Shown: positions 1 to 39,070 of the stretch, one piece after another
Layout of the letters: each line of letters begins with the position of its first letter
Position numbering within the stretch: position 1 is the first letter of the stretch
IMG/VR virus record: IMGVR_UViG_3300037584_000229
Span: 1-39,070 of that record
DNA length: 39,070 nt
Reading direction: 5' to 3' (one strand)
Origin: a virus
The notes under the pieces: generated by a model
Databases searched by the model: none
What the model was told of the DNA's origin: nothing
What the model saw: the letters and a program-made list of their open reading frames with translations, nothing else
Made by a program: the position numbers and the translations under genes

Positions 1-1486
1 TAGTTGCGCTTGTTGCGGCAGCAGTAGCACTTGAAGCGGCTGCTGTAGCTGATGTTGCTGCTGCAGTACCAGAACTTAGAATACCGTCAACATATGTTTT
101 TGTTGTAAGATCAGCACCTGCACTTGGAGTATAACTAGCAGTAATCTTGTTACTACCTGCATCTACTGCACCTGTTAGAGTACCACCTGCTAACGGTAAG
201 AATGTATCTGTTGTATATTTTTTAGTTGCTGCATCTTGGTTAGCTGTAGGATCACCTAGACCTGTAATCTTGTTTGTACCCATAGCAATAGCACCAGACA
301 TTGTACCACCTGCAAGCGGTAGCTTGGTAGCTATACTATTTGTAACTGTTGTACTAAAACTTGCATCATCACCTAATGCTGCAGCAAGTTCGTTTAGAGT
401 GTTTAGAGTTCCAGGTGCTGAGTCTACTAAACTAGATATTTCAGAATCAACATAATTTTTTGTTGCAGCATCTTGTGCATTGCTAGGATCAGTAACGTTG
501 GCAATTGTTGTACCTGTAACGTCTAGTGTTCCGTTTACTGTAACATTGTTAAATGTAGATGTACCAGAACCTGCAGTTACGTTACCTGTCACATCACCTG
601 TAATATCACCAGTAATATCACCAGTTATGTTACCTGTAATGTTACCTTGTAAGTTACCGACAAAACCAGAACTTGCTGTAATTGTTGTACCTGTTATAGC
701 GGCAGGTGTACTATTCCCAATAACAGTACCATCAATATTACCACCGTTAATATCAACAGTCGCCAGTGTCGCTTGACCAGATGTAGAAACAGTTGTAAAG
801 CTAGCTGCTGCAGCACTAGAAGCACCAATTGTTGTGCCATCCACATTACCGCCATTAATATCCACCGTAGCATGAGTTGAAGTTCCTGTACTTGTTAAAG
901 CTGTAAATGTACCTGCTGCTGCTGTAGAAGAACCTATTATAGTGCCATCAATATTACCACCGTTTACATCTGCTGTAGTTACTGTAGTAGTTCCTGTTGC
1001 AGTAAGATCAGTAAACGTAGCTGCACCTGCAGAAGCTGCACCTATAGTTGTACCATCAATAGCACCACCATTTACATCTATGTTAGAAAAGGTAGCAGCA
1101 CCTGTTACAACTACAGAATCAATATTACCAACACCATCAACATACAAATCTTTAAATTTTAGTGATGATGTACCAATGTCAATATCGTCATCAGTTACAG
1201 GAACAATAGCACCGTCTTGTATTCTTACTTGCTCTACTGCAGATCCACTTACTTCACTAAAGAAACCTATGCGGTTATTACTAGTATCTATTACAACTTT
1301 GTTTAGAGCATCACTATCTGCTATAAGAGGAACATAACCTCCTTCAGTAGAACTACCATCATGTTTATGTCCAGTAGCTAAAGCAAAAGCATCTCGTAGA
1401 GCATTGTACTCTGCGTTTACTGGTGCAGCTTTGATAACCGCATTAGCGATAATATCTGCTGCTGATTGTCTTGAATAACCTGCCAT
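1..1486 (-). CDS. Tail fibre protein, repeat-built (3' end outside window)
   Basis: Open reading frame on the minus strand from an ATG at 1486 to the window edge with no stop, so the C-terminus is missing (495 codons seen). It is read as a host-recognition tail fibre. The N-terminal 40 residues (starting MAGYSRQSAAD) precede four copies of a unit of about 35 residues containing D(I/V)NGGxxDGTxIG. Then come six GN/D-I/V-TG tetrapeptides encoded by 12-bp tandem repeats at about 585-655. Next are phage-fibre units with LPLAGGTMSGAIAMGTNKI and a QDAATKxY segment, and an Ala/Ser/Thr-rich tail of AAASSAT units. Repeats of this kind form trimeric beta or coiled fibres in known phages. It starts one base after the stop of the upstream tail gene. 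Exact receptor and length are unknown. Confidence 0.85.
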   Translation of the reverse strand, partial: MAGYSRQSAADIIANAVIKAAPVNAEYNALRDAFALATGHKHDGSSTEGGYVPLIADSDALNKVVIDTSNNRIGFFSEVSGSAVEQVRIQDGAIVPVTDDDIDIGTSSLKFKDLYVDGVGNIDSVVVTGAATFSNIDVNGGAIDGTTIGAASAGAATFTDLTATGTTTVTTADVNGGNIDGTIIGSSTAAAGTFTALTSTGTSTHATVDINGGNVDGTTIGASSAAAASFTTVSTSGQATLATVDINGGNIDGTVIGNSTPAAITGTTITASSGFVGNLQGNITGNITGDITGDITGDVTGNVTAGSGTSTFNNVTVNGTLDVTGTTIANVTDPSNAQDAATKNYVDSEISSLVDSAPGTLNTLNELAAALGDDASFSTTVTNSIATKLPLAGGTMSGAIAMGTNKITGLGDPTANQDAATKKYTTDTFLPLAGGTLTGAVDAGSNKITASYTPSAGADLTTKTYVDGILSSGTAAATSATAAASSATAAATSAT

Positions 1487-1487
1487 G

Positions 1488-3026
1488 TTACAACCTGTCT
1501 CCCACTCCAAATGTAATCACTATACCCTGAATACTGTGTGATGCATTTGTGTCATTAGTTACGAATTTTAAAGATGCAGACTTACCTGATCCCTCAATGC
1601 TAGTTCTTTGAACTGGTGATGGATTACCATCAAATATTGCAGTACTATTATATACTGCTTCATTATAGTATGCTGCTGTTCCTGTGTTATCTAAATTAAA
1701 GTTAGTTGGATTCAACGTATCTACATCTTCGTAATCATAAACAGCCGACATAACTATTGAGTTGTCTCCTTCAGAACGTAAATAAGTAGATACGTTGTAA
1801 AATATTTTACGTTGTTCAGGGTCTTGTAAATAGTAAAAAGGAGTTTGAAAGATGCTAAAGATAGGATCTCCACCAAAACTATTACCACTTTCTTGCTGTT
1901 GTACTTTACCGTCTGACGTTCCATGTATTACAATTTCATTTTGTCCTATGTATCCACTAGCCGCACATGTAGCTGTAATACCAAGCATCTGACTATACTC
2001 AAACTGCAATCCGTTAGGTGTTTGTCTAAAACCACCAATAATACCTTGAGAGTCTGCAGCACCAAAAAAATATCTAAACTGTGATTTTTGTCTAATTACT
2101 ACAGCGTTAAGTGTGTCAAGGTCAATATCAAACACAATGTCTGTAAAAATAGACTGAATATTTTTAGATACTGTTTCTAGATTAACGTCACCAATTCTTG
2201 CTGTACCTGCGATAGGACGTAGACCATCCTGAGATAAAAATAGTAAGTCACCACCAATTTCTATAACACTATCTGTTGCTAGACATCCAAGATCATCTGT
2301 AACAGTTTGCAGTGTGAAGTTAGCTAACGCAGTACCTGCTAGTTTTTTAATATTAGTTGTACCAAATATAAATAGTTCGTTTCTAAATGATTTGATAGCA
2401 ACTATAGGAAAACCTACATTTATAACTCCTGCTCCGTTACCTGATGTAAAGTCTGTTTCTGCTAGTGGAGCACTAAAAAATAGTTTAGTTGGGTGTGCAG
2501 GATCACCTGCTAAGAATAAATGGTTTTGAAATATTGCAGAAAACTTAGGGTCTGTAGGCGCATCTGAATGTGTAATCTGTGTATATGTTGAACCATCATA
2601 TGTAGCTGCAGGATTTATACCATCTGTCAATACAACCTTTGGTGTACCAAAATTAAGCCTAGAAAATCTAACTTTAGTTACTCCTACCATTGTAGGTGAA
2701 CCTGAAGTAGTTACAGCATCCCAAGAAGAGTTAGAGTTATTCCATTTATGTAAGTAGTTGTTACCTGACGATGGCTTTCTACAAGCTAGTATCCCATCGT
2801 TAATACCGTCTGCTACAAAAACACCTAGAACACTTCCTGTGCCTGTAACTGTGCCATAGTTATTAGCAAAACCATTTATTTTTCTGTAACCACCAGTGAC
2901 AGCAGGTTCGTAATTAATTAAAGATATGGCTGATCCAGGTTGTGTCTCACCTTGAGATAGCACATCCCTGCTAGTGTTTAGCCCTCCTTGACAGAAGACT
3001 TTAAAGGAAGCTAAATTGTCAGCCAT
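1488..3026 (-). CDS. Tail protein, beta-rich (P22 gp10 / tail tubular B position)
   Basis: 512 residues, beginning MADNLASFKVFCQGGLNTSR and rich in short beta-strand patterns with Gly, Asn and Asp turns and no long helices, as expected for a beta-propeller or nozzle protein. It resembles marine podovirus tail proteins that I remember being annotated as packaged-DNA stabilisation or tail tubular proteins. It follows the adaptor gene with a TAATG overlap (stop and start share one base at 3026) and precedes the tail fibre. Role inferred: part of the short tail below the adaptor that closes the vertex and holds the fibres. Sequence alone does not separate a gp10-type plug from a gp12-type nozzle. 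Confidence 0.6.
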   Translation of the reverse strand: MADNLASFKVFCQGGLNTSRDVLSQGETQPGSAISLINYEPAVTGGYRKINGFANNYGTVTGTGSVLGVFVADGINDGILACRKPSSGNNYLHKWNNSNSSWDAVTTSGSPTMVGVTKVRFSRLNFGTPKVVLTDGINPAATYDGSTYTQITHSDAPTDPKFSAIFQNHLFLAGDPAHPTKLFFSAPLAETDFTSGNGAGVINVGFPIVAIKSFRNELFIFGTTNIKKLAGTALANFTLQTVTDDLGCLATDSVIEIGGDLLFLSQDGLRPIAGTARIGDVNLETVSKNIQSIFTDIVFDIDLDTLNAVVIRQKSQFRYFFGAADSQGIIGGFRQTPNGLQFEYSQMLGITATCAASGYIGQNEIVIHGTSDGKVQQQESGNSFGGDPIFSIFQTPFYYLQDPEQRKIFYNVSTYLRSEGDNSIVMSAVYDYEDVDTLNPTNFNLDNTGTAAYYNEAVYNSTAIFDGNPSPVQRTSIEGSGKSASLKFVTNDTNASHSIQGIVITFGVGDRL

Positions 3027-3754
3027 TACAGTACTCTACCCAACACCTGATTAGAAGAGTTGATCCTATCAACCACAGTTGATCTTATTCTAAGATGTTC
3101 ATCTATAAGAACTCTTCTCATAGCTTTTATACCATCTTCAAAATTGTTTTGGTGCATTGCAGCACTTTGTTCGTTAGATCTAAATCTCATCATGTACATC
3201 ATAGCACCATCAATAACTACGTGATTAAATCTATCTGGTATAAGAGAAGTGTCACTAAAAGCTGATAAGTCAGCAGGAAACTTATAGTAAACATATTCTA
3301 TTTCATATGAATTATCAGGGATAGGAGTAACCCCAAACTTTTCTTCGTTTGTTTGATATACGAGAGTAGGTGCTGATATTCCTGTTGCATCCCCTGTATC
3401 ATCAAAATGTCTATATCTTTGAATGTACTCATCATATGTTATAGATGGTAAATGCATTGGAGTATTATCAACAGAAGTTAATTTTTTAATATAAAAAGTT
3501 TCCCAGTCTGCCCCAGAATAATCAGTAGGAAAATCGTACTGTCTAGTTCCTGCTGCTAACGTTTGAGTGTTTGTTGTTTTAAGAAAAGGAAACTCTTGTC
3601 CTGTTTGTATTATATTTCTAATGGAGTTATTAATAGCATCTTTAGCAAGTGCTTGAACATTACGTACAGTAGTAAAGCCATCACCTGCAGTATCTAGTGT
3701 AACTTCATTCAATCTTCTAAGAAGTTGATTAACTAGTGTTATATAAGTTGCCAT
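3026..3754 (-). CDS. Head-tail adaptor (tail tubular protein A-like)
   Basis: 242 residues, starting MATYITLVNQLLRRLNEV. The predicted helical N-terminus is followed by a mixed region with a TRQYDFPTDY segment and a long helix near the end (MMYMMRFRSNEQSAAMHQNN). This layout matches the T7 gp11 / P22 gp4 class of ring proteins that sit under the portal. Position supports it: downstream of capsid and decoration genes and immediately before the large beta-rich tail protein. The start is preceded by a purine-rich AAGGGAA stretch on the minus strand, 6 bases from ATG. The product name is by family resemblance. Confidence 0.65.
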   Translation of the reverse strand: MATYITLVNQLLRRLNEVTLDTAGDGFTTVRNVQALAKDAINNSIRNIIQTGQEFPFLKTTNTQTLAAGTRQYDFPTDYSGADWETFYIKKLTSVDNTPMHLPSITYDEYIQRYRHFDDTGDATGISAPTLVYQTNEEKFGVTPIPDNSYEIEYVYYKFPADLSAFSDTSLIPDRFNHVVIDGAMMYMMRFRSNEQSAAMHQNNFEDGIKAMRRVLIDEHLRIRSTVVDRINSSNQVLGRVL

Positions 3755-3778
3755 AAAAAATTCCCTTAGATAAGGTTA

Positions 3779-3802
3779 AAGGGGCCAGTCTCCTAGCCCC
3801 TT
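3779..3802 (-). terminator. GC-rich stem-loop after the decoration-like gene
   Basis: On the minus strand AAGGGGC (3796-3802) pairs with GCCCCTT (3779-3785) around a 10-base loop, starting 8 bases after the stop of the 178-residue gene. The following bases are TTTAACC, not a real U-tract, so this is more likely a partial terminator, pause or mRNA 3'-end stabiliser between head and tail genes than a full stop. A second small hairpin (CCTTA/TAAGG) lies just downstream. Confidence 0.45.
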
Positions 3803-3809
3803 AAGTTAG

Positions 3810-4346
3810 TTATGCTAGTAGATCACGATCTACTTCAGTTGGAGCACGTCCACCTCTTGGTCCTGTGTCAATGCAACATGCAATAACACGTAGGATACCA
3901 GATGTAACATCTGCAGAGGCAGCAATCAACTTAACGTCAATTGTGTCTGTAGTTGTTACGTGTGCAGTAAACGTATCCGCAGCAGCAGTATTCACGACCA
4001 TAGTTTGACCGTTTGTACCACCTGCTAGGAAGCCAGTAGAAGTAACATCTCCACCGTCAACAATATCGTCACCTGCTGCAAAATCAATATCTACAGTTGG
4101 AGATGATCCGTTAAAAGCAGTCTCAACTTCAGCACCTGCAAACAACACCATAGTGTTAGCAGGAATTTCTAGAAGTTGAAAGATATCCCCATTTGCACAG
4201 GAGTATCCGTCTTCTACCATTTTGGCAATGTCCAAACGTGCTTCACGCATGTACATTCCCATCGCTTGATAACGTGAGGTAGCTGCTGCAATGCTGTTAG
4301 AATCAACACCTACAGTAGCTGAGGAAGTCATATCATAAGTAGCCAT
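3810..4346 (-). CDS. Structural protein, probable capsid decoration protein
   Basis: 178 residues with a short helical N-terminus (MREARLDIAKMVEDGYS) followed by an Ala/Thr/Asp/Gly-rich beta-type body with no charge clusters and no signal peptide. It lies 14 bases after the major capsid gene and has a strong GGGAGG ribosome site 8 bases upstream. Small beta-rich genes immediately after the capsid gene usually encode decoration or head-fibre proteins in tailed phages, so that role is inferred from position. No motif proves it. Confidence 0.5.
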   Translation of the reverse strand: MATYDMTSSATVGVDSNSIAAATSRYQAMGMYMREARLDIAKMVEDGYSCANGDIFQLLEIPANTMVLFAGAEVETAFNGSSPTVDIDFAAGDDIVDGGDVTSTGFLAGGTNGQTMVVNTAAADTFTAHVTTTDTIDVKLIAASADVTSGILRVIACCIDTGPRGGRAPTEVDRDLLA

Positions 4347-4360
4347 AAGTCAATCCTCCC

Positions 4361-5434
4361 TTACGCTGCGTTATATTTAGCAGTTACCAACGCTTCAGGG
4401 CGTAGGATTTTTCTGCCATATAGATGCATACCACGAACAATGTCAGCAAAGCTGTCAGGATCACGATATGTTTCAGTCTTACTGATCTGCTCTGCAGTTG
4501 CTACTGCTGAGTCATGACCTGCAACAATAACACCAAAGTTACTGTTTTGGTTTGCAGAACCTGTAGTTCCTGAACCTGTTCCCACTGAAGGAAGGTTTGA
4601 AGAAACATACATTCTGAAACCATGCATGTTGTTCAGTACTAGACCGTTACGTAGAGCACCTGATTCACCGTAATCAGCATTTAAGAACCTTGAGTCCTCG
4701 TCTGCTAAGATTTCCATGAATACTGGATCTACAACTAACCATCTACCTTGTGAGTCAACTTGTTGTTGATCTAACAAACGTTTCATACGTGATATAATCA
4801 TCGCAGGAGAAACGGTTGCTGTTGGTAGTGCTGTTGCACCTGGTAGACGTGCTGCTACTGGGATCGAATGATCTCCTGCAGAGCCTGTAGTGATGTTGCC
4901 AAATGAATCCTTACGGAGTTTCATTGATGTCAACAATTCATCAGAACCTGCTGTTGCTACAGCTTTAGTTCCGTTTACCACGTCATTTGCTGTACCTGCA
5001 TTTGCGTGTAAAGCAGACTGTTTAAAACCTGATAGATAACCAAGTACTTCTTGGTCATGCTGATCAGCCAAACGGTATGCTGCACGATCAGTTGCAAGCT
5101 GCATAAAATTTGCGTGGCTATGAGCTTCTTCTATGTCGTCAATTTTGAAAGCATAGTAGTTTGCTTTATCAACAACAAGAGAGAAGTCTTCGTCATCAAG
5201 GTCTTGTGCTGAAACCTGTGTACCCCTAGCATAGGCGCTCACAGAAATTTCTGGCTCCTTGATAATTTTCACTGTATCACCTTGGGCAGAAATCTCCCCA
5301 AAATAATCAGAGTTAGTAATGTCTCCTACTACAGTACTCTTGCGAAAAGCAAGCTGTACTTTTTTGGAGTAGATTACGCTAGAAAAATTCCCATTGGGAA
5401 GATTTCCGTAACCTGATGCGGTTTGAAAAGCCAT
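4361..5434 (-). CDS. Major capsid protein
   Basis: 357 residues, length typical of HK97-fold podovirus capsid proteins. The start is set at 5434 (MAFQTASGYG) because a GGAGGA ribosome site at 5443-5448 lies 8 bases upstream; the in-frame ATG 15 bases earlier overlaps that site and is unlikely to be used. Visible features are the N-terminal strand region (SDYFGEISAQGDTVKIIKEP), a long helix (ANFMQLATDRAAYRLADQHD) compatible with the HK97 spine helix, and a C-terminal RGMHLYGRKILRPEALV segment common in phage capsid proteins. The gene follows the scaffold gene across a 240-base structured leader with its own promoter candidate, which would allow high capsid output relative to scaffold. Confidence 0.85.
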   Translation of the reverse strand: MAFQTASGYGNLPNGNFSSVIYSKKVQLAFRKSTVVGDITNSDYFGEISAQGDTVKIIKEPEISVSAYARGTQVSAQDLDDEDFSLVVDKANYYAFKIDDIEEAHSHANFMQLATDRAAYRLADQHDQEVLGYLSGFKQSALHANAGTANDVVNGTKAVATAGSDELLTSMKLRKDSFGNITTGSAGDHSIPVAARLPGATALPTATVSPAMIISRMKRLLDQQQVDSQGRWLVVDPVFMEILADEDSRFLNADYGESGALRNGLVLNNMHGFRMYVSSNLPSVGTGSGTTGSANQNSNFGVIVAGHDSAVATAEQISKTETYRDPDSFADIVRGMHLYGRKILRPEALVTAKYNAA

Positions 5435-5513
5435 TGTTAAATCCTCCATGATATTTGGCTTATGAAGAAAGCTTAAACATCTGAAAGAGGCTGTACGTTT
5501 TCTAGGGTGCAGT

Positions 5514-5637
5514 TAGTATTTAGGTTGCGCTACCAAATACTACTGGGCCTATACTTGTCCAGGTAGTTCTTTGTAGTTTAGACTTTTAGTAAAAGTATCT
5601 TTGAAGGTAGTCCTTTCGGAGGCTTCAAGTCAGATAC
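5514..5637 (-). promoter_or_regulatory. Structured 5' leader of the capsid gene
   Basis: Two strong stem-loops lie between scaffold and capsid genes. The first pairs 5595-5600 with 5632-5637 (GTATCT/AGATAC), 5601-5606 with 5623-5628 (TTGAAG/CTTCAA) and 5612-5614 with 5620-5622, with 5-base and 3-base bulges. The second pairs 5514-5525 with 5532-5542 (11 bp, one bulged A, 6-base loop). A competing hairpin 5582-5587/5591-5596 shares bases with the first, so two folds exclude each other. ACTACCT occurs three times on the minus strand (5561-5567, 5605-5611, 5638-5644). Inferred role: mRNA stabilisation or expression control of the capsid message. Confidence 0.6.
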
Positions 5638-5642
5638 AGGTA

Positions 5643-5670
5643 GTTATATAGATGACTTTGAATATGTCAA
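5643..5670 (-). promoter_or_regulatory. Sigma70-like promoter for the capsid gene
   Basis: On the minus strand TTGACA (5665-5670), a 16-base spacer and TATAAC (5643-5648). The -35 is a perfect consensus match and the -10 matches 5 of 6. The expected start site at about 5636 falls at the first base of the 5' stem-loop. The same architecture occurs at 36803-36830 and, less exactly, at 21959-21986. Confidence 0.6.
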
Positions 5671-5674
5671 CTAA

Positions 5675-6628
5675 TTATCTTGCAGATCCTGAAACATCGT
5701 AAACAAACTTACCTTTACGCATTGCTTCATTTATTTGGTCCTGCTTTTCCTCAAACTCCTTATTAGACATTTTAGCTACATCAGACTCTTTTATAGTGCC
5801 TTGTGTACCCTCTGCGTCAATAGAAGCACGAGTTCCTTTTGCAACAGTAGATGCTGCAGCTTTCTTAGATTCTTTCTTAGCTGCAACGGTCATACCGTTA
5901 TCAATCTTATATAAATCTATTACACGTATTACAGATCCAGGATCATCCATATTTTCGTAAAGTGCGTCTTTTACCCACTTTGGTTGATTCTCTGCCCACT
6001 CGTGAAATTGATCTGATTTTCTCAACTCATCAAAATCTTCATGAGTCTTACGAATAGCGTTCTCTGCTTTTATTCTGATAGCTTCGTTATGAGCTTCATC
6101 TAGCTCCTGTAAACGTTCTTCAGCTTTGCTAAACATTTCTTTAGCTTTTTTAGCAGCAATTGTTTCAACAATACCTGCTACATCTGGATACTTTGCAGCC
6201 CACTGTTCTATGTCTTCATCTGACTTAGGAGCTATAATTCCTTCACGTTTACTTATATCTTTTAGAGATTCAAGCTTTTCGTTCCACTCTTTTTCTTTGT
6301 CTTGCATATGTCTACGCAAGTCACCATAACGTTTCTTAAAAGATTTTTCCTCAGCGTTTAAGTTACTATCATCTTCTTGTGTTTTGGTTTCTTCTTTAGT
6401 TTCTTCTTGTTCGGAATCGTCTGTTGCTTGAACTTCGGTGTTCTCAGTATCTTCGCCACTGGATTCACTTTCAGTAACTTCTTCAACTTTTTCACCTCTA
6501 GCTTCTGCTTCTAAACGAGCAATCTCAGCTTCTTCTTCTTCAATACGTTTTTGTTTTTTTGCGTGGTTAAACCCACGATCTACAAAACCTGCAGTTTTTG
6601 GTTTTTCCATTTCAGTTAGTTCAGGCAT
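5675..6628 (-). CDS. Scaffolding protein
   Basis: 317 residues, highly charged and mostly helical: an acidic Glu/Thr/Ser-rich low-complexity region at about 30-85, then Lys/Glu coiled-coil segments (KRYGDLRRHMQDKEKEWNEK and EAHNEAIRIKAENAIRKTH) and a basic C-terminal third. No catalytic motif is seen. These features and the location directly before the major capsid gene are standard for capsid scaffolding proteins, which template procapsid assembly and leave before DNA fills the head. A clear AAGGAG ribosome site precedes the ATG. It lacks an obvious protease domain. Confidence 0.8.
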   Translation of the reverse strand: MPELTEMEKPKTAGFVDRGFNHAKKQKRIEEEEAEIARLEAEARGEKVEEVTESESSGEDTENTEVQATDDSEQEETKEETKTQEDDSNLNAEEKSFKKRYGDLRRHMQDKEKEWNEKLESLKDISKREGIIAPKSDEDIEQWAAKYPDVAGIVETIAAKKAKEMFSKAEERLQELDEAHNEAIRIKAENAIRKTHEDFDELRKSDQFHEWAENQPKWVKDALYENMDDPGSVIRVIDLYKIDNGMTVAAKKESKKAAASTVAKGTRASIDAEGTQGTIKESDVAKMSNKEFEEKQDQINEAMRKGKFVYDVSGSAR

Positions 6629-6691
6629 TTTATTTCTCCTTATGTTGGGGCCAGGAACTATTCCTGGGTAGCCTTATAGTTATTTGGAGTA

Positions 6692-6904
6692 TTAACGAGA
6701 ACCTAAACCCATTCGTTTTTGTTCTGGTTGCTCCTTCATCTCAGGTTGAATACCAGAAATATTCAGTCCTAAAATCTTGGTTATTATGTTAGCTTCAGGT
6801 GTACGTCTAAAATTTCTTAACATTTGTTTTTCTTCTTCAGAAAGCATTTGATAGTTACCTTGTACTAAAGAAAAGTACTCCTGTAATTTCATATCTTTTT
6901 CCAT
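6692..6904 (-). CDS. Small protein upstream of scaffold, unknown
   Basis: 70 residues from ATG at 6904 (MEKDMKLQEYFSLVQGNYQM). The start overlaps the stop of the 1300-residue gene as TAATG, which favours it over a longer in-frame start at 6952 that would overlap the upstream gene further. Mostly helical and charged, with no cysteine and no membrane segment. The C-terminal part (GIQPEMKEQPEQKRMGLGSR) looks disordered. Translation is probably coupled to the upstream gene. Function not recognised; the position suggests a head-assembly or minor virion role. Confidence 0.55.
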   Translation of the reverse strand: MEKDMKLQEYFSLVQGNYQMLSEEEKQMLRNFRRTPEANIITKILGLNISGIQPEMKEQPEQKRMGLGSR

Positions 6905-9900
6905 TATAGAATACCCTTTTCTAATCTTTTTGCTTTGGTTACTAACGCACATAAACGAGAGAAAGGTTCACCTACAGCTTTTATTAACTTTCCAAAATAA
7001 TTTGGTTTGTATTTTTTGGGGTTTATGTTGTGTGCCATTTCTTCTGCCCAAGCTTTTACAATAGGCCACATTACTTTTCTAAATAATTTTGAAGTAAATG
7101 TTTTCTTTCTTAAAAATTTTGCAAAAGGAACACCCCATATATGATAGCCCCTCATAAGCTCTGGGTCATTCCTATATAATAAAGCTCCATATCTTTTATC
7201 AAGATTCCATATATCTTTAGATAAGTATCCAGTATCAGAATAAACAGTACAAATTACTGTTCCATCATCATCATCATCGTCTGATGACGAACTGCTACTA
7301 CTACTAGAACTAGAGCTAGACTCGTTCACTAAAACACCATTTACATACTTTGTACCATCTCCAGGTGTAGTCCAGTTAGCTATGTTTTGAGCTAGACTAT
7401 TTGAACCTGTATCATTATTTCCAACAATACCAACAGGACCAGAACTTCCAGAACTTCCCCCTCCTCCTGGTGGGTCTGGTCTAATAACAGGTTTTACAGT
7501 TTCTGCTCCTGGTGTGAACACAATACTTCCATCCTCATCTTTTTCAAAAGAAGAAGCAGAAGCAGCAGCAGAACCTGCACTTACAGTAATACTATCACTA
7601 CCATCGCTGCTTGGTATAGTTACTGTTTGAGACTCATCTATAACGTAAGCACCTTTACCATCATCCCCTGCTGTAGGATCATACTTATATCCTGTATTAG
7701 CTGTTGAGTTCATAGAAGAAACAAATGCTTCTTCAGTTGCAAACTTGTCTTGAGTAAGTGCCATGTTAGATGGAGCGTTAACACTCGTTGCCGCCATCAT
7801 AGCGTAGTCAAATTTCTTATCTCCTAAGTCTCCTAGACCACTTAAAAACTTAACAGCTTTAGGAGAGTTTGCTAAAAATTTATCTATTTCAGTTTGAATG
7901 TTTTTAGCCATGTCTGTATTACCTAGGTAATTAGCCATTTTTAAATTAGCAAAAGCTGTAGAAAGAGCATCTAGTTTAGAACCTGCTTGAACCACACCTG
8001 CTCCAATCATAGCAACTGGCCCAAGAGCTAGACTAACTACTCCTAAACCTTTTCCAAACAAACCACCACCTGATGCAGCGTTTAACGCATTCGTTGCAGC
8101 TTTAAAAGGATCAGACACATCTACTCCACTTTTTTTAGTAAAGTAATCTGCTGCAGCTTTAGATCCTTCAGATGTGGTTAAATCAAACTCAGGATCTGTT
8201 GTTACTACTTTATCATCATCATCATCTTTTTTAGTAGTAGTAGTAGTAATAGTGGTATCATCTGTAGGAGTAGTATCTGTAGTATCATCTGGAATACATC
8301 CAAATCTTTTTAAAGACTCTTCTGTAGCTTTTACAAACACTTCAAAGTCTGCAGGAAGAGTAGATATTATCTGACCATTTAATGTCAGTACCTCAAGTCT
8401 TCTACAGTCAGGTGCTACGTATTGTTCTACTACCATACCTGTTTGAGGTGTAGTAGCAGTGGTGGTGGTGGCAGAGCTAGTAGGGTTAGCAATGTCAACG
8501 TTACCTACAACTGGTTGTTTATTAACAAGGGCAGTGTTTGCTGTAACTGGAGTTCCAGAGGCTGTAGTTATACCGTAAACAGAGTTAGGCTGTTGTGTTG
8601 TAGAAGATGGAGCTACTTGTTGAGTGCTTGGAGGTGGGGTTCCTGTAGAAGGTACTTGAGAGGCTGTTGGTGTAGTAACGACAGAAGTATTAGGAGGTGT
8701 GTAAACACCTGCTGCAGCTTCTACTACACCAGTGTTTTCTTCCATAGCAAGTATTTCGTTTAACAATTCTTCTTCATCTGGTGGAAGACTATCTTCTGGA
8801 CCTGGTTCATCAATAGGTTCTCCACCTATTCTACCATCAGCTTCCATTTTTGCATAACCTATTTTTGCTTCTTTTCTTAAATCTTCAAATAGTTTTACAC
8901 CATGAAATTTAACTACATCAGCAGGTATAACAATTTCTCCTGGAGAAAGCATAGCAGGTATATCATCTCTAACTTCTTCTGCAGAAGATCCAAGCGGAAT
9001 CTCATTACCTGATACTGGATCAATTCCTACAGTGTTATCAGGAACATCTCCCAAAGCTAATTCCATTTGTTCGTTCATTGCTACACCACCTTCATTATAG
9101 CCTATATAATCCATATCTAGTTTAGCATTCTTAGCTAACACTAATGGCCCTATTTGTATTACTTCACTTGCTTCTCTTACAGGAACGTGTTTGTTGTCAC
9201 CTGCTCGTACATAAAAACCACCCTGTCTACGAGGATCAAAACCAACCTGTGTCCACTCAGGATCATCTAAATATTGTGTTGCTTTGTTTCTTATTTCATT
9301 TACATCAAGATCTTTTATATATCCTTGAACAGTAGCATAAGGTGTTTTACCTTTTTCACCTGTTCCTATTCTTTCACTAGTTTTTGTAGAAGCTATAAAT
9401 TTTATAGGATCTCCTTCACCTGCTGTGTAGTGTATAGCTTTTGCATAATGTTTTCCCTTTTCAGCATCTTTAGAAGATCCTGTAACAATCCAAGTATCAT
9501 ATTTATTGTAAGCAGGTATATCTAACCTACCATTAAATAAATCACCTATTTTAAGAGATGACTTATTTACCCCCATAGAAGAGGCATTATCTAATACAAA
9601 GTGTCCATCTTTTCTTTGTTCTTTGTTTAAAGAAAAAACAACAGCTTTACTTGATGGCTCTCTTGGTAATGTATCCCAAGCATCAACAGGTTTATACTTA
9701 TCTACATTTGCTAAATGTTGTTCTCTAGTAATTTTATTATCAAGTAAATCTTTTGTTGAATCTTCTAGTTCAGGGGTGCGTATAGTGGGATTAACATCCC
9801 TAGATTCTTCAACATACTTTGCCACATTTTCTTGCCAATCATCTACAGTTTCTGCTTTATCAAACTCTGCCATTTTTCTTTGGTATTCAATGTTTGATAA

Positions 9901-10806
9901 CTGAGGTGTTACTTCTTCTTTAGGTTTTAATCTAATGTTACCACCCATTGCACCAACTGCATCTGGGTCTACCTCAACACGTTTAGCTACATCCAAAGTT
10001 TTTCTAGCACCTGCTCTTATGGCTGAAGCTGCTGCATCCCCTATCCCAGGAATCAAACCTATTATAGCTGCACCACCCAAAGCACCTGCTAGGAAGTAAT
10101 TAGGATCATCTTTTTGTAGTTCGTCATATACTTCTTTAGCAGCCATAGCGTCACCTATGACAGGTGTTAGTTCTGCTACAAACTTAGCTGCATCTTTAAA
10201 GGTAATGTCTTTTGCAGGTGCTGCGTCTTTGTCTACAAACTTTTCAGCTTCTTGCTGCACACCTTCATCAGTGTACCCAAACATTTCCATCTGTTCTGCC
10301 ATACCACCTTCGTTGTATTGACCTGTACCGAAATGTCTACTTGGAGTCATTAAGTATTCCATAAAACCTTTTAAAGAAGTTTGACCTTCTTTATCTTCTT
10401 CTTCTTTTTTATCTTCTGGTAAACCAGGAAAAGTTTCTTCTGGAAAACCTTCTTTAATAGCTTCTTTATCAAACATAGTGCTTGATCTCCACTGTGCATA
10501 CTCAGAAGCTTTTTCCTCACTAGAAAATACAGGTAACTTTTCACCTGTAATAAAGTCTTTACCTTGATTGTCTTTTAGTCTTTGTTTTACTTCTTCATCA
10601 CTAAGTTTATTACCATTCTCATCAATGGTAGGTGCAGTAATCCATCCAGTTCCAAAAGGTATTGTAGTACTTACCTCAGAATATCTAGTTCCTTTTTTAC
10701 CAGTAATTTCACCAGTCTCATCAATCCAAACAGACCTTCCACGTAAAGTTATTTCGTTTGTTCTAGATCTAGGTTTTGGTTTAGGTTTGGTCTGATTTAG
10801 GCCCAT
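6904..10806 (-). CDS. Very large polyvalent-type protein, probably DNA-ejected or internal virion protein
   Basis: 1300 residues. About 45-110 is a conserved-looking domain ending in EEKASEYAQWRSSTM. Residues 160-182 and 569-583 each carry a YNEGG(M/V)AxxxQME segment. A hydrophobic glycine-rich stretch lies at 236-262 (FLAGALGGAAIIGLIPGIGD). About 385-560 resembles the associated domains of phage polyvalent proteins, ending with ASEVIQIGPLVLAKN. A conserved block (DDIPAMLSPGEIVIPADVV) follows. The middle is Thr/Ser/Pro-rich and disordered, then comes a second Gly-rich hydrophobic stretch (VVSLALGPVAMIGAGVVQAG), a poly-Ser/poly-Asp tract (encoded near 7262-7320) and a basic C-terminus. Polyvalent proteins are known to travel with phage DNA into the cell. 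Location between portal and scaffold fits a virion protein. Enzymatic activity is not evident. Confidence 0.6.
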   Translation of the reverse strand: MGLNQTKPKPKPRSRTNEITLRGRSVWIDETGEITGKKGTRYSEVSTTIPFGTGWITAPTIDENGNKLSDEEVKQRLKDNQGKDFITGEKLPVFSSEEKASEYAQWRSSTMFDKEAIKEGFPEETFPGLPEDKKEEEDKEGQTSLKGFMEYLMTPSRHFGTGQYNEGGMAEQMEMFGYTDEGVQQEAEKFVDKDAAPAKDITFKDAAKFVAELTPVIGDAMAAKEVYDELQKDDPNYFLAGALGGAAIIGLIPGIGDAAASAIRAGARKTLDVAKRVEVDPDAVGAMGGNIRLKPKEEVTPQLSNIEYQRKMAEFDKAETVDDWQENVAKYVEESRDVNPTIRTPELEDSTKDLLDNKITREQHLANVDKYKPVDAWDTLPREPSSKAVVFSLNKEQRKDGHFVLDNASSMGVNKSSLKIGDLFNGRLDIPAYNKYDTWIVTGSSKDAEKGKHYAKAIHYTAGEGDPIKFIASTKTSERIGTGEKGKTPYATVQGYIKDLDVNEIRNKATQYLDDPEWTQVGFDPRRQGGFYVRAGDNKHVPVREASEVIQIGPLVLAKNAKLDMDYIGYNEGGVAMNEQMELALGDVPDNTVGIDPVSGNEIPLGSSAEEVRDDIPAMLSPGEIVIPADVVKFHGVKLFEDLRKEAKIGYAKMEADGRIGGEPIDEPGPEDSLPPDEEELLNEILAMEENTGVVEAAAGVYTPPNTSVVTTPTASQVPSTGTPPPSTQQVAPSSTTQQPNSVYGITTASGTPVTANTALVNKQPVVGNVDIANPTSSATTTTATTPQTGMVVEQYVAPDCRRLEVLTLNGQIISTLPADFEVFVKATEESLKRFGCIPDDTTDTTPTDDTTITTTTTKKDDDDDKVVTTDPEFDLTTSEGSKAAADYFTKKSGVDVSDPFKAATNALNAASGGGLFGKGLGVVSLALGPVAMIGAGVVQAGSKLDALSTAFANLKMANYLGNTDMAKNIQTEIDKFLANSPKAVKFLSGLGDLGDKKFDYAMMAATSVNAPSNMALTQDKFATEEAFVSSMNSTANTGYKYDPTAGDDGKGAYVIDESQTVTIPSSDGSDSITVSAGSAAASASSFEKDEDGSIVFTPGAETVKPVIRPDPPGGGGSSGSSGPVGIVGNNDTGSNSLAQNIANWTTPGDGTKYVNGVLVNESSSSSSSSSSSSSDDDDDDGTVICTVYSDTGYLSKDIWNLDKRYGALLYRNDPELMRGYHIWGVPFAKFLRKKTFTSKLFRKVMWPIVKAWAEEMAHNINPKKYKPNYFGKLIKAVGEPFSRLCALVTKAKRLEKGIL

Positions 10807-10987
10807 TCACTTCATCCCTCAGAAACTTTAGTCTACGTAAAGATTTTGCTTCACCTTGTAGTCTAAACAAGTCTTCTGTTTTTAATGTTTGTTCCATTTG
10901 TATGTGTATGTGGTTTAGTCTTCGATCTAGTTCTTGATTCAGTGAATCCCAGATTTCGTGATTGTTTACTATTTGCTTTAAGCTCAT
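10781..10987 (-). CDS. Small coiled-coil protein downstream of portal
   Basis: 68 residues, nearly all helical with heptad-like spacing (LNQELDRRLNHIHIQMEQTL). It starts inside the portal stop as an ATGA overlap at 10984-10987 and overlaps the next gene by 26 bases, so it is translationally coupled on both sides. No known family recognised. Its size, helicity and place directly after the portal suggest a portal-associated or head-completion accessory, by inference only. Confidence 0.6.
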   Translation of the reverse strand: MSLKQIVNNHEIWDSLNQELDRRLNHIHIQMEQTLKTEDLFRLQGEAKSLRRLKFLRDEVNGPKSDQT

Positions 10988-13113
10988 GCTTGTCCTTCGC
11001 CTGTGTTGGCTGAGAAACCTTGTTCTCCTGGAACTGGTGTTGTTCCTGTGCCTACTTGTCCACCGCCTGAACCAGTTGTGTCTTGTACCTGTACTCCTGC
11101 AGGAGCCTGTTCTTTAGGCGCAGGAGCACCTTGTTGAGGTGCGTTAGGATTTACTTCAGGTGGATTGTCTGCTTTAAACTTCTTGAGAATCTCAGCTTGT
11201 ATTGCTGCATCACCCATTGAGTTTGTAAGTTTGTCAGGATCAAGATCCATAGACTTAGCAATCTCTCTGATAATATAATCCATTTTTGCAAAAGGTGCAA
11301 GCACTGGATTTTGTACAACACCAAGAAACTGCATGAGTCTTTGACTACGAACTTCGTTAGCCATCAAGCTTTCAGTACCTTCTGCTTTAACTTCCAGATC
11401 ACCTTTAATATCTGAGTCGTAATCAAACTGCATGTTAAAATGAAAGAAAGCCCTACCAAGAGGGCCAAGAAGATAGTCATCTACATTTTTAACTACAGTT
11501 CTAATGCTACCGTTAGCAGCAGACATGAGCATGGAAATACCAGAAGCGGTACGTCCTACACCCTGTACTCCTGTTTGACCATGAGCAAAAGATGGAAAGC
11601 CAGTTGATTCATCTGACAGCACTCTTGCTTTATCAAACATCTGCATGTTCTCGTTACTGACGTTGGGAAACTTAGTGCCAAAGATAGCTTGACCAGGAGC
11701 ACCCCCTTGTCTGCGAAAGACTTTGCCAGGATAGATAGATAGATCTTGCCCAGGCATAAGGTTGGTTTCGTCTATCTCAATAATAAGATTACCAGATAGA
11801 GCAGCGTTGTCCACACTCATTCTCATGAAACCATTCATAAGGGTTTGTGTGTCATCCATGTTCTCAGCAATACCTACACCAAAGAATGAGTAAGGATTTA
11901 CTTCAAAAGGAACTGCGTAGTAAGGTAAGATGGCAGGAGTAAAAGGATTCATTACAAGACGTAAGACTTGTCCGTTACAAATCCAAATATTTACAGAAAC
12001 TTGATCCTGATCTTTTAACTCTTTTGGAATATCTACATCGTATGTTTTTAAAATATCTGTGTCTACGTAACCCCAGAACTCAAGAACGTTAAATCTTTCT
12101 GACCTAGTTTCTTGATCTGCATCTTCCATGACCTGTTCCCACCACTCTTTGCTGTAGGACTCACCCATTTCAATAGCGGTGTCGATAGCATTTGATCTAA
12201 AGAAAGGTCTGCGTTTTAAACCACGTATTTGTGATCTAGACATTTTATGTTTTTCAACAACATACTCAGCTTCATCCATGTTGTTTGCATCAGGATCTGG
12301 ATAGAAGTTCCATATAGATACTGAGGATGTCTGTGGTACTGTTTTAATAGTAGGACTGTACTCTCCATCTTCTGACCAAGAAGGATATTCTTTGTCTAAA
12401 GCAAATGGTCCTTTCATGATACCTGTACCAAAAAGTGCTGTCTCAAATGCTGTTATACGTAGTTGTTTCTTAGCGTTTGATTCTTCTAGTTGGTCATGTA
12501 TTTTCTTTTCCATCTTTTTAGCTGCAACCATAGCAGGATGGAATGTAGCTTGAGTTGGTGTGGTTCCTGGCCCTTCTTCAATCTTATCTTGTACTGGTTC
12601 AAGTTTCTTAGATAAACCTGACAGTCTTTCTCGCAGGTCAATGATAGTCTCACCTGGTTGTAGATAATTTAAATCAGTGAAATCTTTTTCTGCTGCTTTT
12701 TGTATCTCTTGATTTGTTTCAAAGTTTACTGACTCTTCAACTCCGTCTGGTAAAACAGAAGGGTTAATAGAAATAGGAAACTTGTTAGATCCAAACAGTA
12801 CATCTACAATTTGACCATAGGCTGCAAGAACCTTGGTCTTAGTAACTTTAACAAATACTCTAGATTTTTCTGTGGATGTAAACTGAACGTCAGGTCCGTA
12901 AATACCACGATAGTTTTGATAAGCTTTTATCCAACGCTGTTCATCTGAATACCTAGCTTTTTCTGCTTTATAGAATTTGTCCTGTACGAACCCAATAACG
13001 GTTCCTACTTTAGTATCAGTTTTATTTTCAGAGTCTTCTTTGTCTTCTACATAGGATGACTCTTGATCGTCCATATAAAGTTCTTCTGATTCAAAGATGT
13101 CATCTTCTTCCAT
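10984..13113 (-). CDS. Portal protein
   Basis: 709 residues, in the size class of large podovirus/P22-like portals. Visible traits: acidic N-terminus; a helical region with QRWIKAYQNYRGIYGPDVQF; a central wing and stem region with SVSIWNFYPDPDANNMDEAEY and the conserved-type PYYAVPFEVNPYSFFGVGIAE; a helix with GRTASGISMLMSAANG; and a Pro/Gln/Gly-rich disordered C-terminal tail from about residue 650. Portals form the dodecameric ring for DNA entry and exit. The gene sits 10 bases after the terminase large subunit, the usual neighbour. The long low-complexity tail (APQQGAPAPKEQAPAGVQVQ) is typical of marine homologues as I recall them. Confidence 0.85.
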   Translation of the reverse strand: MEEDDIFESEELYMDDQESSYVEDKEDSENKTDTKVGTVIGFVQDKFYKAEKARYSDEQRWIKAYQNYRGIYGPDVQFTSTEKSRVFVKVTKTKVLAAYGQIVDVLFGSNKFPISINPSVLPDGVEESVNFETNQEIQKAAEKDFTDLNYLQPGETIIDLRERLSGLSKKLEPVQDKIEEGPGTTPTQATFHPAMVAAKKMEKKIHDQLEESNAKKQLRITAFETALFGTGIMKGPFALDKEYPSWSEDGEYSPTIKTVPQTSSVSIWNFYPDPDANNMDEAEYVVEKHKMSRSQIRGLKRRPFFRSNAIDTAIEMGESYSKEWWEQVMEDADQETRSERFNVLEFWGYVDTDILKTYDVDIPKELKDQDQVSVNIWICNGQVLRLVMNPFTPAILPYYAVPFEVNPYSFFGVGIAENMDDTQTLMNGFMRMSVDNAALSGNLIIEIDETNLMPGQDLSIYPGKVFRRQGGAPGQAIFGTKFPNVSNENMQMFDKARVLSDESTGFPSFAHGQTGVQGVGRTASGISMLMSAANGSIRTVVKNVDDYLLGPLGRAFFHFNMQFDYDSDIKGDLEVKAEGTESLMANEVRSQRLMQFLGVVQNPVLAPFAKMDYIIREIAKSMDLDPDKLTNSMGDAAIQAEILKKFKADNPPEVNPNAPQQGAPAPKEQAPAGVQVQDTTGSGGGQVGTGTTPVPGEQGFSANTGEGQA

Positions 13114-13123
13114 TAGTTAATCC

Positions 13124-14710
13124 TTAGTATCCAAATGTGGGGTCTGATGCTTGAAAGCCTGATCGCTGTGAGCTTGGGTCAAAGTCAAATACGTTACTTC
13201 TTGGTCTGGTCATAACACCGTATCTTAGCGCATCGTATAAGTGATCTTCTGAATTGGTATCTACATCTTCAGGGTTCTTTTTGTCAAGTGGTATTGTCGG
13301 TAATTGATTGATAAGATTTGTACAGTTATCAAATATAACAAGCCTTGGTTCCTCTGTAAACTCATCTACTTGTAGTCTTCTGTGTATCTCATTCTTGCCC
13401 GATACACGAGAGCCTTTTGATCTGTCAGCAGGACGCCACCTACATCCTTTCAATATCATTTGTTCTGCAAGGCTAGGACCAGTATCACCTCTTCTATGCC
13501 AGAGTGAAGAGTCTAAAACTCCATACCTTATTTTTTCATCATACTCAAGGTCCAGGATCATGTCAGCCAAGTCAGTCGCTATGATTTTAGAAACATATAA
13601 CTCCCTGTAGACAATTAGCTGTTCAGATCCTGGAACAACTGCTATCCATACAACACCTGTGTGAGATCCATATCCGTAATCACAAGCCCTAAATCTAGTC
13701 CAGTTTGATGGTATGTCGTATGATTTAACTACGTGTATTTGTCTGTTAAACTCTGGAAAGGCTGAACCTTCATTTATATCCCAGTCACCTTCAAGTAATT
13801 GTCTTCTTTGGTGTTCTGGTAATGATAGAAGGTTAGCTTCGTACATTCCATCTTCTGAAAGATAAGGGTTATCAAACAGAGTTGCAGGTATAAACTTTCT
13901 TTTAAAAAGAGGTTCACCCTCTCTTGTGTGACCTTTAGGCCACGTAATTATTTCACCGTTTTCATCTGTTGCCCAGAAAGATTCTCCTGGAGTACTGGGT
14001 TCAATAAAATGTCTACGAACCCACTGATGCCCAGGTCCACCTGGGTTGCTTGTTGCTCTCATGTACAGAGGTAATCCACTAGCTTTTGTAGCTCTAAGTC
14101 GTGACCTCATATAATTCCAAGAGTAACTGGAGGGCCATTGGGTCAACTCGTCAAAGCCTATCCAGTTAAAAGCTTGTCCTTGGTATCTCATAACATCATC
14201 ATCACGATCAAGGTATGACATCCAAAGTGTTGCACCGTTAGGTGCTACCCAAGTTTTATCTCTTTCCATGAACTTTATTCCTGGAACAGCCTTTGGGTAA
14301 AGCTGTTTACTTACAGATATAAGTTCTCGTAACTCTTCTGTACTCCTACGAACAAGTAGCATTCGTGCATGTGGATTCGTAAAATATCTAACTGGATCAG
14401 CCACCATCGAATACGACTTACCACCACCTGCTGCTCCTCCGTATAGCACCTCTTGTTCTGTAGACGCTAAAAATTTAGTTTGTGGGCCTGGGTTAGGCTC
14501 AAATATTACCTCTTGTGTTCCCACAGAAAGGGCATCGCTCTCCAGGTTCGAGGGAGATGTAGTCTTCGTCTTCAATAAGATCTCTGGTGTTTCTACCACC
14601 AACTCTTTTTTCTTCGATCTTCTGGCTTTTCCTTGCCGCTTCTTTGTATTTTTTGGCATACTGCTTGTAGTTTGAGGAAGCTCTACGCCTTTTCTCTTCC
14701 ATTCTGACAC
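13124..14710 (-). CDS. terL: Terminase large subunit (start uncertain)
   Basis: ATPase-nuclease that drives DNA packaging. In the 528-residue version the Walker A motif is GGAAGGGKS (91-99), Walker B is IGFDEL (184-189, D187/E188), a coupling-type ATSNPGG follows at 219-225, and the RNase H-like nuclease shows acidic positions D344 (RACDYGYG), D400 and D489/D493 (EDHLYDALRYG). The 5' end is uncertain: the ATG at 14710 gives a 212-base overlap with the upstream HTH gene and a basic, low-complexity N-terminus. A GTG at 14524 (VGTQEVIFEP) leaves only a 26-base overlap and 466 residues. I list the long form, but the short one looks at least as likely. Confidence 0.9.
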   Translation of the reverse strand: MSEWKRKGVELPQTTSSMPKNTKKRQGKARRSKKKELVVETPEILLKTKTTSPSNLESDALSVGTQEVIFEPNPGPQTKFLASTEQEVLYGGAAGGGKSYSMVADPVRYFTNPHARMLLVRRSTEELRELISVSKQLYPKAVPGIKFMERDKTWVAPNGATLWMSYLDRDDDVMRYQGQAFNWIGFDELTQWPSSYSWNYMRSRLRATKASGLPLYMRATSNPGGPGHQWVRRHFIEPSTPGESFWATDENGEIITWPKGHTREGEPLFKRKFIPATLFDNPYLSEDGMYEANLLSLPEHQRRQLLEGDWDINEGSAFPEFNRQIHVVKSYDIPSNWTRFRACDYGYGSHTGVVWIAVVPGSEQLIVYRELYVSKIIATDLADMILDLEYDEKIRYGVLDSSLWHRRGDTGPSLAEQMILKGCRWRPADRSKGSRVSGKNEIHRRLQVDEFTEEPRLVIFDNCTNLINQLPTIPLDKKNPEDVDTNSEDHLYDALRYGVMTRPRSNVFDFDPSSQRSGFQASDPTFGY

Positions 14711-14996
14711 GTTTATATAACCCTACATGTGATATTTCTCTACCAGATTCTTTAGATAACCAAGCTGCTACTTTTCTAGTGCTGTACTCTTGAAGAAATA
14801 ATTTAGCTTTTTCTAGTAACTCTAACTCTTCAGGGATAGGTATCAGTAGATCTGGATCTGTTTCATCTTGTTTGTAACCAAAGGGTACGTGTCTTCCTAC
14901 TCTTATAACAGGATACCACTCTCCTAGTTCCCCTTGTAGTGGTATCTGCCAGTCAACTTTGGTTGGGTGGTCTGCTGTTGTTGCTCTTTTACTCAT
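14499..14996 (-). CDS. HTH protein between terminase subunits, C-terminal CxxC
   Basis: 165 residues. The N-terminus (ADHPTKVDWQIPLQGELGEW) is followed by a helix-turn-helix-like segment (YSTRKVAAWLSKESGREIS, about 90-110), a long basic helix (RVRMEEKRRRASSNYKQYAK) and a C-terminal CPFCGNTRG zinc-knuckle half. It starts inside the stop region of the terminase small subunit gene (8-base overlap) and its 3' third shares DNA with the long form of terL. The HTH and the position suggest a DNA-binding packaging accessory, possibly helping pac or cos recognition. Confidence in the reading frame is good, in the function low. Confidence 0.65.
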   Translation of the reverse strand: MSKRATTADHPTKVDWQIPLQGELGEWYPVIRVGRHVPFGYKQDETDPDLLIPIPEELELLEKAKLFLQEYSTRKVAAWLSKESGREISHVGLYKRVRMEEKRRRASSNYKQYAKKYKEAARKSQKIEEKRVGGRNTRDLIEDEDYISLEPGERCPFCGNTRGNI

Positions 14997-15351
14997 CTTC
15001 TTTCGCAGGTAGAATAAACAAAGGTTCTGATGTTTTTACTTCTACCTTGTCTGTTTTAGTAAATCCTGCACGATCTAGTATATCTTTTGCTGCTAACATC
15101 TTTTCTTTTACACCCAGATCTGTAGGGTCTGCCATAACAGAAAACATTGTATACGCTGCTTTAGTTGAGGACTGTGCTATAAATTTTTTAGTAAGCTCTG
15201 CTATTTCATCTGTTAGACTGTTTACTATTTGTGTAGAAGCAACACCATCAGAATAACCTGCAAGTTTCTTTGCCGTAACAGGATCTCCTTTTGCTTCTTC
15301 AAAAAGAACTTCAAGAAACTTATGTTGTTTTTCTGTAAGTTGTTTTGCCAT
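14989..15351 (-). CDS. terS: Terminase small subunit
   Basis: 120 residues from the ATG at 15351 (MAKQLTEKQHKFLEVLFEEA). That start forms TAATG with the upstream stop and has GGTGG just before it; a longer in-frame start at 15423 would add a Cys/Arg/Tyr-rich shadow sequence. The LTEKQxxFLE...A.KLAGYSD pattern is the N-terminal HTH of Terminase_2-type small subunits, and KEKMLAAKDILDRAGFTKTD near the C-terminus is the typical following helix. It recognises viral DNA for packaging. Followed by the HTH protein and terL. Confidence 0.8.
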   Translation of the reverse strand: MAKQLTEKQHKFLEVLFEEAKGDPVTAKKLAGYSDGVASTQIVNSLTDEIAELTKKFIAQSSTKAAYTMFSVMADPTDLGVKEKMLAAKDILDRAGFTKTDKVEVKTSEPLFILPAKEDE

Positions 15352-15806
15352 TATGCCACCATATAAATTATAAAACCTAAAACACCTGCACCTGCTATAA
15401 GCATAACACCTGATATACCCCAAGTAATTATTGCTTCAATCATTTCTGCTTTACGGTATTCTTGTTCTTTCTTTTGTTTTCTTATTCTACCTTCAGTAGC
15501 AACAAGCTCATCCCAAACTGATGGCCCATACGTAAAACTGATCCAGTCTTTTAGTTCCTGACGCATAGCCTCTGCTTTCTTTTTAGCAGTGAATATTTCT
15601 AAAGCTTCTGCTTCAACAGAACCTCCCATAGCTTTCCACCAAGGGGGGTTCTTATTTTTTTGTTCTAAGTAGGCTAGATCACTCATGCTACTAGCCCACT
15701 GATTTAGTTGACCACCCATTTCCTGAAGATCTTTTCCAAACTGGAAACCTTTCTTCAGAGCATTGAACGCTACGGTAGCTCCACCGATAATTGTTACTGG
15801 GTCCAC
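15351..15806 (-). CDS. Conserved-type membrane-anchored protein before terminase, unknown
   Basis: 151 residues. The N-terminal segment MDPVTIIGGATVAFNALKKG is hydrophobic with a glycine turn, the middle is helical and charged with NPPWWKAMGGS, and one clear membrane span lies at the C-terminus (AIITWGISGVMLIAGAGVLG). I recall similar proteins next to terminase genes in marine phages but know no function. The C-terminal anchor would place the charged body in the cytoplasm. Stop overlaps the terS start by one base. A holin role is possible but not supported by a second span. Confidence 0.6.
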   Translation of the reverse strand: MDPVTIIGGATVAFNALKKGFQFGKDLQEMGGQLNQWASSMSDLAYLEQKNKNPPWWKAMGGSVEAEALEIFTAKKKAEAMRQELKDWISFTYGPSVWDELVATEGRIRKQKKEQEYRKAEMIEAIITWGISGVMLIAGAGVLGFIIYMVA

Positions 15807-15857
15807 GAGCCTCCTCCCAAAGTACTCCTAGTATCATTAAAGAACTGATTGTATTTT

Positions 15858-16022
15858 TCAAAGAGGTTTGCCTGACAATATAGCTCTTTCTATATCATGT
15901 CTGCCAATACCTAAATCTCGTAGCTCTCTATCAGTCATTCTGTAGAGTTGTATACGTGCAATCTTTCTTCTTGCTGACTCTGCCCTTGCTTCTACTATTT
16001 TGTTGAATATTCTTTTTAACAT
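15858..16022 (-). CDS. DUF1127 small arginine-rich protein
   Basis: 54 residues: helical N-terminus MLKRIFNKIVEARAESARRK, then IARIQLYRMTDRELRDLGIG followed by RHDIERAI, which is the DUF1127 signature (L..M.DREL.DIG..R.DI). DUF1127 proteins are short Arg-rich proteins very common in Alphaproteobacteria; a few have been linked to stress, phosphate or sRNA-related regulation, but the biochemical role is unsettled. AGAGGA lies 7 bases before the ATG. A promoter candidate with two TATAAC boxes is just upstream, and 80 bases separate it from the previous gene, so it may be a separately expressed host-derived gene. Confidence 0.8.
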   Translation of the reverse strand: MLKRIFNKIVEARAESARRKIARIQLYRMTDRELRDLGIGRHDIERAILSGKPL

Positions 16023-16053
16023 TATCTATCCTCTGTATGTGTTAATGAGGATA

Positions 16054-16096
16054 GTTATATTCAAATAGTTATATCATAGTAGTGACAAAAATGCAA
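16054..16096 (-). promoter_or_regulatory. Promoter candidate for the DUF1127 gene
   Basis: Minus strand: TTGCAT (16091-16096), 17-base spacer, TATAAC (16068-16073), and a second TATAAC at 16054-16059 in a 14-base tandem repeat (ATATAACTATTTGA, then ATATAACTATCC). The -35 matches consensus at only three positions. The two -10 boxes match the -10 of the better promoter candidates elsewhere in the window. Confidence 0.4.
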
Positions 16097-16101
16097 CTCC
16101 G

Positions 16102-16338
16102 TTATGCTTTGCCTTTTACTTTCTTGACTACCTTTGTAGTCCAGGCTTCATTAACGTCAGGTGTGGAAGGATCATCTCCAACAAGTTGACCCTTCTCATT
16201 ACGAGCACGTACCTTTACTTCCTCTGCTCCTTCTACAAATTCAAGAACAGCAGGATCTTTGGTGTGCCACTCTCCACGAATGTACTCCGCAAGAACAGCA
16301 CCATATTGATCTACAACTTTGTTATCTTCTATTTTCAT
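16102..16338 (-). CDS. Small protein with DDPSTPDVNEAW motif, unknown
   Basis: 78 residues, start MKIEDNKVVDQYGAVLAEYI. The C-terminal half VRARNEKGQLVGDDPSTPDV-NEAW followed by Lys-rich tail is a pattern I remember from short proteins of cyanophages and other marine phages, where no function is established. The start overlaps the stop of the upstream basic protein as TAATG. It is the last gene before the DUF1127 promoter gap. No membrane segment, cysteine or catalytic motif. Confidence 0.6.
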   Translation of the reverse strand: MKIEDNKVVDQYGAVLAEYIRGEWHTKDPAVLEFVEGAEEVKVRARNEKGQLVGDDPSTPDVNEAWTTKVVKKVKGKA

Positions 16339-17192
16339 TATTTCATACTCTTTAAAATTTTACGTATTTCTTTTTGTTTTTTAACCCTTGGATCACTAGG
16401 CTTTACTCTGGTAAATGCGTTAGTGTTATTACCCACAATCCAAACCATTCCGTCACCTGCGTCAGTTCCAATTCTGTCAGACTTAAGTGATTTACGTCTA
16501 AACTCTTTGACACCTGTTAACGGATTTATTTTTGGTTTTTTATTAGGTACAGTTTTCTTAGGTTTTTTAGTTGTTTTAGGTTTCTTCTTAGGTTGAACAT
16601 TAGGTGGAGTAAACTTCCTATCTGTTTTATCCTTAGTTGTAGGTCTTCTCCTTGGTTTCTTTTTAGAAACCTTTCTCTCAGCAGGGGTAACATCTAAATC
16701 AATAGTAGCAATTCTTACTGCTGCAGGAGCAAGCGTCATAGGCTTTCTTCCTGGTATTTTAGGATCGTTCCTTAGTTTAATGTTACTAGGTGTTACATCT
16801 TTCATGGGTCTTTGTTTTGGTTTTTTAGGACCAGTCTTTGTAACATTCTTAGGTTTACTTTTAACAGAAGCAGGAGGTTTCTTATCAATCTTTGGTTTTG
16901 TACCTGCTTTAGGAGGACCACTTGGTTTCTTAGGCGCAGGAGGTTTACTAGGTTTTTGAAACCTACCAGTCTTAGGATTAACAGGTTGATTAGGTTTTTT
17001 AGGATCAAGCCTACGTGGACCCTGCGTTATTTTAACGTTAGGTGGTTTGCTATTTGTAATCTTAGCATCCTTTGCCTTTGGACCTAATCTTTTTATAAAT
17101 TCTTTTGCTGCCTGTCTTCCTGCAGGTGTTCTAAGAAATGAGTAGGCTACTCTACCACCTGCTACTGCAACATATATTAAAGGAACAGCCAT
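16338..17192 (-). CDS. Lys/Pro-rich disordered protein with N-terminal hydrophobic segment
   Basis: 284 residues. MAVPLIYVAVAGGRVAYSFL is hydrophobic, then RTPAGRQAAKEFIKRLG, then about 190 residues of Lys, Pro, Arg and Thr in short motifs such as KPPAPKKPSGPPKAG and PKKKPKTTKKPKKTVPNKKP. It ends with a more ordered C-terminus (DAGDGMVWIVGNNTNAFTRV). Strong positive charge suggests binding to DNA, RNA or membrane surface. It sits in a group of other very basic late proteins. Function unknown; a virion-packaged DNA-binding protein is the most economical guess. Confidence 0.65.
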   Translation of the reverse strand: MAVPLIYVAVAGGRVAYSFLRTPAGRQAAKEFIKRLGPKAKDAKITNSKPPNVKITQGPRRLDPKKPNQPVNPKTGRFQKPSKPPAPKKPSGPPKAGTKPKIDKKPPASVKSKPKNVTKTGPKKPKQRPMKDVTPSNIKLRNDPKIPGRKPMTLAPAAVRIATIDLDVTPAERKVSKKKPRRRPTTKDKTDRKFTPPNVQPKKKPKTTKKPKKTVPNKKPKINPLTGVKEFRRKSLKSDRIGTDAGDGMVWIVGNNTNAFTRVKPSDPRVKKQKEIRKILKSMK

Positions 17193-17197
17193 TGTTA

Positions 17198-17641
17198 CTA
17201 ACCTTTCTTATAGGTGTTAGGTGCTTTTTTAATTCCTGTGTTAAGAGGTCCAGAAGATTTTACCATACCACCTACGTTATACATGGCAACTTTACCACCT
17301 TTAGCGTAAGCTTTTTTCTTCATGCCGCCTTTAGCGTAACCTTTCTTTTGCATACCACCTTTATTCATGTAACCCATATTGTTACGAACTGCTTTTGGTA
17401 GTTTTTTAAGACCAGTCTGATTTGCTCCAGGAGTTTTTAATCCTCCTGCTGCCATGCCTTTTTTCTTCATGCCACCTTTAGCCATGCCTTTTTTCTTCAT
17501 CATAGCACCGCCATTAGCCATACCTTTTTTCTTCATCATGGCTCCACCGTTTGCCATTCCTTTTTTCTTTATACCGCCTTTAGCCATGCCTTTCTTTTTC
17601 ATCATAGCACCACCGTTAGCCATACCCTTTTTCTTTTTCAT
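17198..17641 (-). CDS. MKKKGMANGG repeat protein
   Basis: 147 residues, almost the entire N-terminal half being repeats of MKKKGM(A)(N/K)GG(AM) (at least six copies, DNA repeats of 30-45 bases at 17454-17640), followed by LKTPGANQTGLKKLPKAVRN and further KGG(M)xKKxYAKGG units. No acidic residues are seen: only Lys, Met, Gly, Ala, Asn and a few others. Similar KKGYAKGG proteins occur in marine phages in my memory, of unknown role. Its start overlaps the upstream gene stop by 4 bases. Suggested role: nucleic-acid or membrane binding; repeat number may vary between relatives. Confidence 0.7.
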   Translation of the reverse strand: MKKKKGMANGGAMMKKKGMAKGGIKKKGMANGGAMMKKKGMANGGAMMKKKGMAKGGMKKKGMAAGGLKTPGANQTGLKKLPKAVRNNMGYMNKGGMQKKGYAKGGMKKKAYAKGGKVAMYNVGGMVKSSGPLNTGIKKAPNTYKKG

Positions 17642-18318
17642 TGTTCTTCCTCACTATATAAATTGTTAAACACTCGTTGCGTATCCCATACATAGTCTAC
17701 GTTTTCTTTCGAGTTATAAATATGTTGGTTAGGTCTAAAGTCTGGAGCGCCTTGTCCAGTTTCAAACCAAGCTGGGTGAGTTACTCTCACTCTGTTATTG
17801 GGTAACGCAACTATGTTACCTGTGTATTCTCCTGCATCTAACAACTCCAAAACATGAGATTGTTTATGTTGTGCAGGATCATCTGCTACTTCGTTATCTG
17901 TGTAATCAACAGTGAAGTAATACTTTGCAGGATAGAACTCACCATCAACTTTTGCTATCCAAGGAGCAGGTGTAGCTCTTTCTAATTTATATACTGAGTG
18001 TGTATGAGACATACAATCCCAGGGTTGTGCTAAATATGGTGGTAACTCTGTGGGCCATTCCTCAAGGGGGGTATCTGCCACGAGTGCTGTTAGAGGCATC
18101 CTAGCCCACATTGCACCACCATGTACATTTTCTGAATCATCAAAGTCTGACTCACAACCTGTAAATATAACTTGAAAACTGAGAGTTCTGTTTGGCATAG
18201 TGGTTACACCTATAACCATACAATGTAAAAACTCTCCTTGATATTCTTCTAAATTTTTTGTGTATTCTCTACGTACCCATGCTTTGAAGTACGGTATGCT
18301 ACTTTGTAGATATGGCAT
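17638..18318 (-). CDS. Conserved-type late protein, unknown
   Basis: 226 residues from ATG at 18318 (MPYLQSSIPYFKAWVRREYT). AAGGA lies upstream; a longer in-frame start at 18366 falls within the preceding gene and reads as shadow sequence. It is a globular, ordered protein with many Trp and Pro (PLEEWPTELPPYLAQPWDCM; DDPAQHKQSHVLELLDAGEY; RVRVTHPAWFETGQGAPDFR) and no signal or membrane segment. I remember close relatives in uncultured marine phages without assigned function. Being ordered among very basic neighbours, it may be their partner or a virion protein; that is a guess. Confidence 0.7.
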   Translation of the reverse strand: MPYLQSSIPYFKAWVRREYTKNLEEYQGEFLHCMVIGVTTMPNRTLSFQVIFTGCESDFDDSENVHGGAMWARMPLTALVADTPLEEWPTELPPYLAQPWDCMSHTHSVYKLERATPAPWIAKVDGEFYPAKYYFTVDYTDNEVADDPAQHKQSHVLELLDAGEYTGNIVALPNNRVRVTHPAWFETGQGAPDFRPNQHIYNSKENVDYVWDTQRVFNNLYSEEEQ

Positions 18319-18607
18319 CTTTTTTATGTTTCCTTCGCAATTCTGCTTTAGCTTGTTTAAAGACATTTGCTATCGCTGTCTTGCCCATGACTTTAGCACG
18401 TTGTTCTGCTACGGTCAATATTTGGATCTTTCTTGCGTAAGGTTTGTTTATTCTTTTTACTTTTGCTACTGTTGCTTTAGCATCAGCCATCGTAGCAAAC
18501 TTAATCGATACTGTATCTTTAGGGTTTTCATCCGTATACAGTCTACGTCCAGACCCTTTAGGTTTTTTACCTGTTCCTACTTTTGGGTCTTTTTTCTTTT
18601 TAGTCAT
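18299..18607 (-). CDS. Small basic protein, unknown
   Basis: 102 residues beginning MTKKKKDPKVGTGKKPKGSG with an ordered middle (DTVSIKFATMADAKATVAKV, then ARKIQILTVAEQRAKVMGK) and a Lys/Arg-rich end. About a third of residues are Lys or Arg. It overlaps the next gene by 20 bases. Similar proteins appear in marine phages; function unknown. Likely nucleic-acid binding. Confidence 0.65.
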   Translation of the reverse strand: MTKKKKDPKVGTGKKPKGSGRRLYTDENPKDTVSIKFATMADAKATVAKVKRINKPYARKIQILTVAEQRAKVMGKTAIANVFKQAKAELRRKHKKDAISTK

Positions 18608-18930
18608 TTTTTGCCTTTAGGTTTAACACCACGCTTTTTCATATTAATAGCAATTGCTGCTTGTTGCTTTGGACTTTTAACAACACCACCTTTGTTTGCT
18701 CTAAACTTTCTTGTCTTTTCTGCTATTTTCTTAGGCTGTGCTACAAACTGTTTACCTGCAGCCTTGCCTTTTCTTTTAGCTTTTGTTGTAGCTGCATACT
18801 CACTACTACTAAGAGATTTAATAGCTGCAGTAGGTAGATAACGCTCACCAGTCTTAGAACTAGGCTTGCCACTCTTTGTGCGCCACTTCTGTTTAGTCCA
18901 GTTCTTGAGAGACTTCTGTGGGGCTTTCAC
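18604..18930 (-). CDS. DUF5872-like small basic protein
   Basis: 108 residues. The core SGKPSSKTGERYLPTAAIKS plus LSSSEYAATTKAKRKGKAAG and KQFVAQPKKIAEKTRKF matches the DUF5872 pattern as I remember it, a family found in giant viruses and marine phages with no known function. The C-terminus is KSPKQQAAIAINMKKRGVKP. Overlaps both neighbours by 4 bases. Very high Lys content points to nucleic-acid binding. Confidence 0.65.
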   Translation of the reverse strand: MKAPQKSLKNWTKQKWRTKSGKPSSKTGERYLPTAAIKSLSSSEYAATTKAKRKGKAAGKQFVAQPKKIAEKTRKFRANKGGVVKSPKQQAAIAINMKKRGVKPKGKK

Positions 18931-19220
18931 GACTTGTAGCCTCCACCCTTGGCTTTGTATTGTTTAGCTAACATCTGAGCTTTACGAGCAGACCACTGAC
19001 CAGGACTACCACCCTTGCCACCTGCTTTGATTGAGTTAAACAAAGCCTTTCTCATTCCTGGTTTTGTGTAGTTTCCTGCTTTGTTTACAGTGCTACCACC
19101 CCTAGACATTCCAACTACTTTTTTTAAGGACTTTGCTTGTCCTGCATGTAACTTGGAAGCTTTATTTAAACCTTTGATTACTTTCTTTACTCTGGTTTTA
19201 TTTTGTTTTTTTAAAGCCAT
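18927..19220 (-). CDS. Small basic protein (KAGNYTKPGMRK...GQWSARKAQMLAK family)
   Basis: 97 residues. The C-terminal half contains NKAGNYTKPGMRKALFNSIK and GQWSARKAQMLAKQYKAKGG, a pattern shared with many marine phages and related in style to DUF5872. The N-terminal part is a basic helix (RVKKVIKGLNKASKLHAGQA). First gene of a three-gene run of basic proteins joined by 4-base overlaps. Function unknown; DNA or RNA binding inferred from charge. Confidence 0.65.
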   Translation of the reverse strand: MALKKQNKTRVKKVIKGLNKASKLHAGQAKSLKKVVGMSRGGSTVNKAGNYTKPGMRKALFNSIKAGGKGGSPGQWSARKAQMLAKQYKAKGGGYKS

Positions 19221-19225
19221 TACTT

Positions 19226-19321
19226 TTACGCCTTGCAGTTACAACTAGGTCCACAGTTTTTATTTAAGATTGCACAACCTATTCTTTTAAAATATCTCCA
19301 CATCCATTTTATCATTCTCAT
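19226..19321 (-). CDS. 31-residue Cys-rich peptide
   Basis: ATG at 19321 overlaps the TGA of the upstream secreted-protein gene (ATGA) and the frame ends at 19226. The peptide begins MRMIKWMWRYFKRIGCAILN and ends KNCGPSCNCKA: an aromatic, amphipathic N-terminus followed by three clustered cysteines. The overlap and compactness favour a real gene; nothing identifies function. Metal binding or membrane association is possible. Confidence 0.45.
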   Translation of the reverse strand: MRMIKWMWRYFKRIGCAILNKNCGPSCNCKA

Positions 19322-19512
19322 AATGAAACTCCCATTTTAATTTCTTGGCACTCTGGTATAGCTAGGTATCCCTGTTGTTGAAAGTATTTAGCTACGATCA
19401 AAGCTTCTTGAGCACATGCTTCCTCTGTAGGAAATGTTGATGTTGTTTTTACCATGACTTCGCATGACAATGCTGCAGGTGTACTACAGAGGAGCATAAA
19501 TGCTATCCACAT
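19318..19512 (-). CDS. Small secreted Cys protein
   Basis: 64 residues: MWIAFMLLCSTPAALSCEVM looks like a signal peptide with cleavage near Ala-Leu-Ser, and C17 could alternatively be a lipid or disulphide cysteine. The mature part has TFPTEEACAQEALIVAKYFQ and ends PECQEIKMGVSL. The plan (beta segment, F/Y-x-T-x-EEC helix, late Cys) recurs in the genes at 20568-20777 and 30162-30335. Start overlaps the upstream stop by one base. Probably periplasmic; role unknown. Confidence 0.6.
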   Translation of the reverse strand: MWIAFMLLCSTPAALSCEVMVKTTSTFPTEEACAQEALIVAKYFQQQGYLAIPECQEIKMGVSL

Positions 19513-19898
19513 TAGAAACTAACCGTAGCTCCTATTGTAACATCACCAAACTCTAAGTCTGAGTCTGTTGATACCTCAGTGTACAGGCTGATGTTTGTGC
19601 TAGGAACTGTGTAGTCTACTGTGAAGTCCAGTCCTTGAAAGATGTCTCCATCTTCTAACTCTAACATGTCAATATCTGTAGCCATTGTAAAACCTAGACC
19701 CATAGCTGAAAGTCCTGCTGATGGTGTTAGCTCCCACTCCCAGTCTTCTACACCTGTTGTGTAGTTAAGATCTGAAGAAGCTCCTATTGACACTGTTTGA
19801 CCTGCTACAGAAAAATCTTTTCCGTAAGACGCTGTGCTTGCCAAAAGTCCAGCTAATCCTACCCACGCTGCTATCACAGCTATTTCTATTTTATTCAT
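19512..19898 (-). CDS. Secreted beta-rich protein, outer-membrane-like
   Basis: 128 residues. MNKIEIAVIAAWVGLAGLLA-STASYGKD reads as a signal peptide with cleavage near Tyr-Gly. The rest is alternating hydrophobic/polar strands (VSIGASSDLNYTTGVEDWEW; SAGLSAMGLGFTMATDIDML; TNISLYTEVSTDSDLEFG), ending in GATVSF with a terminal Phe, which is the outer-membrane beta-barrel insertion signature. Too short for a large porin; a small barrel or half barrel is plausible. It lies among lysis and secreted genes. It could alter the host surface (superinfection exclusion) or be a lysis accessory; neither is shown. Confidence 0.55.
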   Translation of the reverse strand: MNKIEIAVIAAWVGLAGLLASTASYGKDFSVAGQTVSIGASSDLNYTTGVEDWEWELTPSAGLSAMGLGFTMATDIDMLELEDGDIFQGLDFTVDYTVPSTNISLYTEVSTDSDLEFGDVTIGATVSF

Positions 19899-19911
19899 GT
19901 AATTTAATCCT

Positions 19912-20208
19912 TTACCATTTAACTTTGTTAGCCCAGTACGCAGCAGACATCTTACCTTTTGAAATGTTTTTTCTGTGTCGTGCTTTAAAACTTGCCCTCT
20001 TCTTTTTCATTCTATCCGATTCACCTGCTTTGGGTTTACCTGCAGTAGAGGCTCCTTGCTGACCAAAGCGAATCAATTTATATTTACCACCTTCTGATGC
20101 CATGACAACATGAGACTTAGTTGGGTGATCAGGAGTTCTCTTTGGTTTGTTGACCCCTTTTAACCCTAGCCTTTTCATTGTCGCTTTGACACGCTCAGGT
20201 ACACTCAT
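19912..20208 (-). CDS. DUF6321-like small basic protein
   Basis: 98 residues: KGVNKPKRTPDHPTKSHVVM and KLIRFGQQGASTAGKPKAGE, then KKKRASFKARHRKNISKGKM and SAAYWANKVKW at the C-terminus. This is a pattern I associate with DUF6321, a family of short phage proteins of unknown function. Basic, no membrane span. Start overlaps the stop of the lipoprotein gene by 4 bases, so it is co-expressed with the lysis group although it is not an obvious lysis protein. Confidence 0.65.
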   Translation of the reverse strand: MSVPERVKATMKRLGLKGVNKPKRTPDHPTKSHVVMASEGGKYKLIRFGQQGASTAGKPKAGESDRMKKKRASFKARHRKNISKGKMSAAYWANKVKW

Positions 20209-20567
20209 TTGTATCTCTCGTATTTAGGGTTATCTTTTCTCCCGAATAGTGTCAGTATAAAGTTCATTATACCTCTACCAATTTCTGTAGGTGTTGGCAA
20301 GAGCCAACCTAAGATAAGGAGCAACATAACCCAGGGTGGTATGTTTGTGTTTATAATATCCAAGCTTCCCACTGATCCTGTCTCTACTTCTTTTGTAACT
20401 ACATCTCTACCTGCAGAGGTAGTGTTCTCTACAGACATTACTGACTGTCTGTTTTCTTTACCTATCTGTGCGTTAGAATTTACTGTAGGACCGTCTGATC
20501 CTCCTAGCAACCCCAGAGTACTCAAACCACAACCAGATAAGAATAGAACGAGTATTAACCATCGCAT
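20205..20567 (-). CDS. Lipoprotein with membrane span, probable lysis accessory
   Basis: 120 residues. MRWLILVLFLSGCGLSTLGL carries a lipobox with lipidated C13. The linker contains NAQIGKENRQSVMSVENTTS, and a membrane span with proline flanks follows (IPPWVMLLLILGWLLPTPTE, about 77-96), then a basic tail. The NxNIPPWVxLLLxLGWLLP signature occurs in phage genes next to endolysins as I recall. A protein with an N-terminal lipid anchor and a C-terminal span could bridge membranes like a unimolecular spanin, or act as a holin accessory. Three genes downstream of the holin-like gene. Confidence 0.6.
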   Translation of the reverse strand: MRWLILVLFLSGCGLSTLGLLGGSDGPTVNSNAQIGKENRQSVMSVENTTSAGRDVVTKEVETGSVGSLDIINTNIPPWVMLLLILGWLLPTPTEIGRGIMNFILTLFGRKDNPKYERYK

Positions 20568-20777
20568 TTATTTCCACTCTCTGTCAGCTTTGTTAAAACA
20601 ATCAAACTGCAAACCTAAGTATTCATTCTCTTCGTACTTTTCCCAGTTTGCATTCTGAGCAATTATTTGACACTGTTCTTTAGTAAACAATTCCTGCATA
20701 ATGTACTGATTACCTGTGTAGACCCACTCCTCCCCAGTGTTTCCCCACATGCTGATAACCAGTATAAACTCTTTCAT
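20568..20777 (-). CDS. Small secreted-type Cys protein, paralogue-like
   Basis: 69 residues: hydrophobic start MKEFILVISMWGNTGEEWVY, then IMQELFTKEQCQIIAQNANW and a late Cys (GLQFDCFNKADREWK). The helix-with-Cys plus late-Cys plan matches the genes at 19318 and 30162, suggesting one disulphide between the two cysteines in the periplasm. It sits between endolysin and lipoprotein genes. Function unknown. Confidence 0.55.
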   Translation of the reverse strand: MKEFILVISMWGNTGEEWVYTGNQYIMQELFTKEQCQIIAQNANWEKYEENEYLGLQFDCFNKADREWK

Positions 20778-20779
20778 AT

Positions 20780-21247
20780 CTACATCATTTCAAAGTGGGG
20801 AGCATCGATGAAGGGTCTACGCCCCTGGCTTCGTCTTAAGTCCACATATGCCATCATAGCATCTTCTGCGCTTCCTGGGTAAGATCTTATATCTCCTTCA
20901 CTCCAGGCTGCTCCCCATTTGATAGCGCAGCCGAACTCTTCTGCTGCAGCTTTAAAAGCGTCACAAATATCATCGTATAAGTTTAACTCCCACGATACCT
21001 CTGGCCCTACGTATGCTACCACGTCTACAGCCTGTGAGTATCCATCCTCTTGAGGAAGGTGTTTTGATCGCATAGTCTGTGATCTTCCTGCAGCTACGTT
21101 AGCCTCTTGCTCTTCAATGGTTCTTACACCACACGTCACTCCAAAATCAACACCAGTTATTTCTATGGCTCTCTCAACAACAGAGACTAGATCAGGGTGT
21201 ACACCCATCAGTCTTTCCTGTGATCTTTTACTTAGGTTAAAACTCAT
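20780..21247 (-). CDS. Endolysin, M15-type L-Ala-D-Glu peptidase
   Basis: 155 residues. The peptidase M15_4/VanY pattern is visible: FGVTCGVRTIEEQEANVAAG, then SKH (H63), AVDV (D75) and PHFEMM near the C-terminus (H151). H63, D75 and H151 are the expected zinc ligands, and E48 to Q56 helices match the family. No signal peptide, so release needs a holin. Its start overlaps the holin-like gene by 4 bases. Length is typical of T5-type endolysins. It cleaves the peptide stem of Gram-negative peptidoglycan. Confidence 0.85.
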   Translation of the reverse strand: MSFNLSKRSQERLMGVHPDLVSVVERAIEITGVDFGVTCGVRTIEEQEANVAAGRSQTMRSKHLPQEDGYSQAVDVVAYVGPEVSWELNLYDDICDAFKAAAEEFGCAIKWGAAWSEGDIRSYPGSAEDAMMAYVDLRRSQGRRPFIDAPHFEMM

Positions 21248-21573
21248 CTCATATCCTTCTTCATCGCTACTTTGTTGCCCATTGGCTTACCTGCCATGTA
21301 TGCTGTAGCTCCCATGTAGGCTGCTACGACACCAGTTTGTGCAATGTAAAACAGCCCAAGCAGATCTGCTAGAGCCGCAACTCTTGTATCTGTCATCAGT
21401 GGTGTAAATAAGATAATTGTAAACACAATCATCATACCCATCGCTACCCACGCCATAAACTTTTGAGACTCAGCCTTTTCTTCTCGTAGCTCAACTTCGA
21501 GCATACGTTCTTTCATTGCTATTTCTTCTGCTGTGATCTTACCGTCACCGTCTACGTCAAAGTCTATTACCAT
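21244..21573 (-). CDS. EF-hand membrane protein, holin-like
   Basis: 109 residues. The N-terminus holds a perfect EF-hand loop at residues 6-17 (DVDGDGKITAEE: acidic positions 1, 3, 5 and 12, Gly 6, Ile 8), a charged helix follows, then two hydrophobic spans (MAWVAMGMMIVFTIILFTPL about 40-59 and LLGLFYIAQTGVVAAYMGAT about 71-91) and a short basic end. Two spans next to an endolysin, with a 4-base overlap, fit a holin. The calcium-binding loop would be cytoplasmic or periplasmic depending on topology; it suggests calcium-sensitive function, which is inference. Confidence 0.7.
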   Translation of the reverse strand: MVIDFDVDGDGKITAEEIAMKERMLEVELREEKAESQKFMAWVAMGMMIVFTIILFTPLMTDTRVAALADLLGLFYIAQTGVVAAYMGATAYMAGKPMGNKVAMKKDMR

Positions 21574-21644
21574 GTTACGATTGTTCCTGCTATAAACCCT
21601 ACAATGATACCAACTGTAAGTGTTTTCTTGTTGGCTAGTATCAT
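21567..21644 (-). CDS. 25-residue single-span membrane peptide
   Basis: Frame from ATG at 21644 to TAA at 21567: MILANKKTLTVGIIVGFIAG then TIVTW. One hydrophobic span after three positively charged or polar residues. Its end overlaps the EF-hand gene start by 7 bases, and it begins 2 bases after the previous stop, which argues for a translated, coupled ORF; no good ribosome site is seen. Possible pinholin or holin partner. Confidence 0.45.
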   Translation of the reverse strand: MILANKKTLTVGIIVGFIAGTIVTW

Positions 21645-21645
21645 T

Positions 21646-21945
21646 TTAATGCTGTGTTTTAGTTTGTTCCACTGTTTCTTCATAGTCATTCTCCCACTCT
21701 CTTCTTCTATCAGGATCTAAAACATCTTTTCTACGTAGGTATCCTTCAAGATACATACATCTTTCTATCCTATCTAAAGATTCCCAGTTGCCTGTGTGTT
21801 CAAAGTAGGCTCTACGCACGTAAAAGACATCTGATCTAGGGATGTGAACCCTTCTCATCTTTCTTTCATCTGCGTTGGCTAGTGCGTTGTAGAACTCTTC
21901 CAGTACTGAGTCAGACTCAAAGTACTTTATTCTATTTTTACTCAT
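21646..21945 (-). CDS. First gene of the late operon, unknown
   Basis: 99 residues, charged and helical, with VHIPRSDVFYVRRAYFEHTG followed by NWESLDRIERCMYLEGYLRR, a pattern I recall from other marine phage proteins without function. It is promoter-proximal on the minus strand, with a sigma70-like promoter and a TACTTNAAGTA palindrome directly upstream. No HTH is evident and no membrane span. As the first late gene it could be a late regulator, but nothing in the sequence demonstrates that. Confidence 0.65.
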   Translation of the reverse strand: MSKNRIKYFESDSVLEEFYNALANADERKMRRVHIPRSDVFYVRRAYFEHTGNWESLDRIERCMYLEGYLRRKDVLDPDRRREWENDYEETVEQTKTQH

Positions 21946-21958
21946 TTGGATTTCGCTA

Positions 21959-21986
21959 GTTGTACTTAAAGTAATACAGTTGTCAA
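21959..21986 (-). promoter_or_regulatory. Late promoter candidate overlapping an operator
   Basis: Minus strand TTGACA (21981-21986), 16-base spacer, TACAAC (21959-21964). The -35 is perfect, the -10 matches 4 of 6. The palindrome TACTTAAAGTA (21963-21973) covers the spacer and the edge of the -10, the usual place for a repressor. The start site would be about 7 bases before the first late ATG, so the leader is very short. Confidence 0.5.
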
Positions 21987-22171
21987 TATTATCTTTTATT
22001 TATTTTCAATAAATGGACAACAAAAGCAGATATGGGGTACTGTTAGTATTACTTTAAGTAATTACTGTTAGTATTCTTATAGTAGAATATAAATATAAGA
22101 ATAATAATAAAAGAATTAATACTTTAAGTATTACTATAAGTATATACTATTAGTTATACTGACTTCAAGTA
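21963..22171. promoter_or_regulatory. TACTTNAAGTA palindrome cluster
   Basis: Copies: 21963-21973 TACTTAAAGTA; 22048-22062 ATTACTTTAAGTAAT (15 bp perfect); 22117-22133 TAATACTTTAAGTATTA (17 bp perfect); 22132-22142 TACTATAAGTA (degenerate); 22161-22171 GACTTCAAGTA. A perfect 13-bp copy occurs outside this region at 29208-29220. Odd-centred palindromes repeated at promoters are typical operators for dimeric DNA-binding proteins. Confidence 0.6.
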
Positions 22172-22502
22172 TAAAACAACAGGTTAATACCGCCCAAGTC
22201 ATTATGTCACACCCATAATACGTAAGCATATATTCTTATATCTTGTTATAAGTAGGATAAACCCCCTGTCATCCAGTAAGATATATTTATTTTTATTCTT
22301 ATACAGCTTCATAACCTTAGTTATATCCAGGTTTAGACGTATCACAAGTGTAAACCACTTGATTTACAATGTGGTTAACAGTCAAAAAATACCCCTCTCT
22401 GTCATTGGGTATATATATAGTACGTATACCCCCCTACCGTCCCATGCCACCCTACGGACTAGACCTTGTGTTTATACATTCAAATATTACAATATGTATA
22501 GA

Positions 22503-22615
22503 TAGTTTAACATTAAACTAGTTTTTACATTTAGTTTAAACCTAAACTATAAAATGGTTTAACGTTAAACTACTTTTGGTTTAATACTTAACTAAATTCG
22601 TTTAGCATTAAACTA
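22503..22615. promoter_or_regulatory. Five-site phased palindrome array TAGTTTAA-NN-TTAAACTA
   Basis: Sites at 22503-22520 (perfect 8-bp arms), 22532-22549, 22555-22572, 22577-22594 (weakest, two mismatches in the right arm) and 22598-22615. Centre spacings are 29, 23, 22 and 21 bases, so the last four are about two helical turns apart on the same DNA face. This fits cooperative binding by a dimeric regulator or an origin-binding initiator. Confidence 0.7.
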
Positions 22616-22620
22616 TTAGG

Positions 22621-22676
22621 TTTGTGATCACAAATAGATTAGGCAACTATAACACCAAGTATTACATTGTGATCAC
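22621..22676. promoter_or_regulatory. Paired GTGATCAC palindromes
   Basis: TTTGTGATCACAAA (22621-22634) is a perfect 14-bp palindrome. A second TTGTGATCAC lies at 22667-22676, centres 45 bases apart. A TATAAC box sits at 22648-22653 between them, where a rightward -10 element could be. Both also contain GATC. The sequence is distinct from a CRP site, which has six bases between TGTGA and TCACA. Likely operators of the early promoter. Confidence 0.5.
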
Positions 22677-22794
22677 GTTTAGTTAATTGTTGCATACTTA
22701 CAACACAAATTAAAAGTTTATCAGATAGAGTTGAAACGATTACTCATTATATATTTATTGCAATCAACAGCAACAAAAATGAAAGTAAAACAAA

Positions 22795-23100
22795 ATGAAA
22801 ATCTTTAAAATAGAAACCGATAGAATTTATGACAATAAAGAACAAATAATAAATGTTATGTTAAAAGATAATGCTAGTTATGATGATCAGTTTTTAAAGC
22901 ATGATATTGTTTTTGTAGATAGTGTTAGAAACATAATAGGTGTTATTGATCTATCTTTTACTAGTAGTCAGGATAGAAAAGATTTTTTTGAAGTATATGA
23001 TATAACTGATTTCATTATGGGTATTTATGATGATGGGGAATATAAAATAGGTACTGAAAAAGATAAAGAACAACTAAGTTATTATGCGGCTAGATATTAA
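22795..23100 (+). CDS. First early gene, unknown
   Basis: 101 residues, acidic and very AT-rich in codon use (many Ile, Asp, Lys, Tyr). Visible text: MKIFKIETDRIYDNKEQIIN, then FLKHDIVFVDSVRNIIGVID and ITDFIMGIYDDGEYKIGTEK. No HTH, metal site or membrane span. It is the promoter-proximal rightward gene, 180 bases from the operator array, so expected to be expressed first after infection. Candidates for such a protein are takeover or anti-defence functions, but nothing specific is seen. Confidence 0.65.
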   Translation: MKIFKIETDRIYDNKEQIINVMLKDNASYDDQFLKHDIVFVDSVRNIIGVIDLSFTSSQDRKDFFEVYDITDFIMGIYDDGEYKIGTEKDKEQLSYYAARY

Positions 23101-23122
23101 TTAATTAAAAAGGATTATTAAA

Positions 23123-23269
23123 ATGGATATTCAAAAAATAATAAATGAGCATGGTGCAACAGTTTATCATGTAGAAGACGAGGGATGCATTCAAGAGTTT
23201 TGGACTAAAGAACAAGCTCAGGAATATATAGATTATGTTAAAAGTATTTATAAGCATTGGAGTGAATAA
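23123..23269 (+). CDS. 48-residue early protein
   Basis: ATG at 23123 follows AAAAAGGATTATTAAA, a good ribosome site for this AT-rich region; stop at 23269. Sequence MDIQKIINEHGATVYHVEDE, then FWTKEQAQEYIDYVKSIYKH. Plan: short strand, turn, acidic loop and C-terminal aromatic helix, similar to several other small early proteins here. Function unknown. Confidence 0.55.
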   Translation: MDIQKIINEHGATVYHVEDEGCIQEFWTKEQAQEYIDYVKSIYKHWSE

Positions 23270-23271
23270 AA

Positions 23272-24225
23272 ATGAATATGTTAGTAAATCAAAACGATTT
23301 TAACACCTATAAAGATCAATCAAGAAAAGCTTTATTAGCTATGAAAGAGCATTGCAACAGTGATACTTTTATTAGTGATTGCAAAAGAATTGCTTATGAA
23401 AAGATTGAACAAGCTTTAGATAGTAATGGTCAATTGATATGGTCAAAACTACCAAAACTAATTGGACAAAATACTAAAATCAGTAAAGATGTTGCTAATC
23501 TAGATAATGATCTAGAAATATTTGGTTTATCACTAGCGCCACATTTCATATCTGGATTTAATACTTGTAATGGTTTGAGCATGGGATGCGCACAAGCTTG
23601 TCTTATGTTTACTGGCATGGGTCAAAAGTTTATGGTTTCTACTGATGGAGAACATAAAGTAGCAATTGCCAGAATTATCAGGACTATTCTTTGGTTTAAA
23701 TATCGTGATCAATTCAAAGCTAAGTTATTGCGAGAGATAGAGTTGAAGCAAAAACTATTGGCTAAGAAAAATATTAGCATGGCATTTCGTCCTAACGTAT
23801 TTAGTGAAGTAAAATTTGAAAAGTTATTTCCTGAATTATTTGACCTATGCAAAAGCTTAAACATTCAAGTTTATGATTATGTAAAAGATATAAATAGAAT
23901 TGTCGAAAATCCTTACAAAGATTTTTATAGTATGACTTTCAGTCTATCAGAAAACAATTCTTTGTTTATTCCTACAGCTTTAAAGCATGGGTCAAATATT
24001 GCTGTTGTCACTGATATACCTACAAACAAAGCAAAAGATAAAAAGAGTTATTTATATAGCGTTCCAGATACAATTACTGTTGATAGCATAACTCTTGAAA
24101 CTGTTGATGGTGATAGCCATGACGCAAGGTTTCTAGATAATAAAAAGAATTGCTTTGTTGTCCTACGTGGTAAAGGTCAAGAGATACGAAAAGACACAAC
24201 AAACTTTATGCGAAAGGTACACTAA
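23272..24225 (+). CDS. GP88-like cysteine-motif phage protein
   Basis: 317 residues. The diagnostic block is FGLSLAPHFISGFNTCNGLS followed by MGCAQACLMFTGMGQ (C99, C106, C110), then a helix (AIARIIRTILWFKYRDQFKA), a basic coiled segment and NISMAFRPNVFSEVKFEKLF. This matches phage proteins I know as the GP88 / gene-product-88-like family (CxxxSxGCxxACL). The clustered cysteines look like a metal or iron-sulphur site, and the barrel-like order of strands has led me to suspect a radical-SAM-like fold, but that is inference. Starts 2 bases after the previous stop. Function experimentally unknown as far as I know. Confidence 0.65.
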   Translation: MNMLVNQNDFNTYKDQSRKALLAMKEHCNSDTFISDCKRIAYEKIEQALDSNGQLIWSKLPKLIGQNTKISKDVANLDNDLEIFGLSLAPHFISGFNTCNGLSMGCAQACLMFTGMGQKFMVSTDGEHKVAIARIIRTILWFKYRDQFKAKLLREIELKQKLLAKKNISMAFRPNVFSEVKFEKLFPELFDLCKSLNIQVYDYVKDINRIVENPYKDFYSMTFSLSENNSLFIPTALKHGSNIAVVTDIPTNKAKDKKSYLYSVPDTITVDSITLETVDGDSHDARFLDNKKNCFVVLRGKGQEIRKDTTNFMRKVH

Positions 24226-24226
24226 A

Positions 24227-24415
24227 ATGTTTTCAGTATATAAATCAAAAAAATTATTAGCAGTACATTCTAGGCTAGTTGATGCAAAACTTGACGCAAT
24301 CAACAAAACGAAAGCTTACAATGGTGTTATAGTTGTGCGAGATGCATTAGGAGGTTTACGTTTTGAAGTAAATCCAGATGCCCCAGAACAACACCAAATT
24401 AAGGAATACAAATAG
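24227..24415 (+). CDS. 62-residue early protein
   Basis: Start set at the ATG at 24227, one base after the previous stop; a longer in-frame start lies inside the GP88-like gene. MFSVYKSKKLLAVHSRLVDA KLDAINKTK has a short strand pair then a helix, ending with a beta stretch GVIVVRDALGGLRFEVNPDA. Part of the recurring small early strand-helix set. Unknown function. Confidence 0.5.
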   Translation: MFSVYKSKKLLAVHSRLVDAKLDAINKTKAYNGVIVVRDALGGLRFEVNPDAPEQHQIKEYK

Positions 24416-24416
24416 A

Positions 24417-24509
24417 ATGTTTTTAACTTGGATTATAGGCACGATAGCAATAACGGCTATACTAGGCATACTAGCGTGGATCATAACTTATTTAATTATG
24501 GAGGTGTAA
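24417..24509 (+). CDS. 30-residue single-span membrane peptide
   Basis: Frame from ATG at 24417 to TAA at 24509: MFLTWIIGTIAITAILGILA followed by WIITYLIMEV, essentially one continuous hydrophobic helix. It starts one base after the preceding stop, and its end contains the GGAGG ribosome site of the next gene. Compactness suggests a real gene. Possible role in the inner membrane, unknown. Confidence 0.45.
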   Translation: MFLTWIIGTIAITAILGILAWIITYLIMEV

Positions 24510-24511
24510 AA

Positions 24512-24691
24512 ATGATAGCTGAGGCATTAACATATCAAAAAGAAAAGCTTTATAAACTAAGTTACTATATGCAAGATTTATGGACAAAAGCAAATAGCGA
24601 TTTTTGTAATGAGCTAGAACAGACAGAAGCACTAACAAAAATTTGTAAAATTAATAATACTATCGAAAGGATTTTGAACGATGAAAAATAA
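24512..24691 (+). CDS. 59-residue helical early protein
   Basis: Start at the ATG at 24512 because GGAGG lies 7 bases upstream; longer in-frame starts run through the membrane peptide gene. MIAEALTYQKEKLYKLSYYM QDLWTKANSD and ELEQTEALTKICKINNTIER are amphipathic helices. One cysteine pair is far apart. Overlaps the next gene by 11 bases. Unknown. Confidence 0.55.
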   Translation: MIAEALTYQKEKLYKLSYYMQDLWTKANSDFCNELEQTEALTKICKINNTIERILNDEK

Positions 24692-24890
24692 CTTAATTAA
24701 TTTAAGACATGCCACTGGTGCAGCATTAGAAGTGCTAGAAGAATTAGCTGAAATAACGACACACCTAGAACACATACAAGGTTTAGCTATTGAAGTAAAA
24801 GGCTCTGGAATACTACCAGTAGAAGCAAAAGAAGACTTAGAACAAATAGCCCACGCTTGTGGAATGCTGTTAGCAAGGGGAAAAGAATGA
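24681..24890 (+). CDS. 69-residue helical early protein
   Basis: All-helical, acidic: MKNNLINLRHATGAALEVLE, ELAEITTHLEHIQGLAIEVK, then EAKEDLEQIAHACGMLLARG. Heptad-like leucines suggest dimerisation with itself or the neighbouring 59-residue helical protein, whose gene it overlaps by 11 bases. Overlaps the next gene by 4 bases. No function recognised. Confidence 0.55.
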   Translation: MKNNLINLRHATGAALEVLEELAEITTHLEHIQGLAIEVKGSGILPVEAKEDLEQIAHACGMLLARGKE

Positions 24891-25147
24891 CTAAACAATT
24901 TAAATCTTGGTGCATTGTCTATGATAAATTTGAAGTAAAAGCAAATGTGCCATCTAACGAATACTGGCAAACAGTGCCTACTGTATGGGCGAGGTTTACA
25001 TATGATGGTTATTATCAATTACTTGATAGGTTAAAACCTCTAAAAGAATTAGAGGGTAGGATAATAAAAAATTATAGGATAATTCCAAGTGAATTTAATA
25101 TTGAAGAATTAGAGGGTAAACCACCAATAAAGGAAATTAAAAAATGA
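24887..25147 (+). CDS. 86-residue early protein
   Basis: Start at ATG 24887 (MTKQFKSWCIVYDKFEVKAN), forming ATGA with the previous stop; a longer in-frame start at 24857 lies inside the upstream gene. W-x-I-V-Y strand, polar turn, then WARFTYDGYYQLLDRLKPLK and a Glu/Lys-rich end. Part of the small strand-helix set. Unknown. Confidence 0.5.
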   Translation: MTKQFKSWCIVYDKFEVKANVPSNEYWQTVPTVWARFTYDGYYQLLDRLKPLKELEGRIIKNYRIIPSEFNIEELEGKPPIKEIKK

Positions 25148-25344
25148 CTAAGAAAATATTAAAACACTGGGCGCTATTCTACAAACATGGGGAGCGACAA
25201 TTCATTAGCGCACCCACTAGGAAAGAGTTGGATAGTGCTATCTTTGGAGGTGCTTATGCACCTAGTCCTGACAATGTGACCTACTATGTCGAGTATGAAC
25301 GTGACATAAAAGACACACAATATAACCAAGTTACTGAGGTGTAA
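25144..25344 (+). CDS. 66-residue early protein
   Basis: MTKKILKHWALFYKHGERQF then ISAPTRKELDSAIFGGAYAP and a beta end (NVTYYVEYERD). The HWxxFY strand, turn, strand, T-x-K-E-L helix plan is shared with neighbours at 24887, 25965, 27679 and 27936. Overlaps the upstream gene by 4 bases. A 64-base AT-rich gap follows. Unknown. Confidence 0.5.
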   Translation: MTKKILKHWALFYKHGERQFISAPTRKELDSAIFGGAYAPSPDNVTYYVEYERDIKDTQYNQVTEV

Positions 25345-25408
25345 TTTAAAATAAAAATTAATTACTATATACAAATTATAGAACAAATAAAAAAAGGATA
25401 AAACAAAA

Positions 25409-25597
25409 ATGACACTTACATTTAATCAAATACTACAAATGGAAAATGCTTTGGCTACTCGTTCAATGCCTAGTGACATTATAAAAATGGCTCACTCAAA
25501 ACGATATAGCGAAAGTAAACAAGAGTGGATCAAGCTAGGTGAGCAACCACTACACTACGTGTTAAGAATATTAGCAAAAGAAGGATTAGACAAATGA
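25409..25597 (+). CDS. 62-residue early protein
   Basis: MTLTFNQILQMENALATRSM, then IIKMAHSKRYSESKQEWIKL and a C-terminal helix HYVLRILAKEGLDK. Preceded by AAAAAAAGGAT as ribosome site. It opens a run of genes that overlap or nearly touch through to the DNA polymerase gene. No motif recognised. Confidence 0.5.
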   Translation: MTLTFNQILQMENALATRSMPSDIIKMAHSKRYSESKQEWIKLGEQPLHYVLRILAKEGLDK

Positions 25598-25965
25598 ACT
25601 ACATAGATACACTAAAAACAATCAACACTACTGAGTTGAAAAATCAAATGAGTGATGCAGCAGTAGATGCTACCGACACCTACATCAGAGATGTACTGAA
25701 GGGTGAGGACGCCTTTGCCTGTGGGTTCGCATGGGTAAATATTTATCCTAAATTCAAGGGCAACACTAGGGATGGGAAAGCAGAACGCAAAGTATTAAAG
25801 GAACTAGGGTTTGAGCTAGACTACACTGGTAAAAGGTTCAGCTTATGGAATCCTAGTAAGTCATACTTTCAGAACATAGACTGTAAAGAGGCAGGTGCTA
25901 GAGCAGCAGCTAAAGTTCTGGAGAGTGTGGGCTTTGATGCTTACGCAAACAGTAGGCTAGACTGA
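25594..25965 (+). CDS. 123-residue early protein, unknown
   Basis: Ordered alpha/beta protein: MNYIDTLKTINTTELKNQMS, then FACGFAWVNIYPKFKGNTRD, LKELGFELDYTGKRFSLWNP and CKEAGARAAAKVLESVGFDA. I recall similar proteins in other phages without function. Base composition is clearly less AT-rich from here rightward than in 22795-25400. Stop and next start share one base (TGATG). No catalytic motif seen. Confidence 0.6.
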   Translation: MNYIDTLKTINTTELKNQMSDAAVDATDTYIRDVLKGEDAFACGFAWVNIYPKFKGNTRDGKAERKVLKELGFELDYTGKRFSLWNPSKSYFQNIDCKEAGARAAAKVLESVGFDAYANSRLD

Positions 25966-26114
25966 TGTTATACATCATAAAAATTATGGATAGTGATGGT
26001 GAGTTTTTTGCTTACCACACTACCAAAAGCAAAACAGAGCTAGACACTTTATCTAAGAAGTACCTAAGCATGAAGGGTATAACTATAGAAATTAAAAGAA
26101 AGGAATTATCATGA
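25965..26114 (+). CDS. 49-residue early protein
   Basis: ATG at 25965 shares its A with the upstream TGA, and the stop overlaps the next ATG (ATGA), so translation is coupled on both sides. MLYIIKIMDSDGEFFAYHTT, then KSKTELDTLSKKYLSMKGIT: strand, Asp/Gly turn, strand and helix, same plan as 25144 and 27936. Unknown. Confidence 0.5.
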   Translation: MLYIIKIMDSDGEFFAYHTTKSKTELDTLSKKYLSMKGITIEIKRKELS

Positions 26115-26524
26115 CAAATTTTACAAAAGAACAACTAAAAACATTACGCAGTGAGATAAACTCATTACTACTAACACATGACTTTGAGGAAACTTGTGAT
26201 TTAAAAATACAAACTTTGGTTGATAGTTGCACCTATAGAGGTGGCGAAGCAACATTCAAAGTAAAAGTGTTACTTGATGGAGCAGAGACTAAAGAGGAAA
26301 AAGATCTTAAAAAAATGGCTATCCTACACAGGCTAGATACGTCTAAAGTACACGAATACATAGACCATAAATCAGTACGGTATCGTATGCAGCTAGTGGG
26401 CTACAAGACTAAAGCAAGGAAAATGCCTTGGATTGTAAAGGATTGTTTATCTATGTCTGGCAATGAGTACAAGCTTACTGATGCACAGGCTAGACAGTGG
26501 TTCGAGTATGAGGTGCAGCCATGA
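26111..26524 (+). CDS. 137-residue early protein, unknown
   Basis: MTNFTKEQLKTLRSEINSLL, a beta region (CTYRGGEATFKVKVLLDGAE), a helix, then KSVRYRMQLVGYKTKARKMP and a C-terminal LTDAQARQWFEYEVQP. Basic patches in the second half could bind nucleic acid, but no known domain is recognised. Coupled to both neighbours by 4-base overlaps. Confidence 0.55.
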   Translation: MTNFTKEQLKTLRSEINSLLLTHDFEETCDLKIQTLVDSCTYRGGEATFKVKVLLDGAETKEEKDLKKMAILHRLDTSKVHEYIDHKSVRYRMQLVGYKTKARKMPWIVKDCLSMSGNEYKLTDAQARQWFEYEVQP

Positions 26525-26697
26525 GATACAAAGAGATTGTAATAGCAGCAGAGGATTTGGAGTGTGACCAAATAGACACAATCCATGACGCAATAAAAGA
26601 ACACATCTTGGATATTGGTGTAGCAACACCTAAAACTTTAACAGGGTTTAGTTGGAGACTAGACGTAAGAATGAGGATGGATAACTATGACACCTAG
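26521..26697 (+). CDS. 58-residue early protein
   Basis: ATG at 26521 overlaps the previous stop (ATGA). MRYKEIVIAAEDLECDQIDT, then IHDAIKEHILDIGVATPKTL and SWRLDVRMRMDNYDT. Short alpha/beta pattern, two acidic patches. Overlaps the next gene by 11 bases. Unknown. Confidence 0.5.
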   Translation: MRYKEIVIAAEDLECDQIDTIHDAIKEHILDIGVATPKTLTGFSWRLDVRMRMDNYDT

Positions 26698-26887
26698 AAT
26701 ACAAGACATATACAAAACTTTATACTACGCAGACTATGACGATGTAGAGATAGATCAGCTAATTGTAGGACTGCTAGGGAGTAGAATGAATCTACCTAGT
26801 TGGCACAATGTCTCAGAGACAGTAAGCAGCTACAAGCTAGACGATCAGATGGAGTTAAACTTTGAACCAGAGGATAGTTTAAGATGA
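26687..26887 (+). CDS. 66-residue early protein
   Basis: Acidic: MTPRIQDIYKTLYYADYDDV, EIDQLIVGLLGSRMNLPSWH, then VSETVSSYKLDDQMELNFEP. A helical protein with two acidic clusters and no metal or membrane signature. Overlaps both neighbours (11 and 4 bases). Strong acidity could indicate DNA mimicry, but that is speculation. Confidence 0.5.
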   Translation: MTPRIQDIYKTLYYADYDDVEIDQLIVGLLGSRMNLPSWHNVSETVSSYKLDDQMELNFEPEDSLR

Positions 26888-27141
26888 TTGATTTTGACCA
26901 TGACCCAACAACTAAAGATAGATTATTTATTAGTATGAGCGCACACTTTTTGACTGAACAACTTCCCGATGAAGCAATTGAATGGGATGAAGACCAGATA
27001 GAAAAGTGGGCTGATGAACACAGATGGGAGCCTCTTGAATATCATGACCCAAAAGATGTCATTGAGATGATTGAAGCTGCTGCGTGGCACGCACATGAGT
27101 TTTTTAAACAGGAAGTATTAAGACTTACTTGTAACGATTAA
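26884..27141 (+). CDS. 85-residue acidic early protein
   Basis: MIDFDHDPTTKDRLFISMSA, HFLTEQLPDEAIEWDEDQIE, then KWADEHRWEPLEYHDPKDVI and EMIEAAAWHAHEFFKQEVLR. About one quarter of residues are Asp or Glu, with many His and Trp. The clustered His and Asp could bind metal, without a recognisable pattern. Overlaps the upstream gene by 4 bases. Unknown. Confidence 0.5.
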   Translation: MIDFDHDPTTKDRLFISMSAHFLTEQLPDEAIEWDEDQIEKWADEHRWEPLEYHDPKDVIEMIEAAAWHAHEFFKQEVLRLTCND

Positions 27142-27156
27142 AAAGGAGACTGAAGA

Positions 27157-27477
27157 ATGATACTGTATAGATCAAGTAAAGGACAGTGGGTTGGTACTCA
27201 GCGTGATGCTCAGAGATACTTCCCTAAAGACTGGAAGCAAGTAGATGTACCAGTGTCCAAGGTACAACTGATAGAGTTCCTTAACGAGAACAAGGTAGGT
27301 GCTACTCAGACTGAACAACAACAGCCAGTGATGACCACACCTGATCCAGAAAAGATAGATCCAGAGGCTTACAGTTGGGTATCATGGGCATACGCAACAC
27401 TGAGAAGAGGTGACAAAGCAGAAGCAGAAGCAATGCTGCTCAGAGGATTAGAAAAACAAAAGGAGTTAATAAAATGA
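27157..27477 (+). CDS. 106-residue early protein, unknown
   Basis: MILYRSSKGQWVGTQRDAQR YFPKDWKQVDVP forms a small folded N-terminus; a Gln/Thr/Pro linker (TQTEQQQPVMTTPDPEK) follows, then a helical pair (WVSWAYATLRRGDKAEAEAM LLRGLEKQ) resembling a TPR-like hairpin. AAAAAGGAGA precedes the ATG. I remember the N-terminal pattern from other phage proteins, no function known. Confidence 0.55.
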   Translation: MILYRSSKGQWVGTQRDAQRYFPKDWKQVDVPVSKVQLIEFLNENKVGATQTEQQQPVMTTPDPEKIDPEAYSWVSWAYATLRRGDKAEAEAMLLRGLEKQKELIK

Positions 27478-27686
27478 AAACTGAAAAAGAATTAGACATC
27501 GAAGTTCGAGAAGCTTTTGACAGGGCAATAGACGCTATCATGTTTGACTACATGTACATGGGTACTGAGAAGGGCAGAGATGATCTTGAGTATATGGGGT
27601 TCAAACATATCGAGACTAGGGAATACATAAAGATACCCAAGTGTGGGGTAGCGTTTAGGAAAAAGAAGGAGACAGAAAATGCTTGA
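27474..27686 (+). CDS. 70-residue early protein
   Basis: MKTEKELDIEVREAFDRAID, AIMFDYMYMGTEKGRDDLEY, then MGFKHIETREYIKIPKCGVA. Helix first, beta end. Single cysteine. Overlaps neighbours by 4 and 8 bases. Unknown. Confidence 0.5.
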   Translation: MKTEKELDIEVREAFDRAIDAIMFDYMYMGTEKGRDDLEYMGFKHIETREYIKIPKCGVAFRKKKETENA

Positions 27687-27933
27687 TATAACAACAATAG
27701 ATAACATCAACCTGTGGGTAGTCTTCTACACAGTCAGGAGTGACACTGGTAAACCTGATCAACAGTGGGGAGATCCAGATAAACCAGTATACCTGAGTGA
27801 CCACTGGGAGATTTGTTACAACAAGAAGGAAGCAATAGAGAGATACAAAGAACTATTTGACAGGTATCCCTTGATAGATATTCACAACGCAGGGATCGCA
27901 CCAATAGATCCAGAGTACAGCACAGGGTGGTAG
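27679..27933 (+). CDS. 84-residue early protein
   Basis: MLDITTIDNINLWVVFYTVR SDTG then VYLSDHWEICYNKKEAIERY KELFDRYP. Two WxxxY strand units and one aromatic helix: looks like the small strand-helix plan extended. Ends IDPEYSTGW. Unknown. Confidence 0.5.
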   Translation: MLDITTIDNINLWVVFYTVRSDTGKPDQQWGDPDKPVYLSDHWEICYNKKEAIERYKELFDRYPLIDIHNAGIAPIDPEYSTGW

Positions 27934-27935
27934 AT

Positions 27936-28115
27936 ATGAAAGATCATTGGGTTATTAGGTATGATATGATGTGTGATGGTGAATTAGAAACAACATGGGA
28001 AGGTCATATTGATTTATATTCTGCTATCAAACAATTAATAGAACTAGAAACAACAGGGTTTGCTCGTTACGTTTCATTGCAGTATGACCCAGACCCAGAG
28101 GAGTATGAAGAATGA
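27936..28115 (+). CDS. 59-residue early protein
   Basis: ATG at 27936 chosen over an in-frame GTG 9 bases upstream that overlaps the previous stop; both are possible. MKDHWVIRYDMMCDGELETT, then WEGHIDLYSAIKQLIELETT and a Pro/Asp/Glu-rich end. Same HWxxxY strand-turn-strand-helix plan as its neighbours. Overlaps the next gene by 4 bases. Unknown. Confidence 0.5.
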   Translation: MKDHWVIRYDMMCDGELETTWEGHIDLYSAIKQLIELETTGFARYVSLQYDPDPEEYEE

Positions 28116-28369
28116 ATATGAAAATGTTTAACTATAAAAATCAGTCAGTAATGTTTGTAAATTGTAGTCTTGAACACTGCTACAACACTGCTGACTACAT
28201 GATAAAAAGAGAAAAGAAAAAGGGTTACTGGAAGCATAGACTGTATGATGACTTTGATCAGGACTATCCATCCGTTGATAGTATCTATGACTGGATAGAA
28301 GTAAGTGACGATGAGCTAGTGCCTGTCACTGCTGAGGAAATAGAGAGGGCATACAATGAGCTACGATAA
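28112..28369 (+). CDS. 85-residue early protein
   Basis: MNMKMFNYKNQSVMFVNCSL then EHCYNTADYMIKREKKKGYW and an acidic C-terminus (SVDSIYDWIEVSDDELVPVT). The start may be the ATG at 28112 or the one at 28118. Two cysteines near the N-terminus, three residues apart in sequence order C-x3-H-C. Overlaps the metalloprotein gene by 14 bases. Unknown. Confidence 0.5.
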   Translation: MNMKMFNYKNQSVMFVNCSLEHCYNTADYMIKREKKKGYWKHRLYDDFDQDYPSVDSIYDWIEVSDDELVPVTAEEIERAYNELR

Positions 28370-28763
28370 ATGGATCATGATAGAGGGTGGTACAAAGAGC
28401 CAACAGAAACACGCTATAAGTATGATCATGTTCTTTAAAAAGAAGTTCGACATAGATCCTTACATAGAGGTGTGCTTTCGAAGAAAAGATTATGGTCTAG
28501 GTGGGTGTGTTCAAATGGAAGAGGGTGAATACATGATAGACATAGATAGATCTTTGAAGCTTAGAGATATGCTTACGACATTAGCTCACGAACTGGTGCA
28601 CGTTAAACAGTACGAGTGTGGAGAGCTAACGCAGAACAGTGAGGACAACATACCATACTGGGATAAACCTTCAGAGATCGAAGCCTATGGACGTGAGGTA
28701 GGACTGTTTATTACTTGGGCAGAGAAAAATAACTTGGGCAACAAAGCCTGGACACGAAGATAA
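28356..28763 (+). CDS. HEXXH metallopeptidase-like protein (SprT-like)
   Basis: 135 residues. TLAHELVHVKQY places the zinc-binding HELVH at 78-82; the downstream WDKPSEIEAYGRE supplies Glu107 or Glu109 as possible third ligand, the arrangement of small phage and SprT-like gluzincins. Strands before the motif (YIEVCFRRKDYGLGGCVQME; EYMIDIDRSLKLRDML) fit the family. Intracellular, since no signal peptide. It may cleave a host or phage protein early in infection; the substrate is unknown. Overlaps the previous gene by 14 bases. Confidence 0.75.
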   Translation: MSYDKWIMIEGGTKSQQKHAISMIMFFKKKFDIDPYIEVCFRRKDYGLGGCVQMEEGEYMIDIDRSLKLRDMLTTLAHELVHVKQYECGELTQNSEDNIPYWDKPSEIEAYGREVGLFITWAEKNNLGNKAWTRR

Positions 28764-28778
28764 AAAAGGAGAACTAAA

Positions 28779-29093
28779 ATGTTAGAAGACAAAACATACA
28801 AAGTAAAAGTAGGTGACTACCATGATGCAGTAATATACGTGTACGAGAGACACGTTAAATGTTTGAACCCAGAAGAAGAGGATGTAAATAAACGTAAGTA
28901 CAAACACTGGAAAGAAGTAGCAGCAGTGATACCTGTGAACAACGACTTTGAAGACTACCAAGATACATCAGGTAGATTTTATACCAACGTAAGGGTTGTA
29001 GTAGATGCCTTGACAGAGTTGTATGGCAACAGTCCTGACTACGAGATGGGTGTAAGCTACACTATGAACACCCATCAGTATATCAACTGCTAG
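28779..29093 (+). CDS. 104-residue early protein, unknown
   Basis: MLEDKTYKVKVGDYHDAVIY VYERHVKC is beta-rich; then EVAAVIPVNNDFEDYQDTSG and RFYTNVRVVVDALTELYGNS. Mixed alpha/beta protein with acidic patches, preceded by AAAAAAGGAGAA. No recognised motif. It is the last gene before the second intergenic control segment. Confidence 0.55.
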   Translation: MLEDKTYKVKVGDYHDAVIYVYERHVKCLNPEEEDVNKRKYKHWKEVAAVIPVNNDFEDYQDTSGRFYTNVRVVVDALTELYGNSPDYEMGVSYTMNTHQYINC

Positions 29094-29118
29094 TAACTTG
29101 ATAATAAGGTAATACAAT

Positions 29119-29196
29119 ATGTATGAATCAATTTCTATTTTTGTAAACTTACTTTACTTTTTTATTCTGTATTTAATTTACACTAGTGGGAGGTGA
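29119..29196 (+). CDS. 25-residue membrane peptide
   Basis: ATG at 29119, stop at 29196: MYESISIFVNLLYFFILYLI then YTSGR. One hydrophobic span with a weak AAGG ribosome site 12 bases upstream. It ends 12 bases before the palindrome at 29208. Length and location in a gap make it less certain than the other tiny ORFs. Confidence 0.3.
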   Translation: MYESISIFVNLLYFFILYLIYTSGR

Positions 29197-29207
29197 GACA
29201 ACTTGCC

Positions 29208-29335
29208 ATACTTGAAGTATAAACAACAGTTGCCAACTAATAACTAAAGGTTATACCTAAAGTATACTTATATTTATTATTTCTTATAATAAAATAATAC
29301 TATAGGTATAACCTAAAGAAAGGAACTTAAAGTAT
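29208..29335 (+). promoter_or_regulatory. Second operator segment with inverted repeats
   Basis: Contains ATACTTGAAGTAT (29208-29220), with a 20-base match (29210-29229, one substitution and one indel) to 22162-22182. It also holds the everted AAGTATACTT (29260-29269) and ACTTAAAGTAT (29325-29335) touching the next ATG. AGGTTATACCT (29248-29258) and its exact reverse complement AGGTATAACCT (29304-29314) frame an AT-rich hairpin with TATTATTT/AAATAATA arms. Likely a regulated internal promoter region using the same regulator as the main control region. Confidence 0.55.
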
Positions 29336-29570
29336 GGACGATGAGGAAGAAGATTTTGGACAGGTTGAATATTTATCTGTTGATGAAATAAATAATCTTC
29401 TGTCAAAATTAAAAGAAAAGGATAAGGATATTGTTGAAATGATATTGGATCAGAACAACACACTGTTAGATGTTATACTAGATATGCAGTGGTTTATGCA
29501 CGAGAAAGGTTTAACATCTGATCAATTTAAAAAATGGGTAGAAGAAAAAGAACTAAGGACATATCACTAA
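29334..29570 (+). CDS. 78-residue acidic helical protein
   Basis: MDDEEEDFGQVEYLSVDEIN then NLLSKLKEKDKDIVEMILDQ NNTLLDVILDMQWFMHEKGL. Strongly acidic N-terminus followed by amphipathic helices. The ATG overlaps a TACTTNAAGTA-like half site, and AAAGGAAC lies just upstream. Stop and next start share one base (TAATG). First gene after the second control segment. Unknown. Confidence 0.55.
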   Translation: MDDEEEDFGQVEYLSVDEINNLLSKLKEKDKDIVEMILDQNNTLLDVILDMQWFMHEKGLTSDQFKKWVEEKELRTYH

Positions 29571-29755
29571 TGAGACATTTAAAGTATGAAGATGAAAAAG
29601 TAGTAGCTGTTGAATCTTATATTAAAGATCTACAAAAGGACATCGATGATCTTGAGTGGGATGGTGAACAATTCAAAGCAGATAAGTTAAAGATCTTGTT
29701 GGAAGAAGTAAAAGGATACAGAGACAGAGGAGAACTCTGGTATCCAATGTTTTAA
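29570..29755 (+). CDS. 61-residue helical protein
   Basis: Start at ATG 29570 by TAATG coupling; a longer in-frame start lies in the upstream gene. MRHLKYEDEKVVAVESYIKD LQKDIDDLEWDG and FKADKLKILLEEVKGYRDRG are charged helices, ending ELWYPMF. Unknown. Confidence 0.5.
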   Translation: MRHLKYEDEKVVAVESYIKDLQKDIDDLEWDGEQFKADKLKILLEEVKGYRDRGELWYPMF

Positions 29756-29769
29756 AAGGATAATAAAAA

Positions 29770-30165
29770 ATGAACAAACGAAAAGGTATGCCAACTAAGA
29801 AAAAAATATATAAACACTGGTTTAATAATTCTTTTCTTGATCAGTATGGTATTGAATTAGGTGATCTAGGTGATTGTTTTGCTTGTGGCTTTCACGTTAG
29901 GGTAGAGAGATGCCACATTCAACCTATCAATCAAGGCGGTGGTAACTCAGAAGAAAACTTACACCTTCTCTGCCCATCATGCCATATAGAATCAGAAGAT
30001 TTAACTGGTGACTATTACTGGAATTGGTTATCTCACAAGAACGTTAATGAATATATAATGCCTATCGAAAGAGTAATGAAATCTTCTAAAATAAACCCAG
30101 AGCTTTATAAACAAAGAGCAAAAGATCTTGGTTTTACAGATAAAGAATTGGAAAAAATATTATGA
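29770..30165 (+). CDS. HNH endonuclease
   Basis: 131 residues. GDCFACGFHVRVERCHIQPI (C36, C39, R47-C48-H49) and NSEENLHLLCPSCHIESEDL (N63, C68, C71, H72) form the cysteine-ribbed HNH beta-beta-alpha metal site. No intron-homing domain is attached. Free-standing HNH enzymes in phages act in host DNA breakdown, packaging or homing; here it is in the early region, far from terminase, which favours host DNA attack or homing. AAAAGGATAAT serves as ribosome site. Confidence 0.8.
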   Translation: MNKRKGMPTKKKIYKHWFNNSFLDQYGIELGDLGDCFACGFHVRVERCHIQPINQGGGNSEENLHLLCPSCHIESEDLTGDYYWNWLSHKNVNEYIMPIERVMKSSKINPELYKQRAKDLGFTDKELEKIL

Positions 30166-30335
30166 TGTATATACTAATATGGATGCAGCTATTCAGCACA
30201 CAGTCAGTCGAGTACTATCAGTTGGGTAACTATGCTACACTGGAGGAGTGCCAGATTGAATTAAGTAAAGCAGCCAAGATGATAACACACAAGTCAGAGA
30301 CAGTGGCTTGTCTAGAAGTAGAGGTACAACAATGA
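30162..30335 (+). CDS. Small Cys protein, paralogue-like
   Basis: 57 residues: hydrophobic start MMYILIWMQLFSTQSVEYYQ, then LGNYATLEECQIELSKAAKM and VACLEVEVQQ. The plan (secretion-like N-terminus, T-L-E-E-C helix, late Cys) matches 19318-19512 and 20568-20777. It is the only early-module copy. ATG overlaps the HNH stop. A periplasmic or membrane location is inferred. Confidence 0.55.
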   Translation: MMYILIWMQLFSTQSVEYYQLGNYATLEECQIELSKAAKMITHKSETVACLEVEVQQ

Positions 30336-30535
30336 AGGGAAAAGCACCAAACGAATTGGCAGAGATAGAAGCCAAGAAAACATTTGAAGGGTTCATCAAG
30401 TGGATGAAGACATCCTTCTACTGGATCATGACTATCCTAGTTATCCTGGCATGGTGTAACTTTGGAACAGATACTGAGACAGGTAGCCAGTACAACGGTG
30501 AGGTGTACGCACCCAGAAACATAGGAGAGAAGTAA
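30332..30535 (+). CDS. 67-residue single-span membrane protein
   Basis: Start at ATG 30332 (ATGA with the previous stop), preferred to an upstream in-frame start inside that gene. MKGKAPNELAEIEAKKTFEG, then a span WIMTILVILAWCNFG at about 33-47 and a polar tail ending APRNIGEK. N-terminal part probably cytoplasmic by positive charge. Unknown. Confidence 0.55.
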   Translation: MKGKAPNELAEIEAKKTFEGFIKWMKTSFYWIMTILVILAWCNFGTDTETGSQYNGEVYAPRNIGEK

Positions 30536-30765
30536 TGCAACCAAAGAACGTACCAGTACACATTCGAATCAAAGTAGAGCCAACAGTAAAGCAGAGGGGT
30601 AGACCCTGTCGTTTACATGGCAAAGACTTCAAGAGTATAGCTGATGCAGCACGATATTTTAACGAGAACTATTCTTGGGCAGTAGAACAAGTTAATAAAG
30701 GTTTAAACATAGAAAGTTTTCCAAAGAAATATAAGGTAAAAAAAGATGAACTGTTGGCATTGTAA
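30535..30765 (+). CDS. NUMOD1-like DNA-binding modular protein
   Basis: 76 residues. RPCRLHGKDFKSIADAARYF followed by NENYSWAVEQVNKGLNI resembles a NUMOD1-type unit (G-x-x-F-x-S-I-x-E-A-A-R), usually a DNA-binding module fused to HNH or GIY-YIG homing nucleases. Here it stands alone two genes after a free HNH gene, so the pair could be a split homing-type nuclease or an unrelated regulator. Overlaps neighbours by 1 and 20 bases. Confidence 0.5.
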   Translation: MQPKNVPVHIRIKVEPTVKQRGRPCRLHGKDFKSIADAARYFNENYSWAVEQVNKGLNIESFPKKYKVKKDELLAL

Positions 30766-30928
30766 TACCAAGTTAACTTGGGGTGGTGATCACGACATTG
30801 AAGAGGATCAAACTTACCTTTTTGGGGAGTACAGTATAGTAACTAACCTAACCTGTCCTAACTGTGACACATATGTTTTAGTATACTATCCAAGGGAGGA
30901 AGAAGAAGATGACAAAAAATTACACTAG
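30746..30928 (+). CDS. Zinc-ribbon protein
   Basis: 60 residues. MNCWHCNTKLTWGGDHDIEE and NLTCPNCDTYVLVYYPREEE give two CxxC knuckles (C3/C6 and C37/C40) separated by 30 residues, a treble-clef or zinc-ribbon pattern. The acidic end follows. Such proteins often bind nucleic acid or RNA polymerase. Overlaps both neighbours by about 20 bases. Specific role unknown. Confidence 0.6.
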   Translation: MNCWHCNTKLTWGGDHDIEEDQTYLFGEYSIVTNLTCPNCDTYVLVYYPREEEEDDKKLH

Positions 30929-31082
30929 TAATACGACTGAGAACTACTGCACAACAAAAGGATTGGGGTGGGCATTTATTATCTGTTCATTCTTAATCCT
31001 GGGATTACCTGTGCTGATGTGGTTAGCCTTGGAAGGTTCTGACTGGTATGAAAAGTTTGATTTAATGAATCCGATGTGGTAG
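30909..31082 (+). CDS. 57-residue single-span membrane protein
   Basis: ATG at 30909 overlaps the zinc-ribbon gene. MTKNYTSNTTENYCTTKGLG, then a span WAFIICSFLILGLPVLMWLA and SDWYEKFDLMNPMW. Followed by an AGGAGG ribosome site for the next gene. Unknown; perhaps a membrane modifier expressed with the other single-span early proteins. Confidence 0.5.
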   Translation: MTKNYTSNTTENYCTTKGLGWAFIICSFLILGLPVLMWLALEGSDWYEKFDLMNPMW

Positions 31083-31091
31083 GAGGAACAC

Positions 31092-31430
31092 ATGAACTTT
31101 TTAAAAAACAAAGTAATAGACTGGTATAATCTTACTTTAGAAGATAGGTTTGATAAAATGTACTCAGTCAAAATAAAGATAGATACTGAACACTACGCTT
31201 ATGTATCAGGTAAGAATCCATTTAGTTTATCTGAAACGCCAATGCTTTATTTAGAAAAAGATGAGGCGCAAGAAGAGGCGAGAAGATGGAAGACTAGTAT
31301 TGTGAACGAATGGCACATAGATAGAAAGAAGGGTATCTCAAAAGAGATTAGACCCATGACTAAAAAAGAACGACAAAGAGCGAAAGAAAAGGAACAAGCA
31401 AATGACAGCAGCAGTGAAAAGCAACAATGA
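31092..31430 (+). CDS. 112-residue protein upstream of primase-helicase
   Basis: MNFLKNKVIDWYNLTLEDRF, then KMYSVKIKIDTEHYAYVSGK, a helix DEAQEEARRWKTSIVNEWHI and a Lys/Arg/Glu-rich C-terminus (TKKERQRAKEKEQANDSSSE). AGGAGG precedes the ATG. Its 3' end overlaps the primase-helicase start by 29 bases, so the two are coupled. A replication accessory role is possible. Unknown. Confidence 0.55.
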   Translation: MNFLKNKVIDWYNLTLEDRFDKMYSVKIKIDTEHYAYVSGKNPFSLSETPMLYLEKDEAQEEARRWKTSIVNEWHIDRKKGISKEIRPMTKKERQRAKEKEQANDSSSEKQQ

Positions 31431-32997
31431 GATTACACATCAACCATGTCCTTTCGAGGACTGTGCAAGCTCAGATGCTTTCAGCTACAACCTAGTTACT
31501 AAGGTAGGCAAGTGCCACTCCTGTAACAGGGGCTATCCAAACTCAGATAAAAAGTTTGACTGGGCAGAGGCAACTTATCCACCGCCACCACCCAAAGTAG
31601 ATTTGCGTAACGTCAAGGTAATCTCAGGCAGATATGAAGGTATCAGAGGATTAGATGAGGACGTAGCTAAACTCTATAACATTCAGTTACAAATAGGTGA
31701 AGGTGGTGAGCCAGTACGCTACGCTTTCAAGTACAAAAATAATGTTAAGTATCGTGGCTATCACGAGAAGAAGTTCTGGACAAAAGAGCGTGGGTCACTG
31801 ACAGAACTATTTGGCCCTGAGTTTAACGCAGGATCTAGTAAGCGTATATACATCACTGAGGGTGAGTTTGATGCAGCAAGTTTGTATCAGGTCTTAGGTA
31901 AATCCTATCCAGTAAAGTCACTGCCAAGTGCAGCCCTGTCAGAAAAGTTTATCAAGGATAACTTTGACTATCTCAACGCTTTCGAGATGGTGGTGTACGC
32001 AGGTGAGCTAGATCAAGCAGGTCAGGGTGCAGCACAGAAACTGTACAGCATGATGCCTGAGAAGTTTTATTATGTACCTATGTCTAAGCACAAGGATGCA
32101 AACGAGTTTCTCATGGAGGGTGACGAGTCGGATCTCAAGTGGGCAGCACTCAAGCCACAGAGATTTGCACCAGACAACTTTTTTGTTGGAGACTTGGAAG
32201 TAGAGAAAGCTATCACCACAGAGAACCCTTACGAGTATGTTCCGACAGGACACACTGGTATTGATGACAAGATCAGAGGACTGGTGAAGGGTGGACTCAC
32301 ATTTATCAAAGCACTCAGAGGCCAGGGTAAAACTGAACTAGTAAGATACTTTGAGGTTGGACTGCTCAAACAAAACACGAGGCTTGCCCTGTTACATATG
32401 GAAGAGATGAAGTCCACAACCTACAGAGCTATGGCAACCTACGAACTAGGATGGAATGTAAGAACAAAAGAAGATGCAGTCACTACAGGATTCAGTGAGG
32501 ATCAAGTAATCAAAGCAGCACAGAAGATGGCAGGTGGTGAGAACACAGTTATCTTTGAGATGCGTAGTCATGATGATCCTATGCAACTCCTGGACTACGT
32601 TAGGCTTGCAGCCACAGTCTATGGCGCAGAGTATATATTTATAGATCACGTTCAGCGTCTAGCCTATCTGTCAAACTCTGGTGTTGACGCAGCTACTAGC
32701 ACGTTGACAACTCTTGGATCACGAATGGCGCAGCTTGCCAAAGAATTAAATATAGGTGTGGTATTTATATCACAGGTTAACGATGATGGACGCACCAAGT
32801 ATGCAGCATCTCTTGAAGAGGAAGCTATTGTCTGTATAAAACTTAACAGAGATACTGAATCAGAGGATGATGTGGAAAGAAACACGACACATTTTATTGT
32901 TGATAAGAACAGACCCTTTGCCAAGCTAGGTAACGCAGGGTCAGTGTTCTACGATCCTGAGACTACCGTTCTTGAAGAGGTGGTGTTTAACGTATGA
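31402..32997 (+). CDS. DNA primase-helicase (T7 gp4-like)
   Basis: 531 residues. Zinc-binding domain with C16, C21, C38 and C41; TOPRIM primase domain with ITEGEFDAAS (E153) and GELDQAG (E202, D204, so E-x-D where D-x-D is usual); and a DnaB/gp4-type helicase with Walker A RGQGKTE (307-311), Walker B YIFIDHV (D415) and a later SQVNDDGRTKYAASLEEEA. It unwinds the fork and makes primers for the adjacent DNA polymerase, with which it overlaps by 4 bases. Length is close to T7 gp4 (566). The ATG at 31402 lies inside the upstream gene. Confidence 0.9.
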   Translation: MTAAVKSNNEITHQPCPFEDCASSDAFSYNLVTKVGKCHSCNRGYPNSDKKFDWAEATYPPPPPKVDLRNVKVISGRYEGIRGLDEDVAKLYNIQLQIGEGGEPVRYAFKYKNNVKYRGYHEKKFWTKERGSLTELFGPEFNAGSSKRIYITEGEFDAASLYQVLGKSYPVKSLPSAALSEKFIKDNFDYLNAFEMVVYAGELDQAGQGAAQKLYSMMPEKFYYVPMSKHKDANEFLMEGDESDLKWAALKPQRFAPDNFFVGDLEVEKAITTENPYEYVPTGHTGIDDKIRGLVKGGLTFIKALRGQGKTELVRYFEVGLLKQNTRLALLHMEEMKSTTYRAMATYELGWNVRTKEDAVTTGFSEDQVIKAAQKMAGGENTVIFEMRSHDDPMQLLDYVRLAATVYGAEYIFIDHVQRLAYLSNSGVDAATSTLTTLGSRMAQLAKELNIGVVFISQVNDDGRTKYAASLEEEAIVCIKLNRDTESEDDVERNTTHFIVDKNRPFAKLGNAGSVFYDPETTVLEEVVFNV

Positions 32998-34955
32998 GGA
33001 TTGTTGTCAGCGACATAGAAACAAACGGTCTTAACGAAAGCGACAAGCTCTGGATCTGTGGTGGTAAAGATATTACCACTGGTGAGATCTCAAGGTTCGA
33101 TAACTGTCATGAGGATGAGGTTGCTAGGCGTGAAGCTATCAAGTGGTACGAGTCAGCAGATTTAATTGTTGGTCACAACTTTGTACAGTTTGATGCACCC
33201 ATGCTAAACAAACTTCTTCAACCCAGATTGATAGATCCAAGAAAGATTGTGGATACTCTCCTCATTAGTAGGTTAGTAAACTACGACATCGAAACACCAA
33301 AGGGTGCTAAGTTTCCTCACAGCCTACAGGCTTGGGGTATCAGATTAAACAAACATAAAGGAGATTTTCATGAGTTTGATAAATTCAGTATCGAAATGGT
33401 TGACTACTGGTATCAAGACATCGAGGTTACAGAATCTTTGTTCAGTCATTTCAATGATATTATTTGGAGTCCTGATTGGCGTAAGTCTCTAAGGACAGAA
33501 CACGATGTACAGATAGAGTTGGTTCGTACACAACACTATGGTTTCTTCTTTGACAAAACAAAAGCGGAGTTTCTTCTCAACTCAGTTAAGACAAAGATGA
33601 CCACACTAGAGGAACAATTCCAGGTAGACTTCCCACCTAAACTTACTGAGGTTAATCGTGTAAAGTATCGACTCAAAAAAGATGGTGGTGAGATGGCTAC
33701 AGTTATCAGGGCAAAAGAGAAGTATGCCATGACAAATGTAGAAGACGATGACCTAGTTTGTTTTGACTGGATAGAGTTTAATCCAGGATCTGCAAAGGAC
33801 AGGATAGATGTTCTCTGGGGTGCAGGGTGGAAGCCAGTAGATAAAACAAAGACTGCTATCAACTTCTCTCGAAAGAAGATAGGTGATCCATATGGCAAGT
33901 CAGTAGCCGCTATGGATGAGGATTTCTACAATCAAAAGAAAAAAGACTTAGATAGGTATGGATTTACTGTATCAGAGGCAAACCTTAGTACACTTCCTGA
34001 GACAGCACCTACAGGAGCTAAAGCTCTAGCCCAGTGGTTGACACTTGAAGGACGAAGAAGTTCACTGGTTGAGTGGCTAGGGCAGTGTGGTGACGATTTA
34101 AGGATTCATGGTAGAATAAATAACATTGGAGCATGGACTGGGCGGTGTGCTCACAAAGATCCTAACACTGCTAACATATCCTCTCCGTTTCATGGTGAAC
34201 CTAAGTCAGCAGTCGATGAAGTCAAGAAACAATTTGATGTACATCTACGTGCTTGTTGGACAGTTCCTTCTAACTCTTGGTTAGTTGGTACAGATGCAGA
34301 TGGTATTCAACTACGTGTGTTAGCTGACTATCTCTGGAGACACTTTGATGCGGATCAATATGCACAAGCCATCATGAAGGGAAAGAAAGAGGACGAGACA
34401 GACATACACAACGTTAACAAGAAAGCCTTGGCAGTTCCAAATGGCACGAGGGATATGGCAAAGACTTTTATCTATGCTTGGTTATTGGGTGCAGGTGTAG
34501 CAAAGACTGGTCAGATACTTAAAGTCAACATGAAGGAAGCACAGGCAGCACGTACTCGTTTCGAGATGAGCATTGACGGTTTATACAACCTTAAGAATCA
34601 ACTCGTACCTTACATTGCAGAACAGGGATACTTTACTGGGTACGATGGACGTAGAGTTCCAGTACCCAACGCACACAAAACACTGGCAGGGATATTGCAG
34701 AATGGTGAGGCTTGCTTGATGAAGCACAGCCTACTCAAGTGGCACAATAAAGCTAGGCAGGAAGGGATAAAGTTTAAAATGGTTGGTTTCATCCATGATG
34801 AATACCAAGTAGAAGTAACAGGAACAGAGGAGGAAGCTAAGAGATTAGGACAGATACAGGCAGACTGTATGTTAGAAACTGGTCAGGAGTTAGGGTTTAA
34901 AATACCTACTCCAGGATCTTACGACATAGGAAAAAATTGGGCTGAAACCCATTGA
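32994..34955 (+). CDS. DNA polymerase, family A with 3'-5' exonuclease
   Basis: 653 residues. Exonuclease motifs: DIET (D7, E9), VGHNFVQFD (D67) and YWYQDIEVT (D142). Polymerase motif A GTDADGIQLRVLA (D434), motif B RDMAKTFIYAWLLGAG (R486, K490, Y494) and motif C IHDEYQVEV (H601, D602). Y494 lines up with E. coli Pol I position 762 and T7 Y526. L498 occupies the place of the usual motif B tyrosine (Pol I Y766, T7 Y530), which is unusual. Follows the primase-helicase by ATGA overlap and precedes SSB. Replicates the phage genome. Confidence 0.92.
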   Translation: MRIVVSDIETNGLNESDKLWICGGKDITTGEISRFDNCHEDEVARREAIKWYESADLIVGHNFVQFDAPMLNKLLQPRLIDPRKIVDTLLISRLVNYDIETPKGAKFPHSLQAWGIRLNKHKGDFHEFDKFSIEMVDYWYQDIEVTESLFSHFNDIIWSPDWRKSLRTEHDVQIELVRTQHYGFFFDKTKAEFLLNSVKTKMTTLEEQFQVDFPPKLTEVNRVKYRLKKDGGEMATVIRAKEKYAMTNVEDDDLVCFDWIEFNPGSAKDRIDVLWGAGWKPVDKTKTAINFSRKKIGDPYGKSVAAMDEDFYNQKKKDLDRYGFTVSEANLSTLPETAPTGAKALAQWLTLEGRRSSLVEWLGQCGDDLRIHGRINNIGAWTGRCAHKDPNTANISSPFHGEPKSAVDEVKKQFDVHLRACWTVPSNSWLVGTDADGIQLRVLADYLWRHFDADQYAQAIMKGKKEDETDIHNVNKKALAVPNGTRDMAKTFIYAWLLGAGVAKTGQILKVNMKEAQAARTRFEMSIDGLYNLKNQLVPYIAEQGYFTGYDGRRVPVPNAHKTLAGILQNGEACLMKHSLLKWHNKARQEGIKFKMVGFIHDEYQVEVTGTEEEAKRLGQIQADCMLETGQELGFKIPTPGSYDIGKNWAETH

Positions 34956-35009
34956 CAACTACAACAAAAAATATTAGATGTAACAACAGTAAAAGAAAAG
35001 GAGGGCAAT

Positions 35010-35531
35010 ATGCCATCAACACAAATAGACGTTAAAGGCACAATCGAATGGGCTAAAGTATTTGAGTCCAACAGAGATCGTGCTGAATGGAATGTAGAAA
35101 CTGACGGTGAATACAAAGTTACCGTAACTACAGATAAGAAAACAGCAAATGCTTTAAAGAAAGCAGGGTGCATGAAAAAAATAGAGGAAGTAGATGGTGG
35201 CTTTCGTGTCACAGTTTCACGTCCTCACACTGGTGCAGAAGACTGGATGGGTGGTGCTCCAGTAGTTGCTGACATTGCAGGTAAGGCTTGGAATCTAGAG
35301 GATAACGGTCTTATTGGTAACGGAAGTAAAGGTATTGTAAAAGTTGAAGTATACCCTACACGCACTGGACGTACAGGAACACGTCTTATGGGTCTTCAAA
35401 TACTTGACCATGTGGTTTATGAATCAGAAGGTGGTTCCTCCCAATCACGACAAATGTTTCAAGATCACACCAAGAGTTCTGGTGGTAAGTCTTCCTCCTC
35501 CCAGGAACCACAGGACTCAATACCCTTCTAG
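35010..35531 (+). CDS. Single-stranded DNA-binding protein (gp2.5-like)
   Basis: 173 residues. Beta-rich body with an OB-fold-like pattern (AEWNVETDGEYKVTVTTDKK; GFRVTVSRPHTGAEDWMGGA; GIVKVEVYPTRTGRTGTRLM) and a Ser/Gly/Gln-rich linker ending QEPQDSIPF. The terminal acidic residue plus I-P-F mimics the protein-interaction tip of bacterial SSB. Located right after the polymerase, with a strong GGAGGG ribosome site 7 bases upstream, and closed by a tandem terminator. A gp2.5-type role in replication and annealing is inferred. Confidence 0.75.
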   Translation: MPSTQIDVKGTIEWAKVFESNRDRAEWNVETDGEYKVTVTTDKKTANALKKAGCMKKIEEVDGGFRVTVSRPHTGAEDWMGGAPVVADIAGKAWNLEDNGLIGNGSKGIVKVEVYPTRTGRTGTRLMGLQILDHVVYESEGGSSQSRQMFQDHTKSSGGKSSSSQEPQDSIPF

Positions 35532-35557
35532 GTTTTAGTTCCTTTTTATCCTAGAAG
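35525..35557 (+). terminator. First hairpin of tandem terminator
   Basis: CTTCTAGG (35525-35532) pairs with CCTAGAAG (35550-35557), 8 bp, 17-base loop; it includes the SSB stop codon. No U-tract follows directly. It is probably a stabilising or pausing hairpin feeding into the stronger terminator 5 bases later. Confidence 0.55.
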
Positions 35558-35561
35558 AACA

Positions 35562-35604
35562 AGCCCCCACCCTTTTCGTTCATTTTTGGTGGGGGCTATT
35601 TTAT
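35562..35604 (+). terminator. Strong intrinsic terminator after SSB
   Basis: AGCCCCCACC (35562-35571) and GGTGGGGGCT (35588-35597) make a 10-bp GC-rich stem with a 16-base loop, followed by ATTTTAT. The best rho-independent terminator in the window. It would separate the replication operon from the exonuclease block, yet no strong promoter is visible just downstream, so partial read-through is likely. Confidence 0.85.
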
Positions 35605-35618
35605 ATAAAGAGAGACAC

Positions 35619-36407
35619 ATGGACCCTACTACAAAAAAAATTATGACTGACATGTCTAATGAAGAATACCATTCAACAAGTGGCATATCTTCAAGTGCTG
35701 TAAAGGCAGTATATAAAAAATCGTTAGCTCACTGGAAGGGTGAGAAGCGTAACTCTAGCAACGCAGCCTTTGCTATGGGTAGTGCGGTACACGCCAACCT
35801 GTTAGAGAAAGAACGTGATCTAGTAGTCAAAGGACCAAAGACAAAATCAAGTAACGCTTTCAAAGAAATGCAAGCCAATCTTGGTGAAGATCAAATACTA
35901 CTTACTGAGGTAGAGTTTAACGTAGCTAACTGCATAACCAGAGGTGCTCTAAATAACCCTGTATGTGCTTCATACTTAAATCATCCTAACAGATTAAACG
36001 AGATAAGTATATTTGTAGAAGATCCTATCTCAGGTTTAACTTTGAAGACTCGCCCAGATCTATTGATTGAAGAAGAGAATACAGTCTTTGATGTAAAGAC
36101 AACACAGGATGCTAGTCCAAGAGGTTTCTTAAAAGAGTGCTTAAAGTATGGATATCTTTTACAGGGTGCTCACTATGTTTACACATGTAAGTTGGCAGGT
36201 TATGACGTAGACAAATTTTCTTTTATTGCCTGTGAAAAGTCTGCACCATTTCTTTCACATGTACATGTAATGGGTCCAGAGGTTATGCACTGGGGTATGA
36301 AACAGCTACACAAAACTTTGGCTGTTATTGCAAAGGCAGAAAAAGATTCTGACTACAGCACAGGTTGGGGTGACTACACTGTTATTCAAAAACCTGAATG
36401 GTTGTGA
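35619..36407 (+). CDS. PD-(D/E)XK exonuclease (RecE/DUF3799-like)
   Basis: 262 residues from ATG at 35619 (MDPTTKKIMTDMSNEEYHST). A longer in-frame start would begin inside the terminator and is unlikely. Motifs: SGISSSAVKAVYKKSLAHWK, GSAVHA (H58), RPDLLI (D147), FDVKTT (D158, K160) and a conserved helix YGYLLQGAHYVYTCKLAG, the order seen in RecE/DUF3799 nucleases. It digests DNA 5'-3' for recombination or nucleotide supply, the place of T7 gp6. Paired with endonuclease I downstream. Confidence 0.8.
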   Translation: MDPTTKKIMTDMSNEEYHSTSGISSSAVKAVYKKSLAHWKGEKRNSSNAAFAMGSAVHANLLEKERDLVVKGPKTKSSNAFKEMQANLGEDQILLTEVEFNVANCITRGALNNPVCASYLNHPNRLNEISIFVEDPISGLTLKTRPDLLIEEENTVFDVKTTQDASPRGFLKECLKYGYLLQGAHYVYTCKLAGYDVDKFSFIACEKSAPFLSHVHVMGPEVMHWGMKQLHKTLAVIAKAEKDSDYSTGWGDYTVIQKPEWL

Positions 36408-36413
36408 TTTGAT

Positions 36414-36800
36414 ATGGGAACTAGATCCAGAGCTTTAAGGGCAGGATATCGTTCTGGTTTTGAAGATGAAACAGCTAAGTATTTAAAAGAAAAAGGTATT
36501 AAATTTACCTACGAAAAAGAACGTATAGAATGGTTAGATATTAGGACTCGAAACTACACACCTGACTTTATCCTGGAGAATGGTATCGTAATAGAAACCA
36601 AAGGACGATTTGTTTCCACTGACAGACGTAAACATATAGAGATACGTAAGCAGTATCCTGATTTAGATTTACGTTTTGTATTTCAAAACAGTAAAGTAAA
36701 ATTATACAAGGGTGCTAAGTCTTGCTATGCTGACTGGTGTAAACGTCATGGTTTTAAATATGCAGATAAAATAATTCCTGATGATTGGCTTGAAGAATAA
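36414..36800 (+). CDS. Endonuclease I, Holliday junction resolvase (T7 gp3-like)
   Basis: 128 residues. YRSGFEDE (E17), YTPDFIL (D51) and IETKGRF (E61, K63) reproduce the four catalytic positions of T7 endonuclease I (E20, D55, E65, K67) with the same spacing. Cuts branched DNA to clear replication intermediates before packaging and can help break host DNA. Starts 6 bases after the exonuclease stop. Confidence 0.88.
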   Translation: MGTRSRALRAGYRSGFEDETAKYLKEKGIKFTYEKERIEWLDIRTRNYTPDFILENGIVIETKGRFVSTDRRKHIEIRKQYPDLDLRFVFQNSKVKLYKGAKSCYADWCKRHGFKYADKIIPDDWLEE

Positions 36801-36802
36801 TC

Positions 36803-36830
36803 TTGACGGAATTAATTTAATTCTTATAAC
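36803..36830 (+). promoter_or_regulatory. Sigma70-like promoter with a palindromic spacer
   Basis: TTGACG (36803-36808), 16-base spacer, TATAAC (36825-36830). The spacer contains an odd-centred perfect palindrome GAATTAATTTAATTC (36809-36823), which could be an operator. Start site expected near 36837, inside the GGAGG of the next gene, so the message for that gene would be nearly leaderless while mazG and the reductase gene get a normal leader. Confidence 0.6.
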
Positions 36831-36842
36831 TTGGAGGTTCCT

Positions 36843-37004
36843 GTGTTATTTGAAATAACAATGCTACTTGATCTAGATTCTGATGCAAATTTTATAGCTG
36901 CTGATAAGGATGGTGCTAAGATAGGACTTGAACAAGTTGTGTCGGATGCGGTGTACGATATTGATGATGTTGAAATAATTGAAATAGAAGTAAAGGAAAA
37001 ATAA
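36843..37004 (+). CDS. 53-residue acidic protein, GTG start
   Basis: GTG at 36843 is chosen because GGAGG (36833-36837) lies 5 bases upstream. LFEITMLLDLDSDANFIAAD then QVVSDAVYDIDDVEIIEIEV: very acidic, mixed beta. Its TAA overlaps the mazG ATG (TAATG), so translation is coupled. Role unknown; it is the first gene of the nucleotide-metabolism transcript. Confidence 0.55.
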   Translation: MLFEITMLLDLDSDANFIAADKDGAKIGLEQVVSDAVYDIDDVEIIEIEVKEK

Positions 37005-37390
37005 TGCTTACAGGTAAAGACTTAGAAGACATGGGATACTTTGATCAATTTGATTTAAGCAAACCAGAAGATAGCACAGTTCTTGCAGACTACGCAGACT
37101 GGGTTGAAAAGAAAATTGTAACAATAGGTGATGAGAGACTTATAGAGAACACACTTGGTCTTGTAGGAGAGGCAGGAGAAGTAGCAGAGAAGGTAAAGAA
37201 AAAGATTAGAGATAGAAACAAAATTTCTGCTGAAGAAATAGTTAAAGAACTGGGTGATGTTTTATTTTATGTAACTGCACTAGCTAATTATTTTGGAGAT
37301 AACTTAGCTATTGTAATAGAAAAAAACGTAGCTAAATTAGATGACAGGGAAAAAAGAGGAACACTACAGGGATCGGGAGACAACAGATGA
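37004..37390 (+). CDS. mazG: MazG-like nucleotide pyrophosphohydrolase
   Basis: 128 residues. LVGEAGEVAEKVKKKIRD and VKELGDVLFYVTALAN give the E-x-x-E...E-x-x-D metal-binding pattern of all-alpha NTP pyrophosphatases (MazG). The N-terminal 35 residues (LEDMGYFDQFDLSKPEDSTV) are an extension. MazG enzymes hydrolyse NTPs or alarmone-related nucleotides; phage copies are common in marine phages and thought to shift host nucleotide pools. Coupled to both neighbours by 1- and 4-base overlaps. Confidence 0.85.
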   Translation: MLTGKDLEDMGYFDQFDLSKPEDSTVLADYADWVEKKIVTIGDERLIENTLGLVGEAGEVAEKVKKKIRDRNKISAEEIVKELGDVLFYVTALANYFGDNLAIVIEKNVAKLDDREKRGTLQGSGDNR

Positions 37391-39070
37391 ACAACTACTT
37401 ACCAACAGATTATCAATCATTTATTCACACATCAAGGTACGCTAAATACTTTGATGGCAAAGGCAGAGAATCCTGGTCTGAGACAGTAGACAGATATATG
37501 GGTAATGTTGTGGGTTACGACATTGATCACAAAGTTTACAACGAAATAAGAGAAGCTATCCTTGGATTGGAAATCATGCCTAGCATGAGAGCCATGATGA
37601 CTGCAGGTCCAGCCCTTGAGAGAGACAACACTGCAGGATACAACTGTAGTTACTTACCTGTAGATGACCCAAAGTCCTTCGATGAGGCCATGTTTATTCT
37701 TCTCTGTGGCACTGGTGTCGGCTTCAGTGTTGAGAGACAGTTCATTAGCAATCTTCCCGAAATCCCTGAACTCTTCCAGAGTGATACTACCATTGTGGTA
37801 AAGGACAGCAAGGAGGGGTGGGCTAAAGCGTTCAGACAATTATTGGCACTCCTTTGGGCAGGTGAGATTCCATTGTGGGATGTAAGCAGAGTTAGACCTG
37901 CAGGTGCAAGACTCAAAACATTTGGTGGTAGAGCCTCTGGTCCTGCTCCTCTTGTAGATCTGTTTAACTTTTCAGTTAAGATGTTCAAAGAAGCAGAGGG
38001 GCGTAAGTTATCTTCAATAGAGTGTCACGATCTAATGTGTAAGATCGGAGAGATAGTAGTTGTAGGTGGTGTCAGACGCAGTGCTATGATCTCTTTATCT
38101 AACCTCAGTGATGATCGTATGCGTCACGCTAAGTCTGGTAACTGGTGGGATAACGAACCCCAACGTGCCTTGGCTAACAACAGTGTGTCATACACAGAGA
38201 AACCAGATAGTCTGTCCTTCATGCGTGAGTGGATGGCACTAGTAGAATCAGGGAGTGGTGAACGTGGTATCTTTAACAGGGAAGCATCTAAAAAACAGGC
38301 TGCAAAGAATGGCAGACGTGATACTGATTATGACTTTGGAACTAATCCATGCAGTGAAATTATTCTCAGGCCGTATCAGTTCTGTAATCTTACGGAAGTT
38401 GTGGTACGAGCCACAGATACGGTGGATGATCTGGCTAGAAAAGTCAGACTCGCCACAATACTTGGGACGATCCAAAGCACGTACACGAAATTTCCATACC
38501 TGCGAAAAGTGTGGACAACGAATACTGAAGAAGAACGTTTGTTGGGTGTGTCACTAACTGGTATTATGGACAACCCTTTAATGACTATAAAAAATAAAGG
38601 GCTAGGTAAAACACTTGAAAATCTACGTAACGTTGCTGTTGTTGCTAACGCTGAGTGGTCTGATCGTCTTGGTATTCCACAGTCGGCAGCTATTACCTGT
38701 GTCAAACCATCAGGTACAGTCTCACAGTTGGTTGACTCTGCCTCTGGAATCCATGCACGTCATTCACCTTATTACGTTAGAACCGTTAGAGGAGATAACA
38801 AAGATCCTCTTACCACCTTCATGAAGGATCAGGGTATTCCTAGTGAACCTGATGTGTTTAAACCAGATCAAACAACAGTGTTCTCGTTTCCTGTAAAGGC
38901 TCCTAACAAGGCTGTGGTTACATCTGACTTATCTGCTGTTGACCAACTTAACATGTGGTTGATGTATCAGAGAAACTGGTGTGAGCATAAACCATCTGTA
39001 ACTATCAACGTTAAGAAGGATGAGTGGTTCGAGGTTGGAACATTTGTGTATGAACACTTTGATGAAATGA
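37387..39070 (+). CDS. Adenosylcobalamin-dependent ribonucleotide reductase (class II, 3' end outside window)
   Basis: 561 codons visible, no stop before the edge. Monomeric RTPR-type: CGTGVGFSVERQ (107-118), redox Cys C87 (GYNCSYL), thiyl-radical site NPCSEI (C322, E324) and partner Cys C333 (FCNLTE). C322 to C333 spacing equals C408 to C419 in the Lactobacillus enzyme. CVKPSGTVSQLVDSASGIHA follows. The C-terminal redox cysteine pair lies outside the window. It converts ribonucleotides to deoxyribonucleotides for phage DNA using vitamin B12, independent of oxygen. ATGA overlap with mazG. Confidence 0.9.
   Translation, partial: MNNYLPTDYQSFIHTSRYAKYFDGKGRESWSETVDRYMGNVVGYDIDHKVYNEIREAILGLEIMPSMRAMMTAGPALERDNTAGYNCSYLPVDDPKSFDEAMFILLCGTGVGFSVERQFISNLPEIPELFQSDTTIVVKDSKEGWAKAFRQLLALLWAGEIPLWDVSRVRPAGARLKTFGGRASGPAPLVDLFNFSVKMFKEAEGRKLSSIECHDLMCKIGEIVVVGGVRRSAMISLSNLSDDRMRHAKSGNWWDNEPQRALANNSVSYTEKPDSLSFMREWMALVESGSGERGIFNREASKKQAAKNGRRDTDYDFGTNPCSEIILRPYQFCNLTEVVVRATDTVDDLARKVRLATILGTIQSTYTKFPYLRKVWTTNTEEERLLGVSLTGIMDNPLMTIKNKGLGKTLENLRNVAVVANAEWSDRLGIPQSAAITCVKPSGTVSQLVDSASGIHARHSPYYVRTVRGDNKDPLTTFMKDQGIPSEPDVFKPDQTTVFSFPVKAPNKAVVTSDLSAVDQLNMWLMYQRNWCEHKPSVTINVKKDEWFEVGTFVYEHFDEM

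Follow-up and report, generated by a model that had tools for sequence, protein, structure and literature searches.

A two-span membrane protein with a conserved EF-hand-type loop in phage lysis cassettes: a candidate holin that might respond to calcium

The abrupt, timed opening of holins has long called for an explanation. The stretch of DNA analyzed here (the window, 39,070 nt) is the 39-kb record of a marine phage related to the roseophages CRP-1 and CRP-9. Next to its endolysin gene lies a gene for a small membrane protein whose N-terminus resembles the calcium-binding loop of EF-hand proteins. Is this protein a holin, and does calcium have a part in the lysis that it might serve? A strictly conserved ion-binding loop on a holin-like protein would offer a chemically defined input open to alteration by mutation. 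The initial annotation of this gene proposed a calcium-triggered lysis clock. Its observation was confirmed in this study and its interpretation was partly supported.

A canonical loop on a small membrane protein

Residues 6-17 of the window protein (D6-V-D8-G-D10-G-K12-I13-T14-A-E-E17) follow the 12-residue EF-hand pattern Dx[DN]xDGx[ILV][DSTN]xxE, as do the corresponding residues of all full-length relatives. Positions 1, 3 and 5 of the loop are D, position 6 is G, position 8 is I, position 9 is T and position 12 is E. The loop is canonical; the EF-hand as a whole is not. Instead of a helix-loop-helix, the structural model contains an exiting helix only, because just five residues stand before the loop, and we did not find a second EF loop in the window protein with which the first could pair. 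The initial annotation had spoken of a textbook EF-hand. This description holds for the loop, in which every canonical position is satisfied, but not for the complete EF-hand, which has no entering helix and is unpaired. The protein matched the Pfam families EF-hand_5 (E = 3e-4) and EF-hand_1 (E = 9e-4), in both cases below the gathering cut-off (20.6 vs 25.9 bits and 19.1 vs 25.4 bits). Such scores are expected for a motif that is alone and truncated.

The two membrane spans that had been noticed after the loop were recovered both by hydropathy (residues 39-57 and 65-83) and as helices in the AlphaFold model (mean pLDDT 72). One helix of this model (residues 15-55) starts where the loop ends and continues by way of a charged stalk into the first span, and another covers residues 62-94. 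In the model of a relative, L208 (mean pLDDT 83), a five-residue helix precedes the loop and is followed by helices at residues 25-70 and 74-108. According to these models, the EF-hand would consist of the loop and the exiting helix, and the exiting helix would be the start of the first span. When the L208 model was used in a fold search of the PDB, all ten matches were EF-hand proteins, with about 20-35 residues superposed and none of them significant. The viral fold library gave a single significant match, an unnamed 84-residue protein.

Both ends of the protein are predicted to be cytoplasmic (N-in/C-in), and the charge pattern is consistent with this topology. Residues 94-109 contain five K/R against one D/E, and residues 1-38 contain 12 D/E against six K/R. 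In all of the 224 sequences counted, the K/R of the stalk and tail outnumbered those of the inter-span loop.

Table 1. Features of the EF-hand-loop gene and its surroundings in the window
Feature	Position	Strand	Evidence
EF-hand-loop two-span membrane protein, 109 aa, candidate holin, phrog_27150	21244-21573	-	Pfam EF-hand and phrog matches, spans, AlphaFold model
Putative Ca2+ loop DVDGDGKITAEE, residues 6-17	21523-21558	-	Sequence; present in all 309 full-length members
Charged exiting helix/stalk, residues 18-38, continuous with first span	21460-21522	-	AlphaFold helix 15-55; L208 helix 25-70
First membrane span, residues 39-57	21403-21459	-	Hydropathy 2.24
Second membrane helix, residues 62-94	21292-21390	-	Hydropathy peak 65-83; AlphaFold helix 62-94
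Basic C-terminal tail, residues 95-109, predicted cytoplasmic	21247-21291	-	Charge count
Endolysin, M15-peptidase type	20780-21247	-	phrog_465 1.7e-53; Peptidase_M15_4 0.0099
Small ORF, 69 aa, between endolysin and spanin	20568-20777	-	Present in 10 cluster-1 loci
Unimolecular-spanin-like lipoprotein, N-terminal lipobox LSGC, second span 71-89	20205-20567	-	phrog_1804 Rz-like spanin 8.3e-6
One-span ORF, 40 aa, overlapping the EF-hand gene start; possible lysis accessory	21567-21689	-	Span
Helical protein, 151 aa, one C-terminal span	15351-15806	-	phrog_32327

Conservation of the loop in the family

Relatives were gathered by four scans of viral contigs and from phage records. The resulting family has 312 members, among which 309 carry the loop and the other three are contig-edge fragments missing their N-termini. 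Conservation in homologues had been named by the initial annotation as the test that could refute it, and the loop is kept in every full-length member (309/309). After merging, 232 distinct sequences remained. Throughout these, loop positions 1 (D), 6 (G) and 12 (E) are invariant. Position 3 is occupied by D or N, position 5 by D in 229 sequences and by N in three, position 8 by V, I or L, and position 9 by T or S, with D or N in seven sequences; positions 2, 7, 10 and 11 vary. The fixed positions are encoded by differing synonymous codons among relatives, which implies that selection acts on the protein. One of the four scans was biased, as its search pattern contained the loop. In the scan that used membrane-span patterns alone, 59 of the 59 full-length new members possess the loop, which rules out search bias as the source of the conservation.

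Nine more relatives were found in bacterial and archaeal assemblies, all with a loop-like sequence, one of which has an ambiguous base at position 1. A span-only tblastn search of phage records revealed no loop-less relatives; the match to a Stenotrophomonas phage was weak (E = 0.2). The two-span proteins of phrog_1544 in cluster 3 are possibly distant loop-less relatives, with scores near noise.

Could an acidic N-terminus merely look like an EF loop? The loop is single and its Pfam scores are low, as described above, but the ligand positions are fixed in the 232 sequences while the residues between them drift. A strict match turned up a single time among non-member ORFs (1.5 million residues) and in 13 of 300,000 shuffled versions of the window protein. 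In a PDB search with a profile of 57 family members, EF-hand proteins were among the best matches (6e-10 to 2e-7). The shuffles, the non-member ORFs and the conservation rule out a chance loop at the sequence level, and we consider a fortuitous resemblance extremely improbable. Among the loci there was one other strict match, the EF-like loop DTNNDGTVTRGE of an unrelated ORF at 1374 (+) in L080.

The window protein matches phrog_27150 (5.3e-11), and so do 33 of the 57 family members. Three large clusters could be distinguished within the family: cluster 0 (mostly T4-like), cluster 1 (the window and roseophages) and cluster 2 (DC31-like). The EF-hand-loop family is real, widespread and unnamed, and it occurs in phages of the sea and of freshwater. 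In the literature searched, which mostly did not extend to subscription journals, we found no description of an EF-hand holin, and the EF-hand-loop protein is not discussed in the publications that describe CRP-9 and CRP-810.

Gene context in the window and among relatives

The endolysin that the initial annotation placed beside the gene is indeed there, and the two genes overlap by 4 bp. Its homologues in CRP-1 and CRP-9 are annotated 'putative endolysin'. An endolysin without a signal sequence or a membrane span should depend on a holin. We saw neither in the endolysin of the window, and a holin should therefore be needed. The spanin-like lipoprotein has a homologue in CRP-345 annotated 'spanin2 family'. 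Clear matches to the 40-aa one-span ORF were found in six other loci (E 1e-18 to 1e-14) and weak ones in two more. Elsewhere in the window, a 147-aa protein (17198-17641, minus strand) has an N-terminal part made of short Lys/Gly/Met repeats (MKKKGMANGGAM).

The lysis-cassette arrangement is nearly universal in two of the clusters. At a distance of up to 2.5 kb, the EF-hand gene has an endolysin gene in 71/71 cluster-1 and 67/69 cluster-2 loci, and a spanin gene in 71/71 and 68/69 loci, respectively. In clusters 1 and 2, the EF-hand-loop protein thus almost always belongs to a lysis cassette together with endolysin and spanin. With hydropathy as the sole span detector, 74 of 75 cluster-1 and 35 of 40 cluster-2 loci showed no further small protein with at least two spans within four genes. 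The one-span phrog_32327 family, which is possibly a lysis partner, occurs within 2.5 kb in 112 of 140 loci (44/71 in cluster 1 and 68/69 in cluster 2). Both the loop and its lysis setting recur in DC31, a Limnohabitans phage from freshwater. The initial annotation had argued from the calcium content of seawater, and DC31 makes this rationale unspecific.

The T4-like relatives of cluster 0 are arranged differently. Their gene is mostly found between a gp51-like gene, which occupies position -1 in 36 loci, and a tape-measure gene; position +1 is taken by a tape-measure-like gene in about 40 loci. Melnitz and HTVC008M also carry it between a gp51-like/baseplate-hub gene and a tape-measure gene (L086:3917-4246, L005:3959-4291). 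Recognized endolysins were near the gene in just three of 95 cluster-0 loci, a lower bound because only the endolysin models built in this analysis were used. In some T4-like relatives (L223, L230, L231), the gene adjoins Rz-like or lipoprotein spanin candidates.

Other holins are present at some loci. In CRP-810 (L088:4234-4632), L225 and L320, a recognized or look-alike GTA-type three-span holin (GTA_holin_3TM) lies directly after the EF-hand gene or overlaps it, and in L313 a gene of another holin family (phrog_2359) is near. At these loci, the EF-hand protein is not necessarily the holin. In L190, L193 and L197 of cluster 3, a loop-less two-span phrog_1544 protein stands directly upstream of the EF-hand protein. 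This tandem is possibly a holin/antiholin-like pair.

Possible function and comparison with known proteins

Considering the features above, the family is best read as holins of the class II type, or as partners of a holin, whose cytoplasmic cap would respond to Ca2+. Because every intact relative retains the loop, calcium probably takes part in host lysis by these phages. For clusters 1 and 2, we give about an even chance to a class-II-type holin with a cytoplasmic Ca2+ cap that opens when triggered by a leak. We infer that the loop is on the cytoplasmic side, that it binds Ca2+ and that the protein forms a pore; the direction of the calcium effect and its role as a trigger are speculative. 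Single unpaired EF loops are often weak Ca2+ binders. In such a mechanism, the single loop would sit at the tip of a long helix running unbroken into the first span. In the resting cell, where cytoplasmic calcium is low, it would be empty. Once holin patches started to leak, calcium from outside could bind the loop, offset the acidic N-terminus and cap or stiffen the long helix. The capped helices might then pack tightly, and positive feedback would lead to opening all at once and to passage of the endolysin. A calcium-triggered lysis clock is, in this sense, a plausible hypothesis. Its widest form, a world-wide family of Ca2+-gated holins in which leak calcium binds the cytoplasmic loop and drives an all-or-none opening, so that calcium would be what sets off lysis in many phages of aquatic habitats, seems rather unlikely to us.

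The main rival to the holin reading is a Ca2+-sensing partner. Such an antiholin or co-holin would attach to a different membrane protein encoded in the cassette (a GTA-type holin, or the 150-aa or 40-aa one-span protein) and time its opening. The GTA-type holins and the upstream phrog_1544 proteins that adjoin the EF-hand gene at some loci are in line with this explanation, as are the frequent phrog_32327 neighbors and the existence of two-component holin systems such as LysF1a/LysF1b (PMC13056207). However, most cluster-1 and cluster-2 loci have no other multi-span protein nearby, so that a regulator would have no obvious target, and the phrog_32327 gene of the window itself is 5.4 kb away. 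We therefore regard a partner as an unlikely, if serious, alternative. It is quite improbable that the protein originated outside lysis, as a T4-like virion or membrane protein for tail assembly or DNA entry, and later moved into lysis cassettes. The gp51-like and tape-measure-like neighbors in cluster 0, an arrangement shared by HTVC008M and Melnitz, would fit such an origin, but the linkage to endolysin and spanin in clusters 1 and 2 is near-perfect and the T4-like L223, L230 and L231 adjoin spanin candidates instead. Moreover, Melnitz, which encodes a member of the family, has no recognized holin, and the paper describing this phage suggests that a curli pore takes the role (PMC9004378).

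A further explanation concerns the calcium step only and is compatible with a holin role: Ca2+ bound by the loop might stabilize an N-terminal helix cap and carry no timing information. Loops of the type Dx[DN]xDG serve stability as well as regulation in many folds (PMC3123361). A lone loop with hardly any E-helix is also an untypical switch, and its retention in a freshwater phage agrees with a structural role. On the other hand, the charge distribution places the loop in the cytoplasm. Free Ca2+ is sub-micromolar there, and in the resting cell a single site of low affinity would stay unoccupied. In addition, the E at position 12 in 232/232 sequences suggests selectivity for Ca2+ over Mg2+. 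A purely structural calcium seems somewhat unlikely to us.

The family also supplies a candidate for the holin of abundant phages from aquatic habitats that have no known one, such as those of the Melnitz type. None of the curated families that we searched names the EF-hand-loop family a holin. The only holin family that the window protein resembles is Phage_holin_3_6/Holin-X (PF07332). Its score of 15.5 bits falls short of the 28.4 bits that this family requires, and no match above the cut-off was found within the window. Among the 57 family members, 24 matched this model weakly (best 5e-5). As the score is below the curated cut-off, we rejected an assignment to Phage_holin_3_6. The PF07332 model also matches in cellular genomes, for example E. 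coli, and a match would therefore not prove a holin. In both groups, a charged helix is followed by a helical hairpin of two spans, and the part of the EF-hand-loop proteins that is matched leaves out the Ca2+ loop.

With class II holins of the lambdoid S21 type, the EF-hand-loop protein shares its small size and its two spans, and the N-in/C-in topology predicted for it would agree with theirs. It also shares their endolysin and spanin neighbors in the window and in clusters 1 and 2, although not in most cluster-0 relatives. It differs by the N-terminal Ca2+ loop and the long charged stalk, and there is no detectable sequence relation. In common with EF-hand proteins of the calmodulin type are the loop ligands at positions 1, 3, 5, 9 and 12, G at 6, a hydrophobic residue at 8 and the exiting helix. 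Unlike them, it has one unpaired loop fused to a membrane hairpin, and the entering helix is absent (window) or about five residues long (L208 model). Among phage lysis proteins, a Ca2+ switch has a precedent in the endolysin LysGH15, in which an EF-hand-like site does this work (PMC4022735). There, the site is on the wall-cutting enzyme itself, whereas the EF-hand-loop family carries its loop on a membrane protein. Two-protein holin systems have likewise been described for mycobacteriophages; LysF1a/LysF1b of phage F1 combines a two-span N-in/C-in protein with a one-span partner (PMC13056207). The hosts are different and no Ca2+ loop was reported in that system; the likeness would lie in a two-span protein that acts together with a one-span protein from the same lysis cassette.

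Follow-up and report, generated by a model that had tools for sequence, protein, structure and literature searches.

The DNA analyzed here, referred to in its entirety as the window, is a virus record of 39,070 bases; it is a fragment, and the genomes of its relatives measure about 55 kb. Its nearest named phages are CRP-9 and CRP-13, which were isolated on the RCA strain FZCC0023 (PMC8528129). In the window, the late module runs leftward and the early module rightward from an AT-rich gap, and inside this gap, 180 bp from the first early gene, lies an array of palindromic sites. The features of the region, with no strand given for palindromes, are as follows.

21646..21945, minus strand: first leftward (late) gene, function unknown, kept also in array-less relatives
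22047..22133: late-side palindromes of another type, TATTACTTTAAGTAATT (22047-22063) and TAATACTTTAAGTATTA (22117-22133), phage elements
22503..22520: site 1, TAGTTTAACATTAAACTA, 0 mismatches, a perfect match to the operator consensus
22524..22553, plus strand: possible sigma-70-like promoter toward the early genes (TTTACA, 18 bp containing site 2, TATAAA), weak and seen by eye only
22532..22549: site 2, TAGTTTAAACCTAAACTA, 1 mismatch
22555..22572: site 3, TGGTTTAACGTTAAACTA, 1 mismatch
22577..22594: site 4, TGGTTTAATACTTAACTA, 3 mismatches, the weakest
22598..22615: site 5, TCGTTTAGCATTAAACTA, 2 mismatches
22621..22634: TTTGTGATCACAAA, a perfect 14-mer five bases to the right of the array, the other operator of host type, for a GntR-family regulator that is probably AkgR
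22667..22676: TTGTGATCAC, an incomplete further copy of this GntR-type operator (repeat family D9)
22795..23100, plus strand: first rightward (early) gene, 101 aa, function unknown, no confident family

Sites, spacing, and surroundings of the array

A consensus scan of the 39-kb window identified five copies of TAGTTTAANNTTAAACTA at 22503-22615, which carry 0, 1, 1, 3, and 2 mismatches and follow one another at start-to-start spacings of 29, 23, 22, and 21 bp. They are the sole matches to TAGTTTAANNTTAAACTA in the window with three or fewer mismatches; shuffles of the whole window gave a mean of 1.13. Site 4, with three mismatches, would be weak if it stood alone, and we accepted it because it lies in register. 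When 131-bp clusters were simulated by a first-order Markov process with the local AT-rich kilobase as the model, the largest comprised three sites and arose once in 20,000 runs. The initial annotation had described five sites sharing one consensus, the first of them perfect, and all five are present at those coordinates. Its further statement that the last four sites lie about two helical turns apart fits the last three gaps, whereas the first, at 29 bp, is nearer three turns.

The possible sigma-70-like promoter at 22524..22553 was not recovered by a consensus scan. To the left of the array, at 22370-22435, GTGGTTAACAG (in 18 of 21 genomes) and repeated runs of the TATACCCC type are conserved among CRP-9-type phages and are perhaps phage promoters. 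Palindromes of the TAATACTTNAAGTATTA type, which lie near the first late gene, are present as well in the array-less relatives L122 and L153; host genomes showed neither enrichment of TAATACTTNAAGTATTA nor a counterpart to it, and it was rejected as a host motif. GC skew changes sign at 22-23 kb of the window, as would be expected anyway from divergent transcription. In agreement with the annotation's remark that none of the window's genes is an obvious source of a binder, Pfam assigned no helix-turn-helix family to any of the 37 ORFs of this fragment, whose relatives extend to ≈55 kb.

The array in other phages

We gathered relatives through two neighboring genes and a two-site pattern, obtaining 48 distinct arrays. 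The same gap holds the array in CRP-9 (five sites), CRP-13 (three sites), and some 20 marine contigs of related phages; its sites are spaced at close to 22 or 31-32 bp and number two to six per phage genome. Among 21 distinct genomes set in the same frame, its start is ≈370-630 bp from the first late gene, except in one case at 912 bp. The 117 spacings of the 48 arrays are distributed in classes, with 24 at 20-25 bp, 92 at 28-34 bp, none at 26-27 or 35-41 bp, and one at 42 bp. Because the two-site pattern that was the source of most arrays permitted 19-49 bp, the empty classes are not a search artefact. The occupied classes correspond to two or three turns, so that the sites point to approximately the same side of the helix. 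As first described, the early/late divide indeed holds a helically phased array of operator-like character. At their center, most phage sites have a pyrimidine-purine step (CG, CA/TG, or TA).

The array is absent, with at most single scattered matches, from HMO-2011, CRP-1, CRP-2, CRP-207, CRP-212, CRP-235, CRP-345, CRP-603, CRP-738, HTVC033P, CRP-5, and ICBM2. Three further contigs without it (G027, G028, and G029) have replication-module and late-module families in common with array-bearing phages, indicating that the array can be lost or replaced. Relatives that lack the array while keeping both flanking modules were the observation that the initial annotation had named as telling against it, and these three contigs provide it in part; where present, the array is well conserved.

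Unrelated phages also carry the array, and in three of them (L027, L047, and L073) it lies upstream of probable terminase genes. Separately, a 41-kb contig (G002) contains at L054 8170-8297 six TGGTTTAANNTTAAACCR palindromes spaced exactly 22 bp apart, in the vicinity of a protein that weakly resembles DnaA_N; this array is perhaps convergent and iteron-like.

Host operators of the same sequence and their candidate regulators

We scanned bacterial genomes for two neighboring copies of the palindrome and found such pairs, in Alpha- and Gammaproteobacteria, upstream of an operon whose products are a MarR-family regulator and an Acg-family oxidoreductase. This MarR/Acg-family FMN-binding oxidoreductase operon (NF047509) shares the 18-bp palindrome, in pairs 20-27 bp apart, and its MarR has the same recognition helix; its two sites, however, form a local operator of their own operon and occur neither at the host genes described next nor in a phage. 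Matches in Enterobacteriaceae and Enterococcus, with the same core and a CG center, were judged from two loci read to be different systems; the palindrome core lies beside a LacI-type gene in locus L171 and beside a transport operon in locus L184. In marine alphaproteobacterial MAGs (L177, L191, and L192), GTTTAACGTTAAAC pairs 35 bp apart stand beside carbohydrate-utilization genes, perhaps marking a LacI-type sugar regulon.

For the Rhodobacteraceae, we located a family center through an aroA protein of Ruegeria pomeroyi and examined 296 genomes. The phage palindrome occurs in 242 of them, usually as one to three sites; the reversed control pattern was mostly at 0, except in some small genomes in which both were frequent. 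Sixty-one of 68 host sites read are situated from −13 to +39 bp relative to the start codon of pdhA (pyruvate dehydrogenase E1-alpha, 25 sites), maeB (malic enzyme, 18 sites), or lpd (dihydrolipoamide dehydrogenase, 18 sites), and domain searches concur with these gene assignments. This position at the start codon suggests repression. Host and phage site profiles agree, including at the variable positions and in the mostly pyrimidine-purine center; pdhA, maeB, and lpd form a small Rhodobacteraceae regulon marked by the palindrome. The consensus search that the annotation had suggested returned matches in related phages and in the host family, and its idea of a new, phage-specific operator finds no support: the same sequence is a host-family operator. 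The phage array itself is not immediately upstream of pdhA, maeB, or lpd; its place between the early and late modules points to an operator-like function, yet one outside the host regulon.

Which host protein might read these sites is suggested by the MarR family. Among 385 alphaproteobacterial genomes, the top 16 MarR loci, chosen by protein alone, all have one or two palindromes in the upstream region of the operon. Of the 296 Rhodobacteraceae genomes, 262 possess such a MarR; the palindromes at the operons of same-helix orthologues are outside that family. Recognition helix and operator covary across the three MarR groups that we compared. The helix VTKGAMTN accompanies the phage-type operator TAGTTTAANNTTAAACTA upstream of its own operon, whereas Rhodobacteraceae subtype 1 (L302-L330), with the helix VPKTSMTH, has the operator TAGTNCGATATCGNACTA at the same place in many loci, a pairing that amounts to a naturally occurring shift in specificity inside a single MarR family. 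The third group, which we name the A4 type, is a near-universal Rhodobacteraceae MarR-family protein (259 of 296 genomes) with the recognition helix VTRGAMTN.

The A4-type gene is near comF, grxC, a nitrilase gene, and ubiG in several of the loci read. None of 20 loci has a site beside it, so that its link to pdhA, maeB, and lpd is indirect; we predict that these are nevertheless its sites. The sites are missing from 24 of 37 genomes that lack the A4 type, compared with 30 of 259 that have it (Fisher p = 9e-12, with shared ancestry not corrected), and 13 genomes have sites and no A4-type match. Our first MarR reading, limited to the MarR-Acg operon, was revised in view of the differing subtype 1 operator and the 20 A4-type loci without an adjacent site. 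A search of plasmids for named Rhodobacteraceae orthologues yielded nothing useful. On these comparisons of helices, operators, and genome distributions, the A4-type MarR-family protein is the likeliest binder of the array.

The array could instead be a host operator whose binder is CceR, a regulator of the LacI family that governs central carbon metabolism in alphaproteobacteria, the apparent MarR link then reflecting two regulators with look-alike sites. In R. sphaeroides, the motif predicted for CceR (RSP_1663) is [A/G/T]GTT-N6-8-AAC[A/C/T], and malic enzyme and PdhAB have been assigned to it computationally (PMC4344238); in P. denitrificans, deletion of cceR lowers MaeB (PMC11323563). The consensus AGTT-TAANNTTA-AACT fits this motif with N8, malic enzyme and PdhAB are common predicted targets, and the 13 genomes with sites and no A4-type match also favor CceR. 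The predicted CceR regulon is, however, broad (Mdh, PckA, Sdh, Zwf, and others) and its sites fall into two spacer classes (PMC4344238), whereas the palindrome of array and host is of the N8 class only, lies mostly at pdhA, maeB, and lpd, and does not always have a CG center. CceR, moreover, activates MaeB, and sites at a start codon occupy a repressor-like position. LacI-family sites usually keep a CG center, which only 30 of the 61 host sites possess. Together with these points, the covariation of helix and operator and the autoregulatory placement favor MarR, and we regard CceR as a rival of low likelihood.

A second operator of host type adjoins the array. Of 149 Rhodobacteraceae genomes, 22 contain TTTGTGATCACAAA, each a single time (control, 0). 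In the roseobacter loci read (L439-L454), it is found repeatedly at a GntR/FCD-family gene, and two of these loci have it between sucC and mdh or next to them. The regulon predicted for the GntR-family regulator AkgR (RSP_0981) of R. sphaeroides includes succinyl-CoA synthetase (PMC4344238), which fits the occurrence of TTTGTGATCACAAA at sucC/mdh and a GntR/FCD-family gene. TTTGTGATCACAAA is probably an AkgR-type operator, the likeness being one of family and target only. Among the phage regions, 14 of the 21 that bear the array contain it, as do 12 of the 26 array-poor ones, including array-less roseophages such as CRP-1, CRP-2, CRP-345, and CRP-603.

Proposed host control of phage transcription and its alternatives

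We consider it somewhat better than an even prospect that the array is an operator cluster for a host-encoded regulator, with MarR as the binder, and that the carbon status of the host gates phage transcription through it. MarR dimers would occupy adjacent sites along a single face of the phage DNA, in the control region that separates the two divergent modules, and phage transcription would then follow the pyruvate/acetyl-CoA status of the host. The adjoining operator for the GntR-family regulator of the TCA cycle would add a second metabolic input. The sequences themselves show the array with its conservation and phasing, its identity with the host operator, the gene context in the host, and the joint variation of helix and operator; of the model, we infer the binding to phage DNA, the identity of the binder, its ligand, and the phage promoter affected along with the direction of the effect.

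Alternatively, the array may act as a decoy, multiplied by phage replication until it draws a scarce repressor of the host away from the one to three host sites. Pyruvate dehydrogenase and malic enzyme would rise as a result, and with them acetyl-CoA and NADPH during infection, an outcome that is compatible with the main model. The numbers suit such titration, with two to six sites per phage genome against usually one to three per host genome, and the host sites are placed where a repressor would act. A decoy, however, requires neither a fixed position between early and late modules nor an adjacent second host operator, and we give titration as the role of the array roughly the same low likelihood as CceR. 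The weights that we attach to MarR, CceR, and the decoy overlap in part, and the three are not mutually exclusive.

Considerably less probable is a lambda-like switch in which the array serves an unrecognized phage-encoded regulator as its operator. Its position at the early/late divide and the many small phage genes of no known function would accord with this idea, as would a winged-helix protein, small and weakly similar to MarR, that CRP-13-type phages alone encode (1991-2323 of L157, which is CRP-13; also L049, L068, and L240). That protein is absent from the window, however, and a phage regulator would not explain why the array matches the host pdhA/maeB/lpd operator. A lambda-type switch has a phage-encoded repressor of its operator, whereas neither the 37 ORFs of the fragmentary window nor the lineages compared supplied one: we found no gene family common to all array-bearing lineages, which eliminated such a family as the binder in the set compared, and no close MarR homologue in the phage loci or the named phages. 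The first late gene was also rejected as the binder, as it occurs in array-less relatives too. ParB/parS-like and KorA-like sites are other candidate readings of such an array and were dropped for want of gene support.

An origin iteron set, as the initial annotation had also proposed, or a packaging site is the least credible reading, being hardly to be expected despite the GC-skew flip at 22-23 kb, the terminase-proximal arrays of the three unrelated phages, and the six 22-bp-spaced copies beside a gene with a weak match to DnaA_N in L054, given that the skew follows divergent transcription, that in the window's clade the terminase genes are ≈7 kb away and no initiator family was found among the genes flanking the array, and that the host-operator identity is again unexplained. 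The GC skew, which had been suggested as a check, does show the sign flip, but divergent transcription produces it equally, and the origin idea finds no support in the clade.

Returning to the array as an operator cluster for a host regulator, we note that phages are already known to use the sites of a host regulator. Cyanophage pho boxes are phage sites read by the host regulator PhoB and serve host-derived auxiliary genes under phosphate stress. Like the array as we interpret it, they are phage-borne sites for a host metabolic regulator that respond to the nutrient state of the host; the array differs in being phased, in its position at the early/late divide, and in having no adjacent auxiliary metabolic gene. 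A search of the open literature returned no report of the array, nor of TAGTTTAA as an operator. Within that literature, what is new is that a phage bears, at its early/late divide, a host central-carbon operator repeated in a phased array, adjacent to a second host metabolic operator.

A broader proposition, which we put forward only tentatively and hold to be possible rather than probable, is that an abundant marine phage lineage has placed its early/late control under host pyruvate and 2-oxoglutarate regulators by means of captured operator arrays, without a phage-encoded regulator, and that a host MarR controls the pdhA/maeB/lpd regulon so far credited by prediction to CceR. If true, defined DNA sites would link phage expression in a dominant marine bacterial group to the carbon status of the host, and phage sensing of host physiology would be directly testable with CRP-9 on RCA strain FZCC0023. 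The findings also point to a regulator of the core pyruvate regulon (pdhA, maeB, and lpd), whose sites are present in most Rhodobacteraceae, and illustrate how a host regulon can be traced from an operator array in a phage.
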